Source: Gammaproteobacteria bacterium (GTDB lineage Bacteria > Pseudomonadota > Gammaproteobacteria > Ga0077536). Taken from it: DNA of 40,852 bases. Each line of letters begins with the position of its first letter. Positions within the stretch are counted from its first letter, which is position 1. Where the stretch lies: positions 1 to 40,852 of the forward strand of contig JAUIFX010000017.1 in the NCBI GenBank assembly GCA_030429865.1, given 5' to 3'. Under the pieces are notes generated by a model that saw only the letters and a list, made by a program, of their open reading frames with translations, did not search any database and had not been told where the DNA came from. The translations under genes were made by a program, and so were the position numbers. Shown piece by piece: positions 1 to 40,852 of the stretch.

Positions 1-28
1 CCGTGTACTCGATGGTGAGATGCGGCAT
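1..28 (-). CDS. hpaF: 5-carboxymethyl-2-hydroxymuconate isomerase, N-terminal fragment (cut by window edge)
   Basis: Only the first nine codons are in the window, read leftwards: MPHLTIEYT. This matches the conserved start of HpaF/CHMI enzymes of the 4-oxalocrotonate tautomerase superfamily, where Pro2 becomes the N-terminal catalytic base after Met removal. The family isomerises 5-carboxymethyl-2-hydroxymuconate in the homoprotocatechuate meta-cleavage pathway. A strong ribosome site (GGGGGAGG) lies just upstream of the ATG. The gene is divergent from the FAH-fold gene at 199, with an HpaR-type palindrome in between, which supports the assignment. The body of the protein cannot be seen, so the call rests on the N-terminus and context. 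Confidence 0.6.
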
Positions 29-137
29 GGAGCCTCCCCCTGGCGCTGGATGACGAACGGGCCTGCGCGCGGCCCGCCTTGCGCCGCCGGCGGCACGCAG
101 GCCCGGGTTCGGGTGCCGAGGCCGCTTGCAGCATTCG

Positions 138-151
138 CTTAACATGTTAAG
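138..151. promoter_or_regulatory. Palindromic operator, probable HpaR site
   Basis: CTTAACATGTTAAG is a perfect 14-bp palindrome in the 170-bp gap between the divergent hpaF-like start and the FAH-fold gene. MarR-family regulators bind such short palindromes, and an HpaR-type MarR gene is the second gene to the right. A related dyad lies over the promoter of the second MarR gene at 11.9 kb. The binding protein is inferred; the palindrome is seen directly. Confidence 0.7.
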
Positions 152-198
152 TTTATGCCCTGTCGTCGTCAATTCGAGCCACGCGCCCGGGGGGCCCC

Positions 199-1059
199 AT
201 GAGATTCCTGAGTTTCAGCCGCAACGGACAGGCCGGTTTCGGCGCGCTGGTCGACGGCGGCGTGGTCGATCTCTCGGCGCGCTACCCGGAGCTCCCCGAC
301 CTGCGCGCGGCGATCGCCGCCGGCCGCCTCGCCGAGCTCGCCGCGGGCGCGGCGACCACGTTCGCCGATTTCGGCATGGACGAGCTGCTCTACCTGCCGA
401 CGATCCCCAACCCGCAGAAGATCATCTGCATCGGCGTCAACTATGCCGACCGCAACGCCGAGTACAAGGACGGCTCGGCGGCGCCGAGCTACCCGAGCGT
501 GTTCATGCGCGCGCGCGAGTCTCTGACCGGGCACGAGGCACCGTTGCTGCGGCCGCCCGAGTCGGAGCAGCTCGATTACGAAGGCGAAATCGTCATCGTG
601 GTCGGGCGCGCCGGGCGCCGCATCCGCGAGGCCGACGCGCACGAACACGTTGCCGGCATCACCATCATGAACGAAGGCTCGGTACGCGACTGGTTACGCC
701 ATGCCAAGTTCAACGTCACCCAGGGCAAGAACTTCGAGCGTTCCGGCGCGCTGGGACCGTGGCTGGTCACGCCCGACGAACTCGACCCGATGGGCAGCCT
801 GCGCGTGATCACGCGGGTCAACGGCGAAGAGCGCCAGAACGACGTCACCGACAACCTCATGTTTCCGTTCCGCTACCTGTTGAGCTACCTGTCGACGTTC
901 TACCGCCTCCAGCCCGGCGACGTCATCGCCACGGGGACGCCGAACGGCGCCGGCGCGCGCTTCGACCCGCCCCGCTACCTGCGCGCGGGCGACGTCGTCG
1001 AGGTCGAAGTGCCCGGCGTCGGGGTGCTCCGCAACGAGGTCGAGGACGAGGTGCTCTGA
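199..1059 (+). CDS. Fumarylacetoacetate hydrolase (FAH)-family enzyme of homoprotocatechuate meta-cleavage type
   Basis: A 286-residue single FAH domain with a short N-terminal lobe, the usual size for 2-hydroxyhepta-2,4-diene-1,7-dioate isomerase / 2-oxohept-3-enedioate-type hydrolases. The metal site is visible as the pair E128 and E130 (DYEGE). The third acidic ligand lies in the NEGSVRD segment (E159), where many FAH enzymes have Asp; I recall the Glu variant from aromatic-catabolism members. The C-terminal GTPNGAG loop is typical. The gene starts at the ATG at 199 and is followed after 3 bp by an HpaR-type regulator, so the two are probably one transcript. With the divergent HpaF-like gene it suggests HpaG-like decarboxylase/isomerase function in 4-hydroxyphenylacetate breakdown. 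Exact substrate is inferred from context. Confidence 0.85.
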   Translation: MRFLSFSRNGQAGFGALVDGGVVDLSARYPELPDLRAAIAAGRLAELAAGAATTFADFGMDELLYLPTIPNPQKIICIGVNYADRNAEYKDGSAAPSYPSVFMRARESLTGHEAPLLRPPESEQLDYEGEIVIVVGRAGRRIREADAHEHVAGITIMNEGSVRDWLRHAKFNVTQGKNFERSGALGPWLVTPDELDPMGSLRVITRVNGEERQNDVTDNLMFPFRYLLSYLSTFYRLQPGDVIATGTPNGAGARFDPPRYLRAGDVVEVEVPGVGVLRNEVEDEVL

Positions 1060-1062
1060 ACG

Positions 1063-1530
1063 ATGGATCCGCTCGGCGCCGGGCGCGACGCAGCCGTGAC
1101 GCTGCGCGATTTCGAGCGATCGCTGCCGATGCAGCTGCTCAAGGCGCGGGAAGCGGCAATGGCGCGTTTTCGCCCGATGCTGCGTGCACACGGACTGACC
1201 GAGCAGCAGTGGCGCGTGCTGCGCGTGCTCGCGGCCTGGCCGGACATCGACGCTTCGGCGCTCGCGCGGCGCAGCCTGCTGCTGGCGCCGAGCCTGTCGC
1301 GCATCCTGCAGCATCTCGAGGGCGCGGGCCTGGTCGCGCGCCGCACGCCGGCGGGCGACCAGCGCCGCGCCGTGTTCGCGCTGACCGTGCGTGGCCGCGC
1401 GCGCTTCGCTGCGGTCGCGCCCGATTCCGAACGCCTCTACCGCGACATCACGCGGGCTTTCGGGGCCGAACGGCTGGCCACGCTGTATGACCTGTTGAGC
1501 GAGTTCGCCGCGGCGCTAGACACGCCCTGA
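1063..1530 (+). CDS. hpaR: MarR-family regulator, HpaR type (homoprotocatechuate degradation repressor)
   Basis: A 155-residue winged-helix protein. The HpaR-typical SLPMQLLKARE segment near residue 22 is followed by HGLTEQQWRVLR, then the recognition helix (LLLAPSLSRILQHLE) and the wing (RRTPAGDQRR). HpaR represses meta-cleavage genes and is released by the aromatic substrate. The gene starts 3 bp after the FAH-family stop, so it is co-transcribed with it, and probably acts at the palindrome at 138-151 as an autoregulator. The ATG at 1063 was chosen; a GTG at 1096 would remove a non-conserved 11-residue lead. It resembles the second MarR protein at 11391-11870, particularly in the HGLTExQWRVLRVL helix. 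Confidence 0.85.
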   Translation: MDPLGAGRDAAVTLRDFERSLPMQLLKAREAAMARFRPMLRAHGLTEQQWRVLRVLAAWPDIDASALARRSLLLAPSLSRILQHLEGAGLVARRTPAGDQRRAVFALTVRGRARFAAVAPDSERLYRDITRAFGAERLATLYDLLSEFAAALDTP

Positions 1531-1566
1531 GAGGCCGCCGGGCGCTGCGCCGCGGCTCGGGAAGCG

Positions 1567-1593
1567 AAAAAAAAGTCCCGGCCAGGCCGGGAC
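1567..1593 (-). terminator. Rho-independent terminator of the 1635-1979 gene
   Basis: Read on the minus strand, the 9-bp GC stem GTCCCGGCC/GGCCGGGAC (1575-1593, one-base loop as written, in practice a larger loop) is followed directly by eight T residues (1574 to 1567). This is a textbook intrinsic terminator 42 bp past the stop of the leftward gene. On the plus strand there is no T tract after the stem, so it is directional. Confidence 0.9.
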
Positions 1594-1634
1594 GAACGGA
1601 GGGGGAACGGTGGCGCCGCGCGGTGCTGCGCGGC

Positions 1635-1979
1635 TCAGAAGACGTGTCGGGCGTCGTGGTCGAAGCGCGGCGCAGCGGGTCCGTGATGGCGCGAGCCGTG
1701 TTCGAACAGCCAGCCCCACCGGCGTGCCGGGTCGACATGCGCCTCGTCATCGGCAGCCGGTGCCTCCTCGTGCTCCACGCCCCACTCGAGAGGCATCGCG
1801 GCGTCGTTCTCGGCAACGAGGGTCAACGGCGGTGCTGCCTCGTCGGCGCTGCCGTCGATGGCCGGATCGGCCAGCTGGCGGACGCTCGCCGAGCGTGCGG
1901 CGCGTGGCACCACGGGGGCCGCCAGGTCCTGCCCCGGCAGCGGCTGCATCACGAGCATCATCATCAACGTCTCGAACAT
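1635..1979 (-). CDS. Small hypothetical protein, 114 residues
   Basis: Not recognised. The frame is supported by a clean AAGGAG ribosome site 7 bp upstream of the ATG and an intrinsic terminator downstream. The protein starts with a short hydrophobic run (MFETLMMMLVMQ), too short for a convincing signal peptide. The middle is acidic and Ala/Pro-rich, and the C-terminus holds several His and Trp residues (RRWGWLFEHGSRHHG). No known domain is apparent. It lies 204 bp downstream of the Dab operon and has its own leader with a hairpin touching the ribosome site, so it may be separately expressed. It is probably lineage-restricted. Confidence 0.6.
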   Translation of the reverse strand: MFETLMMMLVMQPLPGQDLAAPVVPRAARSASVRQLADPAIDGSADEAAPPLTLVAENDAAMPLEWGVEHEEAPAADDEAHVDPARRWGWLFEHGSRHHGPAAPRFDHDARHVF

Positions 1980-1992
1980 GGCTTTGCTCCTT

Positions 1993-2023
1993 GCTAATTC
2001 CTGACCAACGCAGTCAGGTTAGC
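1993..2023 (-). promoter_or_regulatory. 5' leader hairpin adjoining the ribosome-binding site
   Basis: On the minus strand, GCTAA-CCTGAC-(7-nt loop)-GTCAGG-AA-TTAGC forms an 11-bp stem with a two-base bulge. Its 3' end at 1993 touches the AAGGAG ribosome site at 1992-1987 of the 114-residue gene. Such a hairpin could set mRNA stability or ribosome access. Function is inferred from position only. Confidence 0.45.
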
Positions 2024-2183
2024 ACCGGGACGATGCGGCGACGCGCAGGAAATGACGCAGCGATACTGCGGCCAAACCTGCGCATCGAAGCGGCCCGCGG
2101 CCGTGCCCGCAAACCGGGCAACGCGCGCCCGGTCGCCGCGCGGCAGCTGCCACGGCGGCCGGGCGCGCGGGACTCCACGCCGC

Positions 2184-2672
2184 TCATCGTGCGTCCTCGA
2201 GCAGGCGTCCGAGGCGGCGCGCGAGCGCCGGACCGGCTTCGGCGCGCAGCGTGCCGACGAGCAGCCCCGCGTGGTTGTCGAGGCGCAGGTCACGGCGTCC
2301 GAGCGCGAGGGCCTGAGCGCACGCGCGGTAGACGATGAACGGGTTGTCGCTGCGTGCGAGGCGCCCCGCGGCAGTGAACAAGCGCGGCAACAGGATGCGC
2401 GCAGCGGGTTCGTTCGCGACACATTCGAGGAGCAGGCAGGCGGTGGTGGCGTCGTCTTCCGCGAGCGCGCCCTCGATCTGCTCGCACAGCGTCTCGCACG
2501 CGCACACCGAGCGCGACATGCCGGCGCGCGCCGCGGTACGCAGCGCGTCCACGGTGCGTGCGACGAGCGCGCCGAGGGCCCGCCGCCTGGTGTCCGCGGC
2601 AGGTTCCGCCTCCGCGACCGGCGGGTGGGACGGCGCCGTGGCGACGACGTGCAGTACCGGCGGCGCACTCAT
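2184..2672 (-). CDS. Conserved-operon hypothetical helical protein with clustered cysteines
   Basis: Not recognised. It has 162 residues: a Pro/Ala-rich N-terminus of about 25 residues, then a mostly alpha-helical body. Cysteines cluster at C57, C59 and C63 (CACETLC), with more at C79 and C84 (CLLLEC) and one near residue 116. No membrane segment or signal peptide is seen. Its ATG overlaps the stop of the upstream Usp gene as ATGA, so it is the fourth translationally coupled member of the dabB-dabA-usp unit. That context suggests a role linked to inorganic-carbon uptake or its stress control, perhaps redox or metal sensing by the cysteines, but this is only inference. Confidence 0.75.
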   Translation of the reverse strand: MSAPPVLHVVATAPSHPPVAEAEPAADTRRRALGALVARTVDALRTAARAGMSRSVCACETLCEQIEGALAEDDATTACLLLECVANEPAARILLPRLFTAAGRLARSDNPFIVYRACAQALALGRRDLRLDNHAGLLVGTLRAEAGPALARRLGRLLEDAR

Positions 2673-3709
2673 GATGACGCTCCCTGCCGTGCGCCGGCTG
2701 CCGCGCGCGCGACGGCCAGGTCGTCCGGCACCGCCCGCACGGGCGAGAGGAAGCCCGGCGGCTTGAGCGTCAGGACCGGGATGTCCACGCGGGCGAGGAT
2801 CCGTTCCGCGGTGTGGCCGATGAACTGGCCGGGCGCCGCGCCGCTTGCCAACGTGCCCATGACCAGGAGATCGGCACGGTGCCGATCGGCGCTGGCCGCG
2901 ACCACCGCCGAGGCTTCGCCTTCAATCAGCTGGGTGTTCAGTGCGACGCCGCCATCGACCTCCCTCACCCCGGCTTCCAGCTCGGCCAGCCAGCGCGCAT
3001 GCAGCATGCGCTGGTTGCCGATGTAGCGGTCGACGGAGGCATGGGCGAGCGTCGTGCGTGGATGGGTGAGCAGGTCGGCGGCGTAGGGCTGCCACGCGTG
3101 CACGAGATGCACCTGTGCGGCGTCGAGGCGCGCGAACAACAGCGCCGTGAGCGCGAGCTGCAGGCTGAACCGGGACATCGTCTCGGGCTCGGTGTAGAGC
3201 TCGCGGTCGACGGCAACCAGCACGTTCTGGTAGCGCGCCGGTCCATTCGTATCCATCACCCACAACGCGCACGGGCACTTCCGCGCCAGGTGCATGTCGG
3301 TCGGCGCGAGGCCGCCGCGTGCCGCGGAGTTGGTCACGTGGACGACGAGGTCGAAGCGCCGTTCGAGCACGAGCCGGGTGATGGCGAGGAAGGTCGTGCC
3401 TTCGCTGAGTTCGACCGTAAGTGGCACGAGCGCGCGCAGTGGTTCGGCGATCGCCTCGAGCCGCTCGCGCGCGAGCGTGCGCCGCACCGCGATCAGTTCC
3501 TGTGCGACCGGGTCGACGGCGAGCTCGGCCGGCGGCGGCTCGATGACGTCGCACAGGGTCAGTTCCGCGCCTTGCTCGACGGCCAGGCGGGCGATGCGAT
3601 CGAGGCAGTGCCAGGCGCCTTCCGCGCTCGCGACCAGGCGTGTATCGACGAGCACCAGGACCTTGCGATAGCCGAGTGGCGGGTTGAGCGGATGCAGGTT
3701 GTCGTTCAT
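2669..3709 (-). CDS. Tandem universal stress protein, UspE-like
   Basis: 346 residues with two Usp (Rossmann-like) domains, about 13-155 and 160-310. Domain 1 begins YRKVLVLVDTRL and domain 2 begins YQNVLVAVDRELY. The end of domain 2 carries VMGTLASG...FIGHTAERIL. Compared with the ATP-binding pattern G-x2-G-x9-G-S/T, the second Gly is Ala and the final Ser is His, so ATP binding by domain 2 looks impaired, as in UspE-like members. Its ATG overlaps the dabA stop (ATGA), and its stop overlaps the next gene the same way. Usp proteins act in the cytoplasm as stress-linked signalling proteins; coupling to DabA suggests control of carbon uptake, which is inferred. Confidence 0.9.
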   Translation of the reverse strand: MNDNLHPLNPPLGYRKVLVLVDTRLVASAEGAWHCLDRIARLAVEQGAELTLCDVIEPPPAELAVDPVAQELIAVRRTLARERLEAIAEPLRALVPLTVELSEGTTFLAITRLVLERRFDLVVHVTNSAARGGLAPTDMHLARKCPCALWVMDTNGPARYQNVLVAVDRELYTEPETMSRFSLQLALTALLFARLDAAQVHLVHAWQPYAADLLTHPRTTLAHASVDRYIGNQRMLHARWLAELEAGVREVDGGVALNTQLIEGEASAVVAASADRHRADLLVMGTLASGAAPGQFIGHTAERILARVDIPVLTLKPPGFLSPVRAVPDDLAVARAAAGARQGASS

Positions 3710-6402
3710 GCGGCTCCCTCCAGGTTGGGATGAGTTGCGGGTACGGGCGCGGGAATCGCCTCCCAGCGACCCCCCGGCAGGTAGGCGAACCAGGCGTTCC
3801 GTTCGCGATCGAGTGCGACGAGTCGCAGCCAGCGGTGGTCGAACAGCGCGCGCAGGTCGGCGTTTGCATCAAGCACCGCGTCGATGCGCGCGACGGGCGC
3901 CTCGATCACCGAGAGCAGGCGCAGCGGTTGGTGATACAGGCGGCCGTCGTCGGCGCGGACGGACTGCTCGGGCAGGCCGAGGCGCAGGTCGCCGCCTTCG
4001 CCCTGGATCACTGCGCATCCGCCGATGATGTTCTGCGTCACCTTGCTGCCACTGCCCCAGGTCGCGTTGTCGACGCTCGAGAAGTAGTACTGGGCATTGA
4101 TCCACTGCGCGACGATCAGCGGCGCGCTCATGATCGCGCTGAGCACCTGGCCATCGGCGTCGCGCGTCCAGTCGTAGGAATGCAGGAACGTGCGGCCGTC
4201 GAGATCGCACCCCAGGGTCGTCGAACGAGGCGCGCAGACGAACGCCGCATTGCCGGCGAGACCCCATTCGGGCCGCGTCTCGGCGCCATCCGCGGCGCGC
4301 CAGGCGAGCGCGGCGGGCGTCGTGCCGAGGCGCGGAGCGCGGCGCGCCCGGTTCGCCTGTCCGGCCGCTTCGAGCGCGCGCCTGAGCGCGGCCGCGTCGC
4401 GCGCGTGGCTGGCGGGCAGGTTGTCATCGAACACGGTCACGTGGTCGGTCGTGGTGTCGTGCAGCGCGGCGACCACGCGCGTGTCGTCGGGCAGCTCGAT
4501 GCCGTGCGCGGCGAGCCGCCGGCGCACGCCCGGCCGCTCGAGTATGCGTGCGAGCAGGCGCGCGTTGGTGCCACCTTCGTGACCGCCGCAGGCACCGCAG
4601 TCGAGCGCGGCAGCGTAGGCGTTGTTGGTCGTCGAGGCGGCATGGCCGCACAGCACGATCAGCCGCGCGAACGGTGCGCTGAGACCCGTGGTCTCGAAGA
4701 AACTGCGCGCGACCGCGAGCTGCTCGTCGTCGTCCAGGGCCGGCATTACGTCGGGCGCTTTGCCGCCGAGCGCCGGTACATGGAGGTGCGGCACGCGTGG
4801 CTGTGGGGCGGGCGGCCGTACCGCGTCGCGCAGCAGCGGCCAGACCGAGAGCAGTCCGAAGCCGTCGACGACGCCGAAAGTCGCCAGCGGATGCCGCTTG
4901 AGCGCGCGCCGCAGCGCCGGCAGCAGGCCGGCCAGCCGCGCGCGTGCCGACAGCCGGTGCCGCGCACGCGCGGGCAACGCCGGCGCGACCTGCTCGTGCG
5001 CGCCGTGCGCCGGTGCCAGCAACACCGGGCAGTGTGTCGAGACGCTGCCGTCGAGCCGTGCGTAGCTGACCGCGACGCCGAAGAAGCCGGCATAGCCGAA
5101 CGTCTCGTAACCGCCCTGCGCCTCGAGCGCGCGCCGCAGCGGTTCGGAGCGCACGTCGATACACAGGGCGAGCTGCGCGCGCGGCCGCGCGCTGCTCGTT
5201 TGCGTTGCCGGCGCGCGCGCCGCGAGCTGGCCGACGAGGGCGTCGCGGTAGGCGAGTTCTTCCGCCTCCAGGCAGCGCAAGGCGAGCCAGCCGTCATCCT
5301 GCGCGCATAGCGTCTTCGCGAGCGTCGCCATCTCCTCCGTCGTGGCGCGCTCGAGGGCCGCCGGTGCGATGCCGTGGAAGGCGGCGAAGGCGGCGATCGC
5401 CGACGCGGCCGGCGGCGGCTCGTGCGTCGCGGCGTGGGGCAGGTGTGCGGCGAGACCGTGCACCTCGCAAGGCAGGTCGTGCGCGAGCGCGAGATCGATC
5501 CACAGCAGCCGTTCGGTGACGAGCAGCACCGCGAGCAGGTCGAGCAGCGTGGCTGGATGTGCCGCGGCGCGCGGCGAGGCGGCGTACCAGGAGACGAACG
5601 CGGCCCAGCCCTTGAGCGCGAACAGCTGCTGGCACAAGTAGTCCTCGCGTCGCTCCGGGGCGAGTCCGAGCGTCCCGAGAGCGCCGAGCACGGCGGTCTC
5701 GGCGGCATCCGGCAGGAGCGCCGCGCGCGGGAGGTCCAGCGCGCTCGCGGCGTCGGCAAGCAGCGGCTCGTTTGCCATGTGGTGGCGGAACGCCGCGTAG
5801 AGGCCCTCTCTTGCGCCCGGCATGCACAGTCCGCCGTCGTCGCCCAGCAGGCAGGCCGGAACGAAGGCCCCGACCAGCGCGTCGCGCCGCGCGCACAGAC
5901 CGGCATCGAGGCGGGCGTCGAGCCAGGCGAGCAGCGTGGTATGTTCGACCGGCCACCCGGCCGCACCCTCGTCGCTCCCCAGGCCGGCGCGCTCGCACGC
6001 AGCCGTTGCCGCCGCCAACAGGGCGGGCGCCGGGACCAGCGCGTGCGGCGCACGCTCGACGCGCGCGAACAGGTAGTCGGGGAGCGTGTGCCGGTTGCCG
6101 TCGATCACCAGGGCAGGGGTGCTCGATGCCGTCGCGATCGCCGCTCGCAGGCGCGCGCGGTCGAGCTGCCCGCGGGCGAGGCGCTCGCGATACGTATCGA
6201 GCGGCAGGTGGCCGCGTCCGCCGGACAGGCGTTGTGCGCTCGCGATCGCGGCATCGAAGTCCAGGTGCTCGAATCCCTGCAGCGGGTTGCTCGCGACGAA
6301 GGCGTCGAGCGGGAAGAAGCGGGGCAACCGCGCGGCCGCGGCGGTGATGGCCGCGTGCAGCTGTTGCTCCATGGCGTGGGCGTCGGCGACGGGTGCGGTC
6401 AT
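3706..6402 (-). CDS. dabA: DabA, zinc-dependent inorganic-carbon transporter subunit (DUF2309)
   Basis: 898 residues, a little longer than the roughly 830 of Halothiobacillus DabA. DabA is a cytoplasmic, beta-carbonic-anhydrase-like zinc protein that with the membrane partner DabB drives one-way hydration of CO2 to bicarbonate using the ion gradient. The four zinc ligands are visible: C414 and D416 (LCIDVRSEP), H587 (CGHAAS) and C602 (LDCGACGG). Their spacing (2, 171, 15) equals that of C351/D353/H524/C539 in the characterised protein as I recall it. The N-terminal FFPLDAFVASNPLQGFE segment is also typical. The ATG at 6402 was chosen over upstream in-frame starts because it begins the conserved region and has a GAGGAGA ribosome site; it lies 20 bp after dabB. 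The stop overlaps the usp ATG. Confidence 0.96.
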   Translation of the reverse strand: MTAPVADAHAMEQQLHAAITAAAARLPRFFPLDAFVASNPLQGFEHLDFDAAIASAQRLSGGRGHLPLDTYRERLARGQLDRARLRAAIATASSTPALVIDGNRHTLPDYLFARVERAPHALVPAPALLAAATAACERAGLGSDEGAAGWPVEHTTLLAWLDARLDAGLCARRDALVGAFVPACLLGDDGGLCMPGAREGLYAAFRHHMANEPLLADAASALDLPRAALLPDAAETAVLGALGTLGLAPERREDYLCQQLFALKGWAAFVSWYAASPRAAAHPATLLDLLAVLLVTERLLWIDLALAHDLPCEVHGLAAHLPHAATHEPPPAASAIAAFAAFHGIAPAALERATTEEMATLAKTLCAQDDGWLALRCLEAEELAYRDALVGQLAARAPATQTSSARPRAQLALCIDVRSEPLRRALEAQGGYETFGYAGFFGVAVSYARLDGSVSTHCPVLLAPAHGAHEQVAPALPARARHRLSARARLAGLLPALRRALKRHPLATFGVVDGFGLLSVWPLLRDAVRPPAPQPRVPHLHVPALGGKAPDVMPALDDDEQLAVARSFFETTGLSAPFARLIVLCGHAASTTNNAYAAALDCGACGGHEGGTNARLLARILERPGVRRRLAAHGIELPDDTRVVAALHDTTTDHVTVFDDNLPASHARDAAALRRALEAAGQANRARRAPRLGTTPAALAWRAADGAETRPEWGLAGNAAFVCAPRSTTLGCDLDGRTFLHSYDWTRDADGQVLSAIMSAPLIVAQWINAQYYFSSVDNATWGSGSKVTQNIIGGCAVIQGEGGDLRLGLPEQSVRADDGRLYHQPLRLLSVIEAPVARIDAVLDANADLRALFDHRWLRLVALDRERNAWFAYLPGGRWEAIPAPVPATHPNLEGAA

Positions 6403-6422
6403 GGCGTCTCTCCTCGGCAGGG

Positions 6423-7898
6423 TCAGTTGGCGCGCCGTGCGGCACGCAGTGCGGTGACGAGCGGACCGCCCGGCGCGGCGCGCCCGGGCGGCTCGGCGCG
6501 GGCGAGGCGCACGAGCAGGGTGTGCACGGGTGCGGGCAGCTCGACGCGCGTGGCGCGCACGAAGGCGAGCAGCGACAGTGCGCCGATCATGGCGCCGACG
6601 AGATGCGTGCTGGGGGCATGCCCGGCCAGCGCGGCGGCGTCGATTGCGCCGGTGAGCGCGAGGTGTACCGCGGCGGCCGCGAGCGCCGCGGGCACCAGCA
6701 CGACGAGCGTGCGCAGTGCCGCGGTGCGCAGGCAGGTGCGGCGCCATGCGAGCATCAGGGCTTCGATCGCGAGCGTCAGCGCGAAGCTCAGCAACACGAG
6801 GTCCGCCAGGGCGAGGTGCGACGTCCAGGCTGCGACGAAGAAGGCGACGCAAGGCAACAGCAGCAACCACTGCGCACCGCGCGCGGGCGCGGCGAGCGTG
6901 CCGGCGCCGGGAGCGGTCACCTCGCTGCCCGCGCGTAGGAACGCCTGCGCCTTGAATGCACCGTGGGCGAGGATGTGGAACAGGGCGTGGGCGTACGCGC
7001 CGAGGCCGCACTGCACGAGCATGTAGCCCATCTGCGCGACGGTCGAACCGGCGAGGCGGCCTTTGACGTCGACGCGCACGAGCGCGATCGCGGTACCGCC
7101 GACGACTGCCGCGGCGCCGCTCGCCAACAGCGCGAACAGCACGACCGGCGTGGCCGAGAGCAGCGGCGCGAACTTGATCGCCGCGATGCCGCCCGCGTTG
7201 ACAAAACCGGCGTGCAGCAGCGCGCAGACCGGCGTCGGTGCGGCGGTCGATGCGAGCAGCCAGCGATGGGTCGGCAGGCCGGCGCTGCGCACCACCACGG
7301 CAACGACCAGCGCGAGCGCGGCGAACAGCAGCGGGGTGGCCACGTCCGCGCCGGGTTCGAGCTGTACGGCAATACCCTCGAAGCCGCTCTGACCGCTGGA
7401 CATCACCACCAGGCCGACCGCCAGCAGCAGGGCCGTGTCACCGATACGGAAACTCGTGCGTGCGCGCCCGGCGGCCGTCAGCGCCTGCCCGGGCGTCGCG
7501 GTATGCGCGAGCAGTTCGACGACCACGCGCGAGGCGAGCAGCCAGGCCGTGGCGAAGAGCAGCATGTCGTCGGTGCCGGCGCCGAGCAGGGTGGCCGCGA
7601 CGAGGAGCACGACGTGCCGTGCGTACACGTCGAGGCGGTCGTCGCCGCGCATGTGGCGTACGGAGAAGGCGAGCGCTGCGAAGGCGAGCGTCGCGCCGAG
7701 CGTGAGCAGCACGAGGGCGGTGTAGGTGAAGGCATCGACGGGCAGGACGAGCGCGGCGGTCAACGCGCCGAGCGCGCTCAACGCGGCAAGCCGGCTCGCC
7801 CGGCGCAGTGCCAGCAACGGTGCGGCGGGTGCGCTTAGCGCGATGAGCAGAAAGCCCGCAACGACGAGCGCGAGGGCACACTGGACGAGGTCTGGCAT
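6423..7898 (-). CDS. dabB: DabB, NuoL-like membrane subunit of the inorganic-carbon transporter
   Basis: 491 residues, very hydrophobic throughout, with many predicted membrane helices, in the proton-conducting antiporter (NuoL/MrpA) family. Diagnostic segments are the charged helix region around SAGLPTHRWLLAS, the broken-helix stretch APTPVCALLHAG, and STVAQMGYMLVQ followed by HILAHGAFKAQAFL, which supply the Lys/His residues used for ion movement. It is the first gene of the dabB-dabA-usp-unknown unit, with an AGGAG ribosome site 9 bp before the ATG. A LysR gene is divergent from it, so regulation by that protein is likely. DabB couples the ion gradient to CO2 hydration by DabA at the inner membrane. 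Confidence 0.94.
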   Translation of the reverse strand: MPDLVQCALALVVAGFLLIALSAPAAPLLALRRASRLAALSALGALTAALVLPVDAFTYTALVLLTLGATLAFAALAFSVRHMRGDDRLDVYARHVVLLVAATLLGAGTDDMLLFATAWLLASRVVVELLAHTATPGQALTAAGRARTSFRIGDTALLLAVGLVVMSSGQSGFEGIAVQLEPGADVATPLLFAALALVVAVVVRSAGLPTHRWLLASTAAPTPVCALLHAGFVNAGGIAAIKFAPLLSATPVVLFALLASGAAAVVGGTAIALVRVDVKGRLAGSTVAQMGYMLVQCGLGAYAHALFHILAHGAFKAQAFLRAGSEVTAPGAGTLAAPARGAQWLLLLPCVAFFVAAWTSHLALADLVLLSFALTLAIEALMLAWRRTCLRTAALRTLVVLVPAALAAAAVHLALTGAIDAAALAGHAPSTHLVGAMIGALSLLAFVRATRVELPAPVHTLLVRLARAEPPGRAAPGGPLVTALRAARRAN

Positions 7899-8044
7899 GG
7901 CGCAAATCTCCTGGAGCGATTCACCCGAGCGGTGACGGCGCGCAGTATGCGCAGTGCAGCAAAATTGTTGAAACGAATAAAAAAACTAAATATCATCGAA
8001 AAACAAGATAAATAAGCCGGCGCGGTTCGCGCCCGGAGCACCTC
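7899..8044. promoter_or_regulatory. Divergent promoter region, dabB / LysR gene
   Basis: A 146-bp gap with an AT-rich core (about 7960-8015) that stands out from the GC-rich surroundings, as expected for back-to-back promoters. It contains an imperfect dyad TATC-N12-GATA (7991-8010) of the size LysR-type proteins use. No single -35/-10 pair stands out clearly enough to assign. Confidence 0.55.
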
Positions 8045-8899
8045 ATGCAGCTCGAACTGGACCTGTTGCGGACCTTCGTCGCGATCGTCGAGACGGGTGG
8101 CTTCACGCGTGCCGCCGAGCGTCTGAACAAGACACAGTCGACGGTCAGCGCGCAGATCAAAAAGCTCGAAGAACAACTCGGGCAGACGCTCATCGCGCGC
8201 GACACGCGCAACCTCGCCTTGACCGCGCACGGCGAACTCCTGCTCGAGCGCGGGCGCGAGCTGTTGCGCTTGAGCGACGATCTCCTTTCACGTCTTGCCG
8301 AGCCCGAGCTCGAAGGCCGCGTGCGTCTGGGCACGCCGGAAGATTTCGCGACCAGCCACCTGCCGCAGGTGCTGGCCGCGTTCAGCCGCGCGCATCCGCG
8401 CGTGCGGCTCGAAGTGACCTGCGAACTGACGCGCCGGCTCGAGCGGCAGTTCCGTGCCGGCCACCACGACCTGGTCCTGCTCAAGCGCGATCCCATGGGA
8501 CCTTCGATGGGCACGCGGGTCTGGCGCGAACCCCTGGTATGGGTCTGCAATGCCTATGGTGCCGCGCTGCTCGGCGAGGAAGTGTCGCTGGTGGTGTCCC
8601 CGGAGCCCTGCGTCTATCGCGAGCGGGCCGTCGGTGCCCTCGAAGCGGCCGGCCGCCCGTGGCGTATCGCCTACCAGAGCACCAGCCTCGCAGGTTCGCT
8701 GGCCGCGGTGCGCGCGGGGCTCGGAGTGACCATCCTGCCACGCGACATGGTGCCGGCCGGCTACCAGGTCATCGGACCGAACGAGAACATGCCGGACCTG
8801 CCGGATACCGAGATTGCCCTGTGCATGAAGGCGCGCCGGCCGGTGCAACCCGTGGTGCGCCTCTACGAGCACATCGTGCAGGCCCTGGAGGCGACGTGA
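8045..8899 (+). CDS. LysR-family regulator divergent from the Dab operon
   Basis: 284 residues. The N-terminal helix-turn-helix (LLRTFVAIVETGGFTRAAERL, then QSTVSAQIKKLEEQLG) is followed by a type-2 periplasmic-binding-like effector domain from about residue 90. LysR proteins commonly control the gene divergent from them, here dabB-dabA-usp. That would parallel LysR/CbbR-type control of carbon-fixation genes, but the effector is unknown. The start at 8045 is the first ATG before the HTH. Alternatives are low-quality; the family call is firm and the target is inferred from position. Confidence 0.88.
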   Translation: MQLELDLLRTFVAIVETGGFTRAAERLNKTQSTVSAQIKKLEEQLGQTLIARDTRNLALTAHGELLLERGRELLRLSDDLLSRLAEPELEGRVRLGTPEDFATSHLPQVLAAFSRAHPRVRLEVTCELTRRLERQFRAGHHDLVLLKRDPMGPSMGTRVWREPLVWVCNAYGAALLGEEVSLVVSPEPCVYRERAVGALEAAGRPWRIAYQSTSLAGSLAAVRAGLGVTILPRDMVPAGYQVIGPNENMPDLPDTEIALCMKARRPVQPVVRLYEHIVQALEAT

Positions 8900-8918
8900 T
8901 CCGGGCCGCGTGATAATT

Positions 8919-8960
8919 CGAAAAAATCGAACTCAATTGTCGTGAATTGCGACTTTTTCG
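8919..8960. promoter_or_regulatory. Nested dyad upstream of the NhaR-like gene
   Basis: Outer arms CGAAAAAATCG (8919-8929) and CGACTTTTTCG (8950-8960) pair at 10 of 11 positions. Inside lies a perfect CAATT-N6-AATTG dyad (8934-8949). The element occupies the AT-rich gap between the two LysR genes, 46 bp before the second start. It could be the autoregulatory site of the NhaR-like protein; a weak terminator for the first LysR gene is the alternative. Confidence 0.5.
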
Positions 8961-9006
8961 CAGGCGTCGCCGACGCCCAGAATGCGCGCCAACGGGAGCC
9001 ACGGCG

Positions 9007-9918
9007 ATGCGCCACCTGAACTACAACCATCTGCTCTATTTCTGGACCGTGGCCCGCGAAGGCAGCGTGGCGCGCGCGGCCGACACCCTGCATCTCGCGC
9101 CGCAGACCATCAGCGGCCAGATCAAGGCGCTCGAGAGCGTCATCGGCAAGCCCCTGTTCCGGCGCGCGGGGCGCGCGCTCGCGCTGACCGCCGCGGGACT
9201 CATCGTGCAGCAGTATGCGGACGAGATCTTCACCCTCGGCGCGGAACTCAGCCGGCGCATGAAGAGCGACGACGCCGGTATGCCGGCCACCTTCAACGTC
9301 GGCATCGTCAATTCGATCTCGAAGCTCGTCGCGCGCGAAATCCTGCAGCCGGCGCTCGCTTTGGAATCGGACCTGCGCCTCGTGTGCCGCGAGAGCGAGC
9401 TCGAGAAGCTGCTCGCCGACCTCGCCGTGTCGCGTCTCGACCTGGTGCTTTCCGACCGGCCTATCCCGGCCGGCCTGAGCGTGCGTGCCTACAACTATCC
9501 GCTAGGTGAGAGCGAAGTCGCCCTGTTCGCGCCGGCGCGTCACGCGCGGCGCTACCGCCGGCGCTTCCCGGCCAGCGTCGACGGCGCGCCATTGTTGCTG
9601 CCGGTCCACGAAAGCGCGCTGCGGCGGCACGTCGACGACTGGCTCGAAACCCAGGGCGTCAAGCCGCGCGTGATCGCGGAGTTCGAGGACAGCGCGCTGA
9701 TGAAGGCCTTCGCGGCCGCGGGCGAGGCGTTGTTTCCGGCGCCCGTCCAGCTCACCGATCACCTGGCGCGCATGTACGATGCCCGCCCGGTCGGCGTGCT
9801 GACCGGCGTCAGCGAGCGCTACGTCGCGATCTCGCCCGAGCGGCGCCTGCACCACCCGGCCGCGCGCCGCATCATCGACCGCGCGCGCGTGCGGCTGGAC
9901 AGCGCCGGGACCGGCTGA
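9007..9918 (+). CDS. LysR-family regulator, NhaR-like
   Basis: 303 residues. The N-terminus MRHLNYNHLLYFWTVAREGS with LAPQTISGQIKALE is the hallmark of NhaR, the LysR-type activator of the Na+/H+ antiporter gene nhaA in enteric bacteria. The C-terminal effector domain runs to the end. The ATG at 9007 was chosen over an upstream in-frame start because NhaR homologues begin here and the lead is Arg-rich and unconserved. No nhaA gene is next to it: it ends 7 bp from the convergent HpaB gene. Its targets here are therefore unknown, and it may serve Na+, pH or other stress responses. Confidence 0.85.
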   Translation: MRHLNYNHLLYFWTVAREGSVARAADTLHLAPQTISGQIKALESVIGKPLFRRAGRALALTAAGLIVQQYADEIFTLGAELSRRMKSDDAGMPATFNVGIVNSISKLVAREILQPALALESDLRLVCRESELEKLLADLAVSRLDLVLSDRPIPAGLSVRAYNYPLGESEVALFAPARHARRYRRRFPASVDGAPLLLPVHESALRRHVDDWLETQGVKPRVIAEFEDSALMKAFAAAGEALFPAPVQLTDHLARMYDARPVGVLTGVSERYVAISPERRLHHPAARRIIDRARVRLDSAGTG

Positions 9919-9925
9919 ATCGCGC

Positions 9926-11386
9926 TCAGTCGCCGGCGAGCAGCGCCTCGACGCGCGCGAGCTGGGCATCCTTGTCGTACAGGTCGTAGTAGATCGACGC
10001 CATGACGTTCTGCGGGCCGAAGAAGAAGCGTTCGTAGAGCACCTGGCGGTTGCCGAAGCCGGACACGGCGACATCGTGGGCGAGGCGGAACAGGGCAATG
10101 CGATCGCGGCTCGCGAGGTTCTCGGTCTGGAAGTAGCGTTCGACATCGGCCGCGATGTCACCGCCGAGGTCCGCCTCGCACGGCGTCGCCATCAGCGAGC
10201 TCGAACCGAGCAGCTGGATCAGCTCCACCAGCCGCGGGTACAGGCGCGGGAACAGGTTGCGCGAGGTATCGAGCGGGCGGCGCAGCGGCATGTAGTGGCC
10301 GTACTGGTCGGCATGCGCCTCGCCCTCGGCCTGGTAGCGGAACGCGCGGATGGTCTCGGCCGCCCACATTGCCTCGGCGATCTGCGCCTTGACGTTCATG
10401 TCGCGATCCTTGCCGGTTGCTTTCGCCATCGCACACAGCAGGCCGACGACGAACTCGGCCTTGGCCAGCTTGCCGCACACCACCTGGTGCATCATGTGGA
10501 TGACGGCGTTGGTCTCGGCAAATGCCCGGTTGCACAGCAGGGGCTCGCGGTACATGAACACGCGCTCCCACGGCACCAGCACGTCGTTGAACACGACGAC
10601 CGCGTCCATCTCCTCGAAGCGCGCCGCGAGCGGCGCGTCGAAGGTCGACTTGTCGTGGTCGTAGGAGTCGCGGCAGATCATGCGCACCCCGGGCGTCGCA
10701 GTCGGGATGGCGAAGGCGAACGCGAATGGCAGGTTCTCTTCCGACGCGGTCAGCAGCGTCGACGGGAAGACTTCGATCTCGTCGGCGTGCGGCCCGAGCG
10801 TGGCGAGCAGGCGGGCGCCGCGCACGATGATGCCGGCGTCGGTCTCGCGCACGATGTGCAGCGCGACTTTCTCGTCGTACTTGCCTTCCCGGGCCTGTGC
10901 GTGGCTGAACGTGGGGTTGACCAGCGTATGCGTCAGCACGCGGTCGTGGTCGCGTACGTAACGGTAGAAGGCGCGCATGTTCTCGGCGAATTCGGGCCGG
11001 CCCTGGGCGAGGAACTCGGCGCTGCCGGCGAACGCGGTGACCGAGGCGTTCTTGTAGTCCGGGGTACGTCCGAACATGCCGTTCGACCAGGTGGCCCACT
11101 CGTAGAAGGCGTCGCCGCGGCGGCGCACGTCTGCGGCCGACGTCGGCAGCAGGAAGGACATCGCGTAGCGGTGCCCGTCCTGCTCGAACGTGATGCGATC
11201 CTGGTATGCGGGGTCGAACTGCCGGTCCATGAAGCGCGCCAGGGTGTGCGCGCCGCGGCATAGCGTGGGGTGGCTGGTGACGTCGCCGACGCGCTCGCCG
11301 CGCAGCCACACGTCGCGGTCGTCGCGCAGGCCTTCGAGATACTGCGCGCCGGTGCGGATACCGGTGCCGGTGGTCGGTGCATTCAT
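9926..11386 (-). CDS. hpaB: 4-hydroxyphenylacetate 3-monooxygenase oxygenase component (HpaB family)
   Basis: 486 residues spanning the HpaB N-terminal (FGRTPDYKNAS, FYRYVRDHDRVLTHTLVNP) and C-terminal (FEEMDAVVVFNDVLVPWERVF) regions; E. coli HpaB has about 520. The family hydroxylates 4-hydroxyphenylacetate to homoprotocatechuate using reduced FAD supplied by a separate reductase (HpaC). No reductase gene lies beside it. The ATG at 11386 has an AGGGGAG ribosome site, and the upstream in-frame extension is non-conserved. It begins 4 bp after the stop of a MarR gene, so the two form one operon repressed at the dyad 11898-11921. Its product would feed the meta-cleavage genes at the left end of the window. 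Other phenolic substrates remain possible. Confidence 0.9.
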   Translation of the reverse strand: MNAPTTGTGIRTGAQYLEGLRDDRDVWLRGERVGDVTSHPTLCRGAHTLARFMDRQFDPAYQDRITFEQDGHRYAMSFLLPTSAADVRRRGDAFYEWATWSNGMFGRTPDYKNASVTAFAGSAEFLAQGRPEFAENMRAFYRYVRDHDRVLTHTLVNPTFSHAQAREGKYDEKVALHIVRETDAGIIVRGARLLATLGPHADEIEVFPSTLLTASEENLPFAFAFAIPTATPGVRMICRDSYDHDKSTFDAPLAARFEEMDAVVVFNDVLVPWERVFMYREPLLCNRAFAETNAVIHMMHQVVCGKLAKAEFVVGLLCAMAKATGKDRDMNVKAQIAEAMWAAETIRAFRYQAEGEAHADQYGHYMPLRRPLDTSRNLFPRLYPRLVELIQLLGSSSLMATPCEADLGGDIAADVERYFQTENLASRDRIALFRLAHDVAVSGFGNRQVLYERFFFGPQNVMASIYYDLYDKDAQLARVEALLAGD

Positions 11387-11390
11387 GGCG

Positions 11391-11870
11391 TCACTCCCCT
11401 GCGGTGTTGGTGGCGGCGGCGCGCCGCGCGTGTTGCGTTGTGTCGGGCGCGGCCGCGTTGGCGGCCAGTGCGTCGAGGCCGGCGACGAGTCCGGCATAGG
11501 TGCCGGCATCGAGCGATGCGCGCAGCTCGGCGTAGATGCGCTCGACGGCCGGCATGACGTCCTGCTCGAGGGCGCGGCCACGCGCGGTCGCGCGCACCAG
11601 CGCCTGGCGGCGGTCGCTCGGCGGGCGACGGCGGACCACCAGTCCCGCGGTCTGCAGTCGGTCGACCACCCCGACGAGGCTCGGCGCCGGCAGCAGCGTC
11701 AGCGCGGCGAGTTCGCGGAACGGCACTTCCTCGCGTTCCCACAGTACGCGCAGCACGCGCCACTGCGGCTCGGTCAGGCCATGGGCGGTGAACAGGGCGC
11801 GAAAGCGCGGCATGACCGCGTTCAGTGCGCGGTAGAGCCGCATGGGTAGCGAGTGGTCGAATGACTGCAT
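11391..11870 (-). CDS. MarR-family regulator, HpaR-like, of the HpaB gene
   Basis: 159 residues, winged-helix MarR fold: SLPMRLYRALNAVMPRFRALF, then HGLTEPQWRVLR, a recognition helix around LLPAPSLVGVVDRLQ and the wing RRRPPSDRRQ. It resembles the HpaR at 1063-1530 in the dimerisation helix and wing. A perfect 8-8-8 dyad lies 28-51 bp upstream of the ATG and covers the predicted -10 element, so autorepression is likely. The gene precedes hpaB by 4 bp. It may be a second HpaR paralogue that responds to the hydroxylase substrate. The C-terminal 25 residues are Ala/Thr-rich and disordered-looking. Confidence 0.88.
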   Translation of the reverse strand: MQSFDHSLPMRLYRALNAVMPRFRALFTAHGLTEPQWRVLRVLWEREEVPFRELAALTLLPAPSLVGVVDRLQTAGLVVRRRPPSDRRQALVRATARGRALEQDVMPAVERIYAELRASLDAGTYAGLVAGLDALAANAAAPDTTQHARRAAATNTAGE

Positions 11871-11897
11871 GCCGGGGCGCGTGGTGGCCGTACGGGA

Positions 11898-11935
11898 ATT
11901 TCATTAACATATGAATGAAATGGTCCGGCGGTCAA
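11898..11935 (-). promoter_or_regulatory. Promoter and MarR operator of the marR-hpaB operon
   Basis: A perfect dyad ATTTCATT-N8-AATGAAAT lies at 11898-11921. Read leftwards, a promoter can be placed with -35 TTGACC (11935-11930), an 18-bp spacer and -10 TATGTT (11911-11906), so the -10 lies within the dyad. The centre ATTAACATATGAAT (11903-11916) matches the palindrome at 138-151 at 11 of 14 positions. Repression by the adjacent MarR protein, and possibly by HpaR, is inferred. Confidence 0.7.
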
Positions 11936-12193
11936 GCTGGCGGTGGCGCGGTCGTGCCGACCGAGGGCCGCACATTGGCGTATCACGGCCCCGGCGCGCG
12001 GCGGGAGCGTCGGCCTTGGGGGTCCGCTCGCCTAGCGCGCCTGCCGGGTTCGCGCGGCCGACCTGTCCGCGCGTCTACCTGCCCGTTCGCGGCGCACGAC
12101 GAGCGCTGCCAGCCGCGGGCCCCGGGCGCCAAAGGCCAGCGTTGCGGCGCGTGGCGCCGGCGAGGCAGCGCCACGCGACGACGGGCTCCCGGC
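11922..12193. other. Gap between marR promoter and LLM gene; terminator-like hairpin only
   Basis: No gene is supported here. The region is GC-rich, and the long rightward reading frame crossing it is antisense to the LLM gene. The only structure seen is the hairpin at 12148-12177. Confidence 0.6.
12148..12177 (-). terminator. GC-rich hairpin downstream of the LLM gene
   Basis: Perfect 10-bp arms CGCGTGGCGC (12148-12157) and GCGCCACGCG (12168-12177) with a 10-nt loop, beginning 16 bp after the LLM stop. No T tract follows, so it is at best a weak or Rho-assisted terminator. Confidence 0.45.
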
Positions 12194-13288
12194 TCAGGCG
12201 ACCTTGCGTTCGGCGCCGAGCTTGCGCAGCCGCGGCGCGACCTTCGCGCCGATGAGGCGCAGGCTGTCGGCGACCATCTCGAACGGCATGCCGGCATAGG
12301 ACACCGCCATCGCCGGGCGCAACTCGCCGGTCATGGCGACGCGTTTCTCCCACTTCTCGACGATCTGGTCCGGCGTGCCCCACGCCTGGTTCTGCACGAA
12401 GGCCTCGCAGGCCGCTTCGATGCCGGCTTCCTGGATGGCGCTCGCACCGGCCTGGTAGGCCTGGTAGCCCTGTGTCTCGCCCCAGTGCGAGCCGTCGAAG
12501 TCGTAATGCCGGATCACGCTCAGGTAGTACTTGGAGAGGTACTCGCGCGCGACCTGCTCGGCGACTTTCGGATCTTCGTGGCAGTAAGTGAAATCGGAGA
12601 ACGCGGGCGCTCCCGGTGTCTTGCCCGGGTGCACTTCGCGGAAGCGCGCGCGCCACGCTTCGACTGCCGCGTTGTGCTGCTCCCACGGCAGCTGCACGAA
12701 CGACATCATCGTCGCGCCGAGGTTGGCCGCGGCCTGGCCCGATTCCGGCGTCATCGCGACGGACAGGAACTCGCGGTCGCGGTAGCCGTGCACGGGCTTG
12801 GGCGTGACCTCGGTGCGCGACTGCTTGAAGAACTCGGTCTCGTACTCGGCGACACCGCTGTCGAGAATGTCGAGGATGATCTCGGCCGCCTGGTCGAAGC
12901 GCTGGCGCGAGGTTCCCATGTCGATGCCGAACGCGCGGTACTCCTCGCGCGCGAGGCCGCGGCCGAAGCCGAGCATGAAGCGGTCGCCGAGCATGATCTG
13001 CAGCAGGATGATGCGCTCGGCCACGCGGGTCGGGTTCTCGTGCCACGGCAGGATGATCGCGCCGGTGCCGATCTTGATGCGATTGGTCTTGCCGGCGATG
13101 TAGGCCAGCCATTGGGTATTGTCCGGCATCATCGAGTAGTTGGGGTCGAAGTGATGCTCGGGCAGGAGCAGGAAGTCCATGCCGACCTCTTCCGCGAGGA
13201 GTGCGATCTCCGTCTCCTTGCGCATCATCTCGGCGTCCGACAGCCCCTCGTGCGTATTCTGGAAAATGAATTGCAGTCCGATTTCCAT
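12194..13288 (-). CDS. LLM-class flavin-dependent monooxygenase (bacterial luciferase-like)
   Basis: 364 residues with the luciferase-like (F420/FMN) TIM-barrel. The N-terminus MEIGLQFIFQNT, the PEHHF loop (about residue 43), the IKIGTGAIILPWHENP strand and the FGRGLAREEYRAFGI segment are typical of FMN-dependent LLM oxidoreductases annotated as alkane/limonene-type monooxygenases. The ATG at 13288 was chosen because of the GAGGAGGAG ribosome site; the frame stays open 20 residues further but without conservation. Substrate is unknown. The monocistronic gene lies upstream of the marR-hpaB unit on the same strand, separated from it by 270 bp. A link to aromatic catabolism is possible but unproven. 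Confidence 0.9.
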   Translation of the reverse strand: MEIGLQFIFQNTHEGLSDAEMMRKETEIALLAEEVGMDFLLLPEHHFDPNYSMMPDNTQWLAYIAGKTNRIKIGTGAIILPWHENPTRVAERIILLQIMLGDRFMLGFGRGLAREEYRAFGIDMGTSRQRFDQAAEIILDILDSGVAEYETEFFKQSRTEVTPKPVHGYRDREFLSVAMTPESGQAAANLGATMMSFVQLPWEQHNAAVEAWRARFREVHPGKTPGAPAFSDFTYCHEDPKVAEQVAREYLSKYYLSVIRHYDFDGSHWGETQGYQAYQAGASAIQEAGIEAACEAFVQNQAWGTPDQIVEKWEKRVAMTGELRPAMAVSYAGMPFEMVADSLRLIGAKVAPRLRKLGAERKVA

Positions 13289-13452
13289 AACTCTCCTCCT
13301 CGTGGCCGCGCCACATTTCGGCCGATGATAGCAAGGCAGGGGGGGCACGTGCCCCCCGCCCCGAGCCCCTGAGCTGGATCATCCCGCGCGCGGCGCGGGG
13401 CGCTATAGTGGCGCCGGCGACGCCACCACGATGCGTGGCCGGGGAGGTAGGG

Positions 13453-16400
13453 ATGAACGGCAGCGTCGAGAGCGGGGCGGACGCGCAGCGCGGCTGGCTG
13501 GCGCGCGTGATGAGCAGCCCGCTCCCGCCGCTCGTCATGATCGCCGCCCTGCTGCTCGGCGCCATCGCGCTCGCGCTGACGCCGCGCGAGGAAGAGCCGC
13601 AGATCGTGGTGCCGCTGGCCGACGTGCTGATCCGCGCGCCGGGCCTGTCCGCAGGCCAGGTCGAGCGCCAGGTCGCGACGCCGCTGGAGAAGCTGCTCGC
13701 CCAGATCGACGGCGTCGAGCACGTCTACTCGATGTCGCGCCGCGGCGAGGCGGTCGTCACCGTGCGTTTCCACGTCGGCGAGCATCGCGAGAACTCGCTG
13801 GTCAAGGTCTACAACAAGATCCACTCCAATCTCGACACGGTGCCGCCGGCGGTCGCTTCTTGGGTGGTCAAGCCGGTCGAGATCGACGACGTGCCGATCG
13901 TCCTGGTCGCGCTGTGGAGCGACGACCCGCAGCGTACCGGCGATCATGCGCTGCGCCGCCTCGCCGAGGAGATGGTGCAGGGGCTCAAGGCCATCGATGA
14001 CACCAACCGTGTCAGCGTCGTCGGCGGCAGATCGCGGCGCATCCGCGTCGAACTCGATGCCCAGGCCCTGGCCGCCCGCGACACCACGCCGCTCGAAGTG
14101 GCGCAGGCCCTGGCGGTTTCCAACCGGCGTCTCGATGCGGGCACCGTCGCGCGCGCCAACGAGGCCATCCTGGTCGAAGCGGGCGATTTCGTGCGCGATG
14201 CCGCCGAGCTCGCCACGCTCGTCGTCAACGTCGTCAACGGTGTGCCGGTGGCGCTCGGCGATGTCGCCCGCGTCAGCGACGGCCCGGCGGAAGTGAGCAG
14301 CTATACCTGGCTCGGCTTCGGCCCCGCCGCGGAGGGCAGCGCTACCCCGGGTGAGCGTTACCCGTCCGTCACCATCGCGGTTGCCAAGCAGAAGGGGGCG
14401 AACGCGGTATGGGTCGCGCGCGACGTGCACCGCCACCTCGAGCGTCTCGCGGCCGACCTGCTGCCGGGCGAGGTCGGCTACCGCGTGATCCGTGACTATG
14501 GCCGCACGGCCGACGCGAAGGTCGACGAACTCGTGACCAGCCTGTTCACCGCGGTCGTCACGGTGGTGATCTTCATCGGCATGTTCATCGGTGCGCGCCC
14601 GGCCATCGTCGTCGCACTCGCGATTCCCGTGTGCTACGGCGCGACGCTCGCCCTCGACTACGCGTTCGGTTACACCATCAACCGCGTCACCCTGTTCGCG
14701 CTGATCCTCGCCCTCGGCCTGCTCGTCGACGATCCCATCACCGGCATCGACAACATCGAGCGCTTCCTGCGCGAAGGCGCGCGCGATCGCATCGATACCA
14801 TCGCGCGCGCCATGGCCGAGATCCGCGGCGCGCTCGTCATGTCGACCATCGCCATCATCCTGGCCTTCGCGCCGCTCGCCTTCATCACCGGCATGATGGG
14901 GCCGTACATGGCGCCGATGGCGTTCAACGTGCCGGTCAGCGTGACGGTGAGTACGCTGGTCGCGTTCCTCGTCACGCCGTGGCTGGCGGCGAAACTGTTG
15001 CCGCCGCGTGACCCCGCGGCAACGCGTGGCGAGGCGGACGGCGTGGTTCGCCGCGGCTACCGCGCGCTGCTCACGCCGTTGCTCGCCTCGCGGGCGCGCG
15101 CCTGGGGCTTCCTCGGCGTGGTGGTCGTGCTGTTTCTCGCCGCCTGCGCGCTGCCGGCGCTGCGCGCGGTGCCGCTGAAGCTGCTGCCCTTCGACAACAA
15201 GGACGAGCTGCAGCTCGTCGTCGACATGCCCGAAGGGACCACGCTGGAGGCCACCGAGGCGGTCAGCGCGGCGCTCGCCGCGCGCCTGATGCAGGTCGCC
15301 GAGGTCCGCGAAGTCGCAGGCTACGTCGGGCTCGCGTCGCCGATGGACTTCAACGGCCTGGTGCGCCACTACTACCTGCGCGAGGGTCCGCACGTGGCGG
15401 ACCTTCGCGTGACGCTGGCGCCGCGCCACGCCCGCGCCGCGCAGTCGCACGCGGTGGCCCTGCGCCTGCGTGCGGACATCGCCGCGATCGCCGCCGCGCA
15501 CGGCGCCAACGTCAAGCTGGTCGAGGTGCCGCCCGGGCCGCCGGTCATCGCGACGCTCGCGGTCGAGCTCTACGGCGAGCCGGTGACGCCCTACGCGACC
15601 CTCGCGGCCGCGGCCGACGTGGTCGCGGCACGGCTCGCGCGCGAACCGCTGGTGGTCGACGTCGACACCTCGAACGAGGCGCCGCAGCGCCGCGAGCGCT
15701 TCGCCGTCGACCAGCGCAAGGCGGCACTCTCGGGCATCAGCCGCGCCGACGTTGCGCAGACCGTGGCGCTGGCGGTCGACGGCCACGTCGCGGGGCACTT
15801 GCAGATCCCCAGCGAAGCACAGCCGCTGCCGATCGAGCTGCGGCTGCCGCTAGCCGCACGCAGCGATGAGAGCGCGCTGCGCTCGCTGTACGTCAAGGGG
15901 CGTCCCGGCATCGTGCGCGAACGTACCGCGGGCGGTATCGTCGACGCGCCGCAACCGCTCGTACAGCTCGGCGAGATCGGCCGCTTCGTCAGCGAAACGC
16001 GCGATCAGACCCTATACCACAAGGACCTGCGGCCGGTCGCCTACGCCTACGCGGAACTCGCCGGACGGCCGCCGGCAGCGGTCATCGCCGATGTCGCGGC
16101 CGATCTCGCGGTGGCAGCTTCGCCCGCTGCGAGCGACGCGAATACCGCACCGCGCCCCCTCGCCGGGCGCAGCTTCCTCGCCAATGGCGGCGGCATCGCG
16201 TGGTCGCTGCCCGACGGTGTGCATGCGGTGTGGAACGGCGAGGGCGAATGGCAGATCACCTTGCGCGTGTTCCGTGACATGGGATTGGCTTTCGCCGCCG
16301 CGCTCGTCGGGATCTTTCTCGTGCTCTATGTCGAGACCCGCTCTGCGGTGCTCGCCGCGATCATCATGTCGGCGATTCCGCTCACCCTGATCGGCGTCAT

Positions 16401-16821
16401 GCCGGGATTCTGGTTGCTCAACCAGCTCGGCACGCGCAGCGTCGCGGGCCTGCCCGACCCGGTGCTGTTCACGGCCACGGCCATGATCGGCATGATCGCG
16501 CTCGCCGGCATCGTGGTGCGCAATTCGCTCATCCTGGTCGAGTTCGTGCGCCTCGCCCAGGCCCGCGGCCTGGCGCTCGCCGACGCGCTGGTCGAGGCCG
16601 GGGCGGTGCGCATGCGCCCGGTGCTGCTCACTGCGGGCACGACCCTGCTTGGCAACCTCGTCATCACGCTCGACCCGATCTTCAGCGGTCTCGCGTGGTG
16701 CATCATCTTCGGCATCGCCGCTTCGACGCTGTTCACGCTCGCCGTCGTGCCGGTGGTGTACTTCCTCGTCTACGGTCGCGACGACGCGGCCGTGTCCAGC
16801 GCTCCCGAGGTGCACGCATGA
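13453..16821 (+). CDS. RND efflux permease (AcrB/HAE1-like)
   Basis: 1122 residues, the usual RND length, with two repeats each of one membrane helix, a large periplasmic domain and further helices. The proton-relay pair in helix 4 is present as D426-D427 in GLLVDDPITGIDNIER, where AcrB has D407-D408. GMIALAGIVVRNSLILVEF marks the second half. The ATG at 13453 has GGAGG 6 bp upstream; a 15-residue upstream extension is possible but unlikely. It exports drugs or other compounds across the envelope with its adaptor, whose ATG overlaps this stop (ATGA). Permease-before-adaptor order is less usual, and no outer-membrane channel gene is present. Substrate is unknown. Confidence 0.93.
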   Translation: MNGSVESGADAQRGWLARVMSSPLPPLVMIAALLLGAIALALTPREEEPQIVVPLADVLIRAPGLSAGQVERQVATPLEKLLAQIDGVEHVYSMSRRGEAVVTVRFHVGEHRENSLVKVYNKIHSNLDTVPPAVASWVVKPVEIDDVPIVLVALWSDDPQRTGDHALRRLAEEMVQGLKAIDDTNRVSVVGGRSRRIRVELDAQALAARDTTPLEVAQALAVSNRRLDAGTVARANEAILVEAGDFVRDAAELATLVVNVVNGVPVALGDVARVSDGPAEVSSYTWLGFGPAAEGSATPGERYPSVTIAVAKQKGANAVWVARDVHRHLERLAADLLPGEVGYRVIRDYGRTADAKVDELVTSLFTAVVTVVIFIGMFIGARPAIVVALAIPVCYGATLALDYAFGYTINRVTLFALILALGLLVDDPITGIDNIERFLREGARDRIDTIARAMAEIRGALVMSTIAIILAFAPLAFITGMMGPYMAPMAFNVPVSVTVSTLVAFLVTPWLAAKLLPPRDPAATRGEADGVVRRGYRALLTPLLASRARAWGFLGVVVVLFLAACALPALRAVPLKLLPFDNKDELQLVVDMPEGTTLEATEAVSAALAARLMQVAEVREVAGYVGLASPMDFNGLVRHYYLREGPHVADLRVTLAPRHARAAQSHAVALRLRADIAAIAAAHGANVKLVEVPPGPPVIATLAVELYGEPVTPYATLAAAADVVAARLAREPLVVDVDTSNEAPQRRERFAVDQRKAALSGISRADVAQTVALAVDGHVAGHLQIPSEAQPLPIELRLPLAARSDESALRSLYVKGRPGIVRERTAGGIVDAPQPLVQLGEIGRFVSETRDQTLYHKDLRPVAYAYAELAGRPPAAVIADVAADLAVAASPAASDANTAPRPLAGRSFLANGGGIAWSLPDGVHAVWNGEGEWQITLRVFRDMGLAFAAALVGIFLVLYVETRSAVLAAIIMSAIPLTLIGVMPGFWLLNQLGTRSVAGLPDPVLFTATAMIGMIALAGIVVRNSLILVEFVRLAQARGLALADALVEAGAVRMRPVLLTAGTTLLGNLVITLDPIFSGLAWCIIFGIAASTLFTLAVVPVVYFLVYGRDDAAVSSAPEVHA

Positions 16822-17879
16822 CAGCGATCAAACGCCTGGCCGGCATGGTCCTGGCGCTCGCCCTGCTGGCCGTGATGATGGCCTGGCTCGCGGGCTGGTT
16901 CTCCGACACCATTGAGCCCGGCAGCTACGCGCCGCCGCCGGCGGCAGCGGCAGGTCACAGCGTGCCGGTGGCACTGGTCGAACGCGAGCGATTCGAGTAC
17001 GCCACCGGCACCGTGCGCGCGCGCAACGAGACCATCGTCTCGGCGCGCATGATGGCGAGCATCCGCGCCATCCACGTGCGCGCCGGTGACCGCGTGCGCA
17101 GCGGGCAGCTGCTCGTCGAGCTCGACGCGCGCGAGCAGGGCGCGCGCGTCGAACAGGCCGGGCAGGCGGTGGCGAGCGCACAGGCGCGCCTCGCCGAAGC
17201 GCGCTCGCATCATGCGCGCACCGAGCGCCTCGCGGCGCAGCGGGCCGCCTCGACGGCGGAACTCGAGCGTGCGCTGGCTGCCCTGCGCGCGGCCGAGGCG
17301 GAGCTCGAGCGCGCGCGCGAAGCGCTGGCCGAGGTGCGCTCGGCAGCGAGCCATGCCGAGATCGCCGCGACGCTGGACGGCCGCGTGGTCGAGCGCTACG
17401 CCGAGCCCGGTGACACCGCGGTACCGGGGACGCCGCTGCTCAAGCTCTACGATCCGTCGGCTCTGAGGCTCGAGGCCGACGTGCGCGAATCGCTCGCGGC
17501 GAGCCTTGCCGTCGGCGACAGCCTCGACGTCCACATCGATGCCACCGGCGAGCAACGCCGAGCGGCGATCGAGGAGATCGTGCCCTCGGCCGATCCGGGC
17601 TCGCGCAGTTTCGTCGTCAAGTTGACGCTTGGCGAGGCGCGCGGGCTGTATCCCGGCATGTACGGGCGCGTCGCGATTCCGACCGGGCAGGTCCGTGAGC
17701 TGCGCATTCCGGCCGCGGCCGTGATGCGCGTCGGTCAGCTCGAGTACGTCAGCGTGCGCACCGCGCATGCGACCGAGCGCCGTTTCGTGCGCAGCGGCCG
17801 CAGTGCGGCCGATGGCACGGTCGAGGTGCTCAGCGGCCTCGATGCGGGCGAGCAGGTCGTCGTGCCGGATGTGCCTTGA
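16818..17879 (+). CDS. RND periplasmic adaptor (membrane fusion protein, HlyD/AcrA-like)
   Basis: 353 residues: an N-terminal signal/anchor helix (residues 8-27, MVLALALLAVMMAWLAGWF), a lipoyl half-motif, a long coiled-coil hairpin (about residues 95-180, rich in Ala, Glu and Arg), then beta-barrel and membrane-proximal domains ending in DAGEQVVVPDVP. There is no lipobox Cys, so it is likely inner-membrane anchored rather than a lipoprotein. The start is fixed by the ATGA overlap with the permease. It would link the RND pump to an outer-membrane channel encoded elsewhere. Confidence 0.92.
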   Translation: MTAIKRLAGMVLALALLAVMMAWLAGWFSDTIEPGSYAPPPAAAAGHSVPVALVERERFEYATGTVRARNETIVSARMMASIRAIHVRAGDRVRSGQLLVELDAREQGARVEQAGQAVASAQARLAEARSHHARTERLAAQRAASTAELERALAALRAAEAELERAREALAEVRSAASHAEIAATLDGRVVERYAEPGDTAVPGTPLLKLYDPSALRLEADVRESLAASLAVGDSLDVHIDATGEQRRAAIEEIVPSADPGSRSFVVKLTLGEARGLYPGMYGRVAIPTGQVRELRIPAAAVMRVGQLEYVSVRTAHATERRFVRSGRSAADGTVEVLSGLDAGEQVVVPDVP

Positions 17880-17916
17880 GCCTGGGTGGCACCACGAGCG
17901 GAAAAGGAGAGATGTC

Positions 17917-19260
17917 ATGAGCGAGACGCAGGCAAGGCGCCGGGTCGTCATCCTGGGCGCGGCCGGCCGTGACTTCCACGACTTCAACACCGTCTACCGC
18001 GACGATCCGGGCGTCGAGGTGGTGGCGTTCACGGCGACCCAGATCCCGGACATCGCGGGACGCCGCTATCCGCCCGGCCTCGCCGGTCCGCGGTACCCGG
18101 ACGGCATACCGATCCTCGACGCCAGCGGGCTGGCCGAACTCGTCGCCGCGCGCGCCATCGACGAAGTCGCCTTCGCCTACAGCGACGTCAGCCACGCGAC
18201 GGTCATGCACCAGGCTTCGGTGGCACTCGCCGCGGGCGCCGATTTCGTGCTGCTCGGTCCGCGGCGCACGATGCTGCGCGCACACCGGCCGGTCATCGCG
18301 ATCTCGGCCGTGCGCACCGGCTGCGGCAAGTCGCAGACCGCGCGCTGGCTCACGCGCCTGCTCGGCGCCGGCGGACTCGCCGTCGCGGTGCTGCGTCACC
18401 CGATGCCTTACGGCGACCTGTCGCGCCAGGCGGTGCAGCGCTTCGCGAGCCTGGACGATATCGATGCGGCCGAGTGCACGGTCGAGGAACGCGAGGAATA
18501 CGAGCCGCACATCGCGGCGGGCTCGGTGGTCTACGCCGGGGTCGACTACGCTGCCATCCTCGAACGCGCCGAGGCGGAAGCCGACGTCATCGTGTGGGAC
18601 GGCGGCAACAATGATTACCCGTTCCTGCGCCCGGACCTGCACCTGGTACTGGTCGACCCGCTGCGCGCCGGCGACGAGACCGCCTACCACCCGGGCGAGA
18701 CCGTGCTGCGCATGGCCGACGTCGTCATCGTCGCCAAGACCGATGCCGCGGCGCAGGCCGATGTGCGTGCGGTGCGCGAGGCCGTGATGGACGCCAACCC
18801 GGCTGCCGCGCTCGTGCTCGCCCGTTCGCCGGTGGTACTCGACGATGCCGCGGCCGTGGCCGGGCGGCGCGTGCTGGTCGTCGAAGACGGACCCACCCTG
18901 ACCCACGGCGGCATGGCCTACGGTGCGGGTTACGTGGCTGCGGCCGCGGCCGCGCAGATCGTCGATCCGCGTGATTCCGCGACGCCTGCCACCGCCGCGG
19001 TGTACGCCGCCTACCCGCACATCGGCAAAGTGCTGCCGGCGGTGGGTTACTCGCCGGCGCAGCTCGCCGCGCTGGCCGCGACCATCAATGCCAGCGAGGC
19101 GGAGGTGGTGGTGTCGGGCACGCCCTGCGACCTCGCGCGCCTGGTCGCGCTCGACAAGCCCGTGGTGCGTGCGCGCTACGAGTTCGCCGAGAGGGTGCCC
19201 GGGACGCTCGAAGCCATCGTCCGGCGCTTCCTCGTCGAACGCGGACTCGCCTCTGGCTGA
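17917..19260 (+). CDS. Cyclic 2,3-diphosphoglycerate synthase (cPGS)-family protein
   Basis: 447 residues. An N-terminal Rossmann-like part (RRVVILGAAGRDFHDFN, residues 8-24) is followed by a P-loop-type segment AVRTGCGKSQTARW, with G137-K138-S139. After that come WDGGNNDYPF, a hallmark of the family, and VVIVAKTDAA. In methanogens, cPGS makes cyclic 2,3-diphosphoglycerate, a thermoprotective solute; bacterial members are common but their reaction is not established. The ATG at 17917 has AAAGGAGA upstream. It begins 37 bp after the RND adaptor, so it may share its transcript. Opposite and convergent are carbamate kinase and an aminotransferase. Whether it has the archaeal activity is unknown. 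Confidence 0.9.
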   Translation: MSETQARRRVVILGAAGRDFHDFNTVYRDDPGVEVVAFTATQIPDIAGRRYPPGLAGPRYPDGIPILDASGLAELVAARAIDEVAFAYSDVSHATVMHQASVALAAGADFVLLGPRRTMLRAHRPVIAISAVRTGCGKSQTARWLTRLLGAGGLAVAVLRHPMPYGDLSRQAVQRFASLDDIDAAECTVEEREEYEPHIAAGSVVYAGVDYAAILERAEAEADVIVWDGGNNDYPFLRPDLHLVLVDPLRAGDETAYHPGETVLRMADVVIVAKTDAAAQADVRAVREAVMDANPAAALVLARSPVVLDDAAAVAGRRVLVVEDGPTLTHGGMAYGAGYVAAAAAAQIVDPRDSATPATAAVYAAYPHIGKVLPAVGYSPAQLAALAATINASEAEVVVSGTPCDLARLVALDKPVVRARYEFAERVPGTLEAIVRRFLVERGLASG

Positions 19261-19276
19261 ACGCCGCGCGGCGCCG

Positions 19277-19315
19277 GCGCCTGCCAGCAGCGCCTGCCAA
19301 CAGCGCCTACCACCA
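19277..19315. repeat. Three-copy 13-bp tandem repeat at a convergent gene junction
   Basis: Units GCGCCTGCCAGCA, GCGCCTGCCAACA and GCGCCTACCACCA follow each other directly, then GCGCT. The third copy covers the last codons of the carbamate kinase. It lies between the convergent cPGS and carbamate kinase stops and may be slippage-derived. Confidence 0.75.
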
Positions 19316-20281
19316 GCGCTCGGGAGCGTCGCCGGCGAGGATGCGTGTACCCGCCCGCCCGGCGAGGATGTCGGCGGCGGCGTCGAGGCGTCCGATCGCG
19401 GCGAAACCGCCGCCGGCCGCGACGAACTCGCGGCACGCGGCGATCTTGGGCGCCATCGAGCCGCTCGCGAACGTGTGCGAGGCCAGCGTCGCGCTGCCGA
19501 CCTCGCGCCAGCGCCGCGCCCGCGCGGTACCGAAGTCGGCATACACGGCGTCGACGTCGGTCAGCAGCAGCAGCGCCGCGGCACCGAGTTCGCGCGCGAG
19601 CAGGCTGCTCGCGAGGTCCTTGTCGATCACCGCTTCGACGCCGGCGAGCGTGCCATCGGCGCGTTCGAGCACCGGGATGCCGCCGCCACCGGCGCAGACG
19701 ACGACCACGCCATGTCCGAGCAGCAGTTCGATGACGGCGCGTTCGACGATGCGCAGGGGCCGCGGCGAGGCGACTGCGCGGCGCATGCCGTCAGCGCTTT
19801 CGAGCATCGTCCAGCCGAAGCGCGTGGCGAGCGCTTGTGCTTCGTCCGCGGGGTAGCTCGGGCCAATCGGCTTGCTCGGTGCGCCGAAGGCCGGGTCGTC
19901 GGCGGCCACGACAATCTGCGTCAGCAGCGCCGCGGCCCGCGCCCGCGGTGCGAGCGCGTTGTCGAGCTCCTGCGCGACGAGGTAGCCGATCATGCCCTCG
20001 GTCTCAGCATCGAGCACGTCGAGCGGATAGCTGCCCGCGGCGCGTTCGAGCGCGAGCAGACCGACCTGCGGACCGTTGCCGTGGGTCACGACGAGGGCGT
20101 GGTCGCGCGCGAGGGGCGCCAGCGCGGTGACGGCGTTGCGCACGTTCTCGCGCTGCGTTGCCGCGTTCGCTGCCTGGCCGTGGCGCAGCAGGGCATTGCC
20201 GCCCAGCGCGACGACCAGGCGCGGGCGCGTACCGGTGGCCGGCCCGGGCCGCGGCTCCGCACTGCCTGTGTCGCTGATCAT
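19307..20281 (-). CDS. arcC: Carbamate kinase
   Basis: 324 residues, the usual carbamate kinase size. Amino-acid-kinase motifs are present in order: VVALGGNALL, HGNGPQVGLLALE, TEGMIGYLVAQELDN, VVVCAGGGGIPV, VIDKDLASSLLA, LLLLTDVDAVY and GSMAPKIAACREF. The enzyme transfers phosphate between ATP and carbamate (ATP + NH3 + CO2 = ADP + carbamoyl phosphate), usually making ATP in arginine or purine breakdown. Neither ArcA nor ArcB is nearby. The ATG at 20281 begins 50 bp after the aminotransferase stop, so the two form an operon. The first 20 residues are a non-conserved lead. Its substrate source is unclear; the neighbouring cPGS-family gene is convergent. Confidence 0.93.
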   Translation of the reverse strand: MISDTGSAEPRPGPATGTRPRLVVALGGNALLRHGQAANAATQRENVRNAVTALAPLARDHALVVTHGNGPQVGLLALERAAGSYPLDVLDAETEGMIGYLVAQELDNALAPRARAAALLTQIVVAADDPAFGAPSKPIGPSYPADEAQALATRFGWTMLESADGMRRAVASPRPLRIVERAVIELLLGHGVVVVCAGGGGIPVLERADGTLAGVEAVIDKDLASSLLARELGAAALLLLTDVDAVYADFGTARARRWREVGSATLASHTFASGSMAPKIAACREFVAAGGGFAAIGRLDAAADILAGRAGTRILAGDAPERWW

Positions 20282-20331
20282 GTTGCCAGGGTCGTTCCTG
20301 GGGTCCTCAGAACGCGGCGTCTTCCTGCCGC

Positions 20332-21516
20332 TCAGCCGCCGCTGCCGTAGTATGCCTCGATGCGGTCGAAGCCCGCGTTGATGGTGTCTTCGTCGACGCA
20401 GTAGGCGATGCGCACGTGATGTTCGCCGTGCGGACCGAAGCCACAACCGGGGGTGACGCTGACGCCTGCCCGGGCGAGCAGGTCGAGCGCGAACGCGCGT
20501 GCGCTCGCGTGCGGCGCGGTGATGCGCGGGAACACGTAATAGGCGCCCTGGGGCAGCTGGTAGGCGAACACGTGCGGCAGGCGCTCGAGACGCTCGACGA
20601 CCAGCGCGCGACGGCGCGCGAGCGCTTCGCGGAAAGCCGGCCACGGTTGCTCGGGTGCGCCCAGGGCGGCGAGCCCGGCGACCTGGCTGACGTGCGGCGC
20701 ACAGATCAGGTTGGCGTCGTGCACCTTGAGCAGCTCGCGCTTGAGCGCGCCGGGCACGACCAGGTAGCCGAGTCGCCAGCCGCTCATCGCGTAGGCCTTG
20801 GAGAACGTGAACAGGTAGGCGACGTGGTCGCGGAACTCGGCGGCACTGGCGAGGTTGTAGAACGGCGCATCGTCGTAGACGAATCGCGAGTAGGGATCAT
20901 CGATGATGATCACGAGGCCGTTGGCGCGGGCGATGCGCGCGAGCGCGAGCAGTTCCTCGCGCGGGAATACGCGGCCGGTCGGGTTGGACGGCGAGACGAC
21001 GACGATGGCGCGCGTGCGTGGCGTGATGAGTGCCGGCAGGGCGTCGAGATCGAGCTGCCAGCCGCGCGCTTCGTCGAGCACCCAGTAGCGCGGGATCGCA
21101 CCGCAGAGCTTGATTTGCTGAACGTGCGAGGCGAAGCCCGGATCGGTGACGATGACCTCGTCGCCGGCGTCGAGCAGGGTATGAAACAGGATGCTCAGGC
21201 CCTGCATGTTGCCGGCCGTGACGAGCACGTTGTCATGGGGGTCGACGGCGACGCCGGTGTCGCGTTCGTGTACCCGGGCAATCAGCTCGCGCAGTGCGGG
21301 CAGACCGTCCGGCAGCGTATAACGCCCGATCGCGGGATCGGTGTCGAATGCCGCCGCGACCGCCGCGCGCACGGGCGCGGGCGTGGCGAAGGAAGGGACG
21401 CCCCAGGCGAGCGAGACGGCGCCGGGGACCTCGGCCGCACGCATGGCCATCTCCTTGATGACCGAGATCGTCATGCCCTCGACGTTGTGCGCGATCTTCA
21501 AGGCTGAACCGGTCAT
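20332..21516 (-). CDS. Class I/II PLP-dependent aminotransferase
   Basis: 394 residues, fold type I. Visible motifs are the cofactor Lys in FTFSKAYAMSGWRLGY, the PLP-binding IIIDDPYSRFVYD, SPSNPTGRVF, and the substrate-carboxylate Arg in HVRIAYCVD near the C-terminus. It resembles aspartate/aromatic-type transaminases of the AspC/kynurenine-type group. The ATG at 21516 has a TGGAG site 6 bp upstream; a TTG nine codons earlier is possible. The start segment MTISVIKEMAMRAAEVPGA is typical. It is upstream of carbamate kinase by 50 bp, on the same strand. Amino-donor and acceptor are unknown. Confidence 0.92.
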   Translation of the reverse strand: MTGSALKIAHNVEGMTISVIKEMAMRAAEVPGAVSLAWGVPSFATPAPVRAAVAAAFDTDPAIGRYTLPDGLPALRELIARVHERDTGVAVDPHDNVLVTAGNMQGLSILFHTLLDAGDEVIVTDPGFASHVQQIKLCGAIPRYWVLDEARGWQLDLDALPALITPRTRAIVVVSPSNPTGRVFPREELLALARIARANGLVIIIDDPYSRFVYDDAPFYNLASAAEFRDHVAYLFTFSKAYAMSGWRLGYLVVPGALKRELLKVHDANLICAPHVSQVAGLAALGAPEQPWPAFREALARRRALVVERLERLPHVFAYQLPQGAYYVFPRITAPHASARAFALDLLARAGVSVTPGCGFGPHGEHHVRIAYCVDEDTINAGFDRIEAYYGSGG

Positions 21517-21707
21517 GCGCGACTCCAGCAGGCGGGACGACAAGGCGACACCATAGCGGCACGCCGGGCGGCGCAGATGACGCCGATCAGGGTTGCCGTG
21601 CCGGGTCGCGGCGAGAATGCACCCTGCGCTCGGTGGCGCGCGTGCGCCTCGCAGCGAAGCCGACCATGTGAGAAGCGATGCGCGAGCGCATCACGGAGGT
21701 TAGCCCC

Positions 21708-21995
21708 ATGACGACCAAATCGACCGAGACCCTGCGCGCCGAGGCCAGCGAATTGCTCGCGAAGTTGCGTACCGAACGGGACGAACTCCGCGTCAGGCTG
21801 CACCTGGCCGGCGCCGAAGCGCGCGACGAGTGGGACAAGCTCGAGCCGCGCCTGGCCGAACTGGAAGCGCGCGCAGCCCAGGTCGGCGAGGCCGCCGGCG
21901 CTGCCGCCAAGGACGTCGGTGCGGCCCTCGCCATGCTCGGCGAGGAGATCGGTGAGGGCTATGCGCGCATTCGTAAGGCGATGAAGAAACCCTGA
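21708..21995 (+). CDS. Small coiled-coil protein, 95 residues
   Basis: Not recognised. Almost all of it is heptad-type amphipathic helix rich in Ala, Glu, Leu and Arg (LAKLRTERDELRVRLHL; EPRLAELEARAAQVGE), with no Cys, one Trp and no membrane helix or signal. GGAGG lies 9 bp before the ATG at 21708; an in-frame ATG ten codons earlier lacks such a site. Such small soluble helix-bundle proteins are frequently annotated as hypothetical. It is convergent with the CDP-alcohol phosphatidyltransferase, with 15 bp between stops. Confidence 0.75.
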   Translation: MTTKSTETLRAEASELLAKLRTERDELRVRLHLAGAEARDEWDKLEPRLAELEARAAQVGEAAGAAAKDVGAALAMLGEEIGEGYARIRKAMKKP

Positions 21996-22010
21996 CGGGC
22001 CTGGGCGCGG

Positions 22011-22604
22011 TCAGCGCGTGCGTCGCCGCGCGCGCAGCACCGCGTACAGGCCGCGCACGTTCGAGCGCGGTGCGTCGAGCACGCAGGTGATCGCGATTTC
22101 CTCGAGCGCCGCGAGCGCGGCGACCGCCGCGGCGACGCGCAGCGGCCAGGTGATGTCGGCCCACAAGAGCAGCAGCAGGGCCGGTGCGATGGTGGCGACT
22201 GCGAGCTTGACCAGCAGCGTGTGATAGCTCGTGAAGCGGCCGAAGCGCAGCAGCCCGATGGCACTCGGTACGAGGAAACTTGCCACGATGACGCCGAAGG
22301 CCAGCCATTCCTCGCGTACCAGCCCGGGCCACAGCACGGCGACGGTGATGGCGATGGCGCAGTAGGCGACGACATCGGCCCAGGAATCGAGCATGGCGCC
22401 GAAACGGCTCGCCTGGCCGGTCAGGCGGGCCACCGTGCCATCGACCGCGTCGCTCGCGAACGAGGCGAGCAGGATCCACGGAAACGCGTCGCGCCAGCCT
22501 TCGGCCGCGCAGGCGAGCATCAGCGGCGCGGCGACGACGAGCCGGAAGGCGGTCAGCGCATTCGCCAGCGTGATGCGACGCTCCCCCGGCGGCACGCCGT
22601 TCAT
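22011..22604 (-). CDS. CDP-alcohol phosphatidyltransferase-family membrane enzyme
   Basis: 197 residues. The family signature D-x2-D-G-x2-A-R-x8-G-x3-D-x3-D is intact (SDAVDGTVARLTGQASRFG with AMLDSWAD). These integral inner-membrane enzymes move a phosphatidyl group from CDP-diacylglycerol to an alcohol (glycerol phosphate, serine, inositol and others). Six membrane helices are plausible. The ATG at 22604 has GGGGGAGG upstream; the frame extends 38 residues further through the REPIN-like repeat without conservation. With the CDP-archaeol-synthase-like gene and the EEP phosphodiesterase upstream on the same strand it suggests phospholipid head-group metabolism. The acceptor is unknown. Confidence 0.9.
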   Translation of the reverse strand: MNGVPPGERRITLANALTAFRLVVAAPLMLACAAEGWRDAFPWILLASFASDAVDGTVARLTGQASRFGAMLDSWADVVAYCAIAITVAVLWPGLVREEWLAFGVIVASFLVPSAIGLLRFGRFTSYHTLLVKLAVATIAPALLLLLWADITWPLRVAAAVAALAALEEIAITCVLDAPRSNVRGLYAVLRARRRTR

Positions 22605-22654
22605 GCCGCGCCCCTCCCCCCGCCAGGCGACCGGGGCAGAAGCGCCAAGAGCGT

Positions 22655-22723
22655 CAAAAGTGTCAGACACTTTCGGGATGCAACGCCCCGCATGTAGCAG
22701 GGCAATAGTGTCTGACACTTTTG
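22655..22723. repeat. REPIN-like inverted pair of palindromes
   Basis: CAAAAGTGTCAGACACT (22655-22671) is repeated exactly in inverse as AGTGTCTGACACTTTTG (22707-22723). Each arm itself contains the near-palindrome AGTGTC-N-GACACT. The two arms flank a 35-bp GC-rich centre. This matches the layout of REPIN/MITE-like elements moved by REP-associated tyrosine transposases. No transposase is in the window. It lies 51 bp upstream of the CDP-alcohol phosphatidyltransferase ATG. Confidence 0.75.
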
Positions 22724-22844
22724 CTTAAATTTTGAGCAGGTGGCGGGGGCGGATCGGGGGGGGCGCGCCGCACGCCGGGCGTATCGATGGCGGCGCGCGA
22801 GGGCGCCCGGGGCTGCATGGCTGGCGAATGGCGTCATACCCGGC

Positions 22845-23684
22845 TCACAGGCGGAAACGCGCGTGCAGCGGGGTGTGGTCGGACAGCGCGCTCCACGGGG
22901 CGCCGGACAGTCTCTCGGCCCCGGCACAGGTCAGGCCGCGGCAGTAGATGCGGTCCATCGGCAGCAACGGCGCCCATGAGGGGTAGGTGCGCGCGTATTG
23001 CCCGTGGCGCGAGCGGTAGGCTTCGGACAGGTCGAGCGTCTCGTTGAAATGCCGTTCCGCGCGGCCCGACCAATCATTGAAGTCGCCCGCGACGATGAGC
23101 GGCTCGGCGTGAGGCACGTGCGCTTCGATATGCTCACACAGGCGGCGGATCTGCGGGCGCCGCTCGAAGCCGAGAAAGCCGAAATGGATGCACACGAGAT
23201 GCAGGCGGAGCCCGCTGCCGGGTAACGTGATGCGCCCGTGCAGCAGGCTGCGGCTCGCGGCGAAGGGGTAGGGCGAGACGACGATGTTTTCCCACGCATC
23301 GAGCGGGTACTTGCTGAGAATGGCGTTACCGTGATGCCCGTGATCGTAGACCGCGTTCTTGCCATACGCATGGTGCGGCCACAGGGTGTCGGCGAGGAAC
23401 TCGAACTGCGCGGCCTCGGGCCAGGTTTCGATGCGCCGCGCGTGCTGGTGGTGTTCGCCCTGGGCTTCCTGCAGGAAAACGATATCGGCGCCGGCCGACT
23501 CGAGCGCCTGGCGCATGTGGTCGAGTACGAACAGGCGCCGGCCGTCCCCGCTGAAGCCCTTGTGCATGTTGTAGGTGATGACGCTGAACTCGCCCGCTGC
23601 CCGTTCCTCGCGCCGCGCCGGCGGCGCGCGCCGGGCGGCATCCCGGTCCGCCCCGGGAGCGGCAGCCCGCGACTCGTTGTTCAC
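22845..23684 (-). CDS. Endonuclease/exonuclease/phosphatase (EEP)-family protein, YbhP-like
   Basis: 279 residues with the EEP fold: FSVITYNMHKGFSGDGRR (about residues 33-50), DIVFLQEAQGE with the metal-ligand Glu, HLVCIHFGFLGFERR, AGDFNDWSGR with the Asp/Asn pair, and the C-terminal ALSDHTPL with catalytic Asp-His. YbhP homologues occur near cardiolipin synthase genes; here lipid-enzyme genes flank it. The N-terminal 30 residues are disordered-looking. It starts at a GTG at 23684 with GGAGG 5 bp upstream. Its true substrate (phospholipid or nucleic acid phosphodiester) is not established. It is on the same strand as both lipid genes, with 101 and 240 bp gaps. Confidence 0.9.
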   Translation of the reverse strand: MNNESRAAAPGADRDAARRAPPARREERAAGEFSVITYNMHKGFSGDGRRLFVLDHMRQALESAGADIVFLQEAQGEHHQHARRIETWPEAAQFEFLADTLWPHHAYGKNAVYDHGHHGNAILSKYPLDAWENIVVSPYPFAASRSLLHGRITLPGSGLRLHLVCIHFGFLGFERRPQIRRLCEHIEAHVPHAEPLIVAGDFNDWSGRAERHFNETLDLSEAYRSRHGQYARTYPSWAPLLPMDRIYCRGLTCAGAERLSGAPWSALSDHTPLHARFRL

Positions 23685-23785
23685 GGCTGCCTCCGGCGCA
23701 GCGGCGTGTACTCGGTGCAGGGGAATGGCCTGATGGGCGGAGCGGGCAACATGGAACCTACCGTAACGAAGTGAGGGCGGTCGCT

Positions 23786-24259
23786 CTACCAGGGCCGCCG
23801 ACGCAGGCGCAGGCGGTAGAGCAGCGGTGAACTGAGACGCACGATCAAGTGAAAGCCGAGCGCAGCGGCGGCGACTTCGAGCCAGCTCAAGTCGTAGGCG
23901 CTGCGCAGCACGGCGGCCGGAAGCAGCACTTCGGGCTGCGTGTCGAGCAGCGGAGCGCGCGCGCTGGGGGCATAGCCGCGGCGCCGCTTGACGAAGCTCG
24001 CCAGCAGGTCGCCCGCCAGCGCGAGCGCGCCGGTGGCCAGGCCGAGTTCGAACCGGACTCCGAGCAGCGGGGCGAGGGCCGCGGTCGCCAGCACGCCGGC
24101 GACGAGGCCGCGCCAGGTCTTCGAGCGGCCGAGTACGGGGCGGCCGTCACGCAGTACGCGCCCGCCGTCGATCGGGGTGGCGAACCGCGCGCCGCAGACG
24201 TGGCGGGCCAGCACGGGTGCGCTGTTGGCGACGATGACGAGCACGAGCAGTTCGAACAT
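23786..24259 (-). CDS. CDP-archaeol synthase-family membrane protein (CarS-like, DUF46)
   Basis: 157 residues, with four or five predicted membrane helices. Family motifs are GRPVLGRSKTWRG and GDLLASFVKRRRGYAP with PLLDTQPE; the enzymes activate lipid phosphates with CTP, archaeal CarS making CDP-archaeol. Bacterial members are widespread with unproven substrate, presumably a phosphatidate-like lipid. The ATG at 24259 was chosen because homologues begin at ELLxLxxxANSAPVL; an upstream ATG at 24295 would add 12 non-conserved residues. It is the first gene of a leftward group with EEP and the CDP-alcohol phosphatidyltransferase, so its product might be that enzyme's substrate. This link is inferred. 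Confidence 0.85.
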   Translation of the reverse strand: MFELLVLVIVANSAPVLARHVCGARFATPIDGGRVLRDGRPVLGRSKTWRGLVAGVLATAALAPLLGVRFELGLATGALALAGDLLASFVKRRRGYAPSARAPLLDTQPEVLLPAAVLRSAYDLSWLEVAAAALGFHLIVRLSSPLLYRLRLRRRPW

Positions 24260-24585
24260 GGGTGGATGCGGTGAGCGGAGCGAGGTGGCGATCATGGCGC
24301 GCGACGCTTCCCGGGCGCCAGTGTCCTGTCAGGATCGCTCGGTGCACGCACGGCACCGGTCGTCCGCCAGCGTGCCGTAAGCGGCGCCGTGTCTCATGAC
24401 GTCGATCAGGCCGGCGCGCGGCTGGACACCACGCCGTCGCGACGGCAGCGGGGCGGGTACATGGAAAATGACTATCAATAGAATAAAAACATTCAATTTC
24501 CAATATTAATAGCGCGCCCCTAACATTCTCTCCAACGCGGACATCGCAGCCGCGAAACAGCCCAAAGCTTCAAGGAGAGTCCGTC
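24260..24585. promoter_or_regulatory. Intergenic AT-rich control region upstream of the small exported protein
   Basis: A 326-bp stretch with no gene (290 bp if the leftward gene starts at 24295). The part 24463-24530 is strikingly AT-rich for this genome. It holds an imperfect inverted repeat GGAAAATGA (24463-24471) / TCAATTTCC (24493-24501) matching at 8 of 9 positions. It is probably the promoter region of the small exported-protein gene. No reliable -35/-10 pair was assigned. Confidence 0.5.
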
Positions 24586-24816
24586 ATGAAAAAGATTGCC
24601 GCCATCGCCATCATCGCCGCCGCCACCGGTTCCGTTCAGGCCGAGCCCTTCGCGCCGTGGAACGCGCCGCGGGTCGAGGCGCGCGCCGATGCCGACCAGG
24701 ACACGGTCGTCGTCACCCCCTACTACCGTCGCGATGTCGCGACCGGCCGTGACGCTCACGGCGCGCCGAGCGCGGACGTCAAGATCCGCCCCTGGTACTC
24801 CGAAGACCGCGTCTGA
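24586..24816 (+). CDS. Small exported protein of unknown function
   Basis: 76 residues. A classic Sec signal peptide (MKKIAAIAIIAAATGSVQA, cleavage before E20) is followed by a 57-residue mature part with Trp/Tyr/Pro (PFAPWNAP, VVTPYYRRD, IRPWYSEDRV) and no Cys. AAGGAGAG lies 6 bp before the ATG. Not recognised; sulfur-globule-type and other small envelope proteins share this look but no firm link is possible. A strong hairpin follows and the persulfide dioxygenase gene lies 113 bp downstream, so a sulfur-related role is only a guess. Confidence 0.75.
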   Translation: MKKIAAIAIIAAATGSVQAEPFAPWNAPRVEARADADQDTVVVTPYYRRDVATGRDAHGAPSADVKIRPWYSEDRV

Positions 24817-24834
24817 GGCTCGCCGGTAACCGGG

Positions 24835-24866
24835 GCCCGGCCCGCTGCTTGTGCGGCGGGCCGGGC
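24835..24866 (+). terminator. Strong GC hairpin between small exported protein and persulfide dioxygenase
   Basis: Perfect 11-bp arms GCCCGGCCCGC (24835-24845) and GCGGGCCGGGC (24856-24866) with a 10-nt loop, 18 bp after the small gene's stop. No T tract follows, so it may attenuate or stabilise the 3' end rather than terminate fully. Confidence 0.55.
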
Positions 24867-24929
24867 AGCGCGCCGGGCCGAGCCTTGCATCGCGTGACAT
24901 CTCACCGATTGCCGCGCAGGAGAACTGCC

Positions 24930-25616
24930 ATGATTTTCCGCCAGCTGTTCGAACCCGTCTCGAGCACCTACACCTACCTCGTCGCAAGCGGTGTGGGGCG
25001 CGAGGCGGTCATCATCGATCCCGTCGCCGAGCGCACCAGCGATTACCTGCGCCTGATCGAGGCACTCGACCTGAGACTCGTGCGCGCCATCGACACCCAC
25101 ACCCACGCCGACCACGTCACCGCGCTCGGCAGGCTGCGCGACACGACCGGCTGCCTGAGCGTGATGGGCGAGTTCACCCGGGCCGAGTGCGTCAGTGAGC
25201 ACGTCCGCGAGGGTGACGTGCTCGATGTCGATGGACTGCGGCTCGAAGCCCTGTACACCCCCGGACACACCGACGAATCCTTCAGCTTCGTCATGGCCGA
25301 CCGCGTGTTCACCGGCGACGTGCTGCTGATCCGCGGCACCGGCCGCACCGATTTCCAGAACGGCGACCCACGCCGCTCGTGGGACTCGATCGTCAACAAG
25401 CTGTTCCGCCTGCCGGAGGAGACCCTGGTCTACCCCGCCCACGATTACAAGGGCTGGACGGTGAGCAGCATCTACGAGGAGAAGCGCTACAACCCGCGCC
25501 TTGCCGGCAAGACCGAAGCGCAGTACGTGGCACTGATGAGCAATCTCGGTCTCGACGATCCCAAGCTGATGGACGTCGCGGTGCCGGCCAACCTGCGCTG
25601 CGGCAAGGCGGCCTGA
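24930..25616 (+). CDS. Persulfide dioxygenase (ETHE1-like, metallo-beta-lactamase fold)
   Basis: 228 residues, the ETHE1 size. The metal-binding THTHADH gives H57, H59, D61 and H62; further ligands are H113 (PGHT), D130 (FTGDVLL) and H171 (YPAHDY). ETHE1 enzymes use mononuclear iron bound by the H57/H113/D130-type triad and oxidise glutathione persulfide to sulfite. The GRTDFQNGD stretch after TGD is diagnostic of the persulfide dioxygenase subgroup. The ATG at 24930 has AGGAG upstream. No rhodanese or regulator is adjacent. The role fits sulfide oxidation or detoxification in the cytoplasm of a phototroph that meets sulfane sulfur. The assignment is confident. Confidence 0.93.
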   Translation: MIFRQLFEPVSSTYTYLVASGVGREAVIIDPVAERTSDYLRLIEALDLRLVRAIDTHTHADHVTALGRLRDTTGCLSVMGEFTRAECVSEHVREGDVLDVDGLRLEALYTPGHTDESFSFVMADRVFTGDVLLIRGTGRTDFQNGDPRRSWDSIVNKLFRLPEETLVYPAHDYKGWTVSSIYEEKRYNPRLAGKTEAQYVALMSNLGLDDPKLMDVAVPANLRCGKAA

Positions 25617-25694
25617 GGGCCGTCGCGCCGACGCCCGCTACGGGCGCCGCCGGGCGGCGTCGATCCGAGCGCAGCCGCGGCGCGTACCTGCGCC

Positions 25695-26168
25695 ATGAGC
25701 CTGTCCCCGCCGCATGACCTGCGTCCTGCCAGCGCGACGCCGCGCGTACCTCCGCCGGCAGCCTGGCTGGGCGCGGCGGGCGCGTTGCCCTTCATCACGC
25801 TTGCCGTCTTCGCGGCCGCTGACGTCGCCGGCGCGCGCGACTTTCACCTCTTCGCGCTCAATGCCTACGCCGCGCTCATCCTCTCGTTCCTGGGCGGCGT
25901 CCAGTGGGGGCTGACCATCGCACACGGCGGCGCCGACGGCATGTGGGGGCGGCTCGTGCTGGCCATCACACCGAGTCTCTTCGCCTGGTGCGCGCTGCTG
26001 ATGGCGCCGCGCGCGGGCCAGTTACCGCTCGCAGCCGCCTTCCTCGCCGTACTCGCCGTCGACCTGCGTGCGCACGGCCGTGGCCTCGTGCCGCGTTGGT
26101 ATCGCCGGCTGCGCTGGCCGTTGACCGTCACGGTGGTGCTGAGCCTGCTGCTCGCCGCGGCCGCCTGA
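25695..26168 (+). CDS. DUF3429 family membrane protein
   Basis: 157 residues with about five membrane helices. The family pattern is clear: AAWLGAAGALPFITLAVF, then YAALILSFLGGVQWGL, ending in a positively charged tail and last helix. DUF3429 proteins are inner-membrane proteins of unknown function common in Proteobacteria. The ATG at 25695 was taken; the first 20 residues are Pro-rich and there is no good ribosome site, so the true start could be a little downstream. It lies 78 bp after the persulfide dioxygenase. Confidence 0.85.
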   Translation: MSLSPPHDLRPASATPRVPPPAAWLGAAGALPFITLAVFAAADVAGARDFHLFALNAYAALILSFLGGVQWGLTIAHGGADGMWGRLVLAITPSLFAWCALLMAPRAGQLPLAAAFLAVLAVDLRAHGRGLVPRWYRRLRWPLTVTVVLSLLLAAAA

Positions 26169-26208
26169 TCGGCAGCGCGCGACCTCGCGCCGAACGCGCC
26201 GCGAACGC

Positions 26209-26805
26209 TCAGGCGGTGAGTATCGCGTGGGTCGCGCTGAGGACGACATCACGCAGTTCGCCGCGGTCGAAAGCCGGGTTGATCACCGACCGGTTGCTCA
26301 GGCCTTCGTAGAGGGCGAGCACCACTTCGACGATCGCGCTCACCGGCGTGTCGGTCTGCACCCCGCGCATGTCGCGAATGAAGTGAACCTGCTCGGTGAC
26401 CGCGGCACGGATGCGCTCGTCGGCGCCGCCGACGGCGCGTTGGACGGTGGTATTGCGTGCGGTCTCGGCGAGTACTTCGAGCCACAGGCCGGCGAAATCG
26501 GGCCGCGTGCGTTCGGTCAGCGCATGGGTCGCGCGCTCGGCTACCGTATCGACGACGTCCTGGTCCTCGGGATAGGGTTCGAGCAGCTCGAGCCAGCGCG
26601 CCGCCATGCGTTCGACGATGCCGCCGACGATGGCTTCCTTGTTGTCGAAGAAGTGGTAGATGTGGCCCGGGCTCATGCAGGCCTGCTTGGAGATCTGCGC
26701 CACGCTGGCCCCGTGGAACCCGTAGCGCGCGAAGCAGATCGAGGCGGCGTCCAGGATCTGTTCACGCCGCTGGCGCGCGCGCGCCGTGCGCGGTTCGTCG
26801 TCCAT
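26209..26805 (-). CDS. TetR-family regulator divergent from the DUF1302 gene
   Basis: 198 residues. The N-terminal HTH is typical: RREQILDAASICFARYGFHGAS, then VAQISKQACMSPGHIYHFFDNKEAI (residues about 13-60). The C-terminal ligand domain is helical with no assigned ligand. The ATG at 26805 has a GGGGGAG site 11 bp upstream; the frame extends 15 residues upstream without conservation. Two GAATG/CATTC dyads flank the promoter of the divergent DUF1302 gene, so that gene is the likely target. The inducer may be a hydrophobic compound handled by the outer-membrane protein. Confidence 0.9.
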   Translation of the reverse strand: MDDEPRTARARQRREQILDAASICFARYGFHGASVAQISKQACMSPGHIYHFFDNKEAIVGGIVERMAARWLELLEPYPEDQDVVDTVAERATHALTERTRPDFAGLWLEVLAETARNTTVQRAVGGADERIRAAVTEQVHFIRDMRGVQTDTPVSAIVEVVLALYEGLSNRSVINPAFDRGELRDVVLSATHAILTA

Positions 26806-26903
26806 CGTGATTGGTCTCCCCCGAAACGAAGCTACGCGCAGCGGCAGCATTCGGCACCGTTGCCCGCGGGACAGGCTGTCTCCCCCTGATACACCTGTCC
26901 CCG

Positions 26904-26985
26904 CCGAATGTTCATTCGGGCTTGACGGGCTGTCAACTCGCCCCTAGAGTGCGCCGCCAAAAAAATAGAATGATTATTCATTCTA
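26904..26985 (+). promoter_or_regulatory. DUF1302 promoter with two matching TetR-type operators
   Basis: A sigma70-like promoter has -35 TTGACG (26922-26927), a 17-bp spacer and -10 TAGAGT (26945-26950). It is flanked by two perfect dyads with the same half-site: CCGAATGTTCATTCGG (26904-26919), just before the -35, and TAGAATGATTATTCATTCTA (26966-26985), just after the start region. The second could block RNA polymerase. Binding by the adjacent TetR protein is inferred. Confidence 0.75.
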
Positions 26986-27060
26986 GTTCTGCCGGAGCGC
27001 GCGGCGACGTCCGCCCGGCCGCCGCTCCCGCCTTGTCGCACGATCGAAGGAGAACTGCCC

Positions 27061-29082
27061 ATGCTTCCTGCCTCCCAACGTACGCTGCGCCGCGGCGCCC
27101 TGCTCGGCGCCGCCCTGTTGCCGGCCGCCGCGACCGCCATCGACTGGAACGTCACCGGTTCCGTCCGCCAGGAGATTGGGATTGGCATCGCGAGCGGCGA
27201 GAACGAGTTCAACCAGAACGGCAACCCGTTCAACGCGCGCTCGGTACCGGTGCTGACCAACAACCCGCTCAACGGCGCACTGCTGCGCAGCGATGGCCTG
27301 CGTGCCGGTGCCAACACGGCCCCGGTTCCGACCACCTGCAAGTTCTCGACCCAGGTCGCCTGCCCCGCCGCGGGGCGCGCCAATACCTATGGCGCGGGCC
27401 TCGACGACAGCTTCAACTTCAACCTCTTCTCGACCCGGCTCGATCTCGACGTGCAGGCCCGCATCTCCCCCAACTGGGCGGCGACGATGAAGCTGCGCGC
27501 GGTCTACGATGCCGTGCCCAAGCTCGGCGACGGCCGTACCGGCGATATCTTCGGCCAGCCCTTCTGGCACGCGCGCAGCGCCAACCCGCTGGAAATCAAC
27601 GGCGCGAGCATGATGGCCGACCTGCCTGCGTTCTACGTCGACTACAACGATGGCCCGTTGTGGATCCGCGCCGGGCAGCAGTCGATCGCCTGGGGCGAGG
27701 CGCTGTTCTTCCGCGTGATGGATGTCGCCAACGGTCTCGACCTGCGCCGGCACCTGACGCTCAACCCGGCCGCCGAGGAGTTCCAGGACCAGCGCATCGC
27801 ATCGCCCGGCCTGCGCCTGAGCTACACGTTCGACAACCAGTGGGAAGTCGACGCCTTCGTGCAGATGTTCACGCCGACCGTGCTGGCACGCACGAATACC
27901 CCTTACAACGTGGTGCCGTCGGCGTTCTCGTGGCGCGAGGGCGACGAGTTCGACGACGCCGAGCGCGCGCTCAACTTCGGTGCGCGGCTGACCATGCCGA
28001 TGACCGATTCGTTCACGCTGCTCGCGGCCTACGTCAATCGGCGGAACCCCGACGGCGTGGTGCGCTGGGCCGACGCCCCGCGACGCACCACGCTGCCGAG
28101 CGCTTTCGGCACCGAGAACCCGTTCTGCGCCGGTGCCTCGAACAACCCGTTCGCGGCGCTGCCCGGCGCGCCGACGCAGGCTTCGGTCGGCGGCGGCTGC
28201 GGTTCGTTCTTCGCGCCGGACGGCACCGCCACCTCGTCCGCGTTCGAGTGGTTCCACATGGCCGGGCGCACGCGCCTCAACCCGGTGCTCGGCACGCAGG
28301 TCTCGATCAACGAGGCGCCGGCCTCGGCGTTCGCCGCGCGCAGCGTGCTCGGTCTCGGCAACGAAGTGTCCGCGCTCGACGCGATCTCGACCCTCGATGC
28401 CTTCTACACCGGCTTCGGCGGTCTGCGCGGCTACATCACGCGCGAGTTCAAGCGCGAACACGTCATCTCGCTCGGCGGCAACTACATCTTCACCGCGGCG
28501 CCGGATTCCTTCCTCGACCAGCTGATCGTGCGCGGTGAAGTCGCGGTGACGCCGAACAAGCAGTTCACCAACCTCGGCCTGAGCCGCGAGTTCATCGAGG
28601 CGACCGACGTCGTTTCGGCACTCATCGTCGAGAAGTACCAGCGCTTTTCCATCGACATGCCGGCCGCGTACATGGTCGCGCAGTGGATGCACCGCACCGA
28701 GTCGGATCTCTTCGGTCGCCACCTGAGCGGCAACGAGAACAACGGCTTCTGGCCTTACCTCGATGCGGACACCGGGGCACTCAGTCCGGCGGCCCGCGTC
28801 GCCGGTTCCGGCCAGCCGCGCGGACAGGGCAGCGCGAACTACGTCGCGTTCGCCATCCAGCAGCCCTTTCCGGACCTCGTCTGGCGCGCCGATCTCGCCG
28901 TGCTGGTCGACGTGCAGGGCGGCGTGCTGCTGCAGCCGGGCGTGCGTTACCGCCCGTCGGCGAACTGGCAATGGGATCTCTACGCCAATCTCATCGAAGG
29001 CGGTGGCGACGAGAACGACGATGCGCTGGAGACGCTGGACTTCGCCGACGAGATCTTCATGCGCGTGACGTACTACTTCTAG
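27061..29082 (+). CDS. DUF1302 family outer-membrane protein
   Basis: 673 residues. A signal peptide (residues 1-26, ending PAAATA) precedes IDWNVTGSVRQEIGIG, the usual N-terminus of DUF1302. The body has many alternating beta strands and ends RVTYYF, with the C-terminal Phe expected of outer-membrane barrels. Two Cys-containing segments (TCKFSTQVAC and FCAGAS...GGGCGSFF) suggest disulfides in loops. Partners DUF1329 and an RND transporter usually lie beside this family but are absent here (an RND pair is 10 kb away). AAGGAGA lies before the ATG. Role: porin or transporter-like surface protein of unknown substrate, controlled by the divergent TetR protein. Confidence 0.92.
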   Translation: MLPASQRTLRRGALLGAALLPAAATAIDWNVTGSVRQEIGIGIASGENEFNQNGNPFNARSVPVLTNNPLNGALLRSDGLRAGANTAPVPTTCKFSTQVACPAAGRANTYGAGLDDSFNFNLFSTRLDLDVQARISPNWAATMKLRAVYDAVPKLGDGRTGDIFGQPFWHARSANPLEINGASMMADLPAFYVDYNDGPLWIRAGQQSIAWGEALFFRVMDVANGLDLRRHLTLNPAAEEFQDQRIASPGLRLSYTFDNQWEVDAFVQMFTPTVLARTNTPYNVVPSAFSWREGDEFDDAERALNFGARLTMPMTDSFTLLAAYVNRRNPDGVVRWADAPRRTTLPSAFGTENPFCAGASNNPFAALPGAPTQASVGGGCGSFFAPDGTATSSAFEWFHMAGRTRLNPVLGTQVSINEAPASAFAARSVLGLGNEVSALDAISTLDAFYTGFGGLRGYITREFKREHVISLGGNYIFTAAPDSFLDQLIVRGEVAVTPNKQFTNLGLSREFIEATDVVSALIVEKYQRFSIDMPAAYMVAQWMHRTESDLFGRHLSGNENNGFWPYLDADTGALSPAARVAGSGQPRGQGSANYVAFAIQQPFPDLVWRADLAVLVDVQGGVLLQPGVRYRPSANWQWDLYANLIEGGGDENDDALETLDFADEIFMRVTYYF

Positions 29083-29098
29083 TCGCCGCCAAAGACGC

Positions 29099-29126
29099 CC
29101 GTGCGCCGTCCCCGCGAGGCGCACGG
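29099..29126 (+). terminator. Hairpin after the DUF1302 gene
   Basis: Perfect 9-bp arms CCGTGCGCC (29099-29107) and GGCGCACGG (29118-29126), 10-nt loop, 16 bp past the stop. No T tract follows directly, so termination is inferred from position. Confidence 0.5.
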
Positions 29127-29229
29127 CGGACCTGATGCGGGGGCGAAGGGCATTGCTTCACGGGATGCCTGTTGTGGCCAGCGGGCAGACCGGGCCCTTC
29201 CTCCCCGCTTTTTTTCCTCCTCCCCTCGG

Positions 29230-29259
29230 GTGCGGGGTTGGTCATCGACCTCCCCGCAC
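29230..29259. terminator. Double-stem hairpin between convergent genes
   Basis: Arms GTGCGGGG (29230-29237) and CCCCGCAC (29252-29259) enclose a second stem GGTC-ATC-GACC (29240-29250). It lies between the convergent DUF1302 and FAD-oxidoreductase stops. A T7 run at 29211-29217 is on the wrong side for a standard terminator in either direction. Confidence 0.4.
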
Positions 29260-29293
29260 CCACTTCCCCGCACTCACTTTCCACGGGCCCCGT

Positions 29294-30508
29294 TCAGGGC
29301 ACGATGACGTGGTCGGGCGCGGCGAGCGCGAAAGCCGCCTCGCGATCGGCGGGCGGTGGGTAGATCCATTCGGTGTTGATCGAGCGCTTGAGCGCCTTGG
29401 CCTCGGCGCCCGACATCACCACGGCGCGCTCCCAGCCCTCGGTGTAGACCGCACCCCACGGTCCGAGGTCGAGACAGGTCACGTATTTCGGCTGGCTGTA
29501 GGGATGCAGCGGCAGGTCGATGAGATCCGCCGCCGCGTTGTAGCCGGCGACCCGGCCCAGGCTCAGCGCGTGCTGGCAGGACATCAACGCGACGTGGCCC
29601 GTGTCGTCGGCCGCGGCGTGTGCGGTGTCGCCGCTGACGAAGATGTCCGCACAGGCCGGGGCACGCAGAAAGCGATCCGCATGCACGCGTCCTTGGGCGT
29701 CGTGTTCGCCCGGGACCTGGGCCGCCAGGCTGCTGGCGCGTGCGCCCGCGGTCCACACCACGGTGTTGGCTGCGAAGTGCCTGCCGTCGGCGGTGGTGAC
29801 GCCATCGGCATCGATCGCGGCGACCGCCGTGCCGGTGACGATGTCGACGCCGCAGGCGGCGAGTGCCTGCTCGATGGTCGGCCGCGGTCCGGGCCCGAGA
29901 TCGGGGCCGATCGATGCCGACTGCTCGATGACGACCACGCGCGGGTTCTCCGCGCCGAGGATCGTCCGCAGCCGGGCCGGCAGCTCGGCCGCGGTTTCGA
30001 TGCCCGTGAAGCCGCCACCGGCGACGATCACGGTATCGCGCGCGGCGTTCGCCGGCCGGCGCGCCAGTGCGTGCAGGTGGGCGTCGAGCTTGCGCGCGCC
30101 GGCAAGCTGGTCGACGTCGAAGGCGTGCTCGGCCAGGCCCGGCACCGGCGGCCGGTTGAGTTCGCTGCCGGTGGCGAGGACGAGCCTGTCGTAGCGCCGC
30201 GCCGTGCGGCGGCCATCGGCGGTGACGAGCGTGAGTTCGTGACGTGCCGTATCGAGGCTCTCGACCCGGCCGGGCTCGTGCGCGACACCGACCGCGGCGA
30301 GCAGCGGCGCGATGTCGGGCGCCATCTCGTCGAACGCGGTTTCATACAGGCGCGGCCGGATGTGCAGCTGCGGAGCGGGCGAAATCATGGTGATGGCGAC
30401 GTCGGCCGCGCGGCCGGCGTGCGCGAGCGCGCGCGCCGCGGCGAGGGCGGCCCAGGTGCCGGCGAAACCGGATCCGGCAATGACGAGTTGGCGGGCATCG
30501 GCGGTCAT
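29294..30508 (-). CDS. FAD-dependent NAD(P)H oxidoreductase, NDH-2-like
   Basis: 404 residues, two dinucleotide-binding folds: FAD site at LVIAGSGFAGTWAAL (residues 8-22) and NAD(P)H site at TVIVAGGGFTGIETAAEL (about residue 160). LATGSE and DIFVSGDTAHA are the usual later motifs. Type II NADH dehydrogenases and sulfide:quinone reductase relatives share this layout. No redox-active Cys pair of the sulfide:quinone type was seen, so NADH:quinone-like function is favoured. It is 51 bp downstream of the Rrf2 regulator, on the same strand, so the two are probably one operon. ATG at 30508. Confidence 0.85.
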   Translation of the reverse strand: MTADARQLVIAGSGFAGTWAALAAARALAHAGRAADVAITMISPAPQLHIRPRLYETAFDEMAPDIAPLLAAVGVAHEPGRVESLDTARHELTLVTADGRRTARRYDRLVLATGSELNRPPVPGLAEHAFDVDQLAGARKLDAHLHALARRPANAARDTVIVAGGGFTGIETAAELPARLRTILGAENPRVVVIEQSASIGPDLGPGPRPTIEQALAACGVDIVTGTAVAAIDADGVTTADGRHFAANTVVWTAGARASSLAAQVPGEHDAQGRVHADRFLRAPACADIFVSGDTAHAAADDTGHVALMSCQHALSLGRVAGYNAAADLIDLPLHPYSQPKYVTCLDLGPWGAVYTEGWERAVVMSGAEAKALKRSINTEWIYPPPADREAAFALAAPDHVIVP

Positions 30509-30559
30509 GTCTTCGATCCTCGGGTGGGAGAGGGATGGCGGGGACGGTGCCCGGGTGGT

Positions 30560-31078
30560 TCAGCGCGCCGGTCCGCGGCGCGACGACGCGCGTTCGCCGA
30601 GCCAGCGCTCGACCGATGCGCCGAAGTCGGCCGGCGCCTTGCGCTCCAGTGCCCGGGCCAGGTCGGCGAGGGTCTCCGCCGCCAGCGCGTCACGCATGGC
30701 GCGCTCGGCGCGCTGCATGGTGGCGTGGATCGCGCACGTGCCGCGGCTCGCCCAGCGTGGTGGCGGATCGTCGAACAGGGCGCAGCGCGTGCGGATCTCC
30801 TGGCACTCGAACAGCGGCTTGTCGCCCTCGATGGCGTCGACGATGTCGAGCACCGTGATCGCCGCAGCCGGCCGGGCCAGGCGGTAGCCGCCACGCAGAC
30901 CGGGAACGGCGTCGACGATGCCGGCCTTCTCGAGGCGCGGGAAGATCTTGGCGAGGAAGCTCGGCGAGATCCCTTGCAGCTCGGCCAGGTCGCGGCTGCT
31001 CGGCTGCTGCTCGCCGGCGCCGACCAGCCAGAGCAGGCAATGAATGCCGTATTCGACGCGGCTCGTGAGGTGTGCCAT
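30560..31078 (-). CDS. Rrf2-family regulator, probable Fe-S cluster sensor
   Basis: 172 residues: winged helix (SSRDLAELQGISPSFLAKIFPRLEKAGIV, then GLRGGYRLARP) and three cysteines C92, C99 and C115 in the region that holds the Fe-S cluster in IscR, NsrR and RsrR. E9 and H13 form the E-x3-H pattern used with Cys as cluster ligands in RsrR. The ATG at 31078 follows an 11-3-11 bp palindrome with no space for a ribosome site, so the message is probably leaderless. It likely represses itself and the downstream FAD oxidoreductase in response to redox state. It is not IscR: no isc genes follow. Confidence 0.9.
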   Translation of the reverse strand: MAHLTSRVEYGIHCLLWLVGAGEQQPSSRDLAELQGISPSFLAKIFPRLEKAGIVDAVPGLRGGYRLARPAAAITVLDIVDAIEGDKPLFECQEIRTRCALFDDPPPRWASRGTCAIHATMQRAERAMRDALAAETLADLARALERKAPADFGASVERWLGERASSRRGPAR

Positions 31079-31114
31079 AACGCGGACTATATTAGTCCGC
31101 GTTTAATCCGGCAA
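31079..31114 (-). promoter_or_regulatory. Promoter and 11-3-11 palindromic operator of the rrf2 gene
   Basis: Perfect 11-bp arms (31079-31089 and 31093-31103) surround TAT. Read leftwards, -35 TTGCCG (31114-31109), 17-bp spacer and -10 TATAGT (31091-31086) place the transcript start at or next to the A of the ATG at 31078. The operator covers the -10 and spacer. The predicted mRNA therefore has essentially no leader. Confidence 0.8.
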
Positions 31115-31173
31115 GCGACCGACCATGCGCGGCCTCGCCTCGCTCAGTCACGCGACCGTGCGCAGGGCGGCGG

Positions 31174-32949
31174 CTAGTGCATGTGCGGCGTGCTCACCCC
31201 GGCGGGTACGCGGATGTCCTCGACCAGCGCGACGACGCTCGCCGGCGGCGCGGCGGTGAAGTGCGAGACGGTCAGGGCGACGGCAAAGTTGAGCGCCGCG
31301 CCGAGCGCACCGATGCCTTCCGGCGAGATGCCGAACCACCAGGCATCGGGGCCGTTCATGTGCGGCGCGTAGAACTTGAACCAGGCGATGTAGCCGAACG
31401 TGAAGCCGAGCCCGGCGATCATGCCGGCGACGGCGCCCTCGCGGTTCATGCGCAGCGAGAAGATGCCGAGCAGGATGGCGGGGAACAGCGAGGCCGCGGC
31501 GAGGCCGAAAGCGAACGCGACGACCTGCGCGACGAAGCCGGGCGGATTGACGCCGAGATAGCCCGCGATGGCGATGGCGCTGGCTGCCGCGATGCGCGCG
31601 GCGAGCAGCTCCTGGCGATCGGAGAGGCCGCGCGCGAAGGTCTTCTTGAGCAGGTCGTGCGAGACCGAAGCCGAGATCACCAGCAGCAGGCCGGCCGCCG
31701 TCGACAGCGCCGCGGCCAGGCTGCCGGCGGCGACGAGCGCGATCACCCACGGCGGCAGCATCGCGATCTCGGGGTTGGCGAGGACCATGATGTCGCGATC
31801 GACGTAGACCTCGTTGGCGCTCTCGCGCGCCGCGTTGAGCAGCATGCGCTGGCCGTCGACGCCGCGCGCCTCGCCGGCGAACTCCGGTTTGCCTTCGAAC
31901 GGCATGCCCGGGCCATACTGGATGCGCCCGTCGCCGTTCTTGTCGCGCCAGCCGATCAGGCCGACGTCCTCCCAGTTGTGGAACCAGTCGGCCACTTCGC
32001 CGTAAGCCCGGTCGTGCACGGTATCGATGAAGTTCAGTCGCGCGAACGCACCGACCGCCGGGGCGGTGGTATAGAGCAGGGCGATGAACAACAGCGCCCA
32101 GCCGGCCGAGCGGCGCGCGTCGGAGACCTTCGGCACGGTGAAGAAGCGCACGATGACGTGCGGCAACCCGGCCGTCCCCAGCATCAGCGCCATGGTGATG
32201 GCGAACACGTCGATGGTCGACTTGCCGCCCTGCGTATAGGGTGCGAAGCCGAGGTCGACCAGCGTACGGTCGAGCTTCTCGAGCACGGCGAGACCCGAGC
32301 CGTCGGCGACGGTGGCGCCGAGGCCGAGCTGCGGCACCGGCACGCCCGTGATCAGCAGCGAGATGAAGATGGCCGGCACGAGGTAGGCGAAGATCAGCAC
32401 GCAGTACTGCGCGACCTGGGTATAGGTGATGCCTTTCATGCCGCCGAGCACGGCGTAGAAGAACACCACCAGCATGCCGATCGCGACGCCCCAGTCGATG
32501 GGCACGCCGAGGAAGTGCGAGAAGACGATGCCGACGCCGCGCATCTGGCCGGCGACGTAGGTGAACGAAATCACGATCAGGCTGACGACCGCGACGACCC
32601 GCGCGGTGTTCGAGTAATAACGCGTACCGATGAAATCGGGCACGGTGAACTCGCCGAACTTGCGCAGGTAGGGCGCGAGCAGCATCGCCAGCAGCACGTA
32701 GCCGCCGGTCCAGCCCATCAGGTAGACCGCGCCGTCGTAGCCGAGGAACGCGATGATGCCGGCCATCGAGATGAACGACGCCGCGCTCATCCAGTCGGCC
32801 GCCGTCGCCATGCCGTTGGCGACGGGATGCACGCCGCCGCCGGCCACGTAGAAGTCGCCCGTGGAACCGGCACGCGACCACACCGCGATGCCGATGTAGA
32901 GCGCGAAGCTCACCGCGACGAAGAGATAGGTCAGCGTCTGCGCGTCCAT
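31174..32949 (-). CDS. Sodium/solute symporter, large subunit (SSS family, ActP-like, VC_2705 type)
   Basis: 591 residues with about 13 membrane helices and the SSS signature region GGMKGITYTQVAQYCVLIFAYLVP. MDAQTLTYLFVAVSFALYIGIAVWSRA begins the first helix. A soluble loop of about 70 residues after helix 8 holds D336-K-N338-G-D340-G-R-I343, a Ca2+-binding-loop-like DxNxDGxI. Such inserts occur in the VC_2705 subfamily, which is always partnered with a DUF4212 small subunit, as here. Likely substrates are acetate or other short organic acids, moved with Na+. Its ATG shares one base with the small-subunit stop (TGATG), so translation is coupled. Confidence 0.92.
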   Translation of the reverse strand: MDAQTLTYLFVAVSFALYIGIAVWSRAGSTGDFYVAGGGVHPVANGMATAADWMSAASFISMAGIIAFLGYDGAVYLMGWTGGYVLLAMLLAPYLRKFGEFTVPDFIGTRYYSNTARVVAVVSLIVISFTYVAGQMRGVGIVFSHFLGVPIDWGVAIGMLVVFFYAVLGGMKGITYTQVAQYCVLIFAYLVPAIFISLLITGVPVPQLGLGATVADGSGLAVLEKLDRTLVDLGFAPYTQGGKSTIDVFAITMALMLGTAGLPHVIVRFFTVPKVSDARRSAGWALLFIALLYTTAPAVGAFARLNFIDTVHDRAYGEVADWFHNWEDVGLIGWRDKNGDGRIQYGPGMPFEGKPEFAGEARGVDGQRMLLNAARESANEVYVDRDIMVLANPEIAMLPPWVIALVAAGSLAAALSTAAGLLLVISASVSHDLLKKTFARGLSDRQELLAARIAAASAIAIAGYLGVNPPGFVAQVVAFAFGLAAASLFPAILLGIFSLRMNREGAVAGMIAGLGFTFGYIAWFKFYAPHMNGPDAWWFGISPEGIGALGAALNFAVALTVSHFTAAPPASVVALVEDIRVPAGVSTPHMH

Positions 32950-33266
32950 CAGTCGCCCTCCCGCTCGTCGTCGTCGAGCCCGTAACGGCGATCGATGCGC
33001 CGCATCGCCGCGGCATAGAAGAACACCAGCAGCACGAACACGAAGATTGCGCCCTGCTGGGCGAACCAGAAGCCGAGCGGAAAGCCGAACATCTCGATGC
33101 GGTTCAGGGGCTCGACCAGCAGGATGCCGCAGCCGAAGGACACGGCGAACCAGACGGCCAGCAGGCTCGCCACCAGGCGCAGGTTGGCGCGCCAGTAGGC
33201 GTGCGCGCGGCTCGGGTCGCGGCGCGGCCCGGCGGCGGCGTCGGCGTGCTTGTCTGTCGTGGTCAT
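32949..33266 (-). CDS. DUF4212, small subunit of the sodium/solute symporter
   Basis: 105 residues with two membrane helices (LRLVASLLAVWFAVSFGCGILL; GAIFVFVLLVFFYAAAMRRIDRRYG) and the typical joining segment VEPLNRIEMFGFPLGFWFAQQG. The family is the obligate neighbour of VC_2705-type symporters. The first 25 residues are charged and cytoplasmic. The ATG at 33266 has GGGAGGGG upstream; the longer open frame is not conserved. It is co-translated with the large subunit (TGATG). Confidence 0.92.
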   Translation of the reverse strand: MTTTDKHADAAAGPRRDPSRAHAYWRANLRLVASLLAVWFAVSFGCGILLVEPLNRIEMFGFPLGFWFAQQGAIFVFVLLVFFYAAAMRRIDRRYGLDDDEREGD

Positions 33267-33306
33267 GGTCCCCTCCCTGGCGCCATTGTACGTGCGTCGC
33301 ACCCCC

Positions 33307-33336
33307 TGATCCGCCCGCCCGGGCTGCGGCGTAACA
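33307..33336 (+). promoter_or_regulatory. Possible ECF (RpoE/ChrR-group) promoter upstream of chrR
   Basis: TGATCC at 33307-33312 and TAACA at 33332-33336 are 19 bp apart. This resembles the TGATCC-N18/19-TAAGA promoter of the singlet-oxygen sigma factor RpoE (ECF11). It would start about 25 bp before the chrR ribosome site. The -10 has one mismatch; recognition is inferred. Confidence 0.5.
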
Positions 33337-33367
33337 CGGGGTAGCCTGGGGCTGGGAGGAATTCGCG

Positions 33368-34000
33368 ATGCATGACGCTGCAGACACGGCGCGCGCAGCG
33401 TTCGATGCAAGCGTTGGCGAGCATGGTCACCTGCACGAGAGCAGCCTGGTGGAGTTCGCCGCCGGCGTGTTGCCCGCGCCCTTCGAGTTGATCGTGGCAC
33501 GCCACCTGCGCAGCTGCGCACGCTGCCGGGCTGGTGCGCTCGATGCCGCCCGCGTCGGCGCGTCCTGCGGGCGGGCGGCTCCTTTCATACGTCTGCCCGG
33601 CGCCGCGGGCGCGGCCGCGACGGCTCTCGGACAACGCGTCGACGACATCCTTACCGGCGGCCGCAGGCACCCGACCTGGTGGCACGTGTTCCGTGGTCTG
33701 GAGATTTGCTCTCTGGGCGAACGCAGTCAGGCGCAGCTGTGGCTGCTGCGCGCCCAGCCGGGCACCGTGCTGCCGGCGCACGGCCACGGCGGCGACGAGC
33801 TCACGCTGGTGCTCGCGGGGAGTTACTTCAACGGTCGTGCGGTCCTCGAAGCGGGGGCCGTCGAGGAGGCAGACGAAGCCGTCGTGCACCAGCCGGTCGT
33901 GACCAGCACCGCGGTCTGTGTGTGCCTGGCGGCGACGCGCGGCGGCCTGCGTTTCCGGCGCTTCCTGCCTCGCCTGTTGCGGCGGGTGGTGGGTCTCTAG
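33368..34000 (+). CDS. chrR: ChrR-type zinc anti-sigma factor
   Basis: 210 residues: an N-terminal ZAS anti-sigma domain (to about residue 85) and a C-terminal cupin. All ligands of R. sphaeroides ChrR are present with the same spacing: H21, H46, C50, C53 (equivalent to H6, H31, C35, C38) and cupin H138, H140, E144, H174 (equivalent to H141, H143, E147, H177). The CVC pair C184/C186 matches C187/C189. ChrR holds the sigma factor RpoE inactive until singlet oxygen or organic peroxide appears. Normally rpoE precedes chrR in an operon; here the gene upstream is divergent and there is no sigma gene in the window. GGGAGG precedes the ATG. An ECF-like promoter lies upstream. Confidence 0.93.
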   Translation: MHDAADTARAAFDASVGEHGHLHESSLVEFAAGVLPAPFELIVARHLRSCARCRAGALDAARVGASCGRAAPFIRLPGAAGAAATALGQRVDDILTGGRRHPTWWHVFRGLEICSLGERSQAQLWLLRAQPGTVLPAHGHGGDELTLVLAGSYFNGRAVLEAGAVEEADEAVVHQPVVTSTAVCVCLAATRGGLRFRRFLPRLLRRVVGL

Positions 34001-34977
34001 CTGTCGTCCTGGCCGGATCGCCCGGCGTCCGCAGGCCGTGGAGCGTCTGCGGTGCAAGGCTGCGCGCCGCCAAGCCGGCTCTGGAAGGCATCCCATGCTC
34101 GCAGGAATGCCGACGGCGCCTCGAGCTGCGGCAGCGCGCCGGTCGAGAACGCTTCGAACGTCCATTCGGGCCGTGCGCGGGCCCAGTCGGCGCCACTGAA
34201 ATCACGGAAATCCCCCCGCGTCGGCTGCGCGACCCAGACGGGCAGATCGAGTGCGGCGTAGAGCGCCTGCGGGTTGGCGTGGAAGAGCCGTCCGCACAGG
34301 AACGCGAGCGGCGCATGGTGCGCACCGGCGACGCGCGCGTTGCGCCAGGCCGTGTCGACGACTGCCTGGCCCACGCTGCCGCTGCCATAGGCGCGTCGCA
34401 GGAAGTACGCGATGGCGCGTCGCGTGGTAAGCGCCCGGAACAGCGATCGGCCGAGCAACGGTGCGCTCAGCACGGCGTGCAGACCGGGCACCTCGAGGTT
34501 GTCCGGTGCGCGCGGGCGACGCGCAGTGCTGCGCCGGTCGAAGCCGGTCGGGCTGATGAAGGACAGCGATCGCAGCCGCGCGCGGCGGGCGAGCGCGGCG
34601 GCAGCCAGGAACTCGCAGCCCAGGGAGAGTGCCATGGCGTCGATCGCGCATTGCGGATGGGCGGCGGCAACGTGGTCGATGGCCGCTGTAACGGCGCGCA
34701 CGTAGAGCGCGATGTCGTAACGGCGCCGGCTGCGCTCGGCGGTGCCGAAACCCGGCAGGTCGAACGCGTAGACCCGACGCGTGCCGCGCACATGGTCGAA
34801 CACGCTGTGCAACTCGTAGGCCGAGGCCGCGGCATTGACGCTGTGCAGGAGCAGCAGCGGCGCACCCTGTCCGGCGGCGTAGCAGCCGAGTATCCCGGCG
34901 GGGCCGGCGATTTCGTAGTGCGTGGCGTCGAGGACGCGCGGTGCAGGCGCGGCGACCTTCGGGGCAGGTTCGGTCAT
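33997..34977 (-). CDS. Alpha/beta hydrolase-fold protein lacking the catalytic His
   Basis: 326 residues. It has the oxyanion strand APLLLLHSVN, the nucleophile elbow AMALSLGCEF with S118, and the late GxxPQLE segment. The position that is the catalytic His in the G-H-L-P-Q-L-E motif is Ala281 (TGALPQLEAP), read directly from codon 34135-34137. An uncharacterised or inactive enzyme, or one with a His elsewhere, is possible. It is convergent with chrR (stops share CTAG) and divergent from yhcB. No close functional family is recognised; BchO, a pigment-cluster hydrolase, was considered but not supported. Confidence 0.8.
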   Translation of the reverse strand: MTEPAPKVAAPAPRVLDATHYEIAGPAGILGCYAAGQGAPLLLLHSVNAAASAYELHSVFDHVRGTRRVYAFDLPGFGTAERSRRRYDIALYVRAVTAAIDHVAAAHPQCAIDAMALSLGCEFLAAAALARRARLRSLSFISPTGFDRRSTARRPRAPDNLEVPGLHAVLSAPLLGRSLFRALTTRRAIAYFLRRAYGSGSVGQAVVDTAWRNARVAGAHHAPLAFLCGRLFHANPQALYAALDLPVWVAQPTRGDFRDFSGADWARARPEWTFEAFSTGALPQLEAPSAFLRAWDAFQSRLGGAQPCTADAPRPADAGRSGQDDS

Positions 34978-35225
34978 GGGCGCGATGGCGTAGCCTGATT
35001 CAGCCGCTTGTGCGGATTTCTTGATGTCTCTTGAAAGGACGTGTCAGGTGGTGTTGTCAGCCACCACGCGTCCCTCGATCTTTTCCGCTCTCGCGGGCGC
35101 GATCGGACTCGCAATGGGTTTGCGGCTGTGCTTCCATGGTCGTCAGCAACACGCGGCCGTGTGGCCGCATCCGCATGCATCCCGCCAGGGGTTGCCAGGC
35201 ACGATATCGCATAAGGAGCTGCGTT

Positions 35226-36062
35226 ATGACCACACTCAGCGGATTGGGTCTCGTCATCATGGCCCTGGCCCTGTTCGGCCTTGGCATCATCACCGGTTAT
35301 GCCCTCGCCTCGATGCGCGCTCGCATGGAAGGGGGCGGACGTACACCCGCCGAGTTGAAGCAGGACTTCGACGAGTACCAGGATCGGGTCGATACGCATT
35401 TCGCCAAGACGAACGCGTTGTTTGCGCGCATGACCGCGCAATACCGCGAGATCTATGCACACATGTCCTCCGGCGCGCAGGACCTGTGTCGCGACGCCGA
35501 CGCGCGCTTCGATGATCATCTGGCCCTCGATGCGCCGGCGGCAGACCCGCGTATCGAGGCGGCACGGGAAGACGGCGCGGCCGACGCCGTGGCGGCAAGC
35601 GTGCTCGGCGCGGTGGCAGTCGCCGAGCCGGACAGCGAGCAACACGCTGAAAGCACGACCGCAGCGAATGGCGCCACCGCCGATGGGAGCTTGCCGGCAG
35701 AAGCGGCGCGCGGGGCGGACGCGGGCGCGCTCGGCGATGTGGCGGGCGCGGAACCCGTCGAAGCGCCCGCCGATTCTGCCGCCGGGGCCCTGGACGCCGC
35801 GGCGGATGCTGACGGTGAGCAGGACACCGATGTTGCCGCGATGGAAGCCGGGCGCACGGACGACGTGTCGTCCGGCGACCCGGCCACGGCTGCGGGCATC
35901 GTCGACGCCGGTGGCCCGGACACGCCGGTGAGCGATGAAGCGGAAGCAGCCGGGGACACGATCGAAGCGCCCCGCGGCGATGCGCTCGCCAGCGCGAGCG
36001 GGTGGTCGCGCGACGACGCGGCAACGGGCGCGACGTCCGAGCCGGGCGCGCGCGCCGCCTGA
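35226..36062 (+). CDS. YhcB/ZapG family (DUF1043) inner-membrane protein with long acidic tail
   Basis: 278 residues, about twice the usual 130. The N-terminus is a membrane helix (LGLVIMALALFGLGIITGYALA), then a coiled-coil with the diagnostic HFAKTNALFARMTAQYREIYAHMSSGAQDLC (pattern DxHFxxTxxLxxxMxxxYRxLYxHM). The C-terminal 170 residues are Ala, Asp, Gly and Glu-rich, acidic and probably disordered. YhcB links cell envelope synthesis and division in gamma-proteobacteria. The ATG at 35226 has AAGGAG upstream; the frame runs 65 residues further without conservation. The tail may be lineage-specific; a hairpin (GTGGTG/CACCAC, 35048-35067) is in the 248-bp gap upstream, which holds nothing else recognised. 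Confidence 0.88.
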   Translation: MTTLSGLGLVIMALALFGLGIITGYALASMRARMEGGGRTPAELKQDFDEYQDRVDTHFAKTNALFARMTAQYREIYAHMSSGAQDLCRDADARFDDHLALDAPAADPRIEAAREDGAADAVAASVLGAVAVAEPDSEQHAESTTAANGATADGSLPAEAARGADAGALGDVAGAEPVEAPADSAAGALDAAADADGEQDTDVAAMEAGRTDDVSSGDPATAAGIVDAGGPDTPVSDEAEAAGDTIEAPRGDALASASGWSRDDAATGATSEPGARAA

Positions 36063-36078
36063 GGCATCAGCGGGGCCG

Positions 36079-36345
36079 TCACCGGCGTATGCGCCGCGCC
36101 AGGTCGAGCAGGTGCAGTGGCAGCGCAGCGGCCAGTCCGATGAGTACGCCCGGCCACGGATAGGGTCCGAGTGCGAACAGCAGCGCCACCAGCAGGCACG
36201 CGCCCGGCGCGAGTACGAGCAGGACATCGAGCGCTGCGCCGCGGCCGCCGCGGCGGAGTGCCTGCAGGCCGATGAACACGGCCTCGAGCGCGAGCACGAC
36301 GAGCGCGAGTTGCACGACGATAACGGACGACAGGGCTTCGAGCAT
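36079..36345 (-). CDS. Small membrane protein, 88 residues, unknown
   Basis: Two or three hydrophobic helices: about residues 7-30 (VIVVQLALVVLALEAVFIGL), then a short basic turn, and 38-62 and 65-82 (LVLAPGACLLVALLFALG...). There is a basic C-terminus (LARRIRR). No family recognised. No good ribosome site precedes the ATG at 36345. It is on the same strand as bchP, 197 bp downstream, and may be co-transcribed or unrelated. Supported mainly by the membrane pattern and consistent frame. Confidence 0.55.
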   Translation of the reverse strand: MLEALSSVIVVQLALVVLALEAVFIGLQALRRGGRGAALDVLLVLAPGACLLVALLFALGPYPWPGVLIGLAAALPLHLLDLARRIRR

Positions 36346-36480
36346 CGCGGTAATCGCGTGAGCCGGGATCAGCGCGCCTGGCGTCCCGTGGTGGCCGGTT
36401 CCGTCCCGCGGTACTTGCGCGCGCGCCGCCGGGCCGGGCCTTCACGGCCGGTAACGCGTGGCGACGCACGCATGGTCTTC

Positions 36481-36502
36481 GCCAGCCATGATCTAGGCTG
36501 GC
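36481..36502 (-). terminator. Hairpin downstream of bchP
   Basis: Perfect 7-bp arms GCCAGCC (36481-36487) and GGCTGGC (36496-36502), 8-nt loop, 40 bp after the bchP stop. No T tract follows; function is uncertain. Confidence 0.35.
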
Positions 36503-36542
36503 GCATGCTGTCCCGCCGGCGTCGCCGAGGTGCTATCGCCTT

Positions 36543-37736
36543 TCAAGTCGGTGCGAGCCCGAGCAGGTGGGCCAGGTCCTTGAAGAAGATGCGCAGGTGC
36601 GAGCCCGGCCGGGCTCGCACCAGGCGCTTGTTCATGTAGGCCTCCCACGTCAGGCGTTGCACGTCCGGGTCGGCGCACATGCGTACGAAGCGTTCGCGCC
36701 GCGCGTCGCTGCCGTACCAGAAGCGCTGCATGACGCCGAGAATGAAGAACACCCGACCATGCTCGCGCAGGAAGCGCCGCCGCACCTGGGCCAATTCGCG
36801 GCCGTCGCCGCTCGAGACGCAGGCGTCAGCCGCGCGAGCGGCGAGTGCGCCGGAGGCCATGGCATAGTAGATTCCTTCACCCGATGCCGGCGCGACGACG
36901 CCGGCTGCATCACCGATGACGACGGTGTCGCGTCCGTTGTCCCAGCATCGCCGCGGCCGCAGGGGTATCGGTGCGCCCTCGCGACGGATCAGCGGCGCTG
37001 CGGCGAGACCGCCGCCGCAGCGCAGATCGTCGACCGCTTTACGCAGGGAGAAACCGCGTACCGCGCTGCCAACGCCGACACTGGTCTGCGCTCCGTGGGG
37101 AAAGATCCAACCGTAGAAATCCGGTGACAGCCTGCCCTGGTAGAAGACATCACAGCGTGTGCCGTCGAAACCCGCTTCCGGCGTTGCGACGATCTCGTGG
37201 AACGCCGATACGAACGGCGGTGGCGGTACGTCCGGCAACGCTTGCCGGGCGACCGCGGAGTTGGCACCGTCGGCGCCGATGACAACGCGCGCGCGGGCGG
37301 ATGCACGATATCCCGTGCCATCGTGCGCGTCGTAGCGGACGATGGCGAGGCCGTCACGATCGCGGTCGAGTGCGCCGAATATGCCGCGCACACGGTGCGC
37401 GCCGGCAGCGGCTGCGCGCTCACGTAGCCATTCGTCGAACTCGTCGCGGTCGACCATGGCAACGTAGCCGCCGTCGATCGGCATGTCCACGGCACGGGCG
37501 GACGGCGCGACGATACGTGCCGAGGTGATGCGCGCCTTGATCAGCTTGTCGGGAATGGCGAAGTCGCGTACCAGGCGTGGCGGCACGGCGCCGCCGCACG
37601 GCTTGATGCGTCCCGCGCGGTCGAGGAGCAGCACGCGGCGCCCGCGTTGGGCGAGGTCGTGCGCGGCGGTAGCGCCAGCCGGGCCGCCGCCGACCACGAT
37701 GACGTCGTAGGTTGCCGGATCATGTGTGACGTTCAT
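36543..37736 (-). CDS. bchP: Geranylgeranyl reductase of bacteriochlorophyll synthesis (BchP)
   Basis: 397 residues. An N-terminal FAD/NADPH-binding site (YDVIVVGGGPAGATAAHDLAQRG, about residues 9-31) is followed by family motifs KPCGGAVPPRL, DGANSAVAR, GWIFPHG and IGDAAGVVAPASGEGIYYAM. BchP reduces the geranylgeranyl group to phytyl on bacteriochlorophyll or its diphosphate precursor. The ATG overlaps the stop of the upstream transporter (ATGA, 37736-37733), so it is the third gene of the ppsR-linked bchG operon. The C-terminus RIFFKDLAHLLGL is typical. Confidence 0.95.
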   Translation of the reverse strand: MNVTHDPATYDVIVVGGGPAGATAAHDLAQRGRRVLLLDRAGRIKPCGGAVPPRLVRDFAIPDKLIKARITSARIVAPSARAVDMPIDGGYVAMVDRDEFDEWLRERAAAAGAHRVRGIFGALDRDRDGLAIVRYDAHDGTGYRASARARVVIGADGANSAVARQALPDVPPPPFVSAFHEIVATPEAGFDGTRCDVFYQGRLSPDFYGWIFPHGAQTSVGVGSAVRGFSLRKAVDDLRCGGGLAAAPLIRREGAPIPLRPRRCWDNGRDTVVIGDAAGVVAPASGEGIYYAMASGALAARAADACVSSGDGRELAQVRRRFLREHGRVFFILGVMQRFWYGSDARRERFVRMCADPDVQRLTWEAYMNKRLVRARPGSHLRIFFKDLAHLLGLAPT

Positions 37737-39085
37737 GGTGATGACATCCCCATGGCATATTCGCTGGATCGGGTGACTAGTTGGCTTGCGCCTGCGGCAG
37801 CCGGCGCCTTCTGGATGACCCGTGCCGCGAGCGCGGCCGCGGCCAGAAACAGCAGTGCTTCAATCGCGAACACCGTGCCGTAGGCGGTCGCCGGTGCGGC
37901 ACCGAAGTGTCCCAGCAGGTCGACACCGAGCGCACCGGCGAAGCCGCCGACGCCGAACGCGAGGGCCTGTGCCGCCCCCCACAAGCCCATGCGTACTCCC
38001 TCGCGCCGCGCGCGACCCTCGCCGGCCAGCGTCATCATCGCGCCGATGGCGGCGACGGCGAAGCAACCGTTGGCAATGCCGAGGACGAACACGCCCGCAG
38101 CCAGTGGCCAGGGTGGGCCGTGCATGCCGGCCAGCGCCAGCAGGCCGAGCGCGGCGGCCGAGGCGAGGCAACCGCCCAGGGTGAAGCCGCGCACGCCGAC
38201 GAAGCGGCGGCCCGCGGCCACGCTCGATACGGCCGCAACCAGCAGCATGCCGAGCAGCACGCCGCCATGCTGAACGCCGGCGAGGCGGGTAGATGCGCCC
38301 GGCGTGTAGCCGAAAACGAGCCCCGCGAACGGCTCGAGGATGAGGTCCTGGGCACTGTAGCCGAGCATCGAGACGAAAACGAACACGGTGAACAGGCGCG
38401 CGCGCGGTTCCGCCAGCACTTCGCCCAGGGCCTGGCGGAACGGCGTCCGCGTGGCGTCGGCAGGCGGCCGGGCCAGCGCGGCGGTGCGGCGCTCCAGGCG
38501 TCCCAGGGCCAGCATGCTCAACACGAGTGCTCCGAGGGTGACGGCGCCGGTCACGGCGACGAGGCGCGGAAACGAGAACGGCTCGAGGAGATGGCCGGCG
38601 CCGGCCGCGGTGATCACGAAGCCGGCGATCATCATCGTCCACACCACCGTCGCCGCTGCCGGTCGGCGGTGCGGTGTCACGCGCGTGGCCAGCAGCACGA
38701 GCAGCGAGGTCCCGGCAGCGCCGACTCCGAGACCGATGAGGGCGAAGGCGATGACGGCCAGCGCGATACCGATGCCGCGGGATTCCGCCATCAGTGCGGT
38801 CGCGCAGGCTGCGCCGAAGCCGCCCAGCGCGAGAACGAGCATGCCGCCGATGATCCAGGGCGTACGCTGTCCGCCGAGATCGGAACCGTAGCCGAGCCGC
38901 GGACGGGCCAGTTGGATCCCATAGTGAAGTGCGACCAGCCCGCCAGGCAGGCTGGCGGCGAGCGCGAGCTCGACGACCATCACCCGGTTGAGCGTCGAGG
39001 TTGTGAGAACCACGATCGCGCCCAGCGCCGTCTGCACCAGGCCGAGCCGGCAGATGTCGAGCCAGCCGAGTTGGCGCGCGCTCAT
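37733..39085 (-). CDS. Bch2/PucC-family MFS protein of the photosynthesis cluster
   Basis: 450 residues, about twelve membrane helices. The start MSARQLGWLDICRLGLVQTALG with NRVMVVEL and GYGSDLGGQRTPWIIGGM is diagnostic of the PucC/Bch2 (BCD) family that helps assemble light-harvesting complexes or move pigments. The frame runs past the ATG at 39085, but this start is fixed by a 4-bp ATGA overlap with the bchG stop and by the conserved start. Its stop overlaps the bchP ATG. The order bchG-bch2-bchP is classical for purple bacteria. Confidence 0.93.
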   Translation of the reverse strand: MSARQLGWLDICRLGLVQTALGAIVVLTTSTLNRVMVVELALAASLPGGLVALHYGIQLARPRLGYGSDLGGQRTPWIIGGMLVLALGGFGAACATALMAESRGIGIALAVIAFALIGLGVGAAGTSLLVLLATRVTPHRRPAAATVVWTMMIAGFVITAAGAGHLLEPFSFPRLVAVTGAVTLGALVLSMLALGRLERRTAALARPPADATRTPFRQALGEVLAEPRARLFTVFVFVSMLGYSAQDLILEPFAGLVFGYTPGASTRLAGVQHGGVLLGMLLVAAVSSVAAGRRFVGVRGFTLGGCLASAAALGLLALAGMHGPPWPLAAGVFVLGIANGCFAVAAIGAMMTLAGEGRARREGVRMGLWGAAQALAFGVGGFAGALGVDLLGHFGAAPATAYGTVFAIEALLFLAAAALAARVIQKAPAAAGASQLVTRSSEYAMGMSSP

Positions 39086-39984
39086 GATGCCAGCCCGCGC
39101 AGCGCGAACGCGCTGACCATCATGCCGGCGACGTACATCGTCACGCCGGTCGCGTTGTACCAGGGCGCGAGTTCGCGCGGTCGTCGCACCAGGCGTGACA
39201 TCGCCATCAGCTGACCGACGAGCAATGCGGCGACTGCCGCGGCGTGGACAGGCGCCTGCCAGGCGGCCAGGAGCGCGACGACGGCGCACTGCGGCAAGGC
39301 CATCACCGCGCAGGCGAGGCGTGCCGCGCGCGCCGGACCCAGCTGCACCGGCAGCGAGCGGACCGCCAGGCGGCGGTCACCGGCAAGGGACTTGAAGTCG
39401 TTGAGGGTCATGATGCCGTGCGCGCCCACGCTGTAGAGCAGCGCAATGAGGAGGATCGCCGCACCGGGCGCATGACCGCCGGCCATCAGGGCCGCGCCGG
39501 TCACCCACGGCAGCCCCTCGTAGCTGAGCGCGACAGCGCTGTTGCCAATCCAGCCGTTCTGCTTGAAGCGTGCCGGCGGGGCGCTGTAGGCCCAGGCCAG
39601 TGCGAGGCCGATCAATGCAGCGCCGAACACCCAGGCGCCGAGGTGCCAGGCCACCAGCGCCGAGAGCAGGCTCCAGGCGACGGCGAGCGCGAGCCCCCAG
39701 TACCCCGGCACCCGGCCGGACGGGATCGGGCGGCCGGGTTCGTTGATGGCATCGACTTCGCGGTCGAACCAGTCGTTGACGGCCTGGCTGGCACCGCAAA
39801 GCAGCGGACCGGCGAGGACGATGCCGAGCAGAACCGGCTCCCAGCGCACCCCGGCGCCGCTCGATACCACGCCGCAGGCGAGGGCCCACATGGGCGGAAA
39901 CCAGGTGATCGGCTTGAGCAGTTCGAGCAAGGCACGGGGCGACGGGAGCGGGGCGGCCGCCAGGGTCGAGGCCGGGCTGGGCAT
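39082..39984 (-). CDS. bchG: Bacteriochlorophyll a synthase (BchG)
   Basis: 300 residues, UbiA-family prenyltransferase with about eight membrane helices. The prenyl-diphosphate site is NDWFDREVDAINEPGRPIPSG; PGYWGLAL and GAHGIMTLNDFKSLAGDR are the second conserved block. BchG joins geranylgeranyl or phytyl diphosphate to bacteriochlorophyllide at the membrane. The ATG at 39984 was chosen over a TTG five codons upstream, because the latter would lie within the regulator site. Two TGT-N12-ACA sites for PpsR/CrtJ lie directly upstream. It is first in an operon with the Bch2-type protein and bchP. Confidence 0.94.
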   Translation of the reverse strand: MPSPASTLAAAPLPSPRALLELLKPITWFPPMWALACGVVSSGAGVRWEPVLLGIVLAGPLLCGASQAVNDWFDREVDAINEPGRPIPSGRVPGYWGLALAVAWSLLSALVAWHLGAWVFGAALIGLALAWAYSAPPARFKQNGWIGNSAVALSYEGLPWVTGAALMAGGHAPGAAILLIALLYSVGAHGIMTLNDFKSLAGDRRLAVRSLPVQLGPARAARLACAVMALPQCAVVALLAAWQAPVHAAAVAALLVGQLMAMSRLVRRPRELAPWYNATGVTMYVAGMMVSAFALRGLAS

Positions 39985-39987
39985 GAC

Positions 39988-40049
39988 TGTAAACTCCAAT
40001 TTACAGTTAACTGTAAATCAGAGTGTACATTCGATCCGGTGATTTGCAA
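39988..40049 (-). promoter_or_regulatory. bchG promoter with twin PpsR/CrtJ sites
   Basis: Two exact TGT-N12-ACA motifs lie at 39988-40005 and 40012-40029, 6 bp apart. The right side of the first and left side of the second form a perfect 18-bp palindrome (40000-40017). A promoter reading leftwards can be placed with -35 TTGCAA (40049-40044), 16-bp spacer and -10 TACACT (40027-40022), so the outer site covers the -10. PpsR is encoded just upstream, so repression under aerobic conditions is likely. Confidence 0.85.
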
Positions 40050-40074
40050 GGTGCGGTATCCACCCCGCCGGGAT

Positions 40075-40852
40075 TCAATTCTCGCCGGGAGGATCGAGGT
40101 CGCCGAGACCGTGGCGGCGCAGCTTCATGTACAAGCTCTGCCGGCTCAGGCCCAGCATGTCTGCGGCCGACGCGCGATTGTCGCCGGCAAGGTCCAGCGC
40201 GGCTTCAATGCACAAGCGCTCGATCATGTCTGTCGCCTCGCGCACGAGGTCTTTCAGCGGCACACGCCCGACCAGGTCGCTGAGCTGGTCGACGTTGCGC
40301 GACAACAGGCCATTGACCGGTTCGCTTTCCAGGCGCTGATCGATCGCCCGAATACTGAACGCGAGACAGTTCTGGGTGTGGTCGGGAATCGCCACGGCCG
40401 AGATCTCGGCGGCGCAGCTGCCTCCGTGCACGTCGTGCAGCACGGAGCGGAACAGGCGCATGCTGCCGCGCTCGCGCAGGCGCCCGAGCAGTACCGGGAT
40501 GTCGACGCCCGGTAGTCCGATCCAGCGTTCGAGTGGCTCACCCCGCAACAGCAGGGCGTTTCCGCACTGAGTCAGGTCGGCGAAGGTCTGGTTCGCGGCG
40601 AGTATCAGGCCGCTCTCGTCGGTCATCACGACGCCGTCGGGCAGCTGGTCGAGGACGTCACCGAGTTCGTGCCCGCGATCGCCGGCGTCACGGTTGGGCG
40701 GGTGTTCCATGCGCACGATGAAATGGGCGATGCGTTCGTGCTGCATCAACGACGCGCGCACCTCGATCGGACGGGCCTCGCCGAGGAGACGAACGCGGAC
40801 CGATGCCTCGCGGCGGCCGCCGGCCACGGCCGCGAACAGGTCGCGCACCGCC
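40075..40852 (-). CDS. ppsR: PpsR/CrtJ photosynthesis repressor, C-terminal part (N-terminus outside window)
   Basis: The frame is open at the right edge; about 258 residues of the roughly 460 are seen. Visible are two PAS-like regions (one ending with VRMEHPP, another at QLPDGVVMTDESGLILAANQTF) and the linker. A C-terminal Fis-type HTH follows (AALDLAGDNRASAADMLGLSRQSLYMKLRRHGL). The redox-active Cys near the HTH of CrtJ/PpsR is present (ERLCIEAAL). PpsR is an oxygen/redox-responsive repressor of bch, crt and puc genes, binding TGT-N12-ACA. Its stop is 45 bp from the outer twin site of bchG, on the same strand; no aerR/ppaA lies between. Confidence 0.93.
   Translation of the reverse strand, partial: AVRDLFAAVAGGRREASVRVRLLGEARPIEVRASLMQHERIAHFIVRMEHPPNRDAGDRGHELGDVLDQLPDGVVMTDESGLILAANQTFADLTQCGNALLLRGEPLERWIGLPGVDIPVLLGRLRERGSMRLFRSVLHDVHGGSCAAEISAVAIPDHTQNCLAFSIRAIDQRLESEPVNGLLSRNVDQLSDLVGRVPLKDLVREATDMIERLCIEAALDLAGDNRASAADMLGLSRQSLYMKLRRHGLGDLDPPGEN

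Follow-up and report, generated by a model that had tools for sequence, protein, structure and literature searches.

The published DAB structure is that of a gated, membrane-potential-dependent enzyme, for which no regulator is named. The first-pass annotation of the locus presented here had taken characterised Dab systems to consist of two subunits, a description that is incomplete: DAB1 of Halothiobacillus includes a third, small membrane protein (PMC13144422), and in Staphylococcus aureus mpsAB is followed by mpsC, a gene that occurs in staphylococci only and whose deletion is without effect (PMC6689103); the same organism provides the precedent for the use of Dab-family systems by heterotrophs (PMC6689103). 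Here, we present a dabB-dabA pair that is followed by two further genes, usp and a gene that we refer to as “orphan”, all located in a gammaproteobacterial window of 40,852 nucleotides, i.e. the whole stretch of DNA that was analysed.

Organisation and conservation of the operon

The four genes form an apparent operon on the minus strand, apparently co-transcribed, and are listed with the neighbouring features in Table 1. The coordinates, strand and lengths given for them by the first-pass annotation agree with the sequence in every case, as do the ATGA overlaps that it had placed at the dabA-usp and usp-orphan junctions.

Table 1. Features of the dab locus, in window coordinates.
Feature	Position	Strand	Description
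intrinsic-terminator-like hairpin, strong	1575..1593	-	8-pair stem and T run; probable transcript end
orphan	2184..2672	-	helical protein, 162 aa; CxCx3C and three further cysteines; no family match
ATGA overlap: usp stop / orphan start	2669..2672	-	seen in the sequence; kept in the congener
usp	2669..3709	-	tandem UspE-type universal stress protein, 346 aa; PF00582, 80.2 bits; UspE best in PDB; degenerate nucleotide motif
ATGA overlap: dabA stop / usp start	3706..3709	-	seen in the sequence; kept in the congener
dabA	3706..6402	-	beta-carbonic-anhydrase-like subunit, 898 aa; PF10070, 718.7 bits
dabB	6423..7898	-	NuoL-like membrane subunit, 491 aa; PF00361, 114 bits
operator- or promoter-like element TCGTTTCAACAAT	7964..7976	-	lysR-dabB gap
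LrhA-type LysR	8045..8899	+	divergent; PF03466 and PF00126; likely operon regulator
NhaR-like LysR	8947..9918	+	NF008284, 236.1 bits (cut-off 219); possibly same control region

The overlaps have to be read against the habits of the genome: in a sample of ~343 kb, to which a crude gene caller was applied, ATGA-type overlaps join 18 of 144 same-strand neighbour pairs (about 12.5%), and two consecutive ATGA overlaps occur twice, the window's own case counted. Such overlaps are thus ordinary here, and a single one means little. A purine-rich stretch, judged by eye, lies upstream of each of the dabA, usp and orphan starts, so that coupling is likely, yet no prerequisite for translation; the four-gene unit as a whole is probably translationally coupled.

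In congener G001, the single congener examined, the four-gene order and both overlaps are intact, with dabA divided over two contigs. The dN/dS values against this congener are 0.24 for orphan, 0.07 for usp, 0.16-0.21 for dabA, 0.16 for dabB and 0.009 for the LrhA-type lysR; the DabB proteins are 92% identical, and the orphan alignment contains zero indels across 162 codons. These substitution ratios place all four operon genes under purifying selection, and, since order, overlaps and low dN/dS are kept in the sister species, usp and orphan are real genes; the two species are close, and so their shared order is weak evidence for selection on the order itself. The earlier description of the two genes as stably co-translated holds for a conserved, probably coupled four-gene unit within one genus and does not extend beyond it, as both orphan and the link between Usp and dab are found in two sister species only.

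A possible fifth cistron, the 114-aa open reading frame at 1635-1979 on the minus strand, was rejected because it is frameshifted in the congener; it is probably no gene, and the strong terminator follows it. Beyond the operon, at 199-1530, lie an HpaG-like FAA-hydrolase gene and an HpaR-type MarR regulator, which suggest an aromatic-acid catabolic region.

Catalytic residues of DabA and probable metabolic role

The DabA score of 718.7 bits stands above the PF10070 cut-off of 25, and the membrane subunit that matches PF00361 (Proton_antipo_M) with 114 bits is encoded 20 bp upstream of dabA, a distance that confirms the earlier reading. The residues of a Cys2His zinc site and of an Asp-Arg dyad are present and invariant in the alignment (C414, D416, R418, H587 and C602); they parallel C351, D353, R355, H524 and C539 of DabA2, in the same order and with equal spacings of 173 and 188. 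A working DAB operon is the best explanation for these features.

In this genome, which is 96% complete, our search for the RuBisCO large subunit returned no match, and one beta-carbonic anhydrase is present; from these two results, DabAB is likely to supply ordinary carboxylation reactions with bicarbonate, in a probable heterotroph. A role in a carboxysome or in the Calvin cycle was also considered and is unsupported, there being no RuBisCO match. The genome contains a second dabA (G000:C126:65735-68434, locus L001), which is followed by dabB, i.e. in the inverted dabA-dabB order, and which reads CMDEREE around the first zinc ligand, where the window DabA has CIDVRSE.

Control region and placement among dab operons

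The divergent LrhA-type LysR probably controls the operon: among 80 dab loci, 16 have a LysR of this type divergent to dabB, and 10 have an NhaR-type LysR in that arrangement. In the window, the two types stand in tandem, instead of either one as at other dab loci. In the gap between lysR and dabB, the motif TCGTTTN4AAT (TCGTTTNNNNAAT) occurs once per locus, always in this gap and in the same orientation, in both congeners and in six sphingomonad dab loci (window 7964-7976, minus strand; L095:9917; L099:4473; L101:4392; L102:4436; L121:4511; L127:4522; L174:4508), with 0.02 occurrences expected by chance in the window; it is a candidate element, probably a LysR operator or a promoter element.

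The window DabA, which shares no more than 51% identity with its relatives in the tree, groups with the DabAs of the same six sphingomonad loci (SH-aLRT 93) on an end branch of 1.03 that is flagged as long; as the tree is a quick one, in which no starred set contains the window DabA, this placing is only moderate. It is independently supported by the shared motif and by the LrhA-type LysR, which is 55-60% identical to five of the six sphingomonad LysRs.

The position directly after dabA

In order to compare the genes that follow dabA, the next same-strand open reading frame was taken from each of 132 distinct dabA loci (L001-L177), the products were clustered, and representatives were searched against Pfam. 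With counts that hinge on sampling and on automatic start calls, the position is occupied by PII in 16 of the 132 loci, by DUF6671 in another 16, by MnhE in seven, by a CysD-like gene in three, by dabB in six (the inverted order) and by a carbonic anhydrase in two; the PII gene overlaps dabA by exactly 4 bp in 10 of its 16 loci. On the DabA tree, PII requires no fewer than six changes and DUF6671 ten, so that partners have been gained and lost repeatedly: as read from this tree, the position after dabA is a partner slot that is refilled time and again. DUF6671 is also the neighbour of dabA at five loci from the family to which the window belongs, and looks like an unstudied DAB partner.

That a PII gene is present in some carboxysome-type dab loci is already known; no paper that treats the position as a whole was found among those consulted. 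We consider this recurrently refilled position the point most worth following: if its occupants act on DabA, they would constitute a set of comparable regulators of energised CO2 capture, and their inclusion in transfers of DAB systems into other hosts would be justified. Since the slot recurrently holds partners, some of them, like PII, of a known regulatory kind, a regulatory module at this place is a reasonable idea, and the Usp-based module for CO2 uptake that the first-pass annotation had put forward is plausible.

A stronger form of this idea would have Usp and orphan replace PII as a post-translational control module of the energised carbonic anhydrase, DAB complexes as a class then having an exchangeable regulatory partner that is encoded right after dabA. 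We regard this form as unlikely. The slot in the six sphingomonad loci holds PII in two and a CysD-like gene in one, meets the contig end in one and has no clear partner in two; with PII in just two of six, the replacement of PII by Usp is an interpretation, not a demonstrated event.

The universal stress protein

The usp product belongs to the universal stress protein family (PF00582, 80.2 bits over two stretches, against a cut-off of 24) and does not match PF00543 (PII). It had been described as UspE-like, which is apt insofar as it is a tandem Usp with UspE as its best PDB matches; its 79.7 bits against the UspE equivalog NF008380 lie below the cut-off of 227, and the protein is UspE-like, not UspE. 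The ATP motif G-2x-G-9x-G-(S/T) is departed from, the C-terminal domain reading G-TL-A-9x-GHT; this degenerate nucleotide motif resembles that of PA1789, and certain Usps with a degenerate motif nevertheless bind ATP.

Relatives of this Usp are common in the class, yet none adjoins dabA, although we had expected one at the related dab loci of the class. In the 132 other dab loci, dabA never has a Usp gene as its immediate neighbour, and a Usp lies within 6 kb in six of the 80 loci of DabA relatives from many phyla, in none directly adjacent; since roughly half of the loci had flanks of just 1.5 kb, and some contigs end early, a rare adjacency could be missed. This confinement of the link to one genus, the commonness of ATGA overlaps in the genome and the lineage-restricted, dispensable mpsC of staphylococci (PMC6689103) all agree with usp and orphan being passengers, i.e. 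stress genes on a LysR-driven transcript that are useful under low CO2, alkaline or energy stress and exert no action on DabAB. The overlap, order and purifying selection kept in the congener argue against mere carriage, albeit between two close species, as do the recurrent partners that the slot holds elsewhere; we judge that the two genes may well be passengers, with a likelihood somewhat under one half.

The nearest relatives of the Usp in the family (41% and 36%) are located away from dab and without orphan, which points to a Usp that was recruited from elsewhere. The two proteins could then target one another or a third component, for instance as a stress pair, with a place inherited as the dab operon was built; the same relatives show that Usp and orphan are not a stand-alone unit either, no such pair having been found away from dab among them, and of all the explanations weighed here we hold this one to be the least probable. 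In the congener (L185:1352-4059), a paralogous tandem Usp gene overlaps by ATGA a gene of the Na+/H+-exchanger family with a TrkA-N domain.

The orphan protein

The cysteine cluster in orphan, previously given as CxCx4C, is in fact CxCx3C (C57-x-C59-x3-C63); together with C79, C84 and C118, it makes six cysteines, all invariant in the congener. No family match was obtained in Pfam, NCBIfam, PHROGs or the PDB sequences. In whole-genome searches, orphan is present in two congeners only and absent from the other 56 of 58 relatives; it is absent from 397 other genomes among 398 genomes of the phylum, and from plasmids. A scan of 84,980 species genomes with six patterns found nothing beyond the congener; it needs near-exact words of eight residues and is poorly suited to a small protein that has diverged, so that more weight goes to the negative result of the whole-genome searches. 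The proposed search for the 162-residue protein beside dabAB in other genomes has thus returned the congener only, which comes near to the outcome that the first-pass annotation had itself named as speaking against its proposal, i.e. a protein found only at this locus.

The protein is predicted to be all-helical, in a low-confidence model (pLDDT 63) built from two sequences; its top Foldseek matches, all with E above 0.001, are to designed alpha-helical repeats, and the model is too weak for a fold, such as a HEAT/ARM-like repeat, to be assigned. Six conserved cysteines, three of them clustered, next to a DabA with a Cys2His zinc site would also suit a role in assembly, in which orphan, with or without Usp, would act as a chaperone, either loading zinc into DabA or aiding its meeting with DabB. 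DAB2 and MpsAB need no such gene to function in E. coli, orphan matches no metal-binding family, and conservation between two sequences says little; we find this role improbable.

A tentative model for the two additional genes

We tentatively place first the reading in which Usp regulates DabAB with orphan as an adaptor, a reading to which we give somewhat less than an even chance and which is hardly ahead of that of usp and orphan as passengers. DabAB would use the membrane potential to provide bicarbonate for ordinary carboxylation; the tandem Usp would be a soluble partner that tunes DabAB activity to the stress or energy state, in the manner proposed for TeaD on TeaABC and known for SbtB on SbtA; the helical, cysteine-containing orphan would serve as an adaptor that joins Usp to the DabAB complex, or as a redox- or metal-responsive piece of it; and the ATGA coupling would hold the protein levels in step.

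Regulation by Usp is favoured by the anatomy of the operon and the purifying selection on its four genes in the congener, by the intact catalytic residues of DabA, and by the recurrent partners in the slot, with a PII gene that often overlaps by 4 bp. It is further favoured by sphingomonad kin that share LysR and the upstream element, two of them with PII in the slot, by the precedents of TeaD, SbtB and Rv2623, the last a further Usp that partners a transporter, together with the overlap of Usp and exchanger genes in the congener, and by the lack of a RuBisCO match beside a single beta-carbonic anhydrase. It is weakened by a link between Usp and dab in one genus only, by the ordinary nature of ATGA overlaps in the genome, by the degenerate nucleotide motif, by the dispensable mpsC and by the low-confidence fold of orphan.

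Comparison with known systems

DAB2 of Halothiobacillus neapolitanus (DabA2-DabB2) is a pair of the same families with equally spaced catalytic residues; it is the two-subunit complex of a chemolithoautotroph, whereas the window operon has two extra cistrons in a genome where no RuBisCO was found. The sphingomonad LysR-dabBA operons (Novosphingobium, Sphingomonas) share with it the divergent LrhA-type LysR, the TCGTTTN4AAT element in the gap and the nearest DabA branch, but have neither an adjacent Usp nor an orphan, and carry PII (2/6) or a CysD-like gene (1/6) after dabA. The dabA-PII operons of many gammaproteobacteria, Legionella and Mycolicibacterium likewise have a partner directly after dabA, with the 4-bp overlap in 10 of 16; their partner is PII (PF00543), which is unrelated to Usp.

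Two further systems are likened to the operon by description, not by sequence. MpsABC of Staphylococcus aureus combines, in a heterotroph, a Dab-family pair with a lineage-restricted downstream gene, although mpsC is dispensable and lies behind a weak terminator (PMC6689103). TeaABC-TeaD of Halomonas elongata includes a universal stress protein that is thought to regulate a transporter (PMC5549992), but the transporter is of another kind. Set beside these systems, the dabB-dabA-usp-orphan operon is real and belongs to a known kind of operon, of which it is a lineage-restricted variant, a local version of a common theme.

Follow-up and report, generated by a model that had tools for sequence, protein, structure and literature searches.

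Gene order and promoter region of the locus

The window, i.e., the whole stretch of 40,852 nucleotides that was analyzed, carries on its minus strand a gene for an Rrf2-family regulator followed by a gene for an NDH-2-like FAD oxidoreductase (Table 1). The regulator belongs to the Rrf2 superfamily, with scores of 120.2 bits against PF02082 (Pfam cutoff 30) and 103.5 bits against TIGR00738 (NCBIfam cutoff 73.3). A different start codon was rejected because the ATG at 31078 is the first start in the open frame; Glu9 and His13 of the protein sit shortly after it. Assignments as IscR or NsrR were also rejected. Both share superfamily and fold with the window protein, but it scores far under their NCBIfam equivalog cutoffs (56.7 bits versus 207.55 for IscR, 46.8 versus 182 for NsrR), and their ligand sets differ. 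The other Rrf2 genes of the host genome, named by eye, are one IscR-like gene preceded by AGGAG and one NsrR-like gene, and no abutting operator was found at either.

The earlier note on this DNA had named the downstream gene as encoding an FAD oxidoreductase, and its domain match and co-directional position support this. The nearest solved structures include 4nwz (FAD-dependent pyridine nucleotide-disulfide oxidoreductase, E 8.5e-27), which we take to be an NDH-2, and the NADH dehydrogenase-like protein YjlD. On the other side of the regulator gene, a co-directional gene for a VC_2705-family sodium:solute symporter (31174-32949, minus strand) ends 95 nt upstream of the Rrf2 start codon, and a search for terminator-like sites gave none. 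The same symporter neighbor, 99.7% identical, is present at locus L004. Read-through from this gene could add a leadered Rrf2 transcript.

Table 1. Features of the Rrf2 locus in window coordinates
Feature	Position	Strand	Basis or remark
FAD oxidoreductase gene, NDH-2-like	29294..30508	minus	404 aa, 51 nt past the Rrf2 stop; PF07992 E 3.5e-38
Shine-Dalgarno-like GAGGA of the FAD oxidoreductase gene	30517..30521	minus	sequence; scored as AGGA
Rrf2-family regulator gene	30560..31078	minus	172 aa, ATG at 31078; PF02082 E 8.8e-35
Predicted transcription start, on the A of the ATG or the preceding base	31078..31079	minus	from promoter position and leader-bearing relatives
Operator, perfect 11-3-11 palindrome flush with the ATG	31079..31103	.	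matching operator in 76/79 loci
-10 hexamer TATAGT, within the operator	31086..31091	minus	promoter scan; conserved
-35 hexamer TTGCCG	31109..31114	minus	promoter scan; TTG kept at the same distance from the operator

Read on the minus strand (31103-31079), the palindrome is AACGCGGACTA-ATA-TAGTCCGCGTT, a 25-bp element in which 11 of 11 arm positions match across a spacer of 3. It had been described as reaching the base before the ATG and as overlying a -10 that lies 7 nt from the start codon, and both statements hold: the minus-strand order is TTGCCG (31114-31109), 17 nt, TATAGT (31091-31086), CCGCGTT and ATG (31078), with TATAGT inside the palindrome. TTGCCG-17-TATAGT is the only sigma-70-like promoter-like site that a scan of positions 30400-31400 returned, where 0.1 would be expected. 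The usual distance between a -10 and its start would place transcription initiation on the A of the ATG or on the base preceding it. Because the -10 ends 7 nt upstream of the ATG, the transcript is predicted to begin at, or one base before, the start codon.

Conservation of the operator and of its distance to the ATG

Related loci were collected by a scan of genome contigs, which gave 78 loci and, with the window, 79, mostly from alpha-, beta- and gammaproteobacteria. A matching operator lies within 170 nt upstream of the Rrf2 gene in 76 of them and is missing in three. Operators were called with a position weight matrix (PWM) at a score cutoff of 8; its training set was made up of 37 of these sites, which all directly abut the ATG and for which the matrix is partly circular, and contained neither leader-bearing sites nor second sites. 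In mononucleotide-shuffled sequence, 0 of 411,550 positions reached a score of 12. The closest relative of the window, L004 of the same genus, has an identical operator, while the remaining upstream spacer has diverged.

The distance between operator and ATG differs among the loci. It is 0 bases in 39, 1 in five, 2 in one and 3 in one, so that 46/79 loci are flush. In another 30 the nearest scored site lies 21-87 nt from the ATG, mostly 24-33 nt; these are loci from Serratia, Proteus, Providencia, Azospirillum, Microvirga, a few metagenome bins and Pseudonocardia, plus L052, L060 and L081, in which a degenerate stretch beside the ATG was scored as no site. A promoter profile covering 39 of the 46 flush loci and 25 of the other 30 placed the second T of the -35 TTG at the same position relative to the operator in all of them (39/39 flush, 25/25 leader-bearing), and the final T of the -10 is likewise fixed (39/39 and 25/25). 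Since the geometry of -35, -10 and operator is unchanged where the ATG has moved away, the promoter is tied to the operator and not to the ATG; where the ATG is flush, this operator-linked promoter therefore leaves no room for a leader. Thus, the leaderless start that the earlier note had assigned to the Rrf2 gene, a prediction from sequence, is upheld by comparison with relatives, and the overlap of operator and -10 is kept across loci. The predicted leaderlessness does not extend to all loci: in Serratia, Azospirillum and others, the operator-promoter is retained together with a leader. On a tree of 72 labeled rows, at least six changes between the flush and the leader-bearing state were counted (L080 and L081 were left out of the tree and L052, L060 and L079 out of the count, in which L072 and L074, both lacking the operator, were unlabeled).

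Further sites were seen around this core set. A second operator stands 36-43 bp upstream of the first in 42/76 loci (L005, L017, L034, L045 and others), with the -35 between the two; the window has one operator only. More distant relatives within the window's own family have their site 4-7 nt from the start (L127-L129, L135-L137) or 2 nt from it (L134). Imperfect 11-3-11 repeats with 7-10 of the 11 pairs intact directly abut an in-frame ATG or GTG in 8/30 actinobacterial loci, the start codons in this check being our choice. L072 and L074 represent a second Bradyrhizobium copy (56% identical) without an operator at its own start; at these loci operators occur elsewhere, one of them before a divergent FAD oxidoreductase gene.

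Two other explanations of the palindrome have to be weighed. Distinct perfect inverted repeats with arms of at least 11 and a gap of at most 10 number five in the window, where base composition alone would predict ~0.6; such a repeat is not rare here and is unconvincing by itself. What rules out a chance palindrome devoid of function is the conservation of the operator across loci rather than the palindrome as such, and with the operator kept before the gene in 76/79 loci and a single exact match in the host genome, we rejected a chance origin as very improbable. Alternatively, the Rrf2 gene might be transcribed mainly from an upstream promoter, e.g., by read-through from the symporter gene, with the palindrome acting as an RNA hairpin against the AUG to control translation. 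The perfection of the palindrome, its position flush with the AUG and the co-directional upstream gene with no detected terminator would all suit such a hairpin. However, among 41 distinct flush sites, 67/451 arm pairs are unpairable and 29 are G-U while the half-sites are still conserved, the -35 and -10 are kept at a fixed distance, and the operator persists at loci that have it 24-33 nt away from the start codon. A hairpin is thus disfavored, and we regard it as improbable. The remaining perfect repeats of the window were noted in their own right: a 13-0-13 repeat at 36596-36621, whose left arm recurs in part ~45 bp off, near 36550, and repeats with arms of 11-12 bases at 17122-17152, 24835-24866 and 36995-37023.

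The FAD oxidoreductase gene is adjacent and co-directional in 46/79 loci; in the other 33 it is not, some of these loci being cut by contig ends. A Shine-Dalgarno match of at least 4 nt precedes the adjacent FAD gene in 40/46 loci and the Rrf2 gene in 8/46, compared with 557/3900 random windows (46 of 47 loci were counted, L074 being left out with its FAD gene 1662 nt away). The matches at the Rrf2 gene are split between 4/26 flush loci and 4/20 loci with a leader.

Beyond its exact match at the locus, the operator shows little spread in the host genome: a loosened pattern gave 324 matches versus 418 in the reversed control, per strand. We rejected a regulon as extensive as that of Streptomyces RsrR, for which 630 ChIP-exo sites are described (PMC5015018), as the host genome gives no sign of one. 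The genomes of 11 relatives have 18 sites, 14 of them at the Rrf2 locus and four elsewhere, versus three in the control; the 14 include an Azospirillum pair (genome G005) at a nearby NmrA-like gene, the Providencia genome has zero sites at the stringency used, and the lone match in the Pseudonocardia genome is away from its Rrf2 locus. The regulator therefore looks to act locally, unlike Streptomyces RsrR. Some Azospirillum loci have an NmrA-like gene ~1.4 kb away with its own operator pair. At L019, L028, L035, L047, L048 and L053, all Azospirillum, the pair lies ~1.5 kb upstream of the Rrf2 ATG and precedes an NmrA-like NAD(P)-binding gene beside a cupin gene. RsrR of Streptomyces has a target of this kind, an NmrA-type gene being described as its clearest one (PMC5015018). 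At Sulfuritalea-type loci, an NAD(P)-binding epimerase-like protein is encoded by a gene downstream.

Cluster ligands and switch residues of the regulator

RsrR of Streptomyces venezuelae is the closest solved relative of the window protein by sequence (6hsd, E 9.8e-30), is also the top solved match by profile and occupies ranks 1-5 in a comparison of the predicted fold (Z 17.3-19.1). The window protein has the motif E9-Y10-G-I-H13 together with C92, C99 and C115. The ligands of RsrR are given as Glu8, His12, Cys90 and Cys110 (PMC9218516), and these align with Glu9, His13, Cys92 and Cys115. All four are invariant in 84/84 proteins of the proteobacterial type and in 30/30 actinobacterial proteins (L080, L081, L096, L126 and the duplicates L131-L133 were left out of all residue comparisons). 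The E-x3-H and Cys pattern of RsrR-like ligation that had been noticed in this protein is therefore present in full, and the cluster site is probably that of RsrR.

By contrast, the residues around the RsrR switch differ. Trp9 is described as the redox switch of RsrR (PMC11138216, PMC9218516). The window protein lacks this Trp: its position is Tyr in 84/84 proteobacterial-type proteins (Tyr10 in the window), as against 27 Trp and 3 Ser in the actinobacterial ones. The position of RsrR His33, a residue for which an alanine variant was crystallized according to a structure title, is Gln in 84/84 (Gln35), as against 17 His, 10 Tyr and 3 Phe; and that of Gly97 is Cys in 83/84 (Cys99), as against 29 Gly and 1 Ala. 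Judged by these residues, the switch is not that of RsrR, and the window protein is not RsrR-like there. Because Trp9, His33 and Gly97 are replaced by Tyr10, Gln35 and Cys99, the cluster type and the sensing may differ from those of RsrR, and because the switch residues are not conserved, RsrR-style redox control is not to be assumed. Cys99 might act as an additional ligand or as a reactive thiol.

The same anatomy might thus serve a sensor other than an RsrR-like [2Fe-2S] switch, one in which Cys99 joins the ligands of a different, possibly [4Fe-4S], cluster or senses quinones or electrophiles as a thiol. The distribution of Cys99 (83/84 proteobacterial-type versus 0/30 actinobacterial proteins), the presence of Tyr10 and Gln35 where RsrR has Trp9 and His33, the neighboring gene for a quinone-type enzyme and the precedent of SifR, a monothiol Rrf2 protein described as sensing quinones (PMC9218516), all speak for such a sensor. 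Against it stand the invariance of all four RsrR ligands and the low confidence with which the cluster loop is modeled, so that Cys99 is not placed by the predicted model. On balance, we consider a sensor of this kind possible but rather unlikely.

The operator also bears on the likeness to RsrR. As in RsrR, an 11-3-11 inverted repeat is present at the regulator's own promoter, but this form, which had been taken as that of RsrR, is characteristic of full-length Rrf2 sites in general according to the RsrR paper (PMC5015018). The form itself thus stands; because it is general to Rrf2 sites, it does not on its own indicate RsrR. The GGAC-N7-GTCC core, which the operator has in common with actinobacterial RsrR relatives, is a better indicator.

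A candidate leaderless operon and its relation to known systems

Altogether, we think it likely that the locus encodes a leaderless, self-repressing, RsrR-type redox regulator that controls the gene for an NDH-2-like flavoprotein in its own operon. From the architecture, its conservation, the ligand residues and the operon order, all read in the sequences, we infer how this operon may work. An RsrR-type Rrf2 dimer, probably holding an Fe-S cluster between Glu9/His13 of one subunit and Cys92/Cys115 of the other, would bind the 11-3-11 operator. With the -10 inside the operator and the predicted transcription start at its edge, the bound protein would exclude RNA polymerase. In the direction of response that we propose, a change in the state of the cluster would be the redox signal that lifts repression, and the transcript would begin with the AUG itself or with a single extra base. 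The regulator would be translated, probably poorly, from this leaderless message, and the downstream NDH-2-like oxidoreductase from a normal Shine-Dalgarno site.

Leaderless self-repressing operons (acuR, lambda cI, tetR) and RsrR itself are already known. The proposed regulator shares with RsrR (Sven6563; PDB 6HSD, 6Y42) the fold, the best sequence match, the Glu/His/Cys/Cys ligands, a link to NAD(P)H or quinone enzymes and, as described in PMC5015018, an 11-3-11 operator between regulator and start with proposed autoregulation. It differs from RsrR at the three positions of Trp9, His33 and Gly97 and in having one operator locus rather than hundreds of ChIP sites. The close relatives of RsrR among the loci collected here (L096-L111) have sites 13-57 nt from the start, whereas the site in the window is flush. 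The acuR-acuI-dddL operon of Rhodobacter sphaeroides is described as having an autorepressor first in a leaderless operon, an operator that overlaps the promoter and Shine-Dalgarno sites at the downstream genes (PMC3017554). Its transcription start was mapped to the AUG, and translation of its regulator was found to be weaker than that of the genes downstream (PMC3017554). In its sequence anatomy the window has the same arrangement, with the regulator first, an operator over the promoter, the ATG at the expected start and no Shine-Dalgarno site before it. The logic of the mechanism would then be that shown experimentally for acuR, although AcuR is a TetR-family acrylate repressor with an 8-6-8 operator and a start mapped by RACE, while the start in the window is predicted from sequence. 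Lambda cI and Tn1721 tetR, cited in PMC3017554 as leaderless repressor messages, are alike in that respect and are otherwise unrelated repressors that answer to unrelated signals. In the literature searched, most subscription papers lying outside its scope, we found no report of a leaderless Rrf2 gene and no paper on an Rrf2 clade with Tyr, Gln and Cys at the three positions; for an Rrf2 gene paired with an NDH-2-like FAD oxidoreductase, the search listings gave nothing relevant.

We tentatively suggest a broader scheme, which we hold with limited confidence. The proteobacterial sister clade of RsrR may have kept the Glu/His/Cys/Cys site and exchanged the relay Trp9-His33-Gly97 for Tyr10-Gln35-Cys99, so that it would sense by other chemistry, e.g., gated by the tyrosine or by Cys99 and responding to quinones or electrophiles or using a different cluster type. 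Its members would govern themselves through operator, -10, transcription start and ATG fused in one cassette, an arrangement perhaps selected for producing the leaderless sensor sparingly and the flavoenzyme in bulk.

The RsrR cluster, with its three kinds of ligand, has been described as unusual or unique. Proteobacterial proteins that keep these ligands but carry other residues at the switch positions form a large clade, which offers a natural test of how this cluster signals to DNA. The clade is also a natural experiment on leaderless genes, in which the same promoter-operator cassette has the ATG flush or mostly 24-33 nt away depending on the lineage, and culturable carriers exist in Serratia, Azospirillum, Sphingomonas and Bradyrhizobium.
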